A stretch of DNA of 37,271 bases, taken from positions 1 through 37,271 of the IMG/VR virus record IMGVR_UViG_3300035199_001187; one strand, 5' to 3'. Positions 1 to 37,271 of this stretch are shown piece by piece. Both the position numbers and the translations under genes were made by a program. The DNA is from a virus. The notes under the pieces were generated by a model that was not told where the DNA came from, searched no databases, and saw only the letters and a list, made by a program, of their open reading frames with translations. Each line of letters starts with the position of its first letter. Positions within the stretch are counted from its first letter, which is position 1.

Positions 1-1232
1 TCAGGGCAATTTCCTGACCTCAGAGCGCCCGATGCACCGCATCGGGCGTTTTGTATTGCAGCGCTTGCGGTTATAGATATCCGCCGCCTCACGCACCATC
101 TGGCGCGCCTGCAGTAGGTTCTGCGGGCATTGGGTCAGCAGTTCGTTCTTCAGGATGCCGTTGACCCGCTCGGCCAGCGCGTTCTGGTAGCAGTCGTAGC
201 CGTCGGTCATCGACCAGGTCACGCCGTACTGCGTATTCAGGCGCTGACAGTGTGCAAAGCAGTACTGGATGCCGCTATCCGAGTGATGGATCAGCGCATG
301 GCGCATCCGGCGTTGCCTTAACGCCTGGCTGAAGGCCTGGGCGACCGACTTGGCCTGCAGTCCCTCATGGACGTGGTGGCCCACAATCTTGCGCGAATAG
401 GCATCGCTAACCAGGCTCAGGTACAAGGGGCCGCTCTGGGCCGGCAGGTAGGTGATATCGGCGACCCACACTCGCTCTGGCGCGCTGGGCAGTACCTGCT
501 GTGGACAGGGTTTGAGCAGAGGTTGGGGGGGCGATAGAAACGGTGAAAGCTGTGGGTCGTCTTGTGATAAGCCCGCTTGGGCATGACCAGCAGGCGATGC
601 TCGGCCAGGACCTGGAACAGGCGATCCCGCCCGACCCGCAACCCGGTCTCCGCCTGGTTCTGCAACAGGAAATGCAGCTTTCGCGCATCCAGGCGCGGCT
701 GACGCATCCGCACCCGCCGCACGAACTGGGCTACCTGCCAATCCTGCTGGTTACGGCGATCCGCTGCCCGATTGCGCTGGTAGTACGCCTGACGACTCAG
801 CCCCATGAACTGGCAAGCCCTGCTAACGCTCAGTCCTTGGACTTGCTTGTGCGTGAGGACTTGCCGGGACGCTTTTTTTACGATGGAGACGCCGTAGTCA
901 TTCTGCAGCACCTCCACCACGGCCTCAAAGAACTGCGCCTTCTGGTTGGTCAGTTCCAGTTGCTGCTCCAACTCCTTGATGCGCTGCTCGGGGGGCAGTG
1001 GAAGATCTGGCTCAGACACGGCGAGGCTCCTTGGCGTGCGAATGGATGCCCCTTGGCGCCAATCCTGCCGACCGTGTTTGCGTAACCACACCAACACCGT
1101 CGACCGTCCCTGGATGCCATAGCGGGCCTGAGCTTCCTGGTAACTTATTTCGCCTTTTTCGACTTGGTCGACCACCGCCAGTTTAAAAGCCAGCGTGTAA
1201 TCACGTTGGCTACGTCGCACACCTTCCACCAC
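1..1232 (-). pseudogene. IS3-family transposase, frameshifted
   Basis: A DDE transposase that would be roughly 410 residues if intact. The first part, from the ATG at 1232, has an N-terminal helix-turn-helix, a leucine-rich coiled coil (EQRIKELEQQLELTNQKAQF) and the HTH_21 region of OrfB in the same frame. The second part, in another frame and ending at base 1, has the rve catalytic core with D in ADITYL, D in HHSDSG and E in NALAERVNG. The frames part near 515-531, around a G7 run and the codons for RFYRPPNL. A two-base insertion or one-base loss there would explain it. The frames that are joined (OrfA with HTH_21) do not leave the usual IS3 A/B frameshift position, so I read this as a mutation. 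A programmed shift cannot be excluded. Confidence 0.75.
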
Positions 1233-1285
1233 GGGGCTCTCCTGAAAATAAGGGCAAAGGTGTAAACCTTATTCAGGACGGGACA
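1..1285 (-). mobile_element. IS3-family insertion sequence, left end cut by window
   Basis: The stretch holds one transposase gene of IS3 type and ends on the right at a sequence that, read on the minus strand, begins TGTCCCGTCCTGAATAAGG and runs to the transposase start. The terminal TG fits the TG...CA ends of IS3 elements. The other inverted repeat and any target duplication lie left of base 1, so the boundary at 1285 is inferred from one end only. It sits in host DNA only nine bases from the terminator hairpin that follows the tRNA-Thr site, outside the prophage. Confidence 0.75.
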
Positions 1286-1293
1286 TGAGAACG

Positions 1294-1325
1294 AAAAAGG
1301 CCTCGCATCGCTGCGAGGCCTTTTT
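1294..1325 (-). terminator. Intrinsic terminator downstream of tRNA-Thr site
   Basis: A perfect 14-bp stem, AAAAAGGCCTCGCA with TGCGAGGCCTTTTT around a four-base loop, flanked by A and T runs so that it can work in either direction. On the minus strand it follows the CCA end of the tRNA-Thr fragment by a few bases, so it is probably the original host terminator of that tRNA gene, left outside the prophage. Confidence 0.85.
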
Positions 1326-1331
1326 CGGAAT

Positions 1332-1376
1332 TGGTGCCGGCACCAGGAATCGAACCCGGGACCTACTGATTACAAG
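1332..1376 (-). other. Prophage att site: 3' end of tRNA-Thr(TGT)
   Basis: On the minus strand these 45 bases read as the 3' part of a threonine tRNA: the anticodon loop CTTGTAA, the variable region, the T arm (GGGTTCGATTCC) and the acceptor end with encoded CCA. The 5' half of the tRNA is missing: sequence upstream of the anticodon loop (from 1377 rightward) does not form the D arm. This is the usual scar of tRNA 3'-end integration. The intact tRNA should be rebuilt at the far, unseen end. The integrase gene lies 118 bases away and reads toward the site. Confidence 0.92.
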
Positions 1377-1442
1377 AACCCTGCTCACTGCAATTAAATC
1401 AGTTACTTAGGGGGTTCCTTGTTACGCAATAGGCACGACAAA

Positions 1443-1468
1443 GGCCGGATTCCATGCGGTATCCGGCC
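1443..1468 (-). terminator. Hairpin after integrase, probable terminator
   Basis: A perfect 8-bp stem (GGCCGGAT with ATCCGGCC, ten-base loop) lies 27 bases beyond the integrase stop codon and is followed on the minus strand by TTTG. It probably ends the leftward early operon before the att site. The T run is short. The remaining bases between 1377 and 1442 hold no gene; integrase arm sites are expected there but I could not identify them. Confidence 0.6.
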
Positions 1469-1494
1469 GGTCTGTTACGTAGGTTTGGCGGGGT

Positions 1495-2643
1495 TTAGAG
1501 GGCGGACGGGTCGACCGTCGGGACGCTGAGGTCGTACACGTCGAGCATGGACTCGTCGCGGTGGCCGCTGGCTAGCTGCTTGTCGGCACGGGTGCCTGGG
1601 GTGTCGGTGATGCCGCGGCGCTTGAGGTCGTGCAGGGCGAAACGATCGTTTGGCGCGATGGCACCTGCTTCCAGGGCGGTAGTGATAAAGCGCTGCCAGG
1701 CCGTGTCCAGGCTGGACTTGCGCAGCGCACCGCCGTGGGCGGCGACGATGATGAACCGCTTGTCGGGGGCAATCGGTACAGCGGTCTTGCTTCGCTCCCA
1801 AACCAACGCACGGTAGGCCTTGGCGCCATCCCAGGCTGCGCGCAGGCGGGGAGTCCAGCGGACGACGTTGTCGCGGCTGCCCTTCCGGCGGTTGGTGAGC
1901 ACGCCTTCTGTCAACTCGTTGGCATCGGTCAGGGTAACCGCCTCGATGCCGCGCAGGCGGCACAGGTACGCCAGTTCCATCACGTAGCTGAGATACGCAG
2001 GGCAGGCGCCGGCCTGGCCGCGTTTCAACTGTCCCAGGTCCCGGGCTCGGTCGATCAGAAGTTGCATTACGGCCGGGGAGGGCAGGCGGCGCTGCTTGCG
2101 CTCGATCGGCGCCTCGATGCCCTGGGCGGGGTTGGTGTCCAGGTACCCCCGGTTGCGGCCCCACTGCATCACAAGGCGCAGGTAGCGCAGCGCATGTGCG
2201 GCCTTTGACGGCGTGCCCTCGTCGGCGATGCTGTCGATGATCCGTTGAATCAGCGCCGGAGTGAACTTGCGGACGGCCAGCTCACCGAGGGGTTTCTTGA
2301 GCTTGGTCGGTATCTTGAGCAGGACGTCGCGCGACCAGGTGTAGTCGTCCTGGGTCTTCTGACTGAGCCGCTTGAACTTCAGGCTGGCGTGGTACTGCTC
2401 GCACAAGTAGCGGAGGCTGTCGCGGTCGATGCCGTCGCGCTCTTCCATGATGCGGTGCAGCTCGGAAAGGCTGGCCAGGCTAGTGGCGATATTCTGTCGG
2501 CGCTGCTGGCCGGCCTCGTCCCGGTGCAGCGTGTACCAGGTGCCTTTGCCGCGGTGGTCATAGAAAACGGCCGCCGGAATGGCGGCCTGATCGATGTGCG
2601 GGGGGATGTGCGGGTTGTGCTTTCGCTTCCTGGAACGCCTCAT
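1495..2643 (-). CDS. int: Tyrosine-recombinase phage integrase
   Basis: A 382-residue site-specific recombinase that integrates and excises the prophage at the tRNA-Thr site. The N-terminal 100 residues are basic and hold the arm/core-binding part. The catalytic half has the first arginine R231 (CRLRGIE), the box II histidine H338 followed by lysine (HDLKRRG), H361 in SGHRDES and the nucleophile Y370 in MLDVY. Lysine or arginine after HDL varies among such phage integrases. The open frame runs further upstream, but the ATG at 2643 overlaps the stop codon of the preceding DUF4224 gene as ATGA, and only from here does the protein look like an integrase. It is the last gene of the leftward early operon. 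Confidence 0.95.
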   Translation of the reverse strand: MRRSRKRKHNPHIPPHIDQAAIPAAVFYDHRGKGTWYTLHRDEAGQQRRQNIATSLASLSELHRIMEERDGIDRDSLRYLCEQYHASLKFKRLSQKTQDDYTWSRDVLLKIPTKLKKPLGELAVRKFTPALIQRIIDSIADEGTPSKAAHALRYLRLVMQWGRNRGYLDTNPAQGIEAPIERKQRRLPSPAVMQLLIDRARDLGQLKRGQAGACPAYLSYVMELAYLCRLRGIEAVTLTDANELTEGVLTNRRKGSRDNVVRWTPRLRAAWDGAKAYRALVWERSKTAVPIAPDKRFIIVAAHGGALRKSSLDTAWQRFITTALEAGAIAPNDRFALHDLKRRGITDTPGTRADKQLASGHRDESMLDVYDLSVPTVDPSAL

Positions 2644-2849
2644 AGGATCTCGACGCCGTAGTGCTCCTGGTTGACCGGCTTCAGCCCGCCGGCCTGGTTG
2701 ATCAGTTCCAGCGTGGTCCAGGGGCCGGTGCGGCCCCTGAACAGGCGGACGCCCTGCTCGCGCAGGGTCCGCTCCACGTCTGCCCGGCGGGCATATCCGG
2801 TGATGCGCTTGAGGTCCTCGAAGGTCAACACGTTGGAGGCTTCGCTCAT
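2640..2849 (-). CDS. DUF4224-type small protein next to integrase
   Basis: A 69-residue protein with a short N-terminal helix pair (LTFEDLKRITGYARRADVER) that looks like a small DNA-binding module, and the WTTLELIN segment seen in DUF4224 proteins. Genes of this family typically sit directly before phage integrases and overlap them, as here (ATGA with int). An excisionase-like role is a reasonable inference from place and size, but I see no direct proof. GGAGG lies eight bases before the ATG. Its own start codon overlaps the stop of a 33-codon reading frame upstream. Confidence 0.75.
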   Translation of the reverse strand: MSEASNVLTFEDLKRITGYARRADVERTLREQGVRLFRGRTGPWTTLELINQAGGLKPVNQEHYGVEIL

Positions 2850-2947
2850 GGTCGGGCCTCCAGTGTACTGCCGGCGGGCGCCGCCCTATGCCGAGAAACC
2901 AGGCGCGATGCTTCTTGCTCGTGCCCGGCCTGAAACGGTCTATCCAT
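2846..2947 (-). CDS. Possible 33-residue microprotein
   Basis: A short frame starts at an ATG six bases after GGGAGAT, a good Shine-Dalgarno sequence. That ATG overlaps the stop (TAG) of the gene upstream, and the frame ends in a TGA that overlaps the ATG of the DUF4224 gene. The peptide starts MDRPFQAGHEQEASRLV and is rich in Arg and Ala. I know no family for it. The perfect tiling between two overlapping neighbours and the ribosome binding site support translation. It may serve only to couple the neighbours. Confidence 0.5.
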   Translation of the reverse strand: MDRPFQAGHEQEASRLVSRHRAAPAGSTLEARP

Positions 2948-3146
2948 GCTGATCTCCCAGCCATTCCCGCCGCCGGCCCCACTGCCGGCGCATCTCCTCG
3001 ACTAGACGTTCGACTGCTGCGGCTCCGCGCTTCTTGGCGAGGGATTCCTCGAGCTCGGCCACCTTCTCCGGCGTGGTGGTACCACGCCGGAGCCAGTACC
3101 GGGCCTCACATTCCAGCATGTGCTGGCCTTCGGTCTGGTCAGGCAA
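2940..3146 (-). CDS. Small phage protein, possibly DUF7696-like, TTG start
   Basis: A 68-residue, charged, mostly helical protein with the motif ECEARYWLRRG followed by TTPEKVAEL and a basic C-terminus (RRQWGRRREWL). Short proteins with ECEARYW are common in Pseudomonas phage early regions near methyltransferase genes. I recall the family as DUF7696, without certainty. The start is TTG at 3146, preceded by GGAGG seven bases upstream and overlapping the methyltransferase stop. An internal ATG at 3119 is the alternative, preceded by GAAGG. Function unknown. Confidence 0.65.
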   Translation of the reverse strand: MPDQTEGQHMLECEARYWLRRGTTTPEKVAELEESLAKKRGAAAVERLVEEMRRQWGRRREWLGDQHG

Positions 3147-4875
3147 TGGCCACCTCCCGCCGTGCCAGGCTCATGGCCATCGCCAGCGGCCGCACCCATA
3201 CCGGCATGCTGTTGAGGATGAAGGTTTCGCCCTGCTCGGCCAGCAGCAGAGTGGTACCCATCACGTCGGCGATGGCCTTGCCTGCCTTGCGGGGCACAGC
3301 GTTGCCGATCCGCTCGCGCCAGGCCCCGTCGTTGTTCCCGTGGAGGGTGAACAGGTTCCCGACCTGGAGCAGCTGTCCGGTGTCCTGGCAGGGCTGCCAG
3401 ATGTCTTCCGGATCAAACATGGATTGCAGGGCGGCCAGTTCCAGGGTGGTGAATGGCCGGTTCCAGGTGTTGAAGGGGCTGCGAATTACGCAGGTCATGC
3501 GGTCATTCGGAGCCGGCATGCGCACGTCGGCGACGGACCATCGGCCATTGTCATGGCGGGCGCTGGCCGAGACTGCGCCGGCGGGATCATTCCAACCCAC
3601 TACACCGTAGTGGCCGCCGGTGAGGTAGGCGTCGCCCTTCTTCCGATCGAGCACACGCGGATCAGCGACTGACTGCCAGCCACCTTGCACGCCCTTTCCG
3701 CCAGCGATGATGGTGCCGGCGGCCTTATCGTAGGGCACCACGCGGTAGTTTCCGGAATGGCGGTTCCAGTCGGGGCGAGGGTCGGCCACGCTGAACTTGC
3801 CTTGCCCGGGCGACTGCTGACCGGTAATGGTCCCCATCGCCTCGGTCCATTCCACCAGGCCGAACTGCTGGCCATGGTTCCAGCTGGCGGACTGCTGGTA
3901 GCGCGGGTCGGCCACCGAGTAGGCGCCGTTGGTGGGGCCGCTGCGGCCGGCGATAGTGCCGGTGCTGTCCTGCCAACCATGCACGCCCAGGTAGCCGGCC
4001 TGGTACTCCGGCACCACCAGATAGTCGCGAAGGACGCCATTCTCCACCACAAAGCGGTTGAGCGATCGCCAATCCTTCCCGGGCTCGACCAGGGCAAGGC
4101 GAAGCCACGTTTTCCAGAACAGCGCCGGCACCCGGTGCATGGGGCCGGCGAGTTGGATGTCGCCCGCCAGGGGCATGCGGCCGAGGATCTCGCCGACGCC
4201 GCGCAGGCGGTGTGTTTGTGGCTGATACAGGAAGGCCGGGACTTTCTCGATGTGGCGGGCGACCAGTAGGAAGCGCTTGCGGCTCTGCGCCAGGTTGGCG
4301 ATTTCACCGCAGTCATGCACGGTTTCCGCGACGGCGTAGCCGTAGTGGGCGAACAGCTTGACGATTTGATCCAGTAGGTGCCGCCCGCGGCTGGCCAGGC
4401 GCGGCACGTTCTCGAAAACGATCAGGCTGACGGGGTTGTGCTGCCAGGCCTCAAGCATCATCCAGACGCAGCGCAAGGTCAGCTCATTGAGGGCTTGGTA
4501 TTTCGGGGTGAGGCTCATGGACTCCGGCAACAGCCCGCTGGCCCCTTTGCAGGGGCTGGAGATGAAGACTGCGTCCGGATCTTCGTAGCCGGCAGCGCGG
4601 CGGATGTCGTCGACCGTGGCCTCTCGCCAGCCGGGTGGAGGCTCGACGCCGTTGAAGGCGATGTACTGCTCGCGGGTGAACAGGTCGAGCAAGGTCCCCT
4701 TGGTACCGGTGAAATTCTCGAAGTCGGCGAGGCCGGCGGGGTCGATGTCGACCCCGCCGATGCACCGCCAGTCGGCCTGCACGTTGCCTACCACGGGGTG
4801 GCTGTCGTTGAATCCTGCTGCCCCGGAGCCCAGGCCACAGCAGAAGCCGAAGTGCTTGAGCACACGCTTAAACAT
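3139..4875 (-). CDS. C5 cytosine DNA methyltransferase with internal repeats
   Basis: A 578-residue protein of the Dcm/PF00145 family that would methylate cytosine C5 in phage and host DNA, probably to protect the phage from restriction. Seen motifs: I, FCCGLGSGAAGF (residues 11-22); IV, SSPC with catalytic C109; VI, FENVP (154-158); VIII, QSRKR (197-201); X, RIGNAVP (522-528). Between VIII and X, where the target-recognition domain belongs, lie four degenerate units of about 30 residues (295-325, 338-367, 377-407, 423-452), each a W/Y segment, GT-I/V-like, then SVADPR or SVADVR. This makes it longer than the usual 330-430. The ATG at 4875 has GGAGGT six bases upstream and overlaps the previous stop, so it is preferred to the ATG at 4896. 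No restriction partner is present. Confidence 0.92.
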   Translation of the reverse strand: MFKRVLKHFGFCCGLGSGAAGFNDSHPVVGNVQADWRCIGGVDIDPAGLADFENFTGTKGTLLDLFTREQYIAFNGVEPPPGWREATVDDIRRAAGYEDPDAVFISSPCKGASGLLPESMSLTPKYQALNELTLRCVWMMLEAWQHNPVSLIVFENVPRLASRGRHLLDQIVKLFAHYGYAVAETVHDCGEIANLAQSRKRFLLVARHIEKVPAFLYQPQTHRLRGVGEILGRMPLAGDIQLAGPMHRVPALFWKTWLRLALVEPGKDWRSLNRFVVENGVLRDYLVVPEYQAGYLGVHGWQDSTGTIAGRSGPTNGAYSVADPRYQQSASWNHGQQFGLVEWTEAMGTITGQQSPGQGKFSVADPRPDWNRHSGNYRVVPYDKAAGTIIAGGKGVQGGWQSVADPRVLDRKKGDAYLTGGHYGVVGWNDPAGAVSASARHDNGRWSVADVRMPAPNDRMTCVIRSPFNTWNRPFTTLELAALQSMFDPEDIWQPCQDTGQLLQVGNLFTLHGNNDGAWRERIGNAVPRKAGKAIADVMGTTLLLAEQGETFILNSMPVWVRPLAMAMSLARREVAIA

Positions 4876-5155
4876 CCGCCACCTCCACCATCGCATACAG
4901 GGTGACGTCCTCGAGGTCGCGGTCCTGGTGCAGGTTCAGCCGCTTGAGGCCGTCCAGGTTGTCTGGGTGGCAGTCGGTGAGCAGCACGGCCGGCATGCGG
5001 GCGGACTCGCTGCGGATCGCCTTCAGCTTGGCCAGCAGGGTGGTGAAGCTGTAGAGCCCGGCCTCCAGCTCGACGGCGCGACGGCCCTGGAGCATCAGGC
5101 TCTGGCGCAGCTGGCGGGGCGACTTGGTCGCCGTGCTGACGAATTCAACGCGCAT
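4868..5155 (-). CDS. Hypothetical 95-residue phage protein
   Basis: Starts [20 protein letters not shown] and is mixed alpha/beta, with hydrophobic strands (MPAVLLTDCH, DVTLYAMVEV) and a leucine-rich helix. The part around LLTDCHPDNLDGLKRL resembles no family I can name. The ATG at 5155 overlaps the previous gene. The longer frame upstream is in-frame read-through with no phage character. It ends inside the first codons of the methyltransferase (ATGTTTAA), so the two are translationally coupled. Function unknown. Confidence 0.75.
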   Translation of the reverse strand: MRVEFVSTATKSPRQLRQSLMLQGRRAVELEAGLYSFTTLLAKLKAIRSESARMPAVLLTDCHPDNLDGLKRLNLHQDRDLEDVTLYAMVEVADV

Positions 5156-5342
5156 GGCGGCGCCCTCCCTGGGCCTTCTTGGCCTTGATGTTGTCCATGT
5201 AGGTCGCCCACTCGGCGGTTTTGCGTTGCTGGCGGATCTGGCTGCAGCGGGCGTGCTTGCGGGTGGAACGGGCGTTGCCGCAGATGTCGCAGATGCTGGG
5301 CAGGTCCAGGCGGTGGCTGGCCATGGTCGGGCGCTCACGCAT
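5145..5342 (-). CDS. Small Cys-rich protein, possible zinc finger
   Basis: A 65-residue basic protein with CDICG at 18-22, His30 and Cys33 (KHARC), a spacing that could hold one zinc ion, followed by a Lys/Arg-rich helix. Such small treble-clef-like proteins are frequent in phage early operons and may bind DNA or RNA. I recognise no named family. The ATG at 5342 overlaps the upstream stop (ATGCGTGA) and has GGAGG seven bases before it, which decides it over the inner Met7. Confidence 0.75.
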
Positions 5343-5757
5343 GGGGCACCTCCAGCATCAGGACGGCGCGGGCGCCGTCACGGTTCATGCTGCTGACAAT
5401 GCGGTCCCGCTCCATGGCCTCGATCATGCGGGCGGCGCGGTTGTAGCCGATGTTGAAACGGCGCTGCAGGAAGGAAGCACTGACACGTTGATTACTGACC
5501 ACGGCGAGGACGGCTTCGCGGTAGAGCGGGTCTGCCGTATCAGGTTCCATCGGGTGAGCCGCGACATAGCGGGATGTGCGCTCGAGCACCTCCAGGGCGG
5601 TGGCGTGGTTGTTGTGATTCTCGATCGCCCGTGCGGCCTTGCTGATCAGTAGCTCGCAGGCCTTGCGCAGGTCGTCCGGCGTCTCGGTACCGGCCGCGCT
5701 GCAATAGGTGATGATGAGGTACTCGGCGATCTGGCCGACTTCTGCTGGCGTCTTCAT
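5335..5757 (-). CDS. Orphan FtsK-gamma domain protein
   Basis: A 140-residue protein whose C-terminal half (about 74-134) matches the winged-helix gamma domain of the chromosome translocase Fts[15 protein letters not shown], then [20 protein letters not shown] and a closing [10 protein letters not shown]. In FtsK this domain reads KOPS sequences and activates XerD at dif. Here there is no motor: no Walker motifs and no membrane part. The N-terminal 70 residues are helical and unknown. It could bind KOPS-like sites in host or phage DNA, act on XerCD, or serve as a local regulator. These are inferences; the domain assignment is firm. It overlaps both neighbours. Confidence 0.85.
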
Positions 5758-6194
5758 GCTGCGCCTCCTTGCACAACAGGGGCAGCCTGCTGCAGCAGAG
5801 CCTGCATGTACTCAATCGCCTGGATGGCGTCGTCATGGGAGCCGCTGAACACTTCGCGGGCCGTTTGTGCTGCACGGTTAACCGAGGCCTGCCAGTCTTC
5901 TGGCTGTTCGTCCGCCTCCCAGCCTAGCCTGTTGCGACGCTCCATCAGGTCCAGTGCCTTGCGCGCTTTGGTGCTCAGCTCCGGGCTGATGCCGCAATCA
6001 CCTTCGGCCACGTAGTTGACGAACTCCAGCAGGGCGTCGCCGGCTGCGAGTTCATGACCGCGTGCCCAGCTGACCACCTCGCCGCCATCGACGCTGCGAG
6101 GGACTTCCTTGCCGGTGGCGCCACGGATGACAATGGTGTCGTAGCGCGGTGTGGTAGCCTCAGCGGCGCCGCCTTGGGGTTGATTCACTTGCAT
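5754..6194 (-). CDS. Hypothetical early protein, 146 residues
   Basis: An acidic protein ([20 protein letters not shown]...) with a beta-rich first half ([18 protein letters not shown]) and a helical second half that ends in Ala/Gln-rich sequence. No family recognised. Its start follows AAAGGAGAAGCACC, the strong ribosome binding site that recurs before three other genes of this operon, itself preceded by a hairpin with a CTGCAA loop. The stop overlaps the ATG of the FtsK-gamma gene, so the two are co-translated. Confidence 0.7.
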
Positions 6195-6250
6195 GGTGCT
6201 TCTCCTTTGGGGTGGTTGGCGTCGGGGAGTTGCAGCCCCCCGGCGCCTCT
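6195..6250 (-). promoter_or_regulatory. Hairpin-SD cassette, copy 1
   Basis: Between two genes lies an imperfect hairpin (6218-6247, minus strand, arms GGCG..CGGGG and CCCCG..CGCC) whose loop contains CTGCAA, then about a dozen bases, then CCAAAGGAGAAGCACC and the ATG at 6194. The order and the ribosome binding site are those of copies 2-4. This copy has the most diverged stem, but the pairing and the loop are kept. Confidence 0.6.
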
Positions 6251-6273
6251 TCTCTTGCCGGCTTTAGCCGGTG

Positions 6274-6822
6274 TCAGTGGATGCGGACCTTCTTGCCGCG
6301 AACATCCATGTACAGGCGCACGTCCCTCAGCTGGTACCGGCCCCCGACCCCGCCTTTCACGATGAAGCCGTCGTCGGCGTCGTCGGTGCTGAGCTTCACC
6401 CGGAAGGGGTAGCCACACGGGCGACTGCGGCACATGTCGGCCTGGTGGGCGTACTGGCTGGACTTCTTGATCTCCGCGAACAACTGGCCCTCGTCGCTGA
6501 TCCAGGTGCGCCGCAGGTCCTGCCAGATCTCTTGCCCGTTCTCGATGTACTGATGCACCTCGAACTCCGGGTTGCTGTCCATTCGCAGCAAGCTGAGGCA
6601 GTCCTCCACCAGGTTGTGATCGAGGCGGCGCAGCTGGGTCATGTCGAACGGAAAATCGCGGCCGTTGTAGAGGCCCAGCAGGAACAGCGCGACCACACCG
6701 CTCTGACCGGTGCAGCCCTGGGCAATCGGCAGCAGACGCTTCAGGGCGGCAATGCCCGCCTCGCGGACCTCCGGGAGTTGTTCTTCGTAGCGCCGAAGTT
6801 CAGTGAGGATGATGTCGTGCAT
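6274..6822 (-). CDS. Phage early protein, DUF7673-like N-terminus
   Basis: A 182-residue protein. The N-terminal 80 residues (AALKRLLPIAQG, GQSGVVALFLLGLYNG, FDMTQLRRLD) resemble the DUF7673 domain of Pseudomonas and Xanthomonas phages; this name is from memory. The rest, including a CRSRPCGYPF segment and a basic beta-rich end, matches nothing I know. Function unknown. It starts after the copy 2 hairpin and AAAGGAGAAGCACC. It stands alone between two cassettes with no overlap, unlike most of the operon. Confidence 0.7.
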   Translation of the reverse strand: MHDIILTELRRYEEQLPEVREAGIAALKRLLPIAQGCTGQSGVVALFLLGLYNGRDFPFDMTQLRRLDHNLVEDCLSLLRMDSNPEFEVHQYIENGQEIWQDLRRTWISDEGQLFAEIKKSSQYAHQADMCRSRPCGYPFRVKLSTDDADDGFIVKGGVGGRYQLRDVRLYMDVRGKKVRIH

Positions 6823-6875
6823 GGTGCTTCTCCTTTGGGGCTTGGGCCCGGGCGTTGCAGCGCCCGGGCTGGGTG
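6823..6875 (-). promoter_or_regulatory. Hairpin-SD cassette, copy 2
   Basis: A near-perfect stem (6846-6869: CCCGGGCG / CGCCCGGG with loop CTGCAA on the minus strand) starts seven bases after the stop of the 30-residue peptide. It is followed by CCCCAAAGGAGAAGCACC and the ATG at 6822. It is nearly identical to copy 3. It may protect the mRNA end, act as an insulator between cistrons, or bind a regulator. Confidence 0.7.
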
Positions 6876-6968
6876 TCAGAGGCTGTGGATCAGAGCGAGG
6901 AACAGGTCAGGGGTGGCCTTGCCGGCGAGGACGATCAGGCCCAGGGCGCGGTGGGCTGCGGTGATCAT
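6876..6968 (-). CDS. 30-residue hydrophobic peptide, paralog of 44-residue peptide
   Basis: The frame MITAAHRALGLIVLAGKATP continues to DLFLALIHSL. Its last 16 residues match the end of the peptide at 7628-7762 (AGNATPDLFLALIQRF). The DNA similarity of the two genes continues through their stops into the hairpin and Shine-Dalgarno sequence, so this is a duplicated block. Here the N-terminal part of the peptide is lost or replaced. The ATG overlaps the upstream stop as ATGA. It may be a small membrane peptide or a leftover of the duplication. Confidence 0.55.
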   Translation of the reverse strand: MITAAHRALGLIVLAGKATPDLFLALIHSL

Positions 6969-7573
6969 GCGCTGCGCTCCTGGACTGCCTTGTTGTGGCG
7001 GTCAATTTCGGCATGCCAGGCACGCTCAGTGATTTCCTCGAAGCCATCAGGGATAACGGCTGGAGCTGCTTCGATGGTGTTGTCATCGCGGTATGGGAGG
7101 TTGCACACCAGGATGTCGCCCTGCAGCAGATGAACTATTGCAAAACCGATGCTGGTGCCGGTGAACACGTGGTTGGGTAGCTCGAAACGCTGGCAGAAGG
7201 CTGTGGCCATGTCAGAGCGGAAATGCTCCCCTTGAAGCTCTGCCGGTAGTTCGGGTGCGCCTGCATATTGTTTGCGAAGCTCGTTGGCGTGTTTGCTGCG
7301 GCGGAAGGTGTACTTGAAGTAAGTGGCGCCGTCCTGGTGATGACGTTCGCCCCCTTTGAAGCCTTCAATATCGGGGCCGCGTTGCTGTTTTTCTTCGGCT
7401 GCACAGCGTTTGTAGAAGGTGGTGGGGTAGCCGAATTCCTGCATGCCAATTTCATCGAAGCCCCAGCTTTGGGCGATCTGTTTGAAGAACCGGTGGCGGG
7501 CGCTGGCCTGCCCCCGGATTTCTTTGAACGCCTCGACGTACAGCGGAGCCGTGGTTTTCATGTAGTAGCGCAT
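6965..7573 (-). CDS. Hypothetical early protein, 202 residues
   Basis: A soluble, charged protein (MRYYMKTTAPLYVEAFKEIR...) with a basic middle (FKYTFRRSKHANELRK), a central GTSIGFAIVHLLQGDILVC stretch that could be a buried strand-helix, and an acidic C-terminus. I recognise no family. A second in-frame ATG (Met5) is possible, but the Shine-Dalgarno sequence AAAGGAGAGGCACC fits the first one at 7573. Preceded by cassette copy 3; its stop overlaps the 30-residue peptide. Confidence 0.7.
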   Translation of the reverse strand: MRYYMKTTAPLYVEAFKEIRGQASARHRFFKQIAQSWGFDEIGMQEFGYPTTFYKRCAAEEKQQRGPDIEGFKGGERHHQDGATYFKYTFRRSKHANELRKQYAGAPELPAELQGEHFRSDMATAFCQRFELPNHVFTGTSIGFAIVHLLQGDILVCNLPYRDDNTIEAAPAVIPDGFEEITERAWHAEIDRHNKAVQERSA

Positions 7574-7627
7574 GGTGCCTCTCCTTTAGGGATCAGGCCC
7601 GGGCGTTGCAGCGCCCAGGCTTGAGTG
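7574..7627 (-). promoter_or_regulatory. Hairpin-SD cassette, copy 3
   Basis: A stem of eight pairs (7598-7619), one of them G-T where copy 2 has G-C, with the same CTGCAA loop, then TAAAGGAGAGGCACC and the ATG at 7573. It lies directly after the stop of the 44-residue peptide. The change that keeps pairing suggests that the structure, not just the sequence, is kept. Confidence 0.7.
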
Positions 7628-7762
7628 TCAGAAGCGCTGAATCAGCGCGAGAAAAAGGTCAGGCGTGGCGTTGCCGGCGAGAGCGATCAGGAATAGGGCA
7701 ACGCCGCTGCCGATCAGGGTGAGCAGCCATTCGCTGCCGCTGGGTTCGTGGTGGTCTTGCAT
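7628..7762 (-). CDS. 44-residue single-span membrane peptide
   Basis: Starts MQDHHEPSGSEWLLTLIGSG and has one clear membrane segment, from about residue 13 to 30 (LLTLIGSGVALFLIALAG), followed by NATPDLFLALIQRF. The ATG at 7762 has AAAGGAG six bases upstream (copy 4), which decides it over a longer upstream frame. It is the complete version of the peptide at 6876-6968. Function unknown. Small single-span peptides in phage early operons sometimes act on host membrane proteins; nothing here shows which. Confidence 0.65.
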   Translation of the reverse strand: MQDHHEPSGSEWLLTLIGSGVALFLIALAGNATPDLFLALIQRF

Positions 7763-7812
7763 GGTGCTTCTCCTTTGGGGTTGTGCCCGGCGTTGCAGCG
7801 CCTGGGCGGGAT
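7763..7812 (-). promoter_or_regulatory. Hairpin-SD cassette, copy 4
   Basis: Follows the primase-helicase stop by seven bases. Arms CCCAGGCG and CGCCGGG pair with one mismatch around the conserved CTGCAA loop (7786-7806), then CCCCAAAGGAGAAGCACC leads to the ATG at 7762. First of the four cassettes in transcription order. Confidence 0.65.
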
Positions 7813-10554
7813 TCAGTCGGCCTGGAACATCCAGCACTTCACCGTCATGCACTTCTGATAGAGCGAGTTGCGGGCGGCCTCGGCGGTGCGGACGGCGCTG
7901 TCCACGCCGCGGTTCGACTCGATGAACTTGCGGCTGCGGGAGGCTGACAGGACCTTCTGCAGGGAGGTCTTCTCCGGCAGTTTCTGCCGATGCTCGGCGG
8001 CCAGTTCGTAGAAATGGTTGAGGTTGATGGCGATCAGGGCCGGGTTCTTGCTGTGGTTCACCACCGGGCCCTCGCTGAGGGACTCGAGGTAGTCGTACAC
8101 GTCCCAGAACTCGGCCACCTCGGCCGGGTCGGCGTTGATCGCGGCCTGGCGGTCCAGGGCCATCTGGATCAGCGTTTCGCGGGAAGCCTGGATCTGCTCC
8201 TTGGAGAGCGGCACCACCAGGGCCAGGGCGTCGACCAGGGCGAGCATCTGCGCGTGGTTCTTGATGATCCGCTCCACCCGGATGTCGCGGAGTGCGCGCA
8301 GAGTTACTTCGTGCTGGCGAAGCTGAGTGCGGAACACCTCCAGGACCTTGCCCTCCGCCTTCACTGCACGGAGCAGGAACTGGCTGACATCCTCAGTGCT
8401 CAGAAGGTTGAGGTTGTCGGCCGCCGCGCGGCTGGCGGCGGTCACCTCTGGGCGCACGAAGTGCAGCTTGACGATACGGGTGAGGATTGCCTCGGACGCC
8501 GCCACGGAGGCGTTCTGGCTGAACACCAGGGTGGAGCGGAAGGGCGGGGCGTTGGTGTCATTGCCGCCGTTCTTCACGCCCGTCAGGCCCAGGCCCCGAC
8601 CGTTGAACAAAGGCTTGAACTGATCGAAGTCGAAGGCCTTGCCGGCACCGCCCTCGGGGTCGCTGCGGTCGGCCTCGAGCATGACGATGGGCATGCCGGC
8701 GGTCTGGCTCAGCCAGCGGCGCAGGCCCGCCTTGGTCATCTTCAGCGGGTCATCACCTTCCTCGTCCTGGCGGCCCAGCAGCTTCCACAGCAGTGTCAGC
8801 AGGGTGGACTTACCGGCGCCGGCCTCGCCGGTCACCTCCAGGAAGGGGAAGCTCTGGAACTCGGCGCGGATCTGCTCGGCGAACAGGGAGCCGAACCAGA
8901 AGGCGAGGGCGACAATGCCCTTGGTGCCAAAGCAGGTCCACAGCCAGTCCAGCCATTCCGGGCGATAGCGACCTTCGTCCTGGCTGATTTCGATCTTGAT
9001 GGACTTCTGCAGGGTCTTCAGGCGCAGGGTCTTGAACTCGAAGTAGTCCTCCGCGTTCGCCTCCACCAGGACCCCGCCACGCACCGCCAGGTCGCCGAAC
9101 ACATAGCAGCCGTGTTCCTTGCTGTAGCCAACATAGTCGACGGTCTGCACCGTCTTCAGGCCGTACAGCTGGTTGCGCATGATCTTGTCGAGCTGGGCGC
9201 CGCTGCCGGTGAACACGGCGCCGGCCGCCATGCCCAGCAGGCGCTTCTTGAACTCGCTGGCTGCTGCGACCTGGGCGCCGGTGAAGGTGTTCTTCACACT
9301 CGCGCCGTCGTGGGGGAAGTCCACTCGGAAGTAGTACCAGCTCTCGTCGGTGAGCTCGTTGCGCTGGTAGTACAGGGCCTGGGGGTAGCAGTTGGCGATT
9401 TCCGCCACGGCGCCGCACTGGCGCAGGGCCTTGTCACGGCGCTGCTTGTCGTTCAGGAGCTTGTCTTCGTGGCGGTCCGACTCCTCGAGCTGCTGTTTCG
9501 TCTTCTGGAATTGCGCGATGTCCAACTTGAACCAGTAGAGGCGGTTCTCGTAGCCGAAATGGAATTCGTGATGATCGCTCCACTCGTGCATCAAGACGCC
9601 CTTCTCGGCAGCGCTTTCGGCCAGGAGCAGGCTGCCTTGGAAGCGGGCCTCGCGGAGGTCACGCTCGATCCGTTCTTTCCGCTCGGTGGCGTCGTCGATG
9701 AACATCCAGCGTTGGTGCAGGTCGTTCCAATCCACCTTGCGATCGCGCTGGGGAATCTGGGCGGCCTCGCAGGTGAAGCCCAGCTTGCGTGCCATGGGGG
9801 CATAGCGGCGGATGCCGTCGCGGGCGCTCGGCTCGTTGTCCAGGGCCCACACCAGATTGGGCAGCTTGCCACCGGCTTCCAGGCGCTTCGCGGCCAGTTC
9901 CTGGAGCGCCTTCTCCGGGAAGGGGGCGCTGCTCATCATGGATACGGCGGCGATGCCGTGATGCAGCAGGGCGATGGCGTCGAAGATCCCCTCGACGATC
10001 CACAGCTCGCTCACTTCCAGCAGGTCCAGGCAGGGCGGCACCCACAGCTTGCCTTTGTAGCTGTAGGACTTCTTGAAGTGAGCCTTGCGATCGAAGCGTG
10101 CCGGCCGATCGATCAACCGTTCCCAGTAGCCACCCTCCGGCATGAAAAAGCGCACGGTGGCGCTGCCGATGCTCTTGTCGCGGTCCCAGAAGTTCTCCTG
10201 GGTGTACCAGCCCTTGATCAGGTTCAGGTCGAAGCCGCGGTTGAAGCTCAAATAGGCGTCGACTGAGGCAGTAGGCTGTTGCTCGGTGGCAGGAGCGCGA
10301 TTGCTCCAGTCCTCGAACAGGTCGGGGAACAGGTCTTTGACGTGGAACTGCGCGCCGCATTTACCGCGTCCACAGGTCACCACCCACGGATTTTGCGCGT
10401 TGGCGTACAGCGACTTCTTCTTGCTCTTGCCGCCACGGCAGTCCGGGCAAGTGCCCTTGCGTAGCCAGTCGGTCTGGGCGATGGGCTGGAGCTCGAACTC
10501 GAGCTTCAGCTTGTCGATCACCTCGCGGCGAATGGTCGGTTCCATGGTCTTCAT
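7813..10554 (-). CDS. Phage primase-helicase (zinc finger, TOPRIM, P-loop)
   Basis: A 913-residue replication protein. The N-terminus has a primase-type zinc ribbon (C36, C39, C61, C66). Next comes a TOPRIM-like region (LWIVEGIFDAIALLHHG, later VWALDNE), then near residues 576-585 a Walker A, GEAGAGKST, with a Walker B-like MPIVMLEAD downstream, as in phage DnaB/SF3-like helicases. It probably primes and unwinds phage DNA for bidirectional replication. This replaces the rolling-circle initiator A of P2. The ATG at 10554 overlaps the upstream stop (ATGA), with AGGGAG before it; a second Met (residue 4) is possible. It is the largest early gene. Confidence 0.9.
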   Translation of the reverse strand: MKTMEPTIRREVIDKLKLEFELQPIAQTDWLRKGTCPDCRGGKSKKKSLYANAQNPWVVTCGRGKCGAQFHVKDLFPDLFEDWSNRAPATEQQPTASVDAYLSFNRGFDLNLIKGWYTQENFWDRDKSIGSATVRFFMPEGGYWERLIDRPARFDRKAHFKKSYSYKGKLWVPPCLDLLEVSELWIVEGIFDAIALLHHGIAAVSMMSSAPFPEKALQELAAKRLEAGGKLPNLVWALDNEPSARDGIRRYAPMARKLGFTCEAAQIPQRDRKVDWNDLHQRWMFIDDATERKERIERDLREARFQGSLLLAESAAEKGVLMHEWSDHHEFHFGYENRLYWFKLDIAQFQKTKQQLEESDRHEDKLLNDKQRRDKALRQCGAVAEIANCYPQALYYQRNELTDESWYYFRVDFPHDGASVKNTFTGAQVAAASEFKKRLLGMAAGAVFTGSGAQLDKIMRNQLYGLKTVQTVDYVGYSKEHGCYVFGDLAVRGGVLVEANAEDYFEFKTLRLKTLQKSIKIEISQDEGRYRPEWLDWLWTCFGTKGIVALAFWFGSLFAEQIRAEFQSFPFLEVTGEAGAGKSTLLTLLWKLLGRQDEEGDDPLKMTKAGLRRWLSQTAGMPIVMLEADRSDPEGGAGKAFDFDQFKPLFNGRGLGLTGVKNGGNDTNAPPFRSTLVFSQNASVAASEAILTRIVKLHFVRPEVTAASRAAADNLNLLSTEDVSQFLLRAVKAEGKVLEVFRTQLRQHEVTLRALRDIRVERIIKNHAQMLALVDALALVVPLSKEQIQASRETLIQMALDRQAAINADPAEVAEFWDVYDYLESLSEGPVVNHSKNPALIAINLNHFYELAAEHRQKLPEKTSLQKVLSASRSRKFIESNRGVDSAVRTAEAARNSLYQKCMTVKCWMFQAD

Positions 10555-10790
10555 GCGCTGACTCCCTGCTCGGCCAGCAGACGCTTGAGCTCACGGGCAG
10601 AGCGGCCGATGCCGGCGATATGGGGGTGGTCCTGCAGCACCCGTTGACCGCGCAGACCTTCGGGAACTTCGCGGTAGCGATCGGAGTACCAGCAGTCGGC
10701 CATGGCCTGTTCGTACTGGCTGACCAGGTAACGCAGATAGGCCTGGGCCTGCTTGCGGTTCAACTGGATTGAAAGGGTTAGGTCACTCAT
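10551..10790 (-). CDS. Hypothetical early protein, 79 residues
   Basis: Starts MSDLTLSIQLNRKQAQAYLR and is mainly helical, with a conserved-looking YEQAMADCWYSDRY segment and a basic C-terminal RSARELKRLLAEQ. No family recognised. The frame is open further upstream, but the ATG at 10790 gives a typical phage protein. The ribosome binding site is weak (GGTGG). About 65 bases without a gene lie upstream (10791-10855), holding a small CCCAC/GTGGG hairpin near 10823. Confidence 0.65.
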   Translation of the reverse strand: MSDLTLSIQLNRKQAQAYLRYLVSQYEQAMADCWYSDRYREVPEGLRGQRVLQDHPHIAGIGRSARELKRLLAEQGVSA

Positions 10791-10855
10791 CTGGGCCACC
10801 ATCAGGGCGCAACTTCCCCAAACCCACGGCGTGGGCAAGGGTCAAAAGGTTCGGG

Positions 10856-11206
10856 TTATCGGGCGCCGGCTTGGGCGAGGAAGGCGTCGGAGAGAATCCG
10901 GCGCGGGATCAGGGCGCGCTGGCCGCTGCCGGTGTCCACCAGGATCACCAGGTGTTCATCAGCGCCGGCGGCGAGGTCCAGACCGACCCACTCGGCGCCG
11001 CTGTGCAACTGGCTGAGGGCCAGATGCACCAAGCGGGATGCCATGAAGGTTGGCACGTCCAGCGCTTCCACCAGGTGGCGGGTGGTGCGCTCGGCCAGTT
11101 CCTCTTGATCCAGGTGCTGGCCCTGATGACGCTGCAGGAAGGACAGAGCAGCGGCCTGCATCGCCACGCGGTACTGCTGCGGGTTTTCCATAACGATCTG
11201 GCTCAT
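10856..11206 (-). CDS. Hypothetical early protein, 116 residues
   Basis: Starts MSQIVMENPQQYRVAMQAAA. A helical N-terminus (FLQRHQGQHLDQEELAERTT) is followed by a beta-rich C-terminal half (WVGLDLAAGADEHLVILVDT). Unknown function; common in position just after the Ogr gene in this type of prophage, as far as I recall. The ATG at 11206 overlaps the Ogr stop (ATGA) and follows GAGGAGG with eight bases spacing. Confidence 0.7.
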   Translation of the reverse strand: MSQIVMENPQQYRVAMQAAALSFLQRHQGQHLDQEELAERTTRHLVEALDVPTFMASRLVHLALSQLHSGAEWVGLDLAAGADEHLVILVDTGSGQRALIPRRILSDAFLAQAGAR

Positions 11207-11517
11207 GCAAAGGCCTCCTCGGGCTCGGGCAGGGTGTCCAACAGGTCGAGTTGATCGGTTCTCTCGCGGTTGTCCCGCAGGGCCCTCATGCGCGCTACAG
11301 CCGGGGCCACGGGCAGCACCACGCGGGGTTTGTCCAGGCCGGAGGGGCTCAGCTGGTAGTCCCAGCTCATGGAGCCGGAGAAGGTGGCGCCGCAGGGGAT
11401 GTTGAGGCACTGGGCGTACATGGAACGGAACAGTGGGGTCTGGCCCTCGCTGTTGCGGATACGCATCTTCCCGCCGCAGGCCGGGCAGACGAGCTTGTAG
11501 GTGGTGCCTCTGCTCAT
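11203..11517 (-). CDS. ogr: Ogr/Delta-type zinc-finger late gene activator
   Basis: A 104-residue protein of the Ogr/Delta family (PF04606), which in P2 and P4 binds upstream of the late promoters and recruits RNA polymerase. The zinc motif is plain: C11-x2-C14, then C37-x4-C42 (CPACG, CLNIPCG), with the family's typical MYAQC and GSMSWDYQLSPSG. It is longer than P2 Ogr (about 72 residues) through an acidic C-terminal tail. Its likely targets are the CCTGTAG-N9-CTACAGG dyads at the three late control regions. In P2 ogr follows D in the late region; here it is in the early operon, so early transcription would switch on late genes directly. It overlaps both neighbours. Confidence 0.9.
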   Translation of the reverse strand: MSRGTTYKLVCPACGGKMRIRNSEGQTPLFRSMYAQCLNIPCGATFSGSMSWDYQLSPSGLDKPRVVLPVAPAVARMRALRDNRERTDQLDLLDTLPEPEEAFA

Positions 11518-11984
11518 GCTTGGCGCTCCATGTGCAGGATGATCACGGCGCGGACTTCCTCGGCCAGCGCGGCCAGATGGTCGCGGTGGGCGGCCAGGAT
11601 CTGGTCTGCCTCCTTCCGGGTGATGCGGCCATCGGCCAGGGCCTTGGCGATGATCTGGCCGACGCGGCCTTCCTTCACCTCGGTGGCCAGGGAGCGGGCA
11701 TAGAGGTCGACGTTGTCGAGTTCGCCGACGCTGGGCATGGGCACGAAAACGCCCTGGTACAGGCTGCAGACGTAATCGGCGAGGAAGGAGGTGCCGGCGT
11801 CCTGCTCGAGCTGGAGCACCTGCTCATCGCTCAGGGGGCGGTGGCCGGCGTTCTCGTAGAGGTGGTTGTCGAACTTCTTTAGCTCCAGACCGAGGCGGGC
11901 TGCGGCGCACTCACGACCGCCCGGATAGGCGGAAATGATGGCGCTGAGGACCTTGCGGCGGCTGTCAAGAATGGGGCGTTTCAT
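11514..11984 (-). CDS. YmfL/CII-like phage regulatory protein
   Basis: About 156 residues. The N-terminal part (RRKVLSAIISAYPGGRECAA, then RLGLELKKFDNHLYE) fits the helix-turn-helix region of the YmfL family of putative phage regulators related in position to CII. The rest is helical, with LSDEQVLQLEQDAGTSF and LADGRITRKEADQI. It probably controls early transcription or replication. The start is uncertain: ATG at 11984 has AAGGA about twelve bases upstream; ATG at 11996, four codons earlier, lacks a fitting site. The stop overlaps ogr. Confidence 0.75.
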   Translation of the reverse strand: MKRPILDSRRKVLSAIISAYPGGRECAAARLGLELKKFDNHLYENAGHRPLSDEQVLQLEQDAGTSFLADYVCSLYQGVFVPMPSVGELDNVDLYARSLATEVKEGRVGQIIAKALADGRITRKEADQILAAHRDHLAALAEEVRAVIILHMERQA

Positions 11985-12225
11985 CTTCTTGTTCATCCTT
12001 GACGATGGGGGAACTATCGTTGACCACGCCTTCCTTGATGCCAAGCAGGACAGCGGCGCGGTGGGCTTCACCGCGAAGGCATTTCTTCTGCCCATTGAGT
12101 ACCGCGTAGACGGTGCTGGGGTTCAGGTCGTGCTTCAGGGCGAAATCCCGAAGGGACATTCCCTGGTCTTCGAGGCGCTTACGGGCAGCCGCGCGGGCTT
12201 GCTCGTCGATGCTGGCGTTCGGCAT
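11965..12225 (-). CDS. BcepMu gp16-like HTH regulator (Cro position)
   Basis: An 86-residue protein with a helix-turn-helix (MSLRDFALKHDLNPSTVYAV) and the signature that follows it in BcepMu gp16-family proteins (LNGQKKCLRGEAHRAAVLLG). It is the first gene of the leftward early operon, divergent from the CI-type repressor, as Cro or Cox would be. It probably represses the repressor promoter and commits the phage to lytic growth; this is inferred from place. The acidic tail KDEQEDETPHS overlaps the YmfL-like gene by about 20 bases. Confidence 0.8.
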   Translation of the reverse strand: MPNASIDEQARAAARKRLEDQGMSLRDFALKHDLNPSTVYAVLNGQKKCLRGEAHRAAVLLGIKEGVVNDSSPIVKDEQEDETPHS

Positions 12226-12310
12226 AGTTCAACTTCGTGTAATTTCGTGTGATTTCGAGGTGATATTGGTTCATTAAATTGAACCTGTCAACGCCTGAGG
12301 TTCAATTTTG
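12226..12310. promoter_or_regulatory. Lysogeny control region with operator half-sites
   Basis: The AT-rich gap between the divergent gp16-like and CI-type genes. It holds the perfect palindrome GGTTCA-TTAAAT-TGAACC at 12268-12285. A further copy of the half-site GGTTCAATTTT lies at 12299, a weaker GTTCAACTT at 12227, and a repeated TTCGTGT(A/G)ATTTCG pattern at 12233-12258. The half-site at 12299 touches the repressor start codon, which fits autoregulation. I could not place the rightward promoter with confidence. Confidence 0.75.
12262..12291 (-). promoter_or_regulatory. Leftward early promoter with operator in spacer
   Basis: On the minus strand a consensus -35 TTGACA (12286-12291) is followed by an 18-base spacer that is exactly the operator palindrome, then AATATC (12262-12267) as a -10. 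Transcription would start about 30 bases before the ATG at 12225. Repressor bound to the palindrome would lie between -35 and -10 and block polymerase. The -10 is weak; the -35 and operator overlap are clear. Confidence 0.7.
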
Positions 12311-12661
12311 ATGACCATTGGTGAGCGGCTTAAGGAAGAAAGGTCGCGCTTGGGGCTCAGCCAGACTGACCTGGGAGCGATTGGTGGCGTAGGAAAGACC
12401 ACCCAGATCAATTACGAGAAAGGAGACCGCAGCCCCGATGCTGCCTATCTCGCCGCTGCCGCTGCTGCCGGCGTTGACATCCTCTATGTGGTGACCGGGC
12501 AGCGGGCATTGGTGCCTGCGGATAGCCTCACCGCTGAAGAGGCCAAGGTGCTGGAAAACTATCGCGGCATGGCGCCAGCCGATAAGGCCTCCGTGATGCG
12601 CCTGACAACCCTCTTGGCGCGGGCCGACGGTAATGGAGGCGATGTCGTGAACAACGGCTGA
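12311..12661 (+). CDS. CI/C-type HTH repressor without S24 domain
   Basis: A 116-residue XRE-family repressor that should maintain lysogeny by binding the palindrome in the control region. Helix-turn-helix at about 13-40 (LGLSQTDLGAIGGVGKTTQI) with the family's YEKGDRSPDAAYLAAAAAAG; then a C-terminal helical tail, LTAEEAKVLENYRGMAPADK, likely for dimerisation. There is no S24 protease domain, so it resembles P2 C more than lambda CI. SOS induction by self-cleavage is not expected. A TTG directly before the ATG could also start it. The only Shine-Dalgarno candidate is GAGG about eleven bases upstream. Confidence 0.88.
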   Translation: MTIGERLKEERSRLGLSQTDLGAIGGVGKTTQINYEKGDRSPDAAYLAAAAAAGVDILYVVTGQRALVPADSLTAEEAKVLENYRGMAPADKASVMRLTTLLARADGNGGDVVNNG

Positions 12662-12684
12662 AGGCAGCTTGCCTGACTGCCGAA

Positions 12685-12757
12685 AGTCGGTCTTCGGACC
12701 ATCAGACCACTACCGGCCACGCAGGCCGGGATGCAAGGACAGAAAGGAGAGCACCGT
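12685..12757 (+). promoter_or_regulatory. Leader with two hairpins before secreted protein
   Basis: A GGTC-TTCG-GACC tetraloop hairpin (12689-12700) is followed by a perfect CCGGCC/GGCCGG stem (12713-12729) and then AGAAAGGAGAGCACC before the start codon. The hairpin plus AAAGGAG-A-GCACC arrangement is like the four cassettes of the early operon, but on the opposite strand and with another loop. Confidence 0.5.
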
Positions 12758-12758
12758 G

Positions 12759-13061
12759 ATGAAAAGGATCGCCGCAGGGATCGTCTTGATGGCAACCGTA
12801 TGCGCCGCCCAGGCGGAGAGCCTCAAAGATGGCTACATCGCCTGCCTGTCGGAGGATTACCTCGATCAGTTCAACCAAGCCCTGGTGAGCAATGACAATA
12901 AAGGTATGGAGTTCCTCTACAACAAGGGCGTCTGCGTGCCAACAAGCAGCAAGTTTTCTATCAGCGTGCTTGATCGAGGCTTTATGGTCACCAAATTTCG
13001 CGTCTATGTAGGGGACGACGCTGCCGTTCTCTATACAGCGAGCGAAGCTATCGGTAGATGA
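12759..13061 (+). CDS. Small secreted protein, possible lysogenic-conversion gene
   Basis: A 100-residue protein with a clear Sec signal peptide: MKRIAAG, hydrophobic IVLMATVCA, and a likely cut after AQA (about residue 19). The mature part of about 80 residues has two cysteines (IACLSED and KGVCVPT) that could form a disulfide in the periplasm, and ends in a beta-rich segment (FMVTKFRVYVGDDAAVLYTA). No family recognised. It follows the repressor in the same direction and so is probably expressed in the lysogen. The strong AAAGGAG site fits the ATG at 12759; a GTG lies directly before it. Confidence 0.7.
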   Translation: MKRIAAGIVLMATVCAAQAESLKDGYIACLSEDYLDQFNQALVSNDNKGMEFLYNKGVCVPTSSKFSISVLDRGFMVTKFRVYVGDDAAVLYTASEAIGR

Positions 13062-13121
13062 GTTCCATCACGTTCAACTCAAGCTGTGCCAACAGAATAA
13101 CATTAAGAAGTCCTGCCACTG

Positions 13122-13961
13122 ATGATGAGAAGTTTTAGCAAAAAACAAATGATCCTCTTCGCTTTGTCGGAGTGGTTTTATATCGGTGGGACTGCGGTTT
13201 CTGCTTTTTTGGGCTGGATCAACAGCGTTGAGGGTGATGAGAAATGGCTTGCAAAGCGCCCTGTGCTTTGGAATGTCATTCAATACCTACAAGAGAGCTC
13301 TTTCTATGTGTATTTGATAGTTGGGGGTTTGGTTGTCTTAAGTTTTATTTATAGGAAACTTGGTGATCCTTGGGTGCTGGAGAAATTAAAATTCATCCTT
13401 GATGAATATCAGTATCAGGTATTCCATGCAAATGGAGCGCCCCAGGACCACGATCGTGTAACAATATTCCAGCACAAAAAGAACTGTTTATTTGTGCGTC
13501 ATTGGAGTGCGAAGTGGTGGTTTATGCCGTGGGGGAATAAGTCAATCTTTTCTGATTACCTTATTCCTGTGCTAAGGTCAGGGCATATCTCGCAAAAAAC
13601 GCGTGCTATCTTCTATGCTCCTGACGAAAGTGATCGTGCAGAAGGTGTGGCTGCCAGAGCTTGGGCTAGCAACCGGGCGATCGTGCTGAACGATCTTCCC
13701 GTGATGCGGTCCCAAGCGCCACAGCGAGACATAAAAAGTTACGCCGAATCGACATTTTGCGACGTTGGCATGATCAATAAGTATATAAGTGAAGGTAGGC
13801 AGATGCCGCGTTCCATTGCAGCAATTCCTATCGAGAGTGGCGGTGTAGTGTGGGGGGTGGTGGTGCTTGATAGCCGGTCCCCGCAGGGTGTTACAGATGA
13901 GTCTGTTCAACACTATCAGTTGACGGTTGCCCTTATTGGGCAGCTGCTGGAGAGAACCTAA
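13122..13961 (+). CDS. Two-span membrane protein with cytoplasmic GAF domain
   Basis: A 279-residue protein. Two membrane segments (about 10-33 and 59-80) place a short loop outside. A linker follows, then a GAF-like sensor domain in the last 120 residues: EGVAARAWASNRAIVLNDLP and RSIAAIPIESGGVVWGVVVL are typical GAF strand-helix signatures. GAF domains bind cyclic nucleotides or other small ligands, or dimerise. No output domain (kinase, cyclase, nuclease) is present, so the membrane part may be the effector or the protein may act through its partner. The gene is visibly richer in A+T than the phage genes around it, a sign of recent gain. The ribosome binding site is weak. The stop overlaps the next ATG (TAATG). 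Confidence 0.8.
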   Translation: MMRSFSKKQMILFALSEWFYIGGTAVSAFLGWINSVEGDEKWLAKRPVLWNVIQYLQESSFYVYLIVGGLVVLSFIYRKLGDPWVLEKLKFILDEYQYQVFHANGAPQDHDRVTIFQHKKNCLFVRHWSAKWWFMPWGNKSIFSDYLIPVLRSGHISQKTRAIFYAPDESDRAEGVAARAWASNRAIVLNDLPVMRSQAPQRDIKSYAESTFCDVGMINKYISEGRQMPRSIAAIPIESGGVVWGVVVLDSRSPQGVTDESVQHYQLTVALIGQLLERT

Positions 13962-14440
13962 TGTCTACTGAAAAAATTACTGAGTGGTTAACTGTTCCGC
14001 AGAGCGATATAAACAAGCCGGAATCGAAAAATCGCAACGGTGTAAAAATTCAGTTCATGCTATCTCCGGCTGACGTTCCTGTTGCTTGGCGTGAAATTCT
14101 GGATGACTCAGAGAGCAAGCCGGGAAAATATATTATTGAGTTCAAGTACTATTCCTCGCCAGAGCCAACAAAGCTTGCTGAACATGGGGACGGTGTTCAA
14201 GTGGTGGTGGGGCGAAATAGCAAACGAATCTACAGCATCATTATTGATCTAATGAAGGTGTTTGACGCGTGTGAGAACACAAAAATCGAGCTGAAGCTCG
14301 GTCTGGCTGCCGATCACTCTGTTGAGCAGTTAGAACATGAGGGCGCGCTCAGTAGCGGAAATGCTGATGCAATCAGAAGGTTCTTAAAGCCGGTTACGAA
14401 AGGTGGCGAGCTGCTGTTTTCACACCTCGCCCACGGCTGA
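13961..14440 (+). CDS. Unknown partner of the GAF membrane protein
   Basis: A 159-residue soluble protein (MSTEKITEWLTVPQSDINKP...), mixed beta/alpha, with strands KYIIEFKYYSS, GVQVVVGRNSKRIYSIIID and KIELKLGLAADHS and a helical C-terminus. No family recognised; no catalytic motif seen. Its ATG shares a base with the stop of the GAF gene, and a strong terminator follows, so the two form one transcription unit. It has the same low G+C as the GAF gene. The pair looks like a self-contained cargo module. Confidence 0.75.
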   Translation: MSTEKITEWLTVPQSDINKPESKNRNGVKIQFMLSPADVPVAWREILDDSESKPGKYIIEFKYYSSPEPTKLAEHGDGVQVVVGRNSKRIYSIIIDLMKVFDACENTKIELKLGLAADHSVEQLEHEGALSSGNADAIRRFLKPVTKGGELLFSHLAHG

Positions 14441-14454
14441 GAAAACTCATGAAC

Positions 14455-14487
14455 CCAAAAACCCGGTTAATGCCGGGTTTTTTATTT
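14455..14487 (+). terminator. Intrinsic terminator after the GAF cargo pair
   Basis: AACCCGG/CCGGGTT stem with a short TTAATG loop, followed by TTTTTTATTTG. It closes the rightward unit that starts at the repressor or inside the cargo. From here to 14627 I see no further gene and no convincing promoter. Confidence 0.9.
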
Positions 14488-14627
14488 GTGCCATCGTGCA
14501 CGGTGTTCAGAAGTCCATGACTCGCAGATTGGCGTTCTCGCAGGCCATCTAACGTACGAAAGCAAAACGCTTGCATTCTCCAGGATGGCGGTAACGTCTT
14601 CAGACACTGCCAATATGGAGTATGCAG

Positions 14628-14810
14628 ATGATTTCTGATGTAGCTGTGGCTGATTGCCGTCAACCAGGGGATCTGGTTGGTCAGCCTGAGATGGATACCT
14701 TGACTGCGCAGGAGCGCGCGCTAATAACATTCTTTCGCCGGCTGGGCGAGTCGGATCGAGCGTCCGTACTCCGCTTCGCGGAGGTTCTGGCAGGCGCTCC
14801 GCCAGGCTGA
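14628..14810 (+). CDS. 60-residue protein resembling the repressor tail
   Basis: Starts MISDVAVADCRQPGDLVGQP and ends in a helical segment, LTAQERALITFFRRLGESDR, then ASVLRFAEVLAG. The helical segment aligns without gaps to the C-terminal tail of the CI-type repressor (LTAEEAKVLENYRG...DKASVMR...LLA), 12 of 31 residues identical. It has no DNA-binding part. It could form mixed dimers with the repressor or share its partner; this is inference. GGAG lies seven bases before the ATG at 14628, which favours it over the ATG at 14622. Confidence 0.65.
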   Translation: MISDVAVADCRQPGDLVGQPEMDTLTAQERALITFFRRLGESDRASVLRFAEVLAGAPPG

Positions 14811-14821
14811 TAATTGCTCAG

Positions 14822-14841
14822 GAGCCCCCGCTCGGGGGCTC
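14822..14841. terminator. Convergent hairpin between small gene and D
   Basis: A perfect GAGCCCCCG/CGGGGGCTC stem with a two-base loop, placed between the rightward 60-residue gene and the end of the leftward late operon. It is positioned to end both transcripts. T runs are poor on both sides, so it may depend on Rho or only protect mRNA ends. Confidence 0.55.
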
Positions 14842-16084
14842 ATCCCTTCTCGACTTGCATCCGCTTCCATTCCCGCTCCGCCGCCCGCTCGGCGCTGGCC
14901 TTCGCCGCATAGAGGTGTGCCAGGCGCCGTGGATTGGTCTGGTCGCCCTTGGTGACCTTCTTCTGTTCGCCGGTCTTGTCGTCGCGGTAACAGGCGACGA
15001 TGCCGGTGTAGTCGCCTCGGTTGCCGTCGGCCAGCTCGGCGACTTCCTCGTCGGGCAACTTGGACTCCAGCTCGAGGCTGGTGGTGAAGGCTTCCGGGCT
15101 AAAGCTGTGGCGGATGTTACCGCCCAGCCAGACCTGCTCGGTGATTTCGGCCTTGATGCCTACCAGGGAGTAGGTCTGGTCCGGGATCAGTTCCGGACGG
15201 CCCTTGGCCAGGGTGTAGCTGAGGGTGGCGGTACCGCGCTGCAGGCGCCGCCATTCCGCCCGGGCCGCGCGCAAGGCGCTGGCCTGGTCGGCGTAGCTGT
15301 GGCGCAGTTCCTTGAGGTTGTCGCCGCCGCCGGCAATGGCCTCCTTCTTCTCTGCGCTGTTCACCTCGTAGTAGTAGGCCTTTACCCCTGTGTAGCTGTC
15401 CCGATCGGCCTGCAGGAAGCGGTGCTGGTCGCCGTCGTGGCGGGTGAGGGTGACGTGGGGCAACGCCAGGCCGGTGGCCGTGGTGCTCTTGCCGGCGGGC
15501 ATGAACAGCAGGCGCCCGGCCTTGATGGTGGCGATGGCGTCGTGCTCCTGGCCCAGGCGGGTGAGCAGGTTGGCGTCCGATTCGTTGGCCTGGTCCAGGT
15601 GCAGTAGATCCACGGCGCTGAGGGCGGCGCTTACGACGGCGGATAGGCCGTAGGCGCCTGCAATGGCGGTGACCACTGCGCCAATGGTGGTGGCGTGCCA
15701 GCTGCGCTCGCGTTTGGCCTTGAGCCCGCCGCGCAGGTCGGCACTGCGGGCGCGGATGCTGAGGGTGTCCGGGGCGCCGCTGTGCTCGGTTTCGTCCACG
15801 GTGAAGCTGCCCTTGTCCACCAGGCCGGTATCGCTCCAGCCCAGCCAGAGGCGCAGCACGGCGCCGCGCGGGGGGATGGCTAGCAGGCCGTCGTGGTCGC
15901 TGAGCACCACGTCCAGCTGGTCCGCCTCCATGCCGCGGTTGTCGGTGAGGTCGATGCTGATGAGGCGTTGCTCGATGGCGACGGTGATGTCGCGGCCGTC
16001 CACGACCAGGCGGCAGATGGGGCGAGGGTAGGCGGTGGTGTCGCGGTACAGGCGCTGGGCACGGTCGATGACGGTACCCAGCAT
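14840..16084 (-). CDS. D: Baseplate hub protein gpD (late control D)
   Basis: A 414-residue protein of the phage late control D family (PF05954), the P2 gpD hub that resembles gp27 and the VgrG N-terminus and sits at the base of the tail above the spike. Typical segments: PICRLVVDGRDIT, RLISIDLTDNRGMEADQLDV, RFLQADRDSYTGVKAYYYEV and a charged C-terminal region after DQTYSLVG. Close to the length of P2 D (about 387). Last gene of the FI operon; its ATG overlaps the U stop as TGATG. Confidence 0.93.
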   Translation of the reverse strand: MLGTVIDRAQRLYRDTTAYPRPICRLVVDGRDITVAIEQRLISIDLTDNRGMEADQLDVVLSDHDGLLAIPPRGAVLRLWLGWSDTGLVDKGSFTVDETEHSGAPDTLSIRARSADLRGGLKAKRERSWHATTIGAVVTAIAGAYGLSAVVSAALSAVDLLHLDQANESDANLLTRLGQEHDAIATIKAGRLLFMPAGKSTTATGLALPHVTLTRHDGDQHRFLQADRDSYTGVKAYYYEVNSAEKKEAIAGGGDNLKELRHSYADQASALRAARAEWRRLQRGTATLSYTLAKGRPELIPDQTYSLVGIKAEITEQVWLGGNIRHSFSPEAFTTSLELESKLPDEEVAELADGNRGDYTGIVACYRDDKTGEQKKVTKGDQTNPRRLAHLYAAKASAERAAEREWKRMQVEKG

Positions 16085-16524
16085 CACAGCAGCCCCCGGA
16101 GAATGTCGCCGGCGCTGCTTGTGGCTGCGCCGAGCAGATCCACCCGCCCATCGTCGATGCGCTTCAGGGTGAGGGTGAACTCGATACGGCGGGCGGCGCC
16201 GTCGCGGAAGAAGTAGGTGCGGGTTTCGCTCAGGCTCTCAATCACCCAGGCGCCGTAGATGCGCCCGGTGCCCTCCACCAAGGGCCAGGCCTTTCCGGTG
16301 TCGGCCATATAGGCGAGGGTGTCGAGGCTGATGGTGGCGCCGGCCAGGGCCGGTACCAGCACGCCGGGCAGGGTGATGGTGTCGTCACCCTTGCCCAGGA
16401 ACTGCCGCGCCGGGTTGGTGCCGATGCGCGAGGTGGAGCCGTGGCGCCACTCCCGCTGCCGCTGGAACTCCTGGTAGGCGAGGGTCTCCATGCCGAAGAC
16501 GAACATGCCGAGGGCCATCATCAT
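16084..16524 (-). CDS. U: Tail terminator gpU
   Basis: 146 residues of the phage P2 gpU family (PF06995-type), which closes the tail tube at its head-proximal end. Family features: MFVFGMETLAYQEFQRQREW at the start, then GTNPARQFLGKGDDTITLPG and GRIYGAWVIESLSETRTYFF. The start is the first of three Met codons at 16524, with AGGAGC upstream. Its place between T and D matches P2. Confidence 0.92.
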   Translation of the reverse strand: MMMALGMFVFGMETLAYQEFQRQREWRHGSTSRIGTNPARQFLGKGDDTITLPGVLVPALAGATISLDTLAYMADTGKAWPLVEGTGRIYGAWVIESLSETRTYFFRDGAARRIEFTLTLKRIDDGRVDLLGAATSSAGDILRGLL

Positions 16525-16544
16525 GGCGGGTTGCTCCTGTTGAA

Positions 16545-19355
16545 TCAGTCCTGGTCGCTGAGGGAACTGCGGGCCCGGGCCTGGTTGGCGCGGGACGCCT
16601 GGGCCAGCGCCTCGCTGACCTTCTGGCCGACCAGTTGGGCGAGTTGCTGCTCGCTCATACCTGGGGCGCCGTAGACCTGAATGGTGACGGGTGGCAGCGG
16701 CTGAGCACTGGCCGGCGCTGTGCGGGCTGCACCGAGGGGCGCCCGGTTGTCGATGCGCAGGGGCTCGGCGTTGCTGATCGCCGGGCTGGCGGTGGTCATG
16801 CCGGCGGCCGTCAGCCCCACCGACACGGCGCCGGCCTGGGCGAGTCGTTTGGCGGTGTCGGCCATCTGGCCGAGGGGACCCTTCTCTCCGCCGGCAAGGC
16901 CTTGTTCCAGGCCCTGCATGGTGAAGCCGCCAAGTTCGGCGAATACGCGCGACGGGCTGTGGATGCCGAGCTTTTCCTTGAACCAGCCGATGGTGGCGCT
17001 GCCCACCTGGGTGATGGCGCCCTTGATCTGGCCGAGGCCGGCCAGCAGGCCTTTGACCAGGCCCCGGACGATCATGTTGCCGAACTCGGTGAACTGGACC
17101 GGTAGATCGAGGCCAAGGTAGTTCAGGACCTCGGCGAAGGCGCGGTACACCAGGCCGACCGGGTTGAAGTTCATCAGGGTGGTGACGATGCCGCCGATGC
17201 CCCCACTGAAACCGGCCTTGATCTCGGCCCACATGCCCTGGAAGTAGGGGCCCAGCTTGTCCCAGTTTGCGTAGATCAGGGTGGCGCCCAGGGCCAGGCC
17301 GGTGATGACGGCGAGAATGGGGTTGGCCATGGCCAGGGCGCCCAGCATGCGCAGGCCGGTGGCCACCAGAGGCAGCGCCTTTTTGCCCAGGTTGAGCAGA
17401 ACGCCGCCCAGGCTGACGCCGCGGATGGTGGTGAGGGCTAGGCCGTATCGGACCAGGGCAATCGGCCCCAGGAAGCTGGCCAGCATGACACCGAGCCCGC
17501 CGCCGACCGCCAGCAGCAGGGCCAGGCCTCCGGCGGTCTTGACGATAGCCGCCGTCAGCCCGGGATGTTCCTTGACCCAGTCCTTGACGTTCACGGCGAG
17601 GTCGCCGATGCCGCTGATCAGTTCCTTGAGCTGGGGCGCAATAGTGGCGCCGATCTCTGCCATGGCATTGCTCCAGCTGCCCTGGGCGGCCTCCATGGTG
17701 TTGCTGAGGGTGCTGAGTTGCTCGTTGACGCGCATGCGTAGGTCGGCCTGTGCCTGCATCTTGGCGACAACACCCTCATAGCCGACCATGCCTTTGTCCA
17801 TCATGGTCTGCACGACCTGAAGTGTTTCAGCATCATCACCGAAGATCTTCTTCACGACAGCGGTGAAGGCCTCGTCATTCAGTGGTCTGAGTTTCTCCAG
17901 TTGCTTGAAGAGGTTTTCAAGGCCGCCGAAGTCGCCCTTCCCGTTGGTGAAGTCGAGCTGGAAGTCCTGTTTGAAATCCTTCTTCAACATATCGTTGGCG
18001 TCCGCCATGTCCTTGGTGTCCAAACCGGACTGGAAGACCTTGCGGATCGCGTTGCCTGCCGACTCACCGGCCAGGCCCGCCTGGGTCATCATTGCCAGCA
18101 ATGGCGCTAGGGCTTGGGAGGTCTTGAGACCCCTCTCCCCCACGAGGTTCATGGCCGGAGACATCTTGCTGAAGCCCTGGATAATGTCCGCGACCGGAAC
18201 GCCAAGGTTCGCAGTCTTCTGGATCGTATCCATCAGGGACATCATGTCGGCCTCAGCCGTGCCCGTGGCGTCTTGCATATTCGCAGCGAGTTCGGCGGCT
18301 TGCTCGGCTGGCAACTTGAGTTGTACTCCGAGGTAGGCTGCCGCCTCGCCAGTGCCGCCCAAGACCGACTTCGCGCTGATCCCCTGCTTGAGCAACATGG
18401 TCATCATGTTCTGGAAGTCGGCTGTGGTGCCCGGCAGTCGGTCGCCGATGCTGTTGGCGAGGTCAGTGATCTTCTGGAAGTCTTCGGCCACGCTGCCATC
18501 GCTGGCCATCATGGAAACCTTCAGCTGGGTCGCGGCGTCCTCGGACGGGGCGAAGGCGTCGACAATGCCCTTGAGTGGGCGAGCGACGGCATAGCCGGTG
18601 GCAAGCCCCGCTGCACCGCCGGCCGCCATGCTGCCGGCGAGGTGCTGGGTGCGTTCGTACTGGGCGCGCACGCGGTTGAGGGCTTCCTGCTTGCGCGTAA
18701 GCTCCGCCAGCTTGCCCTGCTGCGCTTGGATGGCTGCGTTAGCCTTCTCCATGCCGGTGGCGAGCTGCTGCTCGTGGGTGGCCAGGTTGTCGGTGCTGAT
18801 GCCGGCCGATTCCAGTTGGGTGCGCAGATTGGCCAGGCGCTGGCTCTGGTCCTGGTGCCGGCCGTTGAGGACCTGCACCGCCCCGGTGGTCTTGGCGATG
18901 TCGTCCTTGTAGCGCCGCATTTGGCTCTGGGATTGGCGGTAGCCGGTTTCGAGCTGGGTGAGGCGATCGCGGGCCAGCAGGTACTGCTGGTTGAGGGCGG
19001 CGCTGGGTTCCTTGGCGGAGAGGAGGGCCTTCTGCAGGTTGCTGACGGCGCGGCGGTGGACGTTCACCTCGGCGCCCAGGGCCTGCTGGGTGGCCTTGTG
19101 GGACTCCATGGCGCGCTGGTAGGCGCCCAGCTTGTCGCGGGCCTGTTGCAGTTCGGTACCGGTGCTTTGCAGCTCTTCCTGGTACTTCTTGAAGCCAGTC
19201 GCCTGGCGCTGCAGGTGCTCGAGGGATTTCAGGTGCTCGCGGGTGTCCTTGAGCTGGCGGCCCAGACCGCTGCTGCTCTGGGTGATGGCGCGGATGGGCC
19301 GGGTGGCGCGGTCGATGGCCTGGAGGACCACTTCCAGTTTCAGATCACGCGCCAT
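16545..19355 (-). CDS. T: Tail tape measure protein gpT
   Basis: 936 residues (P2 T about 815). A long coiled-coil N-terminus (residues about 20-260, rich in Gln, Glu and Leu), the TP901-type tape-measure core around 290-560, a block of hydrophobic, membrane-like segments (TAGGLALLLAVGGGLGVMLA and following) at about 620-730, and an Ala/Gln-rich end. It sets tail length and is probably passed into the host envelope on infection. The ATG at 19355 (MARDLKLEVVL) has GGAG seven bases upstream. The next gene rightward is the E/E' frameshift pair, as in P2. Confidence 0.93.
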   Translation of the reverse strand: MARDLKLEVVLQAIDRATRPIRAITQSSSGLGRQLKDTREHLKSLEHLQRQATGFKKYQEELQSTGTELQQARDKLGAYQRAMESHKATQQALGAEVNVHRRAVSNLQKALLSAKEPSAALNQQYLLARDRLTQLETGYRQSQSQMRRYKDDIAKTTGAVQVLNGRHQDQSQRLANLRTQLESAGISTDNLATHEQQLATGMEKANAAIQAQQGKLAELTRKQEALNRVRAQYERTQHLAGSMAAGGAAGLATGYAVARPLKGIVDAFAPSEDAATQLKVSMMASDGSVAEDFQKITDLANSIGDRLPGTTADFQNMMTMLLKQGISAKSVLGGTGEAAAYLGVQLKLPAEQAAELAANMQDATGTAEADMMSLMDTIQKTANLGVPVADIIQGFSKMSPAMNLVGERGLKTSQALAPLLAMMTQAGLAGESAGNAIRKVFQSGLDTKDMADANDMLKKDFKQDFQLDFTNGKGDFGGLENLFKQLEKLRPLNDEAFTAVVKKIFGDDAETLQVVQTMMDKGMVGYEGVVAKMQAQADLRMRVNEQLSTLSNTMEAAQGSWSNAMAEIGATIAPQLKELISGIGDLAVNVKDWVKEHPGLTAAIVKTAGGLALLLAVGGGLGVMLASFLGPIALVRYGLALTTIRGVSLGGVLLNLGKKALPLVATGLRMLGALAMANPILAVITGLALGATLIYANWDKLGPYFQGMWAEIKAGFSGGIGGIVTTLMNFNPVGLVYRAFAEVLNYLGLDLPVQFTEFGNMIVRGLVKGLLAGLGQIKGAITQVGSATIGWFKEKLGIHSPSRVFAELGGFTMQGLEQGLAGGEKGPLGQMADTAKRLAQAGAVSVGLTAAGMTTASPAISNAEPLRIDNRAPLGAARTAPASAQPLPPVTIQVYGAPGMSEQQLAQLVGQKVSEALAQASRANQARARSSLSDQD

Positions 19356-19820
19356 GTGTTTGCTCCCAGCGAATCCTGGCGCTTTCTCGCCATTCAATTA
19401 GATCAGAGAGCGGCAGCGGGTCCATGTCCGCCGGCGCCCAGTGGAACACCAGGGCGATATCGCCCATGGCGTCTTCTACTCGACGAGGGAGCCCTCTCTC
19501 GCGGCCTTCGTCAGCAAAAAACTGGAGACCGCCACGCCGCACTGCATCAGGTCCGCCGGGTCCAGCCGACCGACTTCAGCATCGGTGAGGGTGGGGGTGC
19601 TGATACGCGGGAGGACCTTGCGCAGGGCCAGCACGTCCATCTGGGCGAGATCCAGCAGGGTGACGCCGCGCAGTTCGCCGCTGAGGGGTTTGCGCAGGGT
19701 CACCTCGGTGATGGTGGTGGTGCCACGCACCAGGGGCGCGTCCAGGGTAATGACGGCCTCGTTGGGGTTCTTCGGCTTCTCGTCCAGGGCGATGGCCTGG
19801 GGGGCTTCGGTATGTTCCAT
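19345..19820 (-). CDS. E': Tail assembly chaperone gpE-E' (-1 frameshift product)
   Basis: The extended form of gpE. Translation starts at the gpE ATG (19820), slips back one base at T-TTT-TTG (19515-19521) and goes on in the E' frame to the stop at 19345, giving about 158 residues. The E' part, ADEGRERGLPRRVEDAMGDI followed by ALVFHW and LSDLIEWRESAR, is the conserved end of this family. E and E' coat the tape measure during tail assembly in a fixed ratio. The E' frame has no suitable start codon of its own and overlaps the T start region by 11 bases. Confidence 0.9.
19476..19820 (-). CDS. E: Tail assembly chaperone gpE (short form)
   Basis: 114 residues of the gpE family. Starts MEHTEAPQAIALDEKPKNPN; core ITEVTLRKPLSGELRG and LMQCGVAVSSFLLTKAAREG. 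Stop at 19476 when no frameshift occurs. The ATG at 19820 follows CCAAAGGAG; the longer open frame upstream reads through the intergenic hairpin and is not coding. Partner of E' and the tape measure. Confidence 0.92.
   Translation of the reverse strand: MEHTEAPQAIALDEKPKNPNEAVITLDAPLVRGTTTITEVTLRKPLSGELRGVTLLDLAQMDVLALRKVLPRISTPTLTDAEVGRLDPADLMQCGVAVSSFLLTKAAREGSLVE
19515..19521 (-). other. Slippery heptamer T-TTT-TTG for E/E' shift
   Basis: On the minus strand the codons AGT TTT TTG encode Ser-Phe-Leu of gpE. A -1 slip gives TTT TTT GCT. The heptamer is the one known from P2 itself. It lies 16 codons before the gpE stop, inside the stretch where E and E' overlap. I did not try to fold a downstream stimulator. 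Confidence 0.9.
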
Positions 19821-19845
19821 GGGGTTGCTCCTTTGGGTTGGGGGT

Positions 19846-19863
19846 GCCGGCGAACGGGCCGGC
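19846..19863 (-). promoter_or_regulatory. Intercistronic hairpin before gpE
   Basis: A perfect GCCGGC/GCCGGC stem with a six-base loop lies between the FII stop and the Shine-Dalgarno sequence CCCAAAGGAG of E. The arrangement is like the early cassettes, but the loop differs. It probably lowers or isolates E translation relative to FII, which is needed in larger amounts. Confidence 0.5.
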
Positions 19864-19889
19864 GGAATGTGTCCGTTGAGAGGCATGGG

Positions 19890-20405
19890 TTACAGACCGA
19901 TCGCGGCGCGGTGCGCGGCCAGCAGGTCTTCGCCGTCGACGATCAGGATGAAGTTGAGGAGGTCGATCTCCATGATCACCTCACCGTCTACGGTCAGCTT
20001 GTAGTAGGTGCAGGTCGTGACGACCTTGTGCTCGGTGTCTTCGCCTGGCTTGGACTCGCCGAAGTCGATCTCCTCATGCCGGCCGCGAACGACCACTTCT
20101 ACGGCGCTGGTTTCGGCGGTGTCGTCGCGCTGGAAGGAGCCAGCGAAGCGCAGCATCACGCCATCGGCACGGACGGCGCCGTACTGGCGCAGGACCAGCA
20201 GGTCGATGCCGCCGATGGTCCACTCGAGCTGAATGCCGTCGTCGCTGTGGCCAAGGTCGACCTTGACCGGGCCATCCATGCCGGCGCCGCGCCAGGCCTC
20301 GAGCTTGCGGGCGAGTTTGGGCAGGGTTACGGAGCCGACAACGCCCACGTAGCTGGTGCCGTCGTTGAACAGGTTCTGGTGCTTGAGCTTCTTGGGCAGG
20401 GCCAT
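19890..20405 (-). CDS. FII: Major tail tube protein gpFII
   Basis: 171 residues (P2 FII 172) of the phage tail tube family (PF04985). Typical start MALPKKLKHQNLFNDGTSYV, then VTLPKLARKLEAWRGAGMDG and YYKLTVDGEVIMEIDLLNFI. It forms the inner tube of the contractile tail. RBS AGGAG about ten bases before the ATG. Lies between FI and E as in P2. Confidence 0.95.
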   Translation of the reverse strand: MALPKKLKHQNLFNDGTSYVGVVGSVTLPKLARKLEAWRGAGMDGPVKVDLGHSDDGIQLEWTIGGIDLLVLRQYGAVRADGVMLRFAGSFQRDDTAETSAVEVVVRGRHEEIDFGESKPGEDTEHKVVTTCTYYKLTVDGEVIMEIDLLNFILIVDGEDLLAAHRAAIGL

Positions 20406-20422
20406 GGTGGGGCTCTCCTACG

Positions 20423-20441
20423 GCGCGGCCGATGGCCGCGC
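20423..20441 (-). promoter_or_regulatory. Intercistronic hairpin between FI and FII
   Basis: A perfect 8-bp GC stem (GCGCGGCC/GGCCGCGC) with a three-base loop between the FI stop and the FII ribosome binding site. No T run, so it is not a terminator. A role in mRNA stability of the highly expressed tube gene is likely by analogy only. Confidence 0.5.
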
Positions 20442-20453
20442 GTGTGAATGGGG

Positions 20454-21644
20454 TTAACCGTTGACGCGGGCGGCGAAGTCGATCAGGTAGCGATCGGTGA
20501 TGCGCTGCTGGAAGGTCAGGTCCTCGAGCGGCGGCACGGGGGTGTAGTCGTAGTCCAGGAACAACTTGCCGGCCTTGAGGGTGTCTTTGTCGTTGAAGGC
20601 CGGGTCGTACCAGCACTCGCCGCCGATCAGGTAGCCGCGGCGGGTCAGGTCGCGGAACTTGGCGTTGATGCTCTCGACGATGTCGCGCACCAGGCTGGCG
20701 TGCATCGGCTTGTCGACTGCCCAGAAGTGCCCCTCGGCCATGGTGTCGGCCAGCACCTGGGCGGTGCGGGTGTAGTTCTCGAAGGCGAATAGCGGGTCGT
20801 CGGAGCAGGTGCGGGAGCCCCAGAAGCGGAAGCCCTCGCGACGAATCAGGGTGGTGACCTCGGCCGCGTTGAGCAGGCCGGCATCGGTGGCGGGGTTCTG
20901 CAGGTCCCAGAACACGTCTTTGGACAGGCCCGACACGCCATTGACTGGCACGTTGGAGAGGGTCTTGTGCCAGCCGATCTGCTCGTCCAGTTTGGCGCGC
21001 AGACCCAGGGCGCGAGCAATGGCCGCCGCCGGGGCGTCGGCGTTGAGCGTGGTGTCCCAGTTGATGAAGTCCGGCCAGATGAGCATGAGCTCGCGGGCGC
21101 CGAAGTTCTCGCGGTAGGCGATGGCGTCGCTCACGGTTTCGCAGTCCCAGGCGCTGGCGTAGGCGAAGCCGCGCAGCTTCTGGGCGATGGTGACCAGTTC
21201 GGTGGAGACAGCCAGGGAGTCCAGGCCGGGCACGCCCAGGATGCGCGGACGCACGCCAAGCTGGGCCTCGGCTGCGAGCAGGGCCTTCATGCCGGTGTAC
21301 TGGCCGCCGGCGGTGACGCTGCCGATGATCTTGGTGGCCTGGTCGGCGGCCTTGGCGGCATCGTCCACGCCCTCGCCGTCGGCCACGCGGACCACGACGG
21401 TCACGGGACTGGCCTGGTCGGCGATGGCGTCCAGGCTTTTGGCCAAGGTGCCCAGCTCACCGGCCTTGCCGGAAGCAGTGAGCACGTCGGTGAGCAGGAC
21501 GGGCTTATTCAAGGGGAAAACGGAGGCATCCGCGTCGCTGGCCGTGCAGACCATGCCGACTACAGCCGTCGAGACAGTGCGGATGGGGCGGGTGCCCTGG
21601 TTGATTTCGACGACTCGGACGCCGTGATGGTGATCGGTAGGCAT
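20454..21644 (-). CDS. FI: Tail sheath protein gpFI
   Basis: 396 residues, the same length as P2 FI. Contractile sheath family: start MPTDHHHGVRVVEINQGTRP, TAVVGMVCTASDAD, and the C-terminal LFLDYDYTPVPPLEDLTFQQ and DRYLIDFAARVNG. Starts at the ATG 21644 after GCAGGAGATCCC; the frame upstream runs into the promoter region. First gene of the late FI operon, with an Ogr-type dyad 91 bases upstream. Confidence 0.95.
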   Translation of the reverse strand: MPTDHHHGVRVVEINQGTRPIRTVSTAVVGMVCTASDADASVFPLNKPVLLTDVLTASGKAGELGTLAKSLDAIADQASPVTVVVRVADGEGVDDAAKAADQATKIIGSVTAGGQYTGMKALLAAEAQLGVRPRILGVPGLDSLAVSTELVTIAQKLRGFAYASAWDCETVSDAIAYRENFGARELMLIWPDFINWDTTLNADAPAAAIARALGLRAKLDEQIGWHKTLSNVPVNGVSGLSKDVFWDLQNPATDAGLLNAAEVTTLIRREGFRFWGSRTCSDDPLFAFENYTRTAQVLADTMAEGHFWAVDKPMHASLVRDIVESINAKFRDLTRRGYLIGGECWYDPAFNDKDTLKAGKLFLDYDYTPVPPLEDLTFQQRITDRYLIDFAARVNG

Positions 21645-21723
21645 GGGATCTCCTGCAGGGCTGGGTGCCAGATCAGTGAGCCTTGAGGGTGACGCGCGCG
21701 CGAGGTCGGCGGTAGCGGCGGGA

Positions 21724-21746
21724 AATGTAGAAAGGGCTGCTACAGG
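21724..21746 (-). promoter_or_regulatory. Probable Ogr site / late promoter P_F
   Basis: AATGTAG-N9-CTACAGG, one of three copies of a dyad whose full form is CCTGTAG-N9-CTACAGG. It lies in the gap before FI, where P2 has its P_F late promoter. In P2, Ogr binds TGT-N12-ACA centred near -55; here the spacing is N13. The left arm is changed in two outer bases. CGCGCGCG follows about 22 bases downstream, as in the V and P copies. Confidence 0.7.
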
Positions 21747-21754
21747 GTGGACAT

Positions 21755-21783
21755 GAAAAAGCCCCGGCGGGCGGGGCTGTTTC
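21755..21783 (-). terminator. Terminator after the fibre chaperone
   Basis: AGCCCCG/CGGGGCT stem with a five-base loop, followed on the minus strand by TTTTTC. It ends the V-W-J-I-H operon and separates it from the FI operon, whose promoter dyad lies just beyond it. Confidence 0.85.
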
Positions 21784-21820
21784 ATCGGGTCATACGGGAG
21801 GGGGCGGTACTGTCGGCGTA

Positions 21821-22528
21821 CTACTCCCCATAAATCGGAGGCCAGTTGATGGAGAAGTCGTAGGCCGACGGATTGGGGCTTGCCAGCATGGCGGCCCGGT
21901 GCTGTTCGGCGGCGGAAAAGATCGCCAAATCACTCTCAGCGCCGGCGGTTAGGATCTGCTGGGCCAGAGCGGGCGTCATCGCCACGAATTCCCCGGCCAT
22001 GGTTTTCCACTGGATGGCGGGCATCGAAGCCCCCATCAGCACCAGGCCGAGCTGCTGGCTGCGGCTGAAGGTGTCGGAGTGAAACCAGTGGTCTCCGACA
22101 TGAAAACCACCTTCTTGGGTGCGCCGGTCGCGCTCGCTCCTGATCTCTTCCCAGGCTTGCCGCTCCTGCTCCTCACGCAATGCATCGGCCAAGGCCTCAT
22201 CGAGGCGCCACTCACCATCCTGCCAGGCATAGGCCGGCGACGGACGGGGTTGGGTGGTCAGCCCTTCCGGGAGTGGGCCCAGTTGATCGAACCGTTCAGC
22301 TAGGCCGGTACTGGTCCGGTAGACCGTGCCTCGGTAATCGGGTACGACGCGCCAGCCATCTTCTGCGCGCACTACGGCCTCTCCCGGAGACGCCTCGGGC
22401 GGTGCGTCCAGGTAGGCGTGAGCGGGAACCAACCATTCGCCGGAAACCAGCGGATCGGGGTCGGCAAAATCCGTACCTACGAGTTCGCCGGTGACTGGAT
22501 GTGTGATGTAGATGACAGGGTCGGTCAT
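21821..22528 (-). CDS. Tail fibre assembly protein with DUF4376-like domain
   Basis: 235 residues, in the place of P2 gpG, directly after the tail fibre gene. The N-terminal half is Pro- and Asp-rich (MTDPVIYITHPVTGELVGTD, later YAWQDGEWRLDE). The C-terminal third (ERDRRTQEGGFHVGDHWFHS and SRSQQLGLVLMGA) fits the DUF4376 domain found in many tail-fibre chaperones. It probably helps gpH to fold and trimerise. The ATG at 22528 is preferred to a TTG eight codons upstream. Confidence 0.8.
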   Translation of the reverse strand: MTDPVIYITHPVTGELVGTDFADPDPLVSGEWLVPAHAYLDAPPEASPGEAVVRAEDGWRVVPDYRGTVYRTSTGLAERFDQLGPLPEGLTTQPRPSPAYAWQDGEWRLDEALADALREEQERQAWEEIRSERDRRTQEGGFHVGDHWFHSDTFSRSQQLGLVLMGASMPAIQWKTMAGEFVAMTPALAQQILTAGAESDLAIFSAAEQHRAAMLASPNPSAYDFSINWPPIYGE

Positions 22529-22536
22529 GGTAGGCC

Positions 22537-24657
22537 TCAGTACTTGATGCAAAAGAGCAGGGCGATGTTGCGTGGGCGGGTTTCAGTGCCCCCGGTTGCC
22601 TGGGTGGGCGTGTAGCCAGCGGATTGCTGGATAGTGTCGGGACCGGTGGTGCCTTGGCCGATTCCAGGCTGGCCGGCCGAGCTGTGGGTGTGGCTCTTTA
22701 GCTCGTCGGCCTGGAACGAGCCGAAAGCGCGGCCGGCGTCAACCCCACGGCCATCGTCCCAACCCCTCACGAACTCGGCGCGCGCGTCCGGCAGATTGAA
22801 GGTCGTCGAGCCATTACCAGCCCCGAAGGTGGTGCCAATCGCAGCGAACAGCGCCGCGTAAGTGGTACGACTGACCGCTGCCCCGTTGGCCTTGAGCCAG
22901 CCTGATGGCGGGGCACTCATCGCGAATGCCGCTACGTGCCCAATACCAACGGCCGCCTGTGCGAATGCGGTCGTTGCGACCTGTGTGGTGTTGGTTCCTG
23001 CAGACGCTGTCGGCGCCGACGGGGTACCGGTAAGCGCAGGAGAGGCCAGCGGCGCCTTGGCCGCTAGGGCGTTGGTCATGGTGGCGGCGAAGTTGGCGTC
23101 ATTGCCGAGCGCCGCTGCCAGCTCGTTCAGCGTGTCCAGTGCTGCGGGCGAGGAGCCCACCAGAGCCGCAATGGCTGCCTGCACGAAAGCAGTCGTGGCG
23201 AGTTGCGTGGAGTTGTTCCCGACCGCCGGCGTAGGTGCGGTGGGGGTGCCAGAGAAGACGGGGCTTTCAGTGAAGCTGGGGGTCTTCCAGTCGCCGACCT
23301 TCGTGGCGTTGACGTGGCGCACATAGAAGGTCGGAATGTCAGCCCCCGCTCCGCCGGTCACCGTCATGGCGATTTGCCGGTGGATGTTGCCACCATACGG
23401 CAGCACCAGGACCACGCCGTTCCAGCTCGCGGCGGTACCGGTTGGCGGGGTGCCGGTGTCCACGTTGGCCTGGAATCGGTAGGGCCCGGACTTCAGCGCG
23501 TAGCTGTCGAGGTTGCCGATGTTTGGCAGCTGCGACACTCCCATGCCAAGCCCTTGGATCAGCGCCTGCACAAAGGCAGTGTTGGCCAGTTGCGTGTTGT
23601 TGGTGTCTGTGGCGGGAGTCGGCGCCGTCGGAACGCCTGTGAGCGCGGGGCTGGCGAGGTTCGCCTTGAGCGCAGGGTTGAAGTTCCGACTGGTAAACAC
23701 CTCGTCAAACGTGGTCCAGGTCGCGTCGTGCTTGACCCGCAGAAACACGCGCGCCTGACCGGCTGCGGTGTTGAAAACCTGCGCGGCGAGCTGGAACACG
23801 CGCCCAGATTGGCCAAAGGTCAACACGTCGTAATGCACTGAGGTTGCGCCAGCCACGCCGGTAACCGGCCAGTGCAGGGCCGCCGCCTCGCTCTCGCTGC
23901 CGTTGACGCTGATCAGCGAGCCGAGCGGTGCGTCGTCCAGGTCCAGGGTGTTGCTGTACACCTTCTGCCCACCGATTCCGAACAGCGCCATCACCGTGCG
24001 CACCCAGTTGGTGTTGGCGATCTGTGAGCTGCTGTCCGTACTCGCCGCGCTTGGGGCGGTCGGCGTGCCGGTTAAAGCCGGGGAGGCCGAGGGGGCCTTG
24101 AGTGCCAGTGCATTGGTGATGGTGGTGGCGAAGTTCGGGTCATTGCCCAGCGCCGCCGCCAGCTCGTTCAGGGTATCCAACGCTGCAGGCGAGGACGCCA
24201 CCAAGGCTGCCAGGGCGGCCTGTACAAAGGCCGTGGTGGCCAGTTGCGTGGTGTTGTTGCCTTGTGCCGGGGTGGGGGCTGTCGGGATTCCGGTGAAGGC
24301 CGGACTCGCCGAGGGGGCCGCGCCCAATGCGGTGCGAGCGGTGGCTTGGTCAGCGGCGGGCAGCAGGTTGCTGCGGATGAACGCCGACAGCGGCGCCAGA
24401 GCAAAGGTGTCCGGACCGGTGGAGTAGAGCAGTTTGTCCGCCGTGGTCGTCAGGTTCGCCAAGGCGGTCAGTGTTGCGTCCAGCGGCTGCTTGCCGGCCC
24501 CCAGTTGCTCGGCGAGTTCTTTCAGCCACAGCGTGCGGTTGGCGAGCTGCTTGGCTTGTCGGTTAGAGATTCCGTCAGGCCCCCCGACGACAGGGTCAGT
24601 CAGCTCGATCTGGTAGACGTTGGGTTCCCAGACGTTGGATTCGGTCAAGTTAGCCAT
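22537..24657 (-). CDS. H: Tail fibre / collar-domain protein gpH
   Basis: 706 residues. The N-terminus (NVWEPNVYQIELTDPVVGGP) is a baseplate-binding segment. The shaft has five copies of a unit SPALTG-PTAP...TQLATTAFVQA (about 118-145, 192-220, 336-365, 465-494, 539-567). A longer block of about 80 residues occurs twice (118-200 and 465-550). The end is a phage tail-collar fold: GWLKANGAAVSRTTYAALFA, FNLPDARAEFVRGWDD, SHTHSS and the typical RPRNIALLFCIKY. It decides host receptor binding. Its ATG overlaps the gpI stop. Confidence 0.9.
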   Translation of the reverse strand: MANLTESNVWEPNVYQIELTDPVVGGPDGISNRQAKQLANRTLWLKELAEQLGAGKQPLDATLTALANLTTTADKLLYSTGPDTFALAPLSAFIRSNLLPAADQATARTALGAAPSASPAFTGIPTAPTPAQGNNTTQLATTAFVQAALAALVASSPAALDTLNELAAALGNDPNFATTITNALALKAPSASPALTGTPTAPSAASTDSSSQIANTNWVRTVMALFGIGGQKVYSNTLDLDDAPLGSLISVNGSESEAAALHWPVTGVAGATSVHYDVLTFGQSGRVFQLAAQVFNTAAGQARVFLRVKHDATWTTFDEVFTSRNFNPALKANLASPALTGVPTAPTPATDTNNTQLANTAFVQALIQGLGMGVSQLPNIGNLDSYALKSGPYRFQANVDTGTPPTGTAASWNGVVLVLPYGGNIHRQIAMTVTGGAGADIPTFYVRHVNATKVGDWKTPSFTESPVFSGTPTAPTPAVGNNSTQLATTAFVQAAIAALVGSSPAALDTLNELAAALGNDANFAATMTNALAAKAPLASPALTGTPSAPTASAGTNTTQVATTAFAQAAVGIGHVAAFAMSAPPSGWLKANGAAVSRTTYAALFAAIGTTFGAGNGSTTFNLPDARAEFVRGWDDGRGVDAGRAFGSFQADELKSHTHSSAGQPGIGQGTTGPDTIQQSAGYTPTQATGGTETRPRNIALLFCIKY

Positions 24658-25220
24658 CAGGCGACCCCGTGCGTGTAGGTGTTGTCATAGCGGATGACCC
24701 CGTCGTAAGCGTTCAGGGCCTGTTCAAAGTTGAGCGCGAGGAGATGGCAGCGGGCCGGCGCCACGGCAGCGAGGATGCGGCGTACGTCAGCGGCCATCTG
24801 CTGGGAGATAGGTCGGTTGATGTACACGCTGTACTTCGCCCAGTGCTCGGCCTGGCCGTAGAAGGTGGCGCCGCTGTGAAGGTTTTCCCCTTCGTAGAGT
24901 CCACCTGCTGCGCCCTCGACCAGCGTGAAACCGACGTCACCAAACAGCGCCTCGAGCGCACGGCGCACGGCACCGCGTGTGCCCTTTCGGCGATGCACGC
25001 TGATGCTTTCAGCGATCACCCGGCGCTTCACATCGTCGCCCCAAGCGGGGTTCCACTCGTCCACTGACAGTTCCCAGGCCAGGAATGGCAGCAGGGGCGC
25101 TGGGCAGGTGGCGGGATTGCGGATGTGGCGGGTATCGACCGGCAGCTCGCTCAGGTGCCGCTGTGCGACCGTGACAGCACGTTCAAGGGCGGTCGCGTTC
25201 GGTGGCAGGAGCTCAGACAT
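24657..25220 (-). CDS. I: Baseplate/tail protein gpI
   Basis: 187 residues (P2 I 176), phage tail protein I family (PF09684): LLPPNATALERAVTVAQRHL at the start, IRNPATCPAPLLPFLAWELS, and the WAKYSVYINRPIS segment. It links baseplate wedge and tail fibre. Overlaps J by eight bases and touches H. Confidence 0.93.
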   Translation of the reverse strand: MSELLPPNATALERAVTVAQRHLSELPVDTRHIRNPATCPAPLLPFLAWELSVDEWNPAWGDDVKRRVIAESISVHRRKGTRGAVRRALEALFGDVGFTLVEGAAGGLYEGENLHSGATFYGQAEHWAKYSVYINRPISQQMAADVRRILAAVAPARCHLLALNFEQALNAYDGVIRYDNTYTHGVA

Positions 25221-26133
25221 CGTTGCCCCCTGCGATCACGCTGATCGCTGTGCAGTAGGCGGCATGGGTGTCGGGAACCACCAGGGTGGCGGCCGGGGCG
25301 GTAAGGGTGACGTTCTGTACGCCTGGTTGATGGAGTGCTGCGAAGAGGCCAGAGCGGGTGATGTCGTGGCCCAGGCGGTGGTGCTCGTCGACGTACTTGC
25401 GGACGGCTGCCTCGGCGGCGTCGCGCACCAGGCCCATGTCGGGGCCGCTGTAGAAGGTGAGCGTCGCGTTGACCGTGTAGTTGGTGATCTGCGCCGCCAC
25501 CACTTCCACGGTGTCGCAAAGCGGGCGCACGTCTTCATCGTTGAGCGCAGCGGTGACGGTGGTCAGCAGGTCGCCGGAGGGCGTGCCGTTGCCTTCGGTA
25601 CCGAGCACGGTGACGCGCACCACGCCCGGGGCGGGGCTGGAAACATCCACATGTTTGACCAAGGCTGACGCCGACAGGGCGTGGAAGATGTAGCTGCCGG
25701 TCGGGCCGGCAGTGCTGACGCCTTCCAGGGCGAGCTGGATGCGCTGGCGGTAGCGATCATCTGACTCCTTCACCTCGGCGACCGGCGGAATGGCGCTGGG
25801 GTTGCCAGGTGTGACGACCAAGCGCTCTACCTTGAAGAGTGCGCCGAGGTGGTCCAGGTCTGGGCCGGCAGCGAAAGCCAGCAGCACGGCGCGGCAGCTG
25901 TCGTTGATGCGCTGACGAAGGATGACTTCGCGGTAGGCGCTTTCCTGGGCGAGCTTGTTCAGCGGTTCGGATTCGAGCTCGAGGCGGGCGGCGATCTCGT
26001 CCTGCTCGTCGGCGGGCCACAGGCTGACCATGTAAGCCTTGCGCTCGGCGAGGATCTGCTCGAAGTCGACGGTCTCGATGACGTTCGGCGCCGGCAGGCG
26101 GGAGAGGTCGATGGGGCTGGACAAGGTCGTCAT
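25213..26133 (-). CDS. J: Baseplate protein gpJ
   Basis: 306 residues (P2 J 302), baseplate J-like family (PF04865). Key stretches: FEQILAERKAYMVSLWPADE, YREVILRQRINDSCRAVLLA, SDDRYRQRIQLALEGVSTAG and GSYIFHALSASALVKHVDVS. Forms the baseplate wedge with W and I. Start at 26133 overlaps the gpW stop (ATGA). Confidence 0.94.
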   Translation of the reverse strand: MTTLSSPIDLSRLPAPNVIETVDFEQILAERKAYMVSLWPADEQDEIAARLELESEPLNKLAQESAYREVILRQRINDSCRAVLLAFAAGPDLDHLGALFKVERLVVTPGNPSAIPPVAEVKESDDRYRQRIQLALEGVSTAGPTGSYIFHALSASALVKHVDVSSPAPGVVRVTVLGTEGNGTPSGDLLTTVTAALNDEDVRPLCDTVEVVAAQITNYTVNATLTFYSGPDMGLVRDAAEAAVRKYVDEHHRLGHDITRSGLFAALHQPGVQNVTLTAPAATLVVPDTHAAYCTAISVIAGGNDV

Positions 26134-26474
26134 GCCGAAGCTCCGAAGCGCAGGGGCACCTGCAGGTTGAGCGGCTCATTGGTGTCGACGCGGCTGCCCT
26201 CGAGCTCGAGGGTGACGCTGCCAGGGCTGTCACCGCGGTAGAACTGCACGCGGGTGAGGCGCATGCGGGGTTCCCAGCGCATCAGGGCCATGGCGGTGGC
26301 GGCGTAGAGGCGCACCACGGTGTCGCCGTTGGTTGGCTGGTCGATCAGGTCAGGGACCTGGCTGCCGTACTCCCGGCGCATGACGCGCGAGCCGATGGGG
26401 GTGGTGAGGATGTCGGCGACGGACTGCCGGATGTGCTCGAGCAGGCCAATGCTGCGGCCGGTTTCTCGGTTCAT
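26130..26474 (-). CDS. W: Baseplate wedge protein gpW (gp25-like)
   Basis: 114 residues (P2 W 115) of the gp25/IraD-like lysozyme-fold family (PF04965): LLEHIRQSVADILTTPIGSR, MRREYGSQVPDLIDQPTN and AATAMALMRWEPRMRLTRV. The ATG at 26474 overlaps the V stop; a long upstream frame in this phase is antisense to nothing but is the shadow of V. Confidence 0.95.
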   Translation of the reverse strand: MNRETGRSIGLLEHIRQSVADILTTPIGSRVMRREYGSQVPDLIDQPTNGDTVVRLYAATAMALMRWEPRMRLTRVQFYRGDSPGSVTLELEGSRVDTNEPLNLQVPLRFGASA

Positions 26475-27004
26475 ACCGGCTCTCCCGTCTGACCACCGCC
26501 GGGCAAGATTCCAGGGTGGCGGTGGTGAATGAGGCTGATGCCGGCGGCCAGCACGTCCTGGGTCACGGTCACCTGTCCGGTGATGGCCACGTCGCCCTGA
26601 ATCTGCACGCCACCTGGCGCGACCAGGCTGGCGGTACCGCCGGCCGGCAGGATGACGCTGAGGCTGTGGCTGCCGTGGTCGTAGTCGATGACGGCGCCGT
26701 CCGGGTAGGTGCGGCGGCACAGGGTGTCGCTTTCGGACGGGGCCGGGTTGGCGTCGGAGTAGATGCCGACCAGGACGAAGCCGAGGGCCGGGTCGCCGCT
26801 GGGGCTGAAGACGGTGCATTGCTCGCCCGCGGTGGGCGGGTCCCAGTCCTTGGTGGTGCCCGCGCGGCTGACGAACCAGGGCAGCCAGCCGGTGAGCAGG
26901 CCGCCGGTTTTCACCCGGCAACGGGCGTGCTCCAGATCCACTTCGGCGATGGTGCCGGAGCGGATCAGGTTCTCGAGGCGGCGGATGAGGTCGGCGATAT
27001 TCAT
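26471..27004 (-). CDS. V: Baseplate spike protein gpV
   Basis: 177 residues (P2 V 211), phage baseplate assembly protein V family. An OB-fold N-terminus (DLEHARCRVKTGGLLTGWLP, WDPPTAGEQCTVFSPSGDP) is followed by a short beta-helix (VAPGGVQIQGDVAITGQVTV) and an apex with HHRHPGILPGGGQTGEP, where the HxH can hold iron. It pierces the outer membrane. First gene of its operon. No Shine-Dalgarno sequence is seen before the ATG at 27004; the 30 bases upstream are almost identical to those before gene P. Confidence 0.92.
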   Translation of the reverse strand: MNIADLIRRLENLIRSGTIAEVDLEHARCRVKTGGLLTGWLPWFVSRAGTTKDWDPPTAGEQCTVFSPSGDPALGFVLVGIYSDANPAPSESDTLCRRTYPDGAVIDYDHGSHSLSVILPAGGTASLVAPGGVQIQGDVAITGQVTVTQDVLAAGISLIHHRHPGILPGGGQTGEPV

Positions 27005-27049
27005 GGCGCCGATGCTGCAGGTCGCGCGCGCGGGGCGCACGGTGGCGGC

Positions 27050-27072
27050 CCTGTAGGAAGGGTTGCTACAGG
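27050..27072 (-). promoter_or_regulatory. Probable Ogr site / late promoter P_V
   Basis: A perfect dyad CCTGTAG-N9-CTACAGG centred 57 bases before the V start codon, in the short gap between S and V, where P2 has P_V. CGCGCGCG follows downstream at the same place as in the P copy. If the -55 rule of P2 holds, transcription would start only about two bases before the ATG. Confidence 0.75.
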
Positions 27073-27078
27073 GCGCCG

Positions 27079-27531
27079 TCAGCCGGCGAGGTGTTCGAGG
27101 AGGCGATCGCGGATCAGCTCGAGGTCGTCGTCGCTAAAGCCGAGCAGTTCGCGGGCGTCGTACTGGACTTCGGGGGCGTTGCGGCCCGCGCGATCGCGCA
27201 GACCGTACTGGTGGACGCGGGCGATGCGGGCGGCACGGTTGAGGAAGGCGATGGCGATGCCTTCGGGGTCGTTCTGCAGCTTGAGGTGTTTGGCCTGGCG
27301 CAGCTTGGCGAACATCTGCCGCTTGATGCGGCCTTCCTTGTCGCGGAGCTTGCGGGGCCGGCGCGGCGCATAGGCGGAGCCGTCCGGGTTGCGCTGGGCG
27401 GCGATGCGCTGTTGCTGGCTGCGACGCAGCTCGCGGGAGATCTCCCCGGTGAGTCTGCGCCGCTCGGCCGGCGAGAGCTTGGCCAGCAGGACGCCGGACC
27501 AGTCTTCCAGCGCCTTGAGGTTATCGGCCAC
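27079..27531 (-). CDS. S: Tail completion protein gpS
   Basis: 150 residues, the same length as P2 S; phage virion morphogenesis family (PF05069). LTGEISRELRRSQQQRIAAQ, the basic RRPRKLRDKEGRIKRQMFAK, HQYGLRDRA and RELLGFSDDDLELIRDRL are family features. Helps to finish the tail and join it to the head. Overlaps R by 11 bases. Confidence 0.93.
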   Translation of the reverse strand: MADNLKALEDWSGVLLAKLSPAERRRLTGEISRELRRSQQQRIAAQRNPDGSAYAPRRPRKLRDKEGRIKRQMFAKLRQAKHLKLQNDPEGIAIAFLNRAARIARVHQYGLRDRAGRNAPEVQYDARELLGFSDDDLELIRDRLLEHLAG

Positions 27532-28054
27532 GGGGCACCGGGTGCGGCATGGCGAGGTCTACGCCGTCCTGGGCGGTGCTCTCCCATTCGGCCAGCGGCT
27601 CGCTATCGCCGTTGGCATAGAGCGACCAGGTACCGGCCGGAAGGAAGGGCTCGAGCTGGGGCTCGTCCGGGTGGGTGACCAGCAGGGTGCCGTTGTCCTG
27701 GCGTTTGACGATCACGGCCTCGGTGACGGGCAGCTTGATGGACAGGTCCACCTTATTGCTGTCGAGGATATCGGCCTCGAAGGTGATGGCGGTCTTGGCG
27801 CGCTCCGGGTTGTCCATCAGGTCGCGCTGGTTCTCCATGACCCAGGCCAGCAGCGGGATGGCGACGGCGTCCGGGTGGCCGGGGAACTCCAGCAGCATGA
27901 CGTTGAGGGTGTAGCCGTACTCGAAGGACAGGCTGTTGGTACCGGTGCGGCGAATGGTGCCGGCGTCCAGGAACACCCGCAGGCAGTCGGGGTGGTGCCG
28001 TAGCTCGCGCACTGACGCCATCAGGTGGGCTTTCAGCGACTCGGCCTTGTTCAC
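27521..28054 (-). CDS. R: Tail completion protein gpR
   Basis: 177 residues (P2 R 155), P2 phage tail completion protein R family (PF06891). Starts MNKAESLKAHLMASVRELRH; FEYGYTLNVMLLEFPGHPDA and IPLLAWVMENQRDL are typical. Acts with S at the head-tail joint. Overlaps the small gene upstream (ATGA-like) and S downstream. Confidence 0.92.
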   Translation of the reverse strand: MNKAESLKAHLMASVRELRHHPDCLRVFLDAGTIRRTGTNSLSFEYGYTLNVMLLEFPGHPDAVAIPLLAWVMENQRDLMDNPERAKTAITFEADILDSNKVDLSIKLPVTEAVIVKRQDNGTLLVTHPDEPQLEPFLPAGTWSLYANGDSEPLAEWESTAQDGVDLAMPHPVPRGR

Positions 28055-28242
28055 GGGTGGAACTCCCAGTGGTTCTCGCCGCCCGCTGCGATGTAGGCGC
28101 CCTTGAGGTTTTCAACGACTTCCGGGAGACCTTCGCGCAGGGCCTGGACGTGGAGGTTCGCGGGCATGGGCAGTTCCAGGGCGGCGACCAGGTTGTCGAG
28201 GCGATCGATCTCTTCGCCGATGGCGTCCAGGGGGTCGGTCAT
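28051..28242 (-). CDS. Hypothetical 63-residue protein between spanins and R
   Basis: A small acidic, helical protein: MTDPLDAIGEEIDRLDNLVA followed by ALELPMPANLHVQALREGLP and an end GGENHWEFHP. No family recognised; it has the look of a conserved late-operon filler gene. The ATG overlaps the o-spanin stop. Function unknown. Confidence 0.7.
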   Translation of the reverse strand: MTDPLDAIGEEIDRLDNLVAALELPMPANLHVQALREGLPEVVENLKGAYIAAGGENHWEFHP

Positions 28243-28502
28243 TGCTTCAGGTCCTTCTGGTTGTGGTCGTAGACGGTGTCGACTTTGGCGGCGCATTCGG
28301 CCCAGGCGCCAAGCAGGTAGTCGCTGTCGTCGCTGAGCTCGCCGTTACTGGTCGGCGCCGCCGGTTCCAGACTGCACCGAGTGACGATCGGACAGCCACC
28401 GACGGTAACTGTCGGCTCCGGTGATGGCGGGGCGCTGGTGCAGCCGGCGAGCAGCATCAGGCAGAGGCTGGTCAGCCCAGCCCTGGTGGATCGGGTCTTC
28501 AC
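28239..28502 (-). CDS. lysC: o-spanin lipoprotein (LysC/Rz1-like), GTG start
   Basis: An 87-residue outer-membrane lipoprotein that begins inside lysB in another frame. Lipobox LMLLAGC after the signal MKTRSTRAGLTSLC (first residue from GTG at 28502), followed by a Pro-rich stretch (TSAPPSPEP). GGAG lies eight bases before the GTG. With LysB it bridges the periplasm and fuses the membranes at the end of lysis. The nested arrangement is that of P2 lysB/lysC. Confidence 0.85.
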   Translation of the reverse strand: MKTRSTRAGLTSLCLMLLAGCTSAPPSPEPTVTVGGCPIVTRCSLEPAAPTSNGELSDDSDYLLGAWAECAAKVDTVYDHNQKDLKQ

Positions 28503-28788
28503 GGCGTTGCTCCTTCTTCTTGAGCTGGTCGGCGGCCTGGGCGCGGCGCAGGCTGTCCAGGGCTTCCTGCAGGCTGTGCAGGCCCAGGCGCTGGGCATGG
28601 ACCTCACCGCCGAGGCGGATGATGGATTGGGACTGGCGGTCGCTTCGCGCCTGGAGCAGCTGTAGGCGCGCCTCCGCCAGAGCGGTGCGGCCCTGTTCGG
28701 CCTGGCTGTGCTGGTACTGGCCCCACAAGAGCAGGGCCAGCGCGCCCAACAGGGCGAGGCCGTAAAGGGCCTGGCGCAGGGTGGTCAT
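28345..28788 (-). CDS. lysB: i-spanin (LysB/Rz-like)
   Basis: 147 residues with one N-terminal membrane anchor (ALYGLALLGALALLLWG, about 7-23) and a periplasmic coiled coil (LAEARLQLLQARSDRQSQS, SLQEALDSLRRAQAADQLKK). Inner-membrane half of the spanin pair. The ATG at 28788 overlaps the upstream stop. The o-spanin gene starts within its last third. Confidence 0.85.
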   Translation of the reverse strand: MTTLRQALYGLALLGALALLLWGQYQHSQAEQGRTALAEARLQLLQARSDRQSQSIIRLGGEVHAQRLGLHSLQEALDSLRRAQAADQLKKKEQRREDPIHQGWADQPLPDAARRLHQRPAITGADSYRRWLSDRHSVQSGTGGADQ

Positions 28789-28991
28789 GCGCGGTACCAG
28801 CCGGCGGCGTTCATGTCGGCGGTGCTGAGGCGCTTGAGGTCGCCGCTGATCACCACGCACTTCACGCCCGGCTTAGCCATGTGCAGGGCCTCGGCGAGTT
28901 CGCGCGCGTCCTGGTAGTCGGTACCGGCCGGGACGATGAACACGTCGCCGTCCTGGGGGCTGAGCTTGCGGAGCTGGTCGATGTCGATCAT
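28785..28991 (-). CDS. Hypothetical 68-residue protein of lysis cassette
   Basis: Starts MIDIDQLRKLSPQDGDVFIV and has the look of a small alpha/beta fold (VFIVPAGTDYQDARELAEAL, VKCVVISGDLKRLS). Found between endolysin and spanin; I recall similar proteins in other Pseudomonas P2-like prophages. No membrane part and no known function. Overlaps both neighbours by four bases. Confidence 0.7.
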   Translation of the reverse strand: MIDIDQLRKLSPQDGDVFIVPAGTDYQDARELAEALHMAKPGVKCVVISGDLKRLSTADMNAAGWYRA

Positions 28992-29827
28992 GCGGCCTCC
29001 TGGGCGCAGCCACAGGCGGCATGCCGCTCATAGGCACGTTCGAGCTTGGTGTCGTAGAGGTTCCGGGCGTAGGACGGGCCGTTGTAGAGCTTGGCGAACT
29101 GGGCCCACTTCTTACCTTTGAGGGCTTTGAGCAGGACCGGGTCCGCCTCGATGAAGCGGATGAAGGCCTCGAAGTGCTCGCCCTCGTCCTGGGCCATGCG
29201 GGTGGTGAAGTCCTCGAGGCTGGCGTAGCCCAGTCGCTCCCAGTGGTAGCCCATGACCTGGAAGGCGCCCCAACTGGCCGACTCCGCGGCGCAATTGGCA
29301 TCCAGCAGACGGGCCTGGGCCAGGCGTTGGTGCTCGGCGGTACCGCCGGCATAACCGCCCGGGCGCGGGTTCACCAGGTTGGGATACACGCGGGCCAGCT
29401 CGTCGGCATGAGCTTTGAGCGCGGCGACGTCGTCGCCCTCGTTGCGGGGCAGGGCCAGGCGCTCGTGCATGACGTGGCGCTCGAAGAGGATCTTGGGCTT
29501 GCCATTGCCGAGGAAGCCCTCGCCTTGGCTCTCCACTTCGTTGACCGCGTAGACGGTGGCCAGATCCACGCCCAGGCGCTTGGCAGCCTTTACCAGGGCG
29601 GTGTTGGTCAGCAGGCGCGAGCAGTCGGCGCCGGCCAGAGCGGCCTGGGTCTTCGGCCCGGCAATACCATCGGCCACCAGGCCCACCTTGAGCTGGAAGG
29701 CGCGGACGGCGGTTTCGGTTGCGTCGCCGTAGTGGCCATCTGCGAACAGGGTTGCGCCGACCTGGTTGAGTTGCTTCTGCAACTGCAGCACGGCCTGGCT
29801 GCGGTCGCCGTGGCGAAGGATAGTCAT
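28988..29827 (-). CDS. Endolysin: PG-binding domain plus N-acetylmuramidase
   Basis: 279 residues. N-terminal peptidoglycan-binding domain (1-66: LRHGDRSQAVLQLQKQLNQV, DGHYGDATETAVRAFQ, VADGIAGPKTQAALAG), then a muramidase of the DUF3380/PF11860 type (about 75-275) with the probable catalytic Glu in VYAVNEVESQGEGFL, and LFERHVMHERLA and SWGAFQVMGYHWERLGY. It cuts the glycan strands at lysis. No signal or anchor, so it depends on the holin. It takes the place of P2 gpK. Confidence 0.92.
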   Translation of the reverse strand: MTILRHGDRSQAVLQLQKQLNQVGATLFADGHYGDATETAVRAFQLKVGLVADGIAGPKTQAALAGADCSRLLTNTALVKAAKRLGVDLATVYAVNEVESQGEGFLGNGKPKILFERHVMHERLALPRNEGDDVAALKAHADELARVYPNLVNPRPGGYAGGTAEHQRLAQARLLDANCAAESASWGAFQVMGYHWERLGYASLEDFTTRMAQDEGEHFEAFIRFIEADPVLLKALKGKKWAQFAKLYNGPSYARNLYDTKLERAYERHAACGCAQEAA

Positions 29828-30138
29828 AGCTGGTCAGCCTTTCGGTTGGAGATGCGTTTCAGGCGATCGCGGACGTAGTCGGCGCCCAGCAGACCGATGA
29901 CGCCGCCGAAGAACGGGGCGAACTCGACGGGGATACCGAATAGGGCGAGGCCGTTGGTGAAGGCCAGAGTGATCAGGCCGCAGATGAAGCCTTCGCCCAG
30001 GGCACGGCGGACGCTGCCGCCGCTGTAGATAAAACGGGCAGCCGCCAGCACGGCAGACAGCAGGGCCGCATAAACCAGCGGTTGGTGGTGTTCGAGCCAC
30101 GCGAGGAGCATGGCCCAGGTCTCTGGGCGGTCAGGCAT
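29824..30138 (-). CDS. Holin
   Basis: 104 residues with three probable membrane segments (VYAALLSAVLAAARFIY; FICGLITLAFTNGLALFG; FFGGVIGLLGADYV) and a basic C-terminus (RDRLKRISNRK), of the lambda-type holin family used by many P2-like Pseudomonas phages. Forms the lesion that frees the endolysin. The ATG at 30138 (MPDRPETW) has AAGGA nine bases upstream; the ATG at 30147 is too close to it. Confidence 0.88.
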   Translation of the reverse strand: MPDRPETWAMLLAWLEHHQPLVYAALLSAVLAAARFIYSGGSVRRALGEGFICGLITLAFTNGLALFGIPVEFAPFFGGVIGLLGADYVRDRLKRISNRKADQL

Positions 30139-30694
30139 GCGATCCATTCCTTGGGTCCTGTTGAAGGGAGTGGGCGAGCTGGACGAACGGCAGGCGATTG
30201 ATGCGGTGCACCACCTCACCGAGCAGCACGGGGCTGAAGCGCTGGCCAATGCCGTGGAAGCCCAGGGCGGCGGCACAGAACTCGCTGCAGAACATGCGGT
30301 GCTTGCTGTGCAGGCCGGTGGCGAATAGCTGGCTGAGGAAGATTCCGGCCCAGTCGTAGCCCTTGCCCTGGTGAATTTCGAAGACGTCCTCGATGACGCT
30401 GGGATTGGCCCAGGGCACGGGGATCAGTTCCCAGTGTTCGAGCTTCTGCTCGATGTGTTTGGCGCGCACGCCGCCGTCCATGGCGCTAGCGGAGAGCCAG
30501 CGGCCGTCCGGCATGACGATCTCGCAGTGGCTGTACATGGAGCCGGTCCAGAGCCGGATCAGGCGGTTGAACAGTTGGCCTTTGCCCTTGTAGAGGGCGA
30601 GGAAGATGAGGCCACGGCTGGCATGTTCCGGGGCTGCCGGCGGGGTATCCGCCCGGTGGGCTCCGCAGGGCGGCAGGGGTTCCATCAGTCCCAT
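30131..30694 (-). CDS. Permuted papain-fold (YiiX-like) hydrolase
   Basis: 187 residues in the late operon between X and the holin. After a Pro-rich start it has LALYKGKGQLFNRLIRLWTG, SHCEIVMPDGRW and HRMFCSEFCAAALGFHG. The SHCE histidine and the FCSEF cysteine, in this order, fit the circularly permuted NlpC/P60-like hydrolases such as YiiX. It may cut a peptide or amide bond in peptidoglycan or lipid during entry or lysis; substrate unknown. The start is 30694 or the ATG at 30685, which overlaps the X stop as TGATG. Confidence 0.75.
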   Translation of the reverse strand: MGLMEPLPPCGAHRADTPPAAPEHASRGLIFLALYKGKGQLFNRLIRLWTGSMYSHCEIVMPDGRWLSASAMDGGVRAKHIEQKLEHWELIPVPWANPSVIEDVFEIHQGKGYDWAGIFLSQLFATGLHSKHRMFCSEFCAAALGFHGIGQRFSPVLLGEVVHRINRLPFVQLAHSLQQDPRNGSHA

Positions 30695-30894
30695 AGGTTC
30701 ACCACTTGGCGCTGTTCGGCTTGGGGGGCGGCATCTGGCATCACGACGGCGGTGCCGTGGGGGATCACGGCGCCCAGTTCGGCCAGGCCGGGGTTGGCTT
30801 CGAGGACGGCCTCCGTCACGCCGGCAGTGCGGCCGTAGTGCCGCCAGCAGATGGCGTCGACGGTGTCGCCCTGGTGGGCGATGACAGTGGCCAT
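30685..30894 (-). CDS. X: Tail protein gpX (LysM-like)
   Basis: 69 residues (P2 X 67), phage tail protein X family (PF05489) with a LysM-like fold: IAHQGDTVDAICWRHYGRTA, VTEAVLEANPGLAELGAVIP and HGTAVVMPD. Thought to bind peptidoglycan at the tail tip or to help tail assembly. The ATG at 30894 touches the stop of the gene upstream. Confidence 0.93.
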   Translation of the reverse strand: MATVIAHQGDTVDAICWRHYGRTAGVTEAVLEANPGLAELGAVIPHGTAVVMPDAAPQAEQRQVVNLWD

Positions 30895-31082
30895 CAGGGC
30901 TGCTCCTTCTGGTCCGGGTAGCACCAGGAGCCATCGGGCGAAACGAGAGCGCCGGGAGAGGTGCCGGTCTCGACTTCGCGGCATACGGCGTAGCCCAGGG
31001 GGTGCATGATTTCCCGGTTGATCCGCTCGAGCAGGCCGAGGCGGGAAATCTCGTTCCAGTCGATAACCTTGAGCTTGTCCAT
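30894..31082 (-). CDS. Hypothetical 62-residue late protein between L and X
   Basis: Starts MDKLKVIDWNEISRLGLLER and has a C-terminal half with YAVCREVETGTSPGALVSPD and GSWCYP. Genes like this lie between L and X in other Pseudomonas P2-like phages. No function known to me. The ATG at 31082 touches the L stop, so it is coupled to L. Confidence 0.75.
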   Translation of the reverse strand: MDKLKVIDWNEISRLGLLERINREIMHPLGYAVCREVETGTSPGALVSPDGSWCYPDQKEQP

Positions 31083-31543
31083 CACAGCAGCTCCACGGTG
31101 GTGCGGCTGACGCCCAGCAGGTCGCGGATCGCAAAGCGGGCATCGCGGCGCAGGTCGTCGACGGTGGGGGCGAGCTGCTCGGCGTGCATGGCGCCGTGGC
31201 GGGAGGTGTCGACGTTGGGGAAACGCTCGGCCACTTCGGCACCCGCGCTGCAGTAGATGGCGCGGCGGTATGTGGCAACGAGTTCGCTTTCGCCGTTGAT
31301 CTGGTCGGCAGGTACGTCGGCCAGCTTGGTGTGGCCATCGGCCTGGCAGGCCAGCTTGTAAGCCCGGAGCTCGCGGTTGACGTTGACCATGGCGGCGATC
31401 ACCGCCTCGGTGAGACGTTCGGTGGTGATGCCGGGCTCCAGGCGCATGGCGGCGCGGACGGCATCGCCCTCGATGTCGGGCCAGAATCCATCGTTGGTCA
31501 GGGTGACGGGCGCAACGGTGCCGCTGGCGACGAATCCGCTCAT
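31082..31543 (-). CDS. L: Head completion protein gpL
   Basis: 153 residues (P2 L 169), phage head completion family (PF05926): NDGFWPDIEGDAVRAAMRLE, VTVNVNRELR-like MVNVNRELRAYKLACQADG, and ELVATYRRAIYCSAGAEVAE. Closes the head after packaging. The 104 bases to M (31544-31647) hold no gene, only a weak CCCCG/CGGGG hairpin. Confidence 0.92.
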   Translation of the reverse strand: MSGFVASGTVAPVTLTNDGFWPDIEGDAVRAAMRLEPGITTERLTEAVIAAMVNVNRELRAYKLACQADGHTKLADVPADQINGESELVATYRRAIYCSAGAEVAERFPNVDTSRHGAMHAEQLAPTVDDLRRDARFAIRDLLGVSRTTVELL

Positions 31544-31647
31544 GGTCAGGCCTTGAATAAGTCGGCGGTGGTCGGGGCTTCACAGCCAGGGAAGGAGAAA
31601 CCCTGCTGATCCGCCCCGAGCCGCCGGGGTTGCGGGGGACCGCTCGG

Positions 31648-32349
31648 TTAGCTGGCTGGGCCAGCGTGTTTCTTGAGGAGGCGCTCGGCGCGCTCCAGGT
31701 CTTTCTTGCCGCCGCAGCTGGGGTGCAGGGTGATCGCCTGCTTGAGCAGGTCGATACCGGCTTGCAGCTGTCCGGGCCGGCCCGGGTTCTCGTCGGTGAT
31801 GCCGTTCAGGGTGGCTTTGCTAAGGGCGAGCATGAGCTTGGCGCGGGCCTCGTCCGGCATGTCTTGGTCGGCGGTGAGCGTGGCGGCACGGATGAGGGTA
31901 TCCACCGGGAAAGTGCCACCGGCCTTCTGGGCTTTGAGCGCGGCTTCCGCCACGTCCTCAGCCACCAGGCAACCTGTGGTGCGCTTGAATCGGTCGTTCA
32001 TCTTCAACCCGTGCTGGAGGACGTACTCGGCAATGTCCAGTCCGCCGACAAAGTCACCAGCATCGAAGCGCCAGACCATGATGGTGGTGAGCACGTCGTC
32101 CTGGGCGCCCTTGCCCGCCTCGATCACGCCAGCCACATACGGGGTGTAGTCCGGTAGCAGCTTTTCCTTGAGCACGGCCTTGCCCTGGGTGGACTGCACC
32201 TGTTTCAGGCGCAGCCCGTCCTGGTGGAGCTTGGCGAGCATCAGCTCATAGCTGGTGGCGCCTTCCATCGGCGCTGCGGGGGCGATGCGCGCCGCCTCCT
32301 GGGCGGCACGCTTACGCAGCTGGGTACGTTGGGCAAGGGTCAGGGACAT
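31648..32349 (-). CDS. M: Terminase endonuclease subunit gpM
   Basis: 233 residues (P2 M 247), phage small terminase subunit family (PF05944): MSLTLAQRTQLRKRAAQEAA, YELMLAKLHQDGLRLKQVQS, LKEKLLPDYTPYVAGVIEAG, VLTTIMVWRFDAGD and the C-terminal RAERLLKK. Cuts at cos with P. Located between N and L as in P2. Confidence 0.93.
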   Translation of the reverse strand: MSLTLAQRTQLRKRAAQEAARIAPAAPMEGATSYELMLAKLHQDGLRLKQVQSTQGKAVLKEKLLPDYTPYVAGVIEAGKGAQDDVLTTIMVWRFDAGDFVGGLDIAEYVLQHGLKMNDRFKRTTGCLVAEDVAEAALKAQKAGGTFPVDTLIRAATLTADQDMPDEARAKLMLALSKATLNGITDENPGRPGQLQAGIDLLKQAITLHPSCGGKKDLERAERLLKKHAGPAS

Positions 32350-32352
32350 GGC

Positions 32353-33423
32353 TTAGGCCTCGCTCGGAGCCGGGTAGGTCATGGCCTCGATGTTCTCCAC
32401 CAAGGCCACGGCGCCGAAGTCTTCAATGACATAGGCGTCATTGCTGGACTGGTAATCGGCGATGCGGTCGAACTCTGGCTCGTCCTTGATGTGACGGCGT
32501 CGGGCGCCTTCTTGCCAGTAGATAGAGAGGTTCTTCAGGAAGGTGACCAGTACGGTGCCCTCCGGGAAGAACGGAGCATCGACCACCGGCAGGCCACCCA
32601 GGCGGGCGCGGCTAACAATCTCCTGGGCGGCGTTCTCCTCCTGGTTGGACGCGGCGCCTTTCTCCACGGCCTTGAGCAGCTTCTCGTGCATCAGGTCGCG
32701 GCTTACCAGCACGACCAGGTCAGGGCGGGAACGATGCCATGGGGCAAGCAGCTGGATAGCGTCGAACACCAGGCCATCGAGGGTCTGGTAGTCGCCGCTG
32801 ATTTCGGTGTCGACACCTGCCACCTTGATGACCTTGGTGGCGCCGACGGTGACCTTACCGGCGACGGCACCATCGTCGATAACCTGGTCGGGGGCCGAGG
32901 CGCGGATCTTCTGCAGCCAACCGATGTTCACGTCTTGAAGCAGCGGGTTGGCATTGCGGTCGGTGGCCACCGCAGCGCTGGTACCGTTGAAGCCGATCAT
33001 GATGCGGTCCAGGGCCTGCCGCTCGATAATGGCGTTGGTCAGGCGCACCTGGAAGTCCGGGAACTTGGCCCAGGCGTCGAGCAGCGAGTAGGGGAAGGCA
33101 GTGTCAAAGTTGGTCTGCTTGCAGGTGTAGCTGTCTTTGGTCAGTTGCGCGACGTTGGCCGGGGTGCGGCGATTGCCGCCCGCAGTGTTGGTGCGGCCGG
33201 CGACCGGGCCATTGACGCCGGCGAGCAGAGCTTCACCTTCCTGGTCGTTGACGCCAATCAGGTTGATGGCCTTGAGGAGCGCGCTGGACTCCTGCATGGC
33301 ACTTTCCAGCGTCTGCTGCACGCTGGGGGTGACGTTGAATTTCTCGGTGGCACTGGCCACGCCATTGAGCAGGGCGATCTGCGCGGCCAGGGCAGTAAAG
33401 GCGAGGCGGGTTGCGTTACGCAT
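32353..33423 (-). CDS. N: Major capsid protein gpN
   Basis: 356 residues (P2 N 357), P2 major capsid family (PF05125). MRNATRLAFTALAAQIALLN start; NLIGVNDQEGEA-like region LKAINLIGVNDQEGEALLAG, LDRIMIGFNGTSAAVATDRN, DLVVLVSRDLMHEKLLK and YVIEDFGAVALVENIEAM. Processed by gpO at the N-terminus in P2. Strongest structural gene of the O operon. Confidence 0.95.
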   Translation of the reverse strand: MRNATRLAFTALAAQIALLNGVASATEKFNVTPSVQQTLESAMQESSALLKAINLIGVNDQEGEALLAGVNGPVAGRTNTAGGNRRTPANVAQLTKDSYTCKQTNFDTAFPYSLLDAWAKFPDFQVRLTNAIIERQALDRIMIGFNGTSAAVATDRNANPLLQDVNIGWLQKIRASAPDQVIDDGAVAGKVTVGATKVIKVAGVDTEISGDYQTLDGLVFDAIQLLAPWHRSRPDLVVLVSRDLMHEKLLKAVEKGAASNQEENAAQEIVSRARLGGLPVVDAPFFPEGTVLVTFLKNLSIYWQEGARRRHIKDEPEFDRIADYQSSNDAYVIEDFGAVALVENIEAMTYPAPSEA

Positions 33424-33455
33424 GGGGTGTTCTCCGGGAGTCGGGCTGGGTTGGG

Positions 33456-34307
33456 TCAGAACTTGGTCAGCACTTTGCCGTCGCCGCCGGTGGCGGGCGG
33501 GCGCTGGTGTTGGCTGTGGTCTTCGGTTTCACCCAGACGCTTGACCAGGTCGGCGAACTCGCCGGCCAGTTTTTCGTGGGCGGTTTTCAGGGCAGCGAGC
33601 TTGGTTTGCTCGGCGGTGAAGGCGTCGCCCTGTTCCTTGGCGTGCGAGGCCAAGGCCTCAACTGCTTCGGTCAGCTCGGAGAATTGGGCGTCATCCTTGA
33701 CCGACTTGTCCTTGCTCTTGCCGAGGGCCTCCATCACCCGGTTGAACAGGCCCAGGGCCTTGTTCTCTGGCTCGGTGACTTCCTCGAATTCGATGACCGC
33801 CTCTTCTGCGGCCGTGAACAGGTTGTCCTTGTCCTGTTTGCGGCTGGTCAGGGTGCCGTGCTTGGCGCTGAACTGGAGCGCCTCGGTGCCCAGGCTGGCC
33901 GGGGTGTCGGTGACGGCCAGTCCAACCAGGTACGCCTTGCCGGTATCGGCGAAGCTGGGGTTGATCTCGACGGAGGTGTAGATCTTCTGCTTCTGCTTGT
34001 TCAGGGCCAGCAGGGCCGCGTTAGGCTCCAACTGGGCAAACAAGGCGAGCTTCTTCGCGCCGTTGATCTCGACCTCTTCGGCCTTGCACGCAAGCACGTC
34101 GCCATAGGCGCCGAACTCGCCGCCTGGCCAGGCCCATTGGATGTGCTCGCAGTTGATGCGCGCGCCGTAAGTGTTGGGGCTGTACTGGGCTGCCATTTGC
34201 TCGATCCAGGCGCGCTCGATGTTGCGGCCGTCGGTAGTGGCGCCTTCTACGGCGACACGGAACCATTTGGAGCGGAACTTCTTGGCGGGGGCGGTGCTTG
34301 CGGCCAT
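33456..34307 (-). CDS. O: Capsid scaffold and protease gpO
   Basis: 283 residues (P2 O 284), GPO family (PF05929). N-terminal serine protease: KWFRVAVEGATTDGRNIERA, YGARINCEHIQWAWPGGEFG (the conserved His is in INCEHI) and KQKIYTSVEINPSFADTGKA with the probable catalytic Ser. The C-terminal third is a helical scaffold. Starts at ATG 34307 after GAGGA; first gene of the O operon, 98 bases from the dyad. Confidence 0.94.
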   Translation of the reverse strand: MAASTAPAKKFRSKWFRVAVEGATTDGRNIERAWIEQMAAQYSPNTYGARINCEHIQWAWPGGEFGAYGDVLACKAEEVEINGAKKLALFAQLEPNAALLALNKQKQKIYTSVEINPSFADTGKAYLVGLAVTDTPASLGTEALQFSAKHGTLTSRKQDKDNLFTAAEEAVIEFEEVTEPENKALGLFNRVMEALGKSKDKSVKDDAQFSELTEAVEALASHAKEQGDAFTAEQTKLAALKTAHEKLAGEFADLVKRLGETEDHSQHQRPPATGGDGKVLTKF

Positions 34308-34393
34308 GCGGGCTGTCCTCGATGCGGTGGCGGCGATTGCCGTTGCGTTGAGGGCATGGTCGGCAGCTGGCGGTGCTGCGGCAACGCGCGTTG

Positions 34394-34416
34394 CCTGTAG
34401 GAAGGACTGCTACAGG
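34394..34416. promoter_or_regulatory. Probable Ogr site / divergent late promoters P_O and P_P
   Basis: A perfect dyad CCTGTAG-N9-CTACAGG in the 154-base gap between the divergent O and P genes. It is centred 57 bases before the P start, exactly as before V, and 98 bases before the O start. P2 has two late promoters here; only one dyad is seen, so it may serve both directions. No other gene lies in 34308-34461. Confidence 0.75.
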
Positions 34417-34461
34417 GCGCGGTGGTAGGGGCTCACGCGCGCGACCGGCAGCATCGGCGCC

Positions 34462-36219
34462 ATGAATGCCATAGTCGATTTGCCCACCGATCCTCGACGC
34501 CATGCCAAGCACCTGTATTGGCAGGGCTTCCGTGTCTGTGAGATCGCGGAGCTGACGGGGGAGAAGGAACGGACCCTGCACAGCTGGAAGGCGCGGGACG
34601 AATGGGACCGCGCCAGCCCGCTGGAGCGTATCCAGGCCGCCACCGAGGCCCGTCTTGTCCAGTTGATCCTGAAGGACCCGAAGAGCGGGGCGGACTACAA
34701 GGAAATCGACCTGCTCGGCCGGCAGCTGGAGCGGCAAGCGCGGATTCAGCGGTACCAGGACGGCGGCACCGAATCCGACCTCAACCCCGAGCTGGCGAAG
34801 CGCAACGCCGGGGAGAAGCGTAAGCCGAAGCGCAATGACATCACAGAGGATATGGTCGAGAAACTCACCGAGGCCTTCCTCGATGAGTGCTTCGACTACC
34901 AGAAGGACTGGTATCGCGCCGGCAACCAGCGCACCCGGGCGATTCTCAAGAGCCGGCAGATTGGCGCCACCTTCTACTTCGCCCGCGAGGCGCTGATTGA
35001 CGCCCTGACCACGGGGCGCAACCAGATCTTCCTGTCGGCCTCGAAGAACCAGGCACACATTTTCAAGGCCTATATCCAGGCCTTCGCCCGCGACGTGGCG
35101 GGTGTCGAACTCACGGGCGATCCGATCCTATTGCCCAACGGCGCCGAGCTGCACTTCCTGGGGACCAACGCCCGTACCGCCCAGGGCTACCACGGCAACT
35201 TCTACTTCGACGAATTCTTCTGGACCTACAAGTTCAAGGAGCTGAACAAGGTCGCCTCCGGCATGGCGATGCAGAAGCGCTATCGCCGGACCTACTTCTC
35301 GACGCCCAGCTCGATGGCCCATGAGGCCTACACCTTCTGGACCGGCGAGCGCTTCAACAAGGGCAAGCCCGCTGCCCAGCGCATCGAGATCGACGTCAGC
35401 CACGACGCCCTGCAGATGGGGCGGCTGTGCGACGACGGTATCTGGCGCCAGATTGTGACCATCCTAGATGCCGAGGGCCGGGGTTGCGACCTGTTCGACC
35501 TGGACGAGCTGCGCCGCGAGTACGACGCCGAGGCGTTCCAGAACCTGCTGATGTGCCAGTTCGTCGACGACGGGGCGAGCATCTTCCCGCTCAGCATGTT
35601 GCAGCCCTGCATGGTCGACAGCTGGGAGCTGTGGGGGGATGACTACAAGCCCTTCGCGCTGCGCCCGTTTGGCGATCGCCAGGTGTGGCTGGGTTATGAC
35701 CCGGCCGAGAGCGGCGACAGCGCCGGCCTGGTGGTGGTGGCACCGCCGCTGGTACCGGGCGGGCAATTCCGGGTGCTGGAGCGGTTTCAGTTCCGCGGCA
35801 TGGACTTCACCGTCCAGGCCGAGACCATCAGGAAGGTGACCCAGCGCTACTGGGTCACCTATATCGGCATCGACATCACCGGCATCGGCTCTGCCGTGGC
35901 CCAGCTGGTGAAGCAGTTTTTCCCCAACCTGACCACCTTCAGCTACTCGCCGGAGGTGAAAACGCGCCTGGTGATGAAGGCCTGGGACGTGATCCGCAAC
36001 GGGCGCCTGGAGTTCGATGCCGGCCACGTCGATATCGCCCAGTCGCTGATGGCCATCCGCAAGACCGTCACGCCCGGCGGACGGCAGTTCACCTACACCG
36101 CCGGCCGTACTGAATCGACCGGCCATGCCGACTTGGCCTGGGCCCTTTTCCACGCACTGCACAACGAGCCGCTGGAGGGCCAGACCGTGGCCAACACCGG
36201 CATCATGGAGATCTACTGA
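34462..36219 (+). CDS. P: Terminase ATPase subunit gpP
   Basis: 585 residues (P2 P 590). N-terminal helix-turn-helix (about 20-45: GFRVCEIAELTGEKERTLHS), a Walker A-like loop LKSRQIGAT (162-170), Walker B FYFDEF (247-252) and a C-terminal nuclease-fold region with acidic residues in GYDPAESGD, GIDITGIGSA and GHADLAWA. Packages DNA from cos with M. It begins ATGAATGCC after a leader almost the same as that of V, without a visible Shine-Dalgarno sequence. Stop overlaps the Q start. Confidence 0.95.
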   Translation: MNAIVDLPTDPRRHAKHLYWQGFRVCEIAELTGEKERTLHSWKARDEWDRASPLERIQAATEARLVQLILKDPKSGADYKEIDLLGRQLERQARIQRYQDGGTESDLNPELAKRNAGEKRKPKRNDITEDMVEKLTEAFLDECFDYQKDWYRAGNQRTRAILKSRQIGATFYFAREALIDALTTGRNQIFLSASKNQAHIFKAYIQAFARDVAGVELTGDPILLPNGAELHFLGTNARTAQGYHGNFYFDEFFWTYKFKELNKVASGMAMQKRYRRTYFSTPSSMAHEAYTFWTGERFNKGKPAAQRIEIDVSHDALQMGRLCDDGIWRQIVTILDAEGRGCDLFDLDELRREYDAEAFQNLLMCQFVDDGASIFPLSMLQPCMVDSWELWGDDYKPFALRPFGDRQVWLGYDPAESGDSAGLVVVAPPLVPGGQFRVLERFQFRGMDFTVQAETIRKVTQRYWVTYIGIDITGIGSAVAQLVKQFFPNLTTFSYSPEVKTRLVMKAWDVIRNGRLEFDAGHVDIAQSLMAIRKTVTPGGRQFTYTAGRTESTGHADLAWALFHALHNEPLEGQTVANTGIMEIY

Positions 36220-37271
36220 TGAGCAAACGGCGCAACCGCCACCAGCCGGTGGCCACCACGGAACCGGCCCGCGAGGGCGAACTATTGGTGAAGGAGGAGG
36301 GCGGCCAGTCGGTGGCCTTCACCTTTGGCGATCCGGTACCGGTGCTCGATGGGCGGGAGATCCTCGACTACTTGGAGTGCTGGGCCAATGGTCGCTGGTA
36401 CGAGCCGCCGCTTTCCCTGGACGGCCTGGCCAAGGCCACGCGGGCCAGCGTCTACCTGCAGTCCGGGCTCAACTTCAAACGCAACATGCTGGCGAAGTCG
36501 TTCATCCCTCACCGGTTGCTGTCGCGTCAGGCCTTCGAGCAGTTCGCCCTGGACTGGCTGACCTTCGGCAACGCCTACCTGGAGAAGCGCGACAACATGC
36601 TCGGCCGTGCCTTGGGGTTGCAGCCGACACTGGCGAAGTACATGCGCAGAGGGGTGGAGTCGGGCACTTACTTCCAGGTGAGGGGCTGGCGGGACGAGCA
36701 CGAATTCAAGCCCGGAAGCATCTGCCACCTGCGCGAGGCGGACGTTAACCAGGAGATCTACGGCTTGCCGGAATGGCTGTCGGCCCTGCAAAGCGCGCTG
36801 CTCAACGAGAGCGCCACGCTGTTCCGCCGCAAGTACTACCAGAACGGCAGCCATGCCGGCTTCATCCTGTACATGACCGACGCCGCCCAGAACGAGCAGT
36901 TCGTCGACGACCTGCGTTCGGCCATGCGCAACAGCAAGGGCCCGGGCAACTTCCGCAACCTGTTCATGTACGCCCCTGGCGGCAAGAAGGACGGCCTGCA
37001 GCTGATCCCCATCAGCGAGGTGGCGGCCAAGGACGACTTCGGCGCGATCAAGAACATCAGCCGCGACGACCTGCTCGCCTCCCTGCGGATACCGCCCCAG
37101 TTGATGGGTATCGTTCCGCAGAACGCCGGGGGCTTCGGCTCCATCCGCGAGGCCACGGAGATCTGGACGCTCAACGAGCTGGAGCCGATCCAGGCGCGCT
37201 TGGTGCAGGTCAACGAGTGGCTGGGGGAGGAGGTGGTGCGGTTCAGGCCATTCGAGATGCCCGCCAGCTAG
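36219..37271 (+). CDS. Q: Portal protein gpQ
   Basis: 350 residues, complete (stop codon TAG at the last base of the window); P2 Q has 344. Phage portal family (PBSX/P2 type): FTFGDPVPVLDGREILDYLE, WYEPPLSLDGLAKATRASVY, FALDWLTFGNAYLEKRDNM, HLREADVNQEIYGLPEWLSA and RIPPQLMGIVPQNAGGFGS. Forms the head vertex for packaging and tail joining. The ATG is coupled to P. Confidence 0.95.
   Translation: MSKRRNRHQPVATTEPAREGELLVKEEGGQSVAFTFGDPVPVLDGREILDYLECWANGRWYEPPLSLDGLAKATRASVYLQSGLNFKRNMLAKSFIPHRLLSRQAFEQFALDWLTFGNAYLEKRDNMLGRALGLQPTLAKYMRRGVESGTYFQVRGWRDEHEFKPGSICHLREADVNQEIYGLPEWLSALQSALLNESATLFRRKYYQNGSHAGFILYMTDAAQNEQFVDDLRSAMRNSKGPGNFRNLFMYAPGGKKDGLQLIPISEVAAKDDFGAIKNISRDDLLASLRIPPQLMGIVPQNAGGFGSIREATEIWTLNELEPIQARLVQVNEWLGEEVVRFRPFEMPAS

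Follow-up and report, generated by a model that had tools for sequence, protein, structure and literature searches.

In phage P2, the dependence of the late genes on the activator Ogr and the operator consensus TGT-N12-ACA are established, as cited in the text of PMC3931495, and the annotated P2 sites have the form TGT-N12-CCA for O/P and F, and TGT-N11-ACA for V. For the Ralstonia P2-like phages phiRSA1 and phiRSY1, the motif TGTTGT-N13-ACAACA has been published (PMC5694545).

The stretch of DNA analyzed here (the window; 37,271 nt, viral record IMGVR_UViG_3300035199_001187) belongs to a Pseudomonas-type P2-like phage. Its nearest named relatives are the Citexvirus phages of P. aeruginosa, and its closest genome-borne relatives are prophages in Pseudomonas and Stutzerimonas. 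We posit that each of three dyads in the window (Table 1) is very probably an operator for the phage's own Ogr at a weak sigma-70 late promoter.

Table 1. Late operators, late genes, predicted promoters, and the presumed activator gene in the window
Feature	Position	Strand	Remarks
Late operator, O/P gap	34394-34416		Core TGTA-N11-TACA 34396-34414, centre 34405; P rightward, O leftward
Late operator upstream of V	27050-27072		Core 27052-27070, centre 27061
Late operator upstream of FI	21724-21746		Core 21726-21744, centre 21735
P promoter (predicted)	-35-like TAGGGG 34426-34431; -10-like CAGCAT 34449-34454	+	Predicted start 34461/34462, at P ATG
O promoter (predicted)	-35-like TTGCCG 34379-34384; -10-like GACCAT 34356-34361	-	Predicted start about 34349
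V promoter (predicted)	-35-like GTGCGC 27035-27040; -10-like CAGCAT 27012-27017	-	Predicted start 27005/27004, at V ATG
FI promoter (predicted)	-35-like TACCGC 21709-21714; -10-like CACCCT 21686-21691	-	Predicted start about 21679
Terminase large subunit P	34462-36219	+	Pfam; ATG exactly 57 bp from dyad centre, invariant offset
gpO capsid scaffold (GPO)	33456-34307	-	Pfam; leader and Shine-Dalgarno sequence
Baseplate gpV, ORF as listed by finder	26471-27040	-	Pfam; GTG start at 27040
gpV, start re-set to ATG at 27004	26471-27004	-	57 bp from dyad centre
Tail sheath FI, ORF as listed by finder	20454-21785	-	Pfam
Tail sheath FI, start re-set to ATG at 21644	20454-21644	-	GGAG upstream
ogr homologue, presumed activator	11203-11517	-	Ogr_Delta PF04606, E 2.3e-12

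Elsewhere, the window encodes a 140-amino-acid early-region protein carrying an FtsK gamma domain, a DNA-orienting winged helix (5335-5757, minus strand; E 4.7e-24), a GAF-domain protein that is possibly the product of a moron gene and is encoded between tail gene D and an HTH repressor-like gene (13122-13961, plus strand), and a 585-amino-acid C-5 cytosine methylase-like protein (3139-4896, minus strand), of which the Citexvirus relatives have one at a similar place.

Dyads at the late genes

A sequence-only reading of this DNA had taken the dyad CCTGTAG-N9-CTACAGG as the mark of all the late promoters, and this description holds: the pattern is exact in the O/P gap and upstream of V, has two mismatches upstream of FI (where it reads AATGTAGAAAGGGCTGCTACAGG), and is flanked at each place by genes that Pfam identifies as P2 late genes. 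The exact core TGTA-N11-TACA occurs three times in the window versus 0.02 expected from dinucleotide shuffles, all three occurrences being these sites, and 0 of 100 shuffles reach that number. For the full dyad with three mismatches allowed, the count in the window is three versus 0.99 expected, which is not significant.

All three window sites are spaced as TGT-N13-ACA. They have the form of an Ogr operator, with outer TGT/ACA and an overall length of about 17-19 bp; the strict P2 consensus TGT-N12-ACA is found at none of the three, each having 13 bases between the triplets. Seven TGT-N12-ACA matches do occur in the window, a chance-level number, and they are located elsewhere than the dyads. 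The centres of the window sites have AAGG in common and are identical at 7/9 positions between each pair.

Conservation and extent of the motif

Relatives were gathered through gpO, the counts below include the window, and nonredundant sets are those from which promoters at least 85% alike had been removed. The sites recur at O/P, V, and FI: TGT-N13-ACA is present where expected in 96 of 100 O/P gaps (22-23 promoters when nonredundant), 75 of 82 V promoters (33 nonredundant), and 21/21 FI promoters (18 nonredundant), and one arm is degenerate in a few relatives (L047 at O/P; L050, L093, L100, L104, and L105 at V). The 13-base spacing had been read as a divergence special to this phage. The Pseudomonas relatives have the same spacing throughout, and it is not a new divergence because it has already been published for phiRSA1/phiRSY1 (PMC5694545).

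The proposal of a longer palindrome fared no better. Across 73 nonredundant sites, symmetric conservation is limited to TGTA/TACA and the centre is free; at the fifth pair, complementarity is seen in 32% of sites versus 41% expected from the columns, and the V sites have no conserved outer CC/GG. Because only TGTA/TACA is conserved among relatives, the 7-bp arms and the common centre are local features of the window phage. The AAGG centre was likewise considered as a conserved element and rejected, the centres of other phages being as alike (6-9/9); a pattern that includes the centre gives 29 matches, with only one in a clearly P2-like phage at a late-promoter site (L007, whose site is at FI and oppositely oriented). 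Two relatives have an identical 19-base match, TGTACTGTATGCGCATACA, at a distance of about 1.4 kb from ogr (G006:C1:7676-7694 and G011:C1:5757-5775), which fits TGTA-N11-TACA either by chance or as a different operator.

These data bear on whether the dyad acts as RNA, that is, as a hairpin in a terminator or leader structure. In the window, arms of up to 7 bp around a 9-nt loop would allow such a fold, but the lack of arm covariation beyond TGTA/TACA, the location of the dyad upstream of both predicted starts, and the presence of one copy between divergent genes make a hairpin extremely unlikely, and we reject it along with the longer palindrome.

We also reject the idea that the dyad is a host intergenic REP-like repeat that falls in phage gaps by chance, the outcome against which the sequence-only reading had asked to be checked. 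A short palindrome in the intergenic DNA of a GC-rich phage might well suggest such an origin, but the full CCTGTAG-N9-CTACAGG is found 0 times in 15 whole Pseudomonas/Stutzerimonas genomes, which refutes a repeat for the relatives' hosts and leaves it a negligible chance overall. In the same 15 genomes (about 84 Mb), a composite pattern of the dyad followed by N34, CAnCAT, N6, and CATGA gives 26 matches, whereas a reversed-pattern control gives 0. Most of the composite matches pair up on opposite strands at a distance of 6.5-8 kb, as P and V would in a prophage, again counter to a host repeat, and many are P and V promoters already read directly from the loci.

Promoter geometry and probable leaderless messages

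With the four window promoters aligned on the dyad centre, positions +21 to +26 of each form a -35-like hexamer and positions +44 to +49 a -10-like one, separated by a 17-bp spacer; these columns are also conserved among the relatives. These hexamers match sigma-70 poorly. From the position of the -10-like element, transcription starts are predicted at +56/57 from the dyad centre. In P2, the O and P starts are annotated 55.5 bp from the site centre, the V start 57 bp, and the F start 56.5-58.5 bp from it, and the predicted window geometry agrees with these annotated activator sites and starts. It had been remarked that a single O/P copy would have to serve both directions. The shared site stands, the O and P promoters being symmetric around one dyad; the oddity does not, as P2 and 186 are likewise annotated with one O/P site for two divergent promoters.

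The same geometry places two of the start codons at a nearly fixed distance. In 21/22 nonredundant promoters, exactly 57 bp separate the P ATG from the dyad centre, and the V ATG is at 57 bp in 25/33, with several others at 56, whereas the O and FI start codons vary from about 75 to 99 bp. In the window, P (-2.0 kcal/mol) and V (-1.7 kcal/mol) have weak Shine-Dalgarno pairing versus -5.9 for O and -7.4 for FI; the medians among relatives are -2.3 (P), -1.7 (V), -5.9 (O), and -2.6 kcal/mol (FI), the low FI value perhaps being caused by automatic start choice. Because the P and V start codons are 57 bp from the dyad centre, leaderless messages are implied: the P and V transcripts would begin at, or one base before, the ATG and would probably be read as leaderless mRNAs, and the O and FI transcripts would carry leaders about 35-42 nt long that include ribosome sites. 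In P2, the annotated transcription start of V is likewise at its ATG; P2 P, in contrast to the apparently leaderless P here, has a 23-nt leader. Leaderless terminase and baseplate-spike messages would tie their translation to the state of the ribosomes in late infection.

The starts that the gene finder lists for V (27040) and FI (21785) are upstream of the predicted transcription starts; better candidates are the ATGs at 27004 and 21644. In the annotation of Dobby and Sirocco, P begins seven codons before the conserved ATG, ahead of the predicted transcription start. With the 57-bp rule, late promoters can readily be located in Pseudomonas P2-like prophages.

Ogr and its probable operators

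The claim of an Ogr homologue at 11203 is borne out by the PF04606 match. The cysteines of the window protein, C11-X2-C14-X22-C37-X4-C42, fit the published CX2CX22CX4C of a C4 zinc finger, and its finger loop is R19-I-R-N-S-E24. An Ogr_Delta gene is present in all 14 of the fuller relatives tested. The AlphaFold model of the window Ogr (mean pLDDT 54.5) is too weak to interpret, and a sequence search gave no solved structure convincingly related to the Ogr family. The ogr gene shares 4 bases with the end of a CII-like gene (PF06892; the two spanning 11203-12095, minus strand) and is upstream of a Toprim-domain replication gene; given these neighbours, ogr sits in the early operon. Sirocco has the same gene order around ogr.

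In our model, Ogr made from the early region would bind TGTA-N11-TACA, whose centre is about 56 bp ahead of the transcription start, probably as two subunits on the two half-sites, and would help the host sigma-70 RNA polymerase to initiate at weak promoters whose -35 and -10 hexamers are poor. The O/P operator would drive two divergent promoters, whose -10 elements are equidistant on either side, and the V and FI operators would each drive one.

Could a different phage or host regulator use these sites? The CII-like gene (11514-12095) lies directly upstream of ogr and the HTH repressor-like gene (12308-12661) is nearby, and either product might be a candidate. However, the sites occur only at late promoters, with the spacing of the annotated P2 activator sites; the late genes of P2 and 186 are activated by Ogr and B (PMC3931495, PMC5694545); and the operator class changes with the Ogr loop. 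We consider another regulator very unlikely. Based on the recurring sites, the P2-like geometry, and the operator-loop covariation, Ogr is by far the likeliest reader, in line with the initial proposal that the dyad is its target.

The covariation is as follows. In the main class, to which the window belongs, the Ogr loop is MRIR[N/T/S]SE with few exceptions, and the operators are TGTA/TACA with a variable centre; the CGCCCCCCG centre is found in 0 of 157 main-class sites. Phages with the loop MRIRGSK (G051, G050) have TGTA-nCGCCCCCCGC-TACA operators, and one V site in this group reads CGTCCCCCG. Where the loop is MRI[K/R]DSK (G034, G044-G048), the operators are CGTA-nCGCCCCCCGC-nnCG, without exception among the O/P, V, and FI sites read (late promoters of one phage clade: L227, L228, L229, L231, L232, and L234), the FI sites sometimes having CGAA. 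The -10 region is little changed in the GSK and DSK groups. In one further relative (G036, L111/L235), with Ogr MKVRAST, the O/P and V sites are of the form TTGT...ACAA. More distant phages, namely KS14/FLC5, 186, and P2, combine AR[T/S]SR-like loops with GTTTGT...ACAAAC or GTTGT... sites.

As all three operators shift jointly alongside the Ogr loop in one clade, natural covariation supports Ogr as the reader. By this correlation, one trans-acting factor would read all three sites, Ogr being the best candidate and its residues 21-24 the suspected readers; the covariation comprises few independent events (one E-to-K change, one G-to-D type change, and the deep ARTSR/TTGT split), and other Ogr residues have also changed. 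We tentatively suggest, at somewhat less than an even chance, that Ogr and its three operators re-specify together, with the loop change from R-N-S-E to R-G-S-K to K/R-D-S-K moving recognition from TGTA/TACA to the CGCCCCCCG centre to CGTA...CG; a route through an intermediate phage with both signals is part of this joint reading and shares its tentative standing. If this is true, the Ogr-DNA code would become readable, and co-resident prophages would have late-gene activators orthogonal to one another. An activator and all of its sites that have shifted together constitute a natural experiment, one that points to particular residues and base pairs for testing.

Comparison with known systems

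P2 (PP, PO, PV, and PF; Ogr) and 186 (B) have their sites at the same genes and places as the window. In P2, the site centre is 55.5-58.5 bp from the annotated starts and the activator is a C4 zinc-finger protein, and the window, with its predicted starts and its C4 zinc-finger Ogr, is comparable. The half-sites differ, being TGTA/TACA with N11 between in the window versus GTTGT... in P2, as does the place of ogr, which is in the early operon in the window and beside D and attP in P2.

Phages phiRSA1 and phiRSY1 resemble the window in their inner TGT-N13-ACA, the same spacing, four late gene starts, and an Ogr homologue, and differ in having outer TGT/ACA repeats where the window has an inner A/T extension (PMC5694545); the G036 sites look like a TTGT-N13-ACAA version of their motif. 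Stenotrophomonas phage Smp131 is P2-like, with an Ogr homologue and published TGT-N12-ACA-like putative late promoters; unlike the window, it has rearranged V/J operons and N12-type sites (PMC3931495), and an exact TGTA-N11-TACA occurs nowhere in the Smp131 record.

Closest among named phages by gene content are the Citexvirus phages Dobby, Sirocco, and D14A, with terminase 82-85% identical to that of the window and Ogr 75% identical over residues 5-63. They share the window's dyads at O/P, V, and FI, with different centres and an FI site that is sometimes TGTA...CACA, and their records carry no late-promoter annotation. A search of the open-access literature gave no description of the TGTA-N11-TACA class, the 57-bp rule, or the operator shifts in Pseudomonas phages. 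The window operators are very probably Ogr-type late operators, a type of switch already known; what is new here is the probable leaderless state of the P and V messages, the joint shifts of Ogr and its operators, and one geometry for all four promoters.
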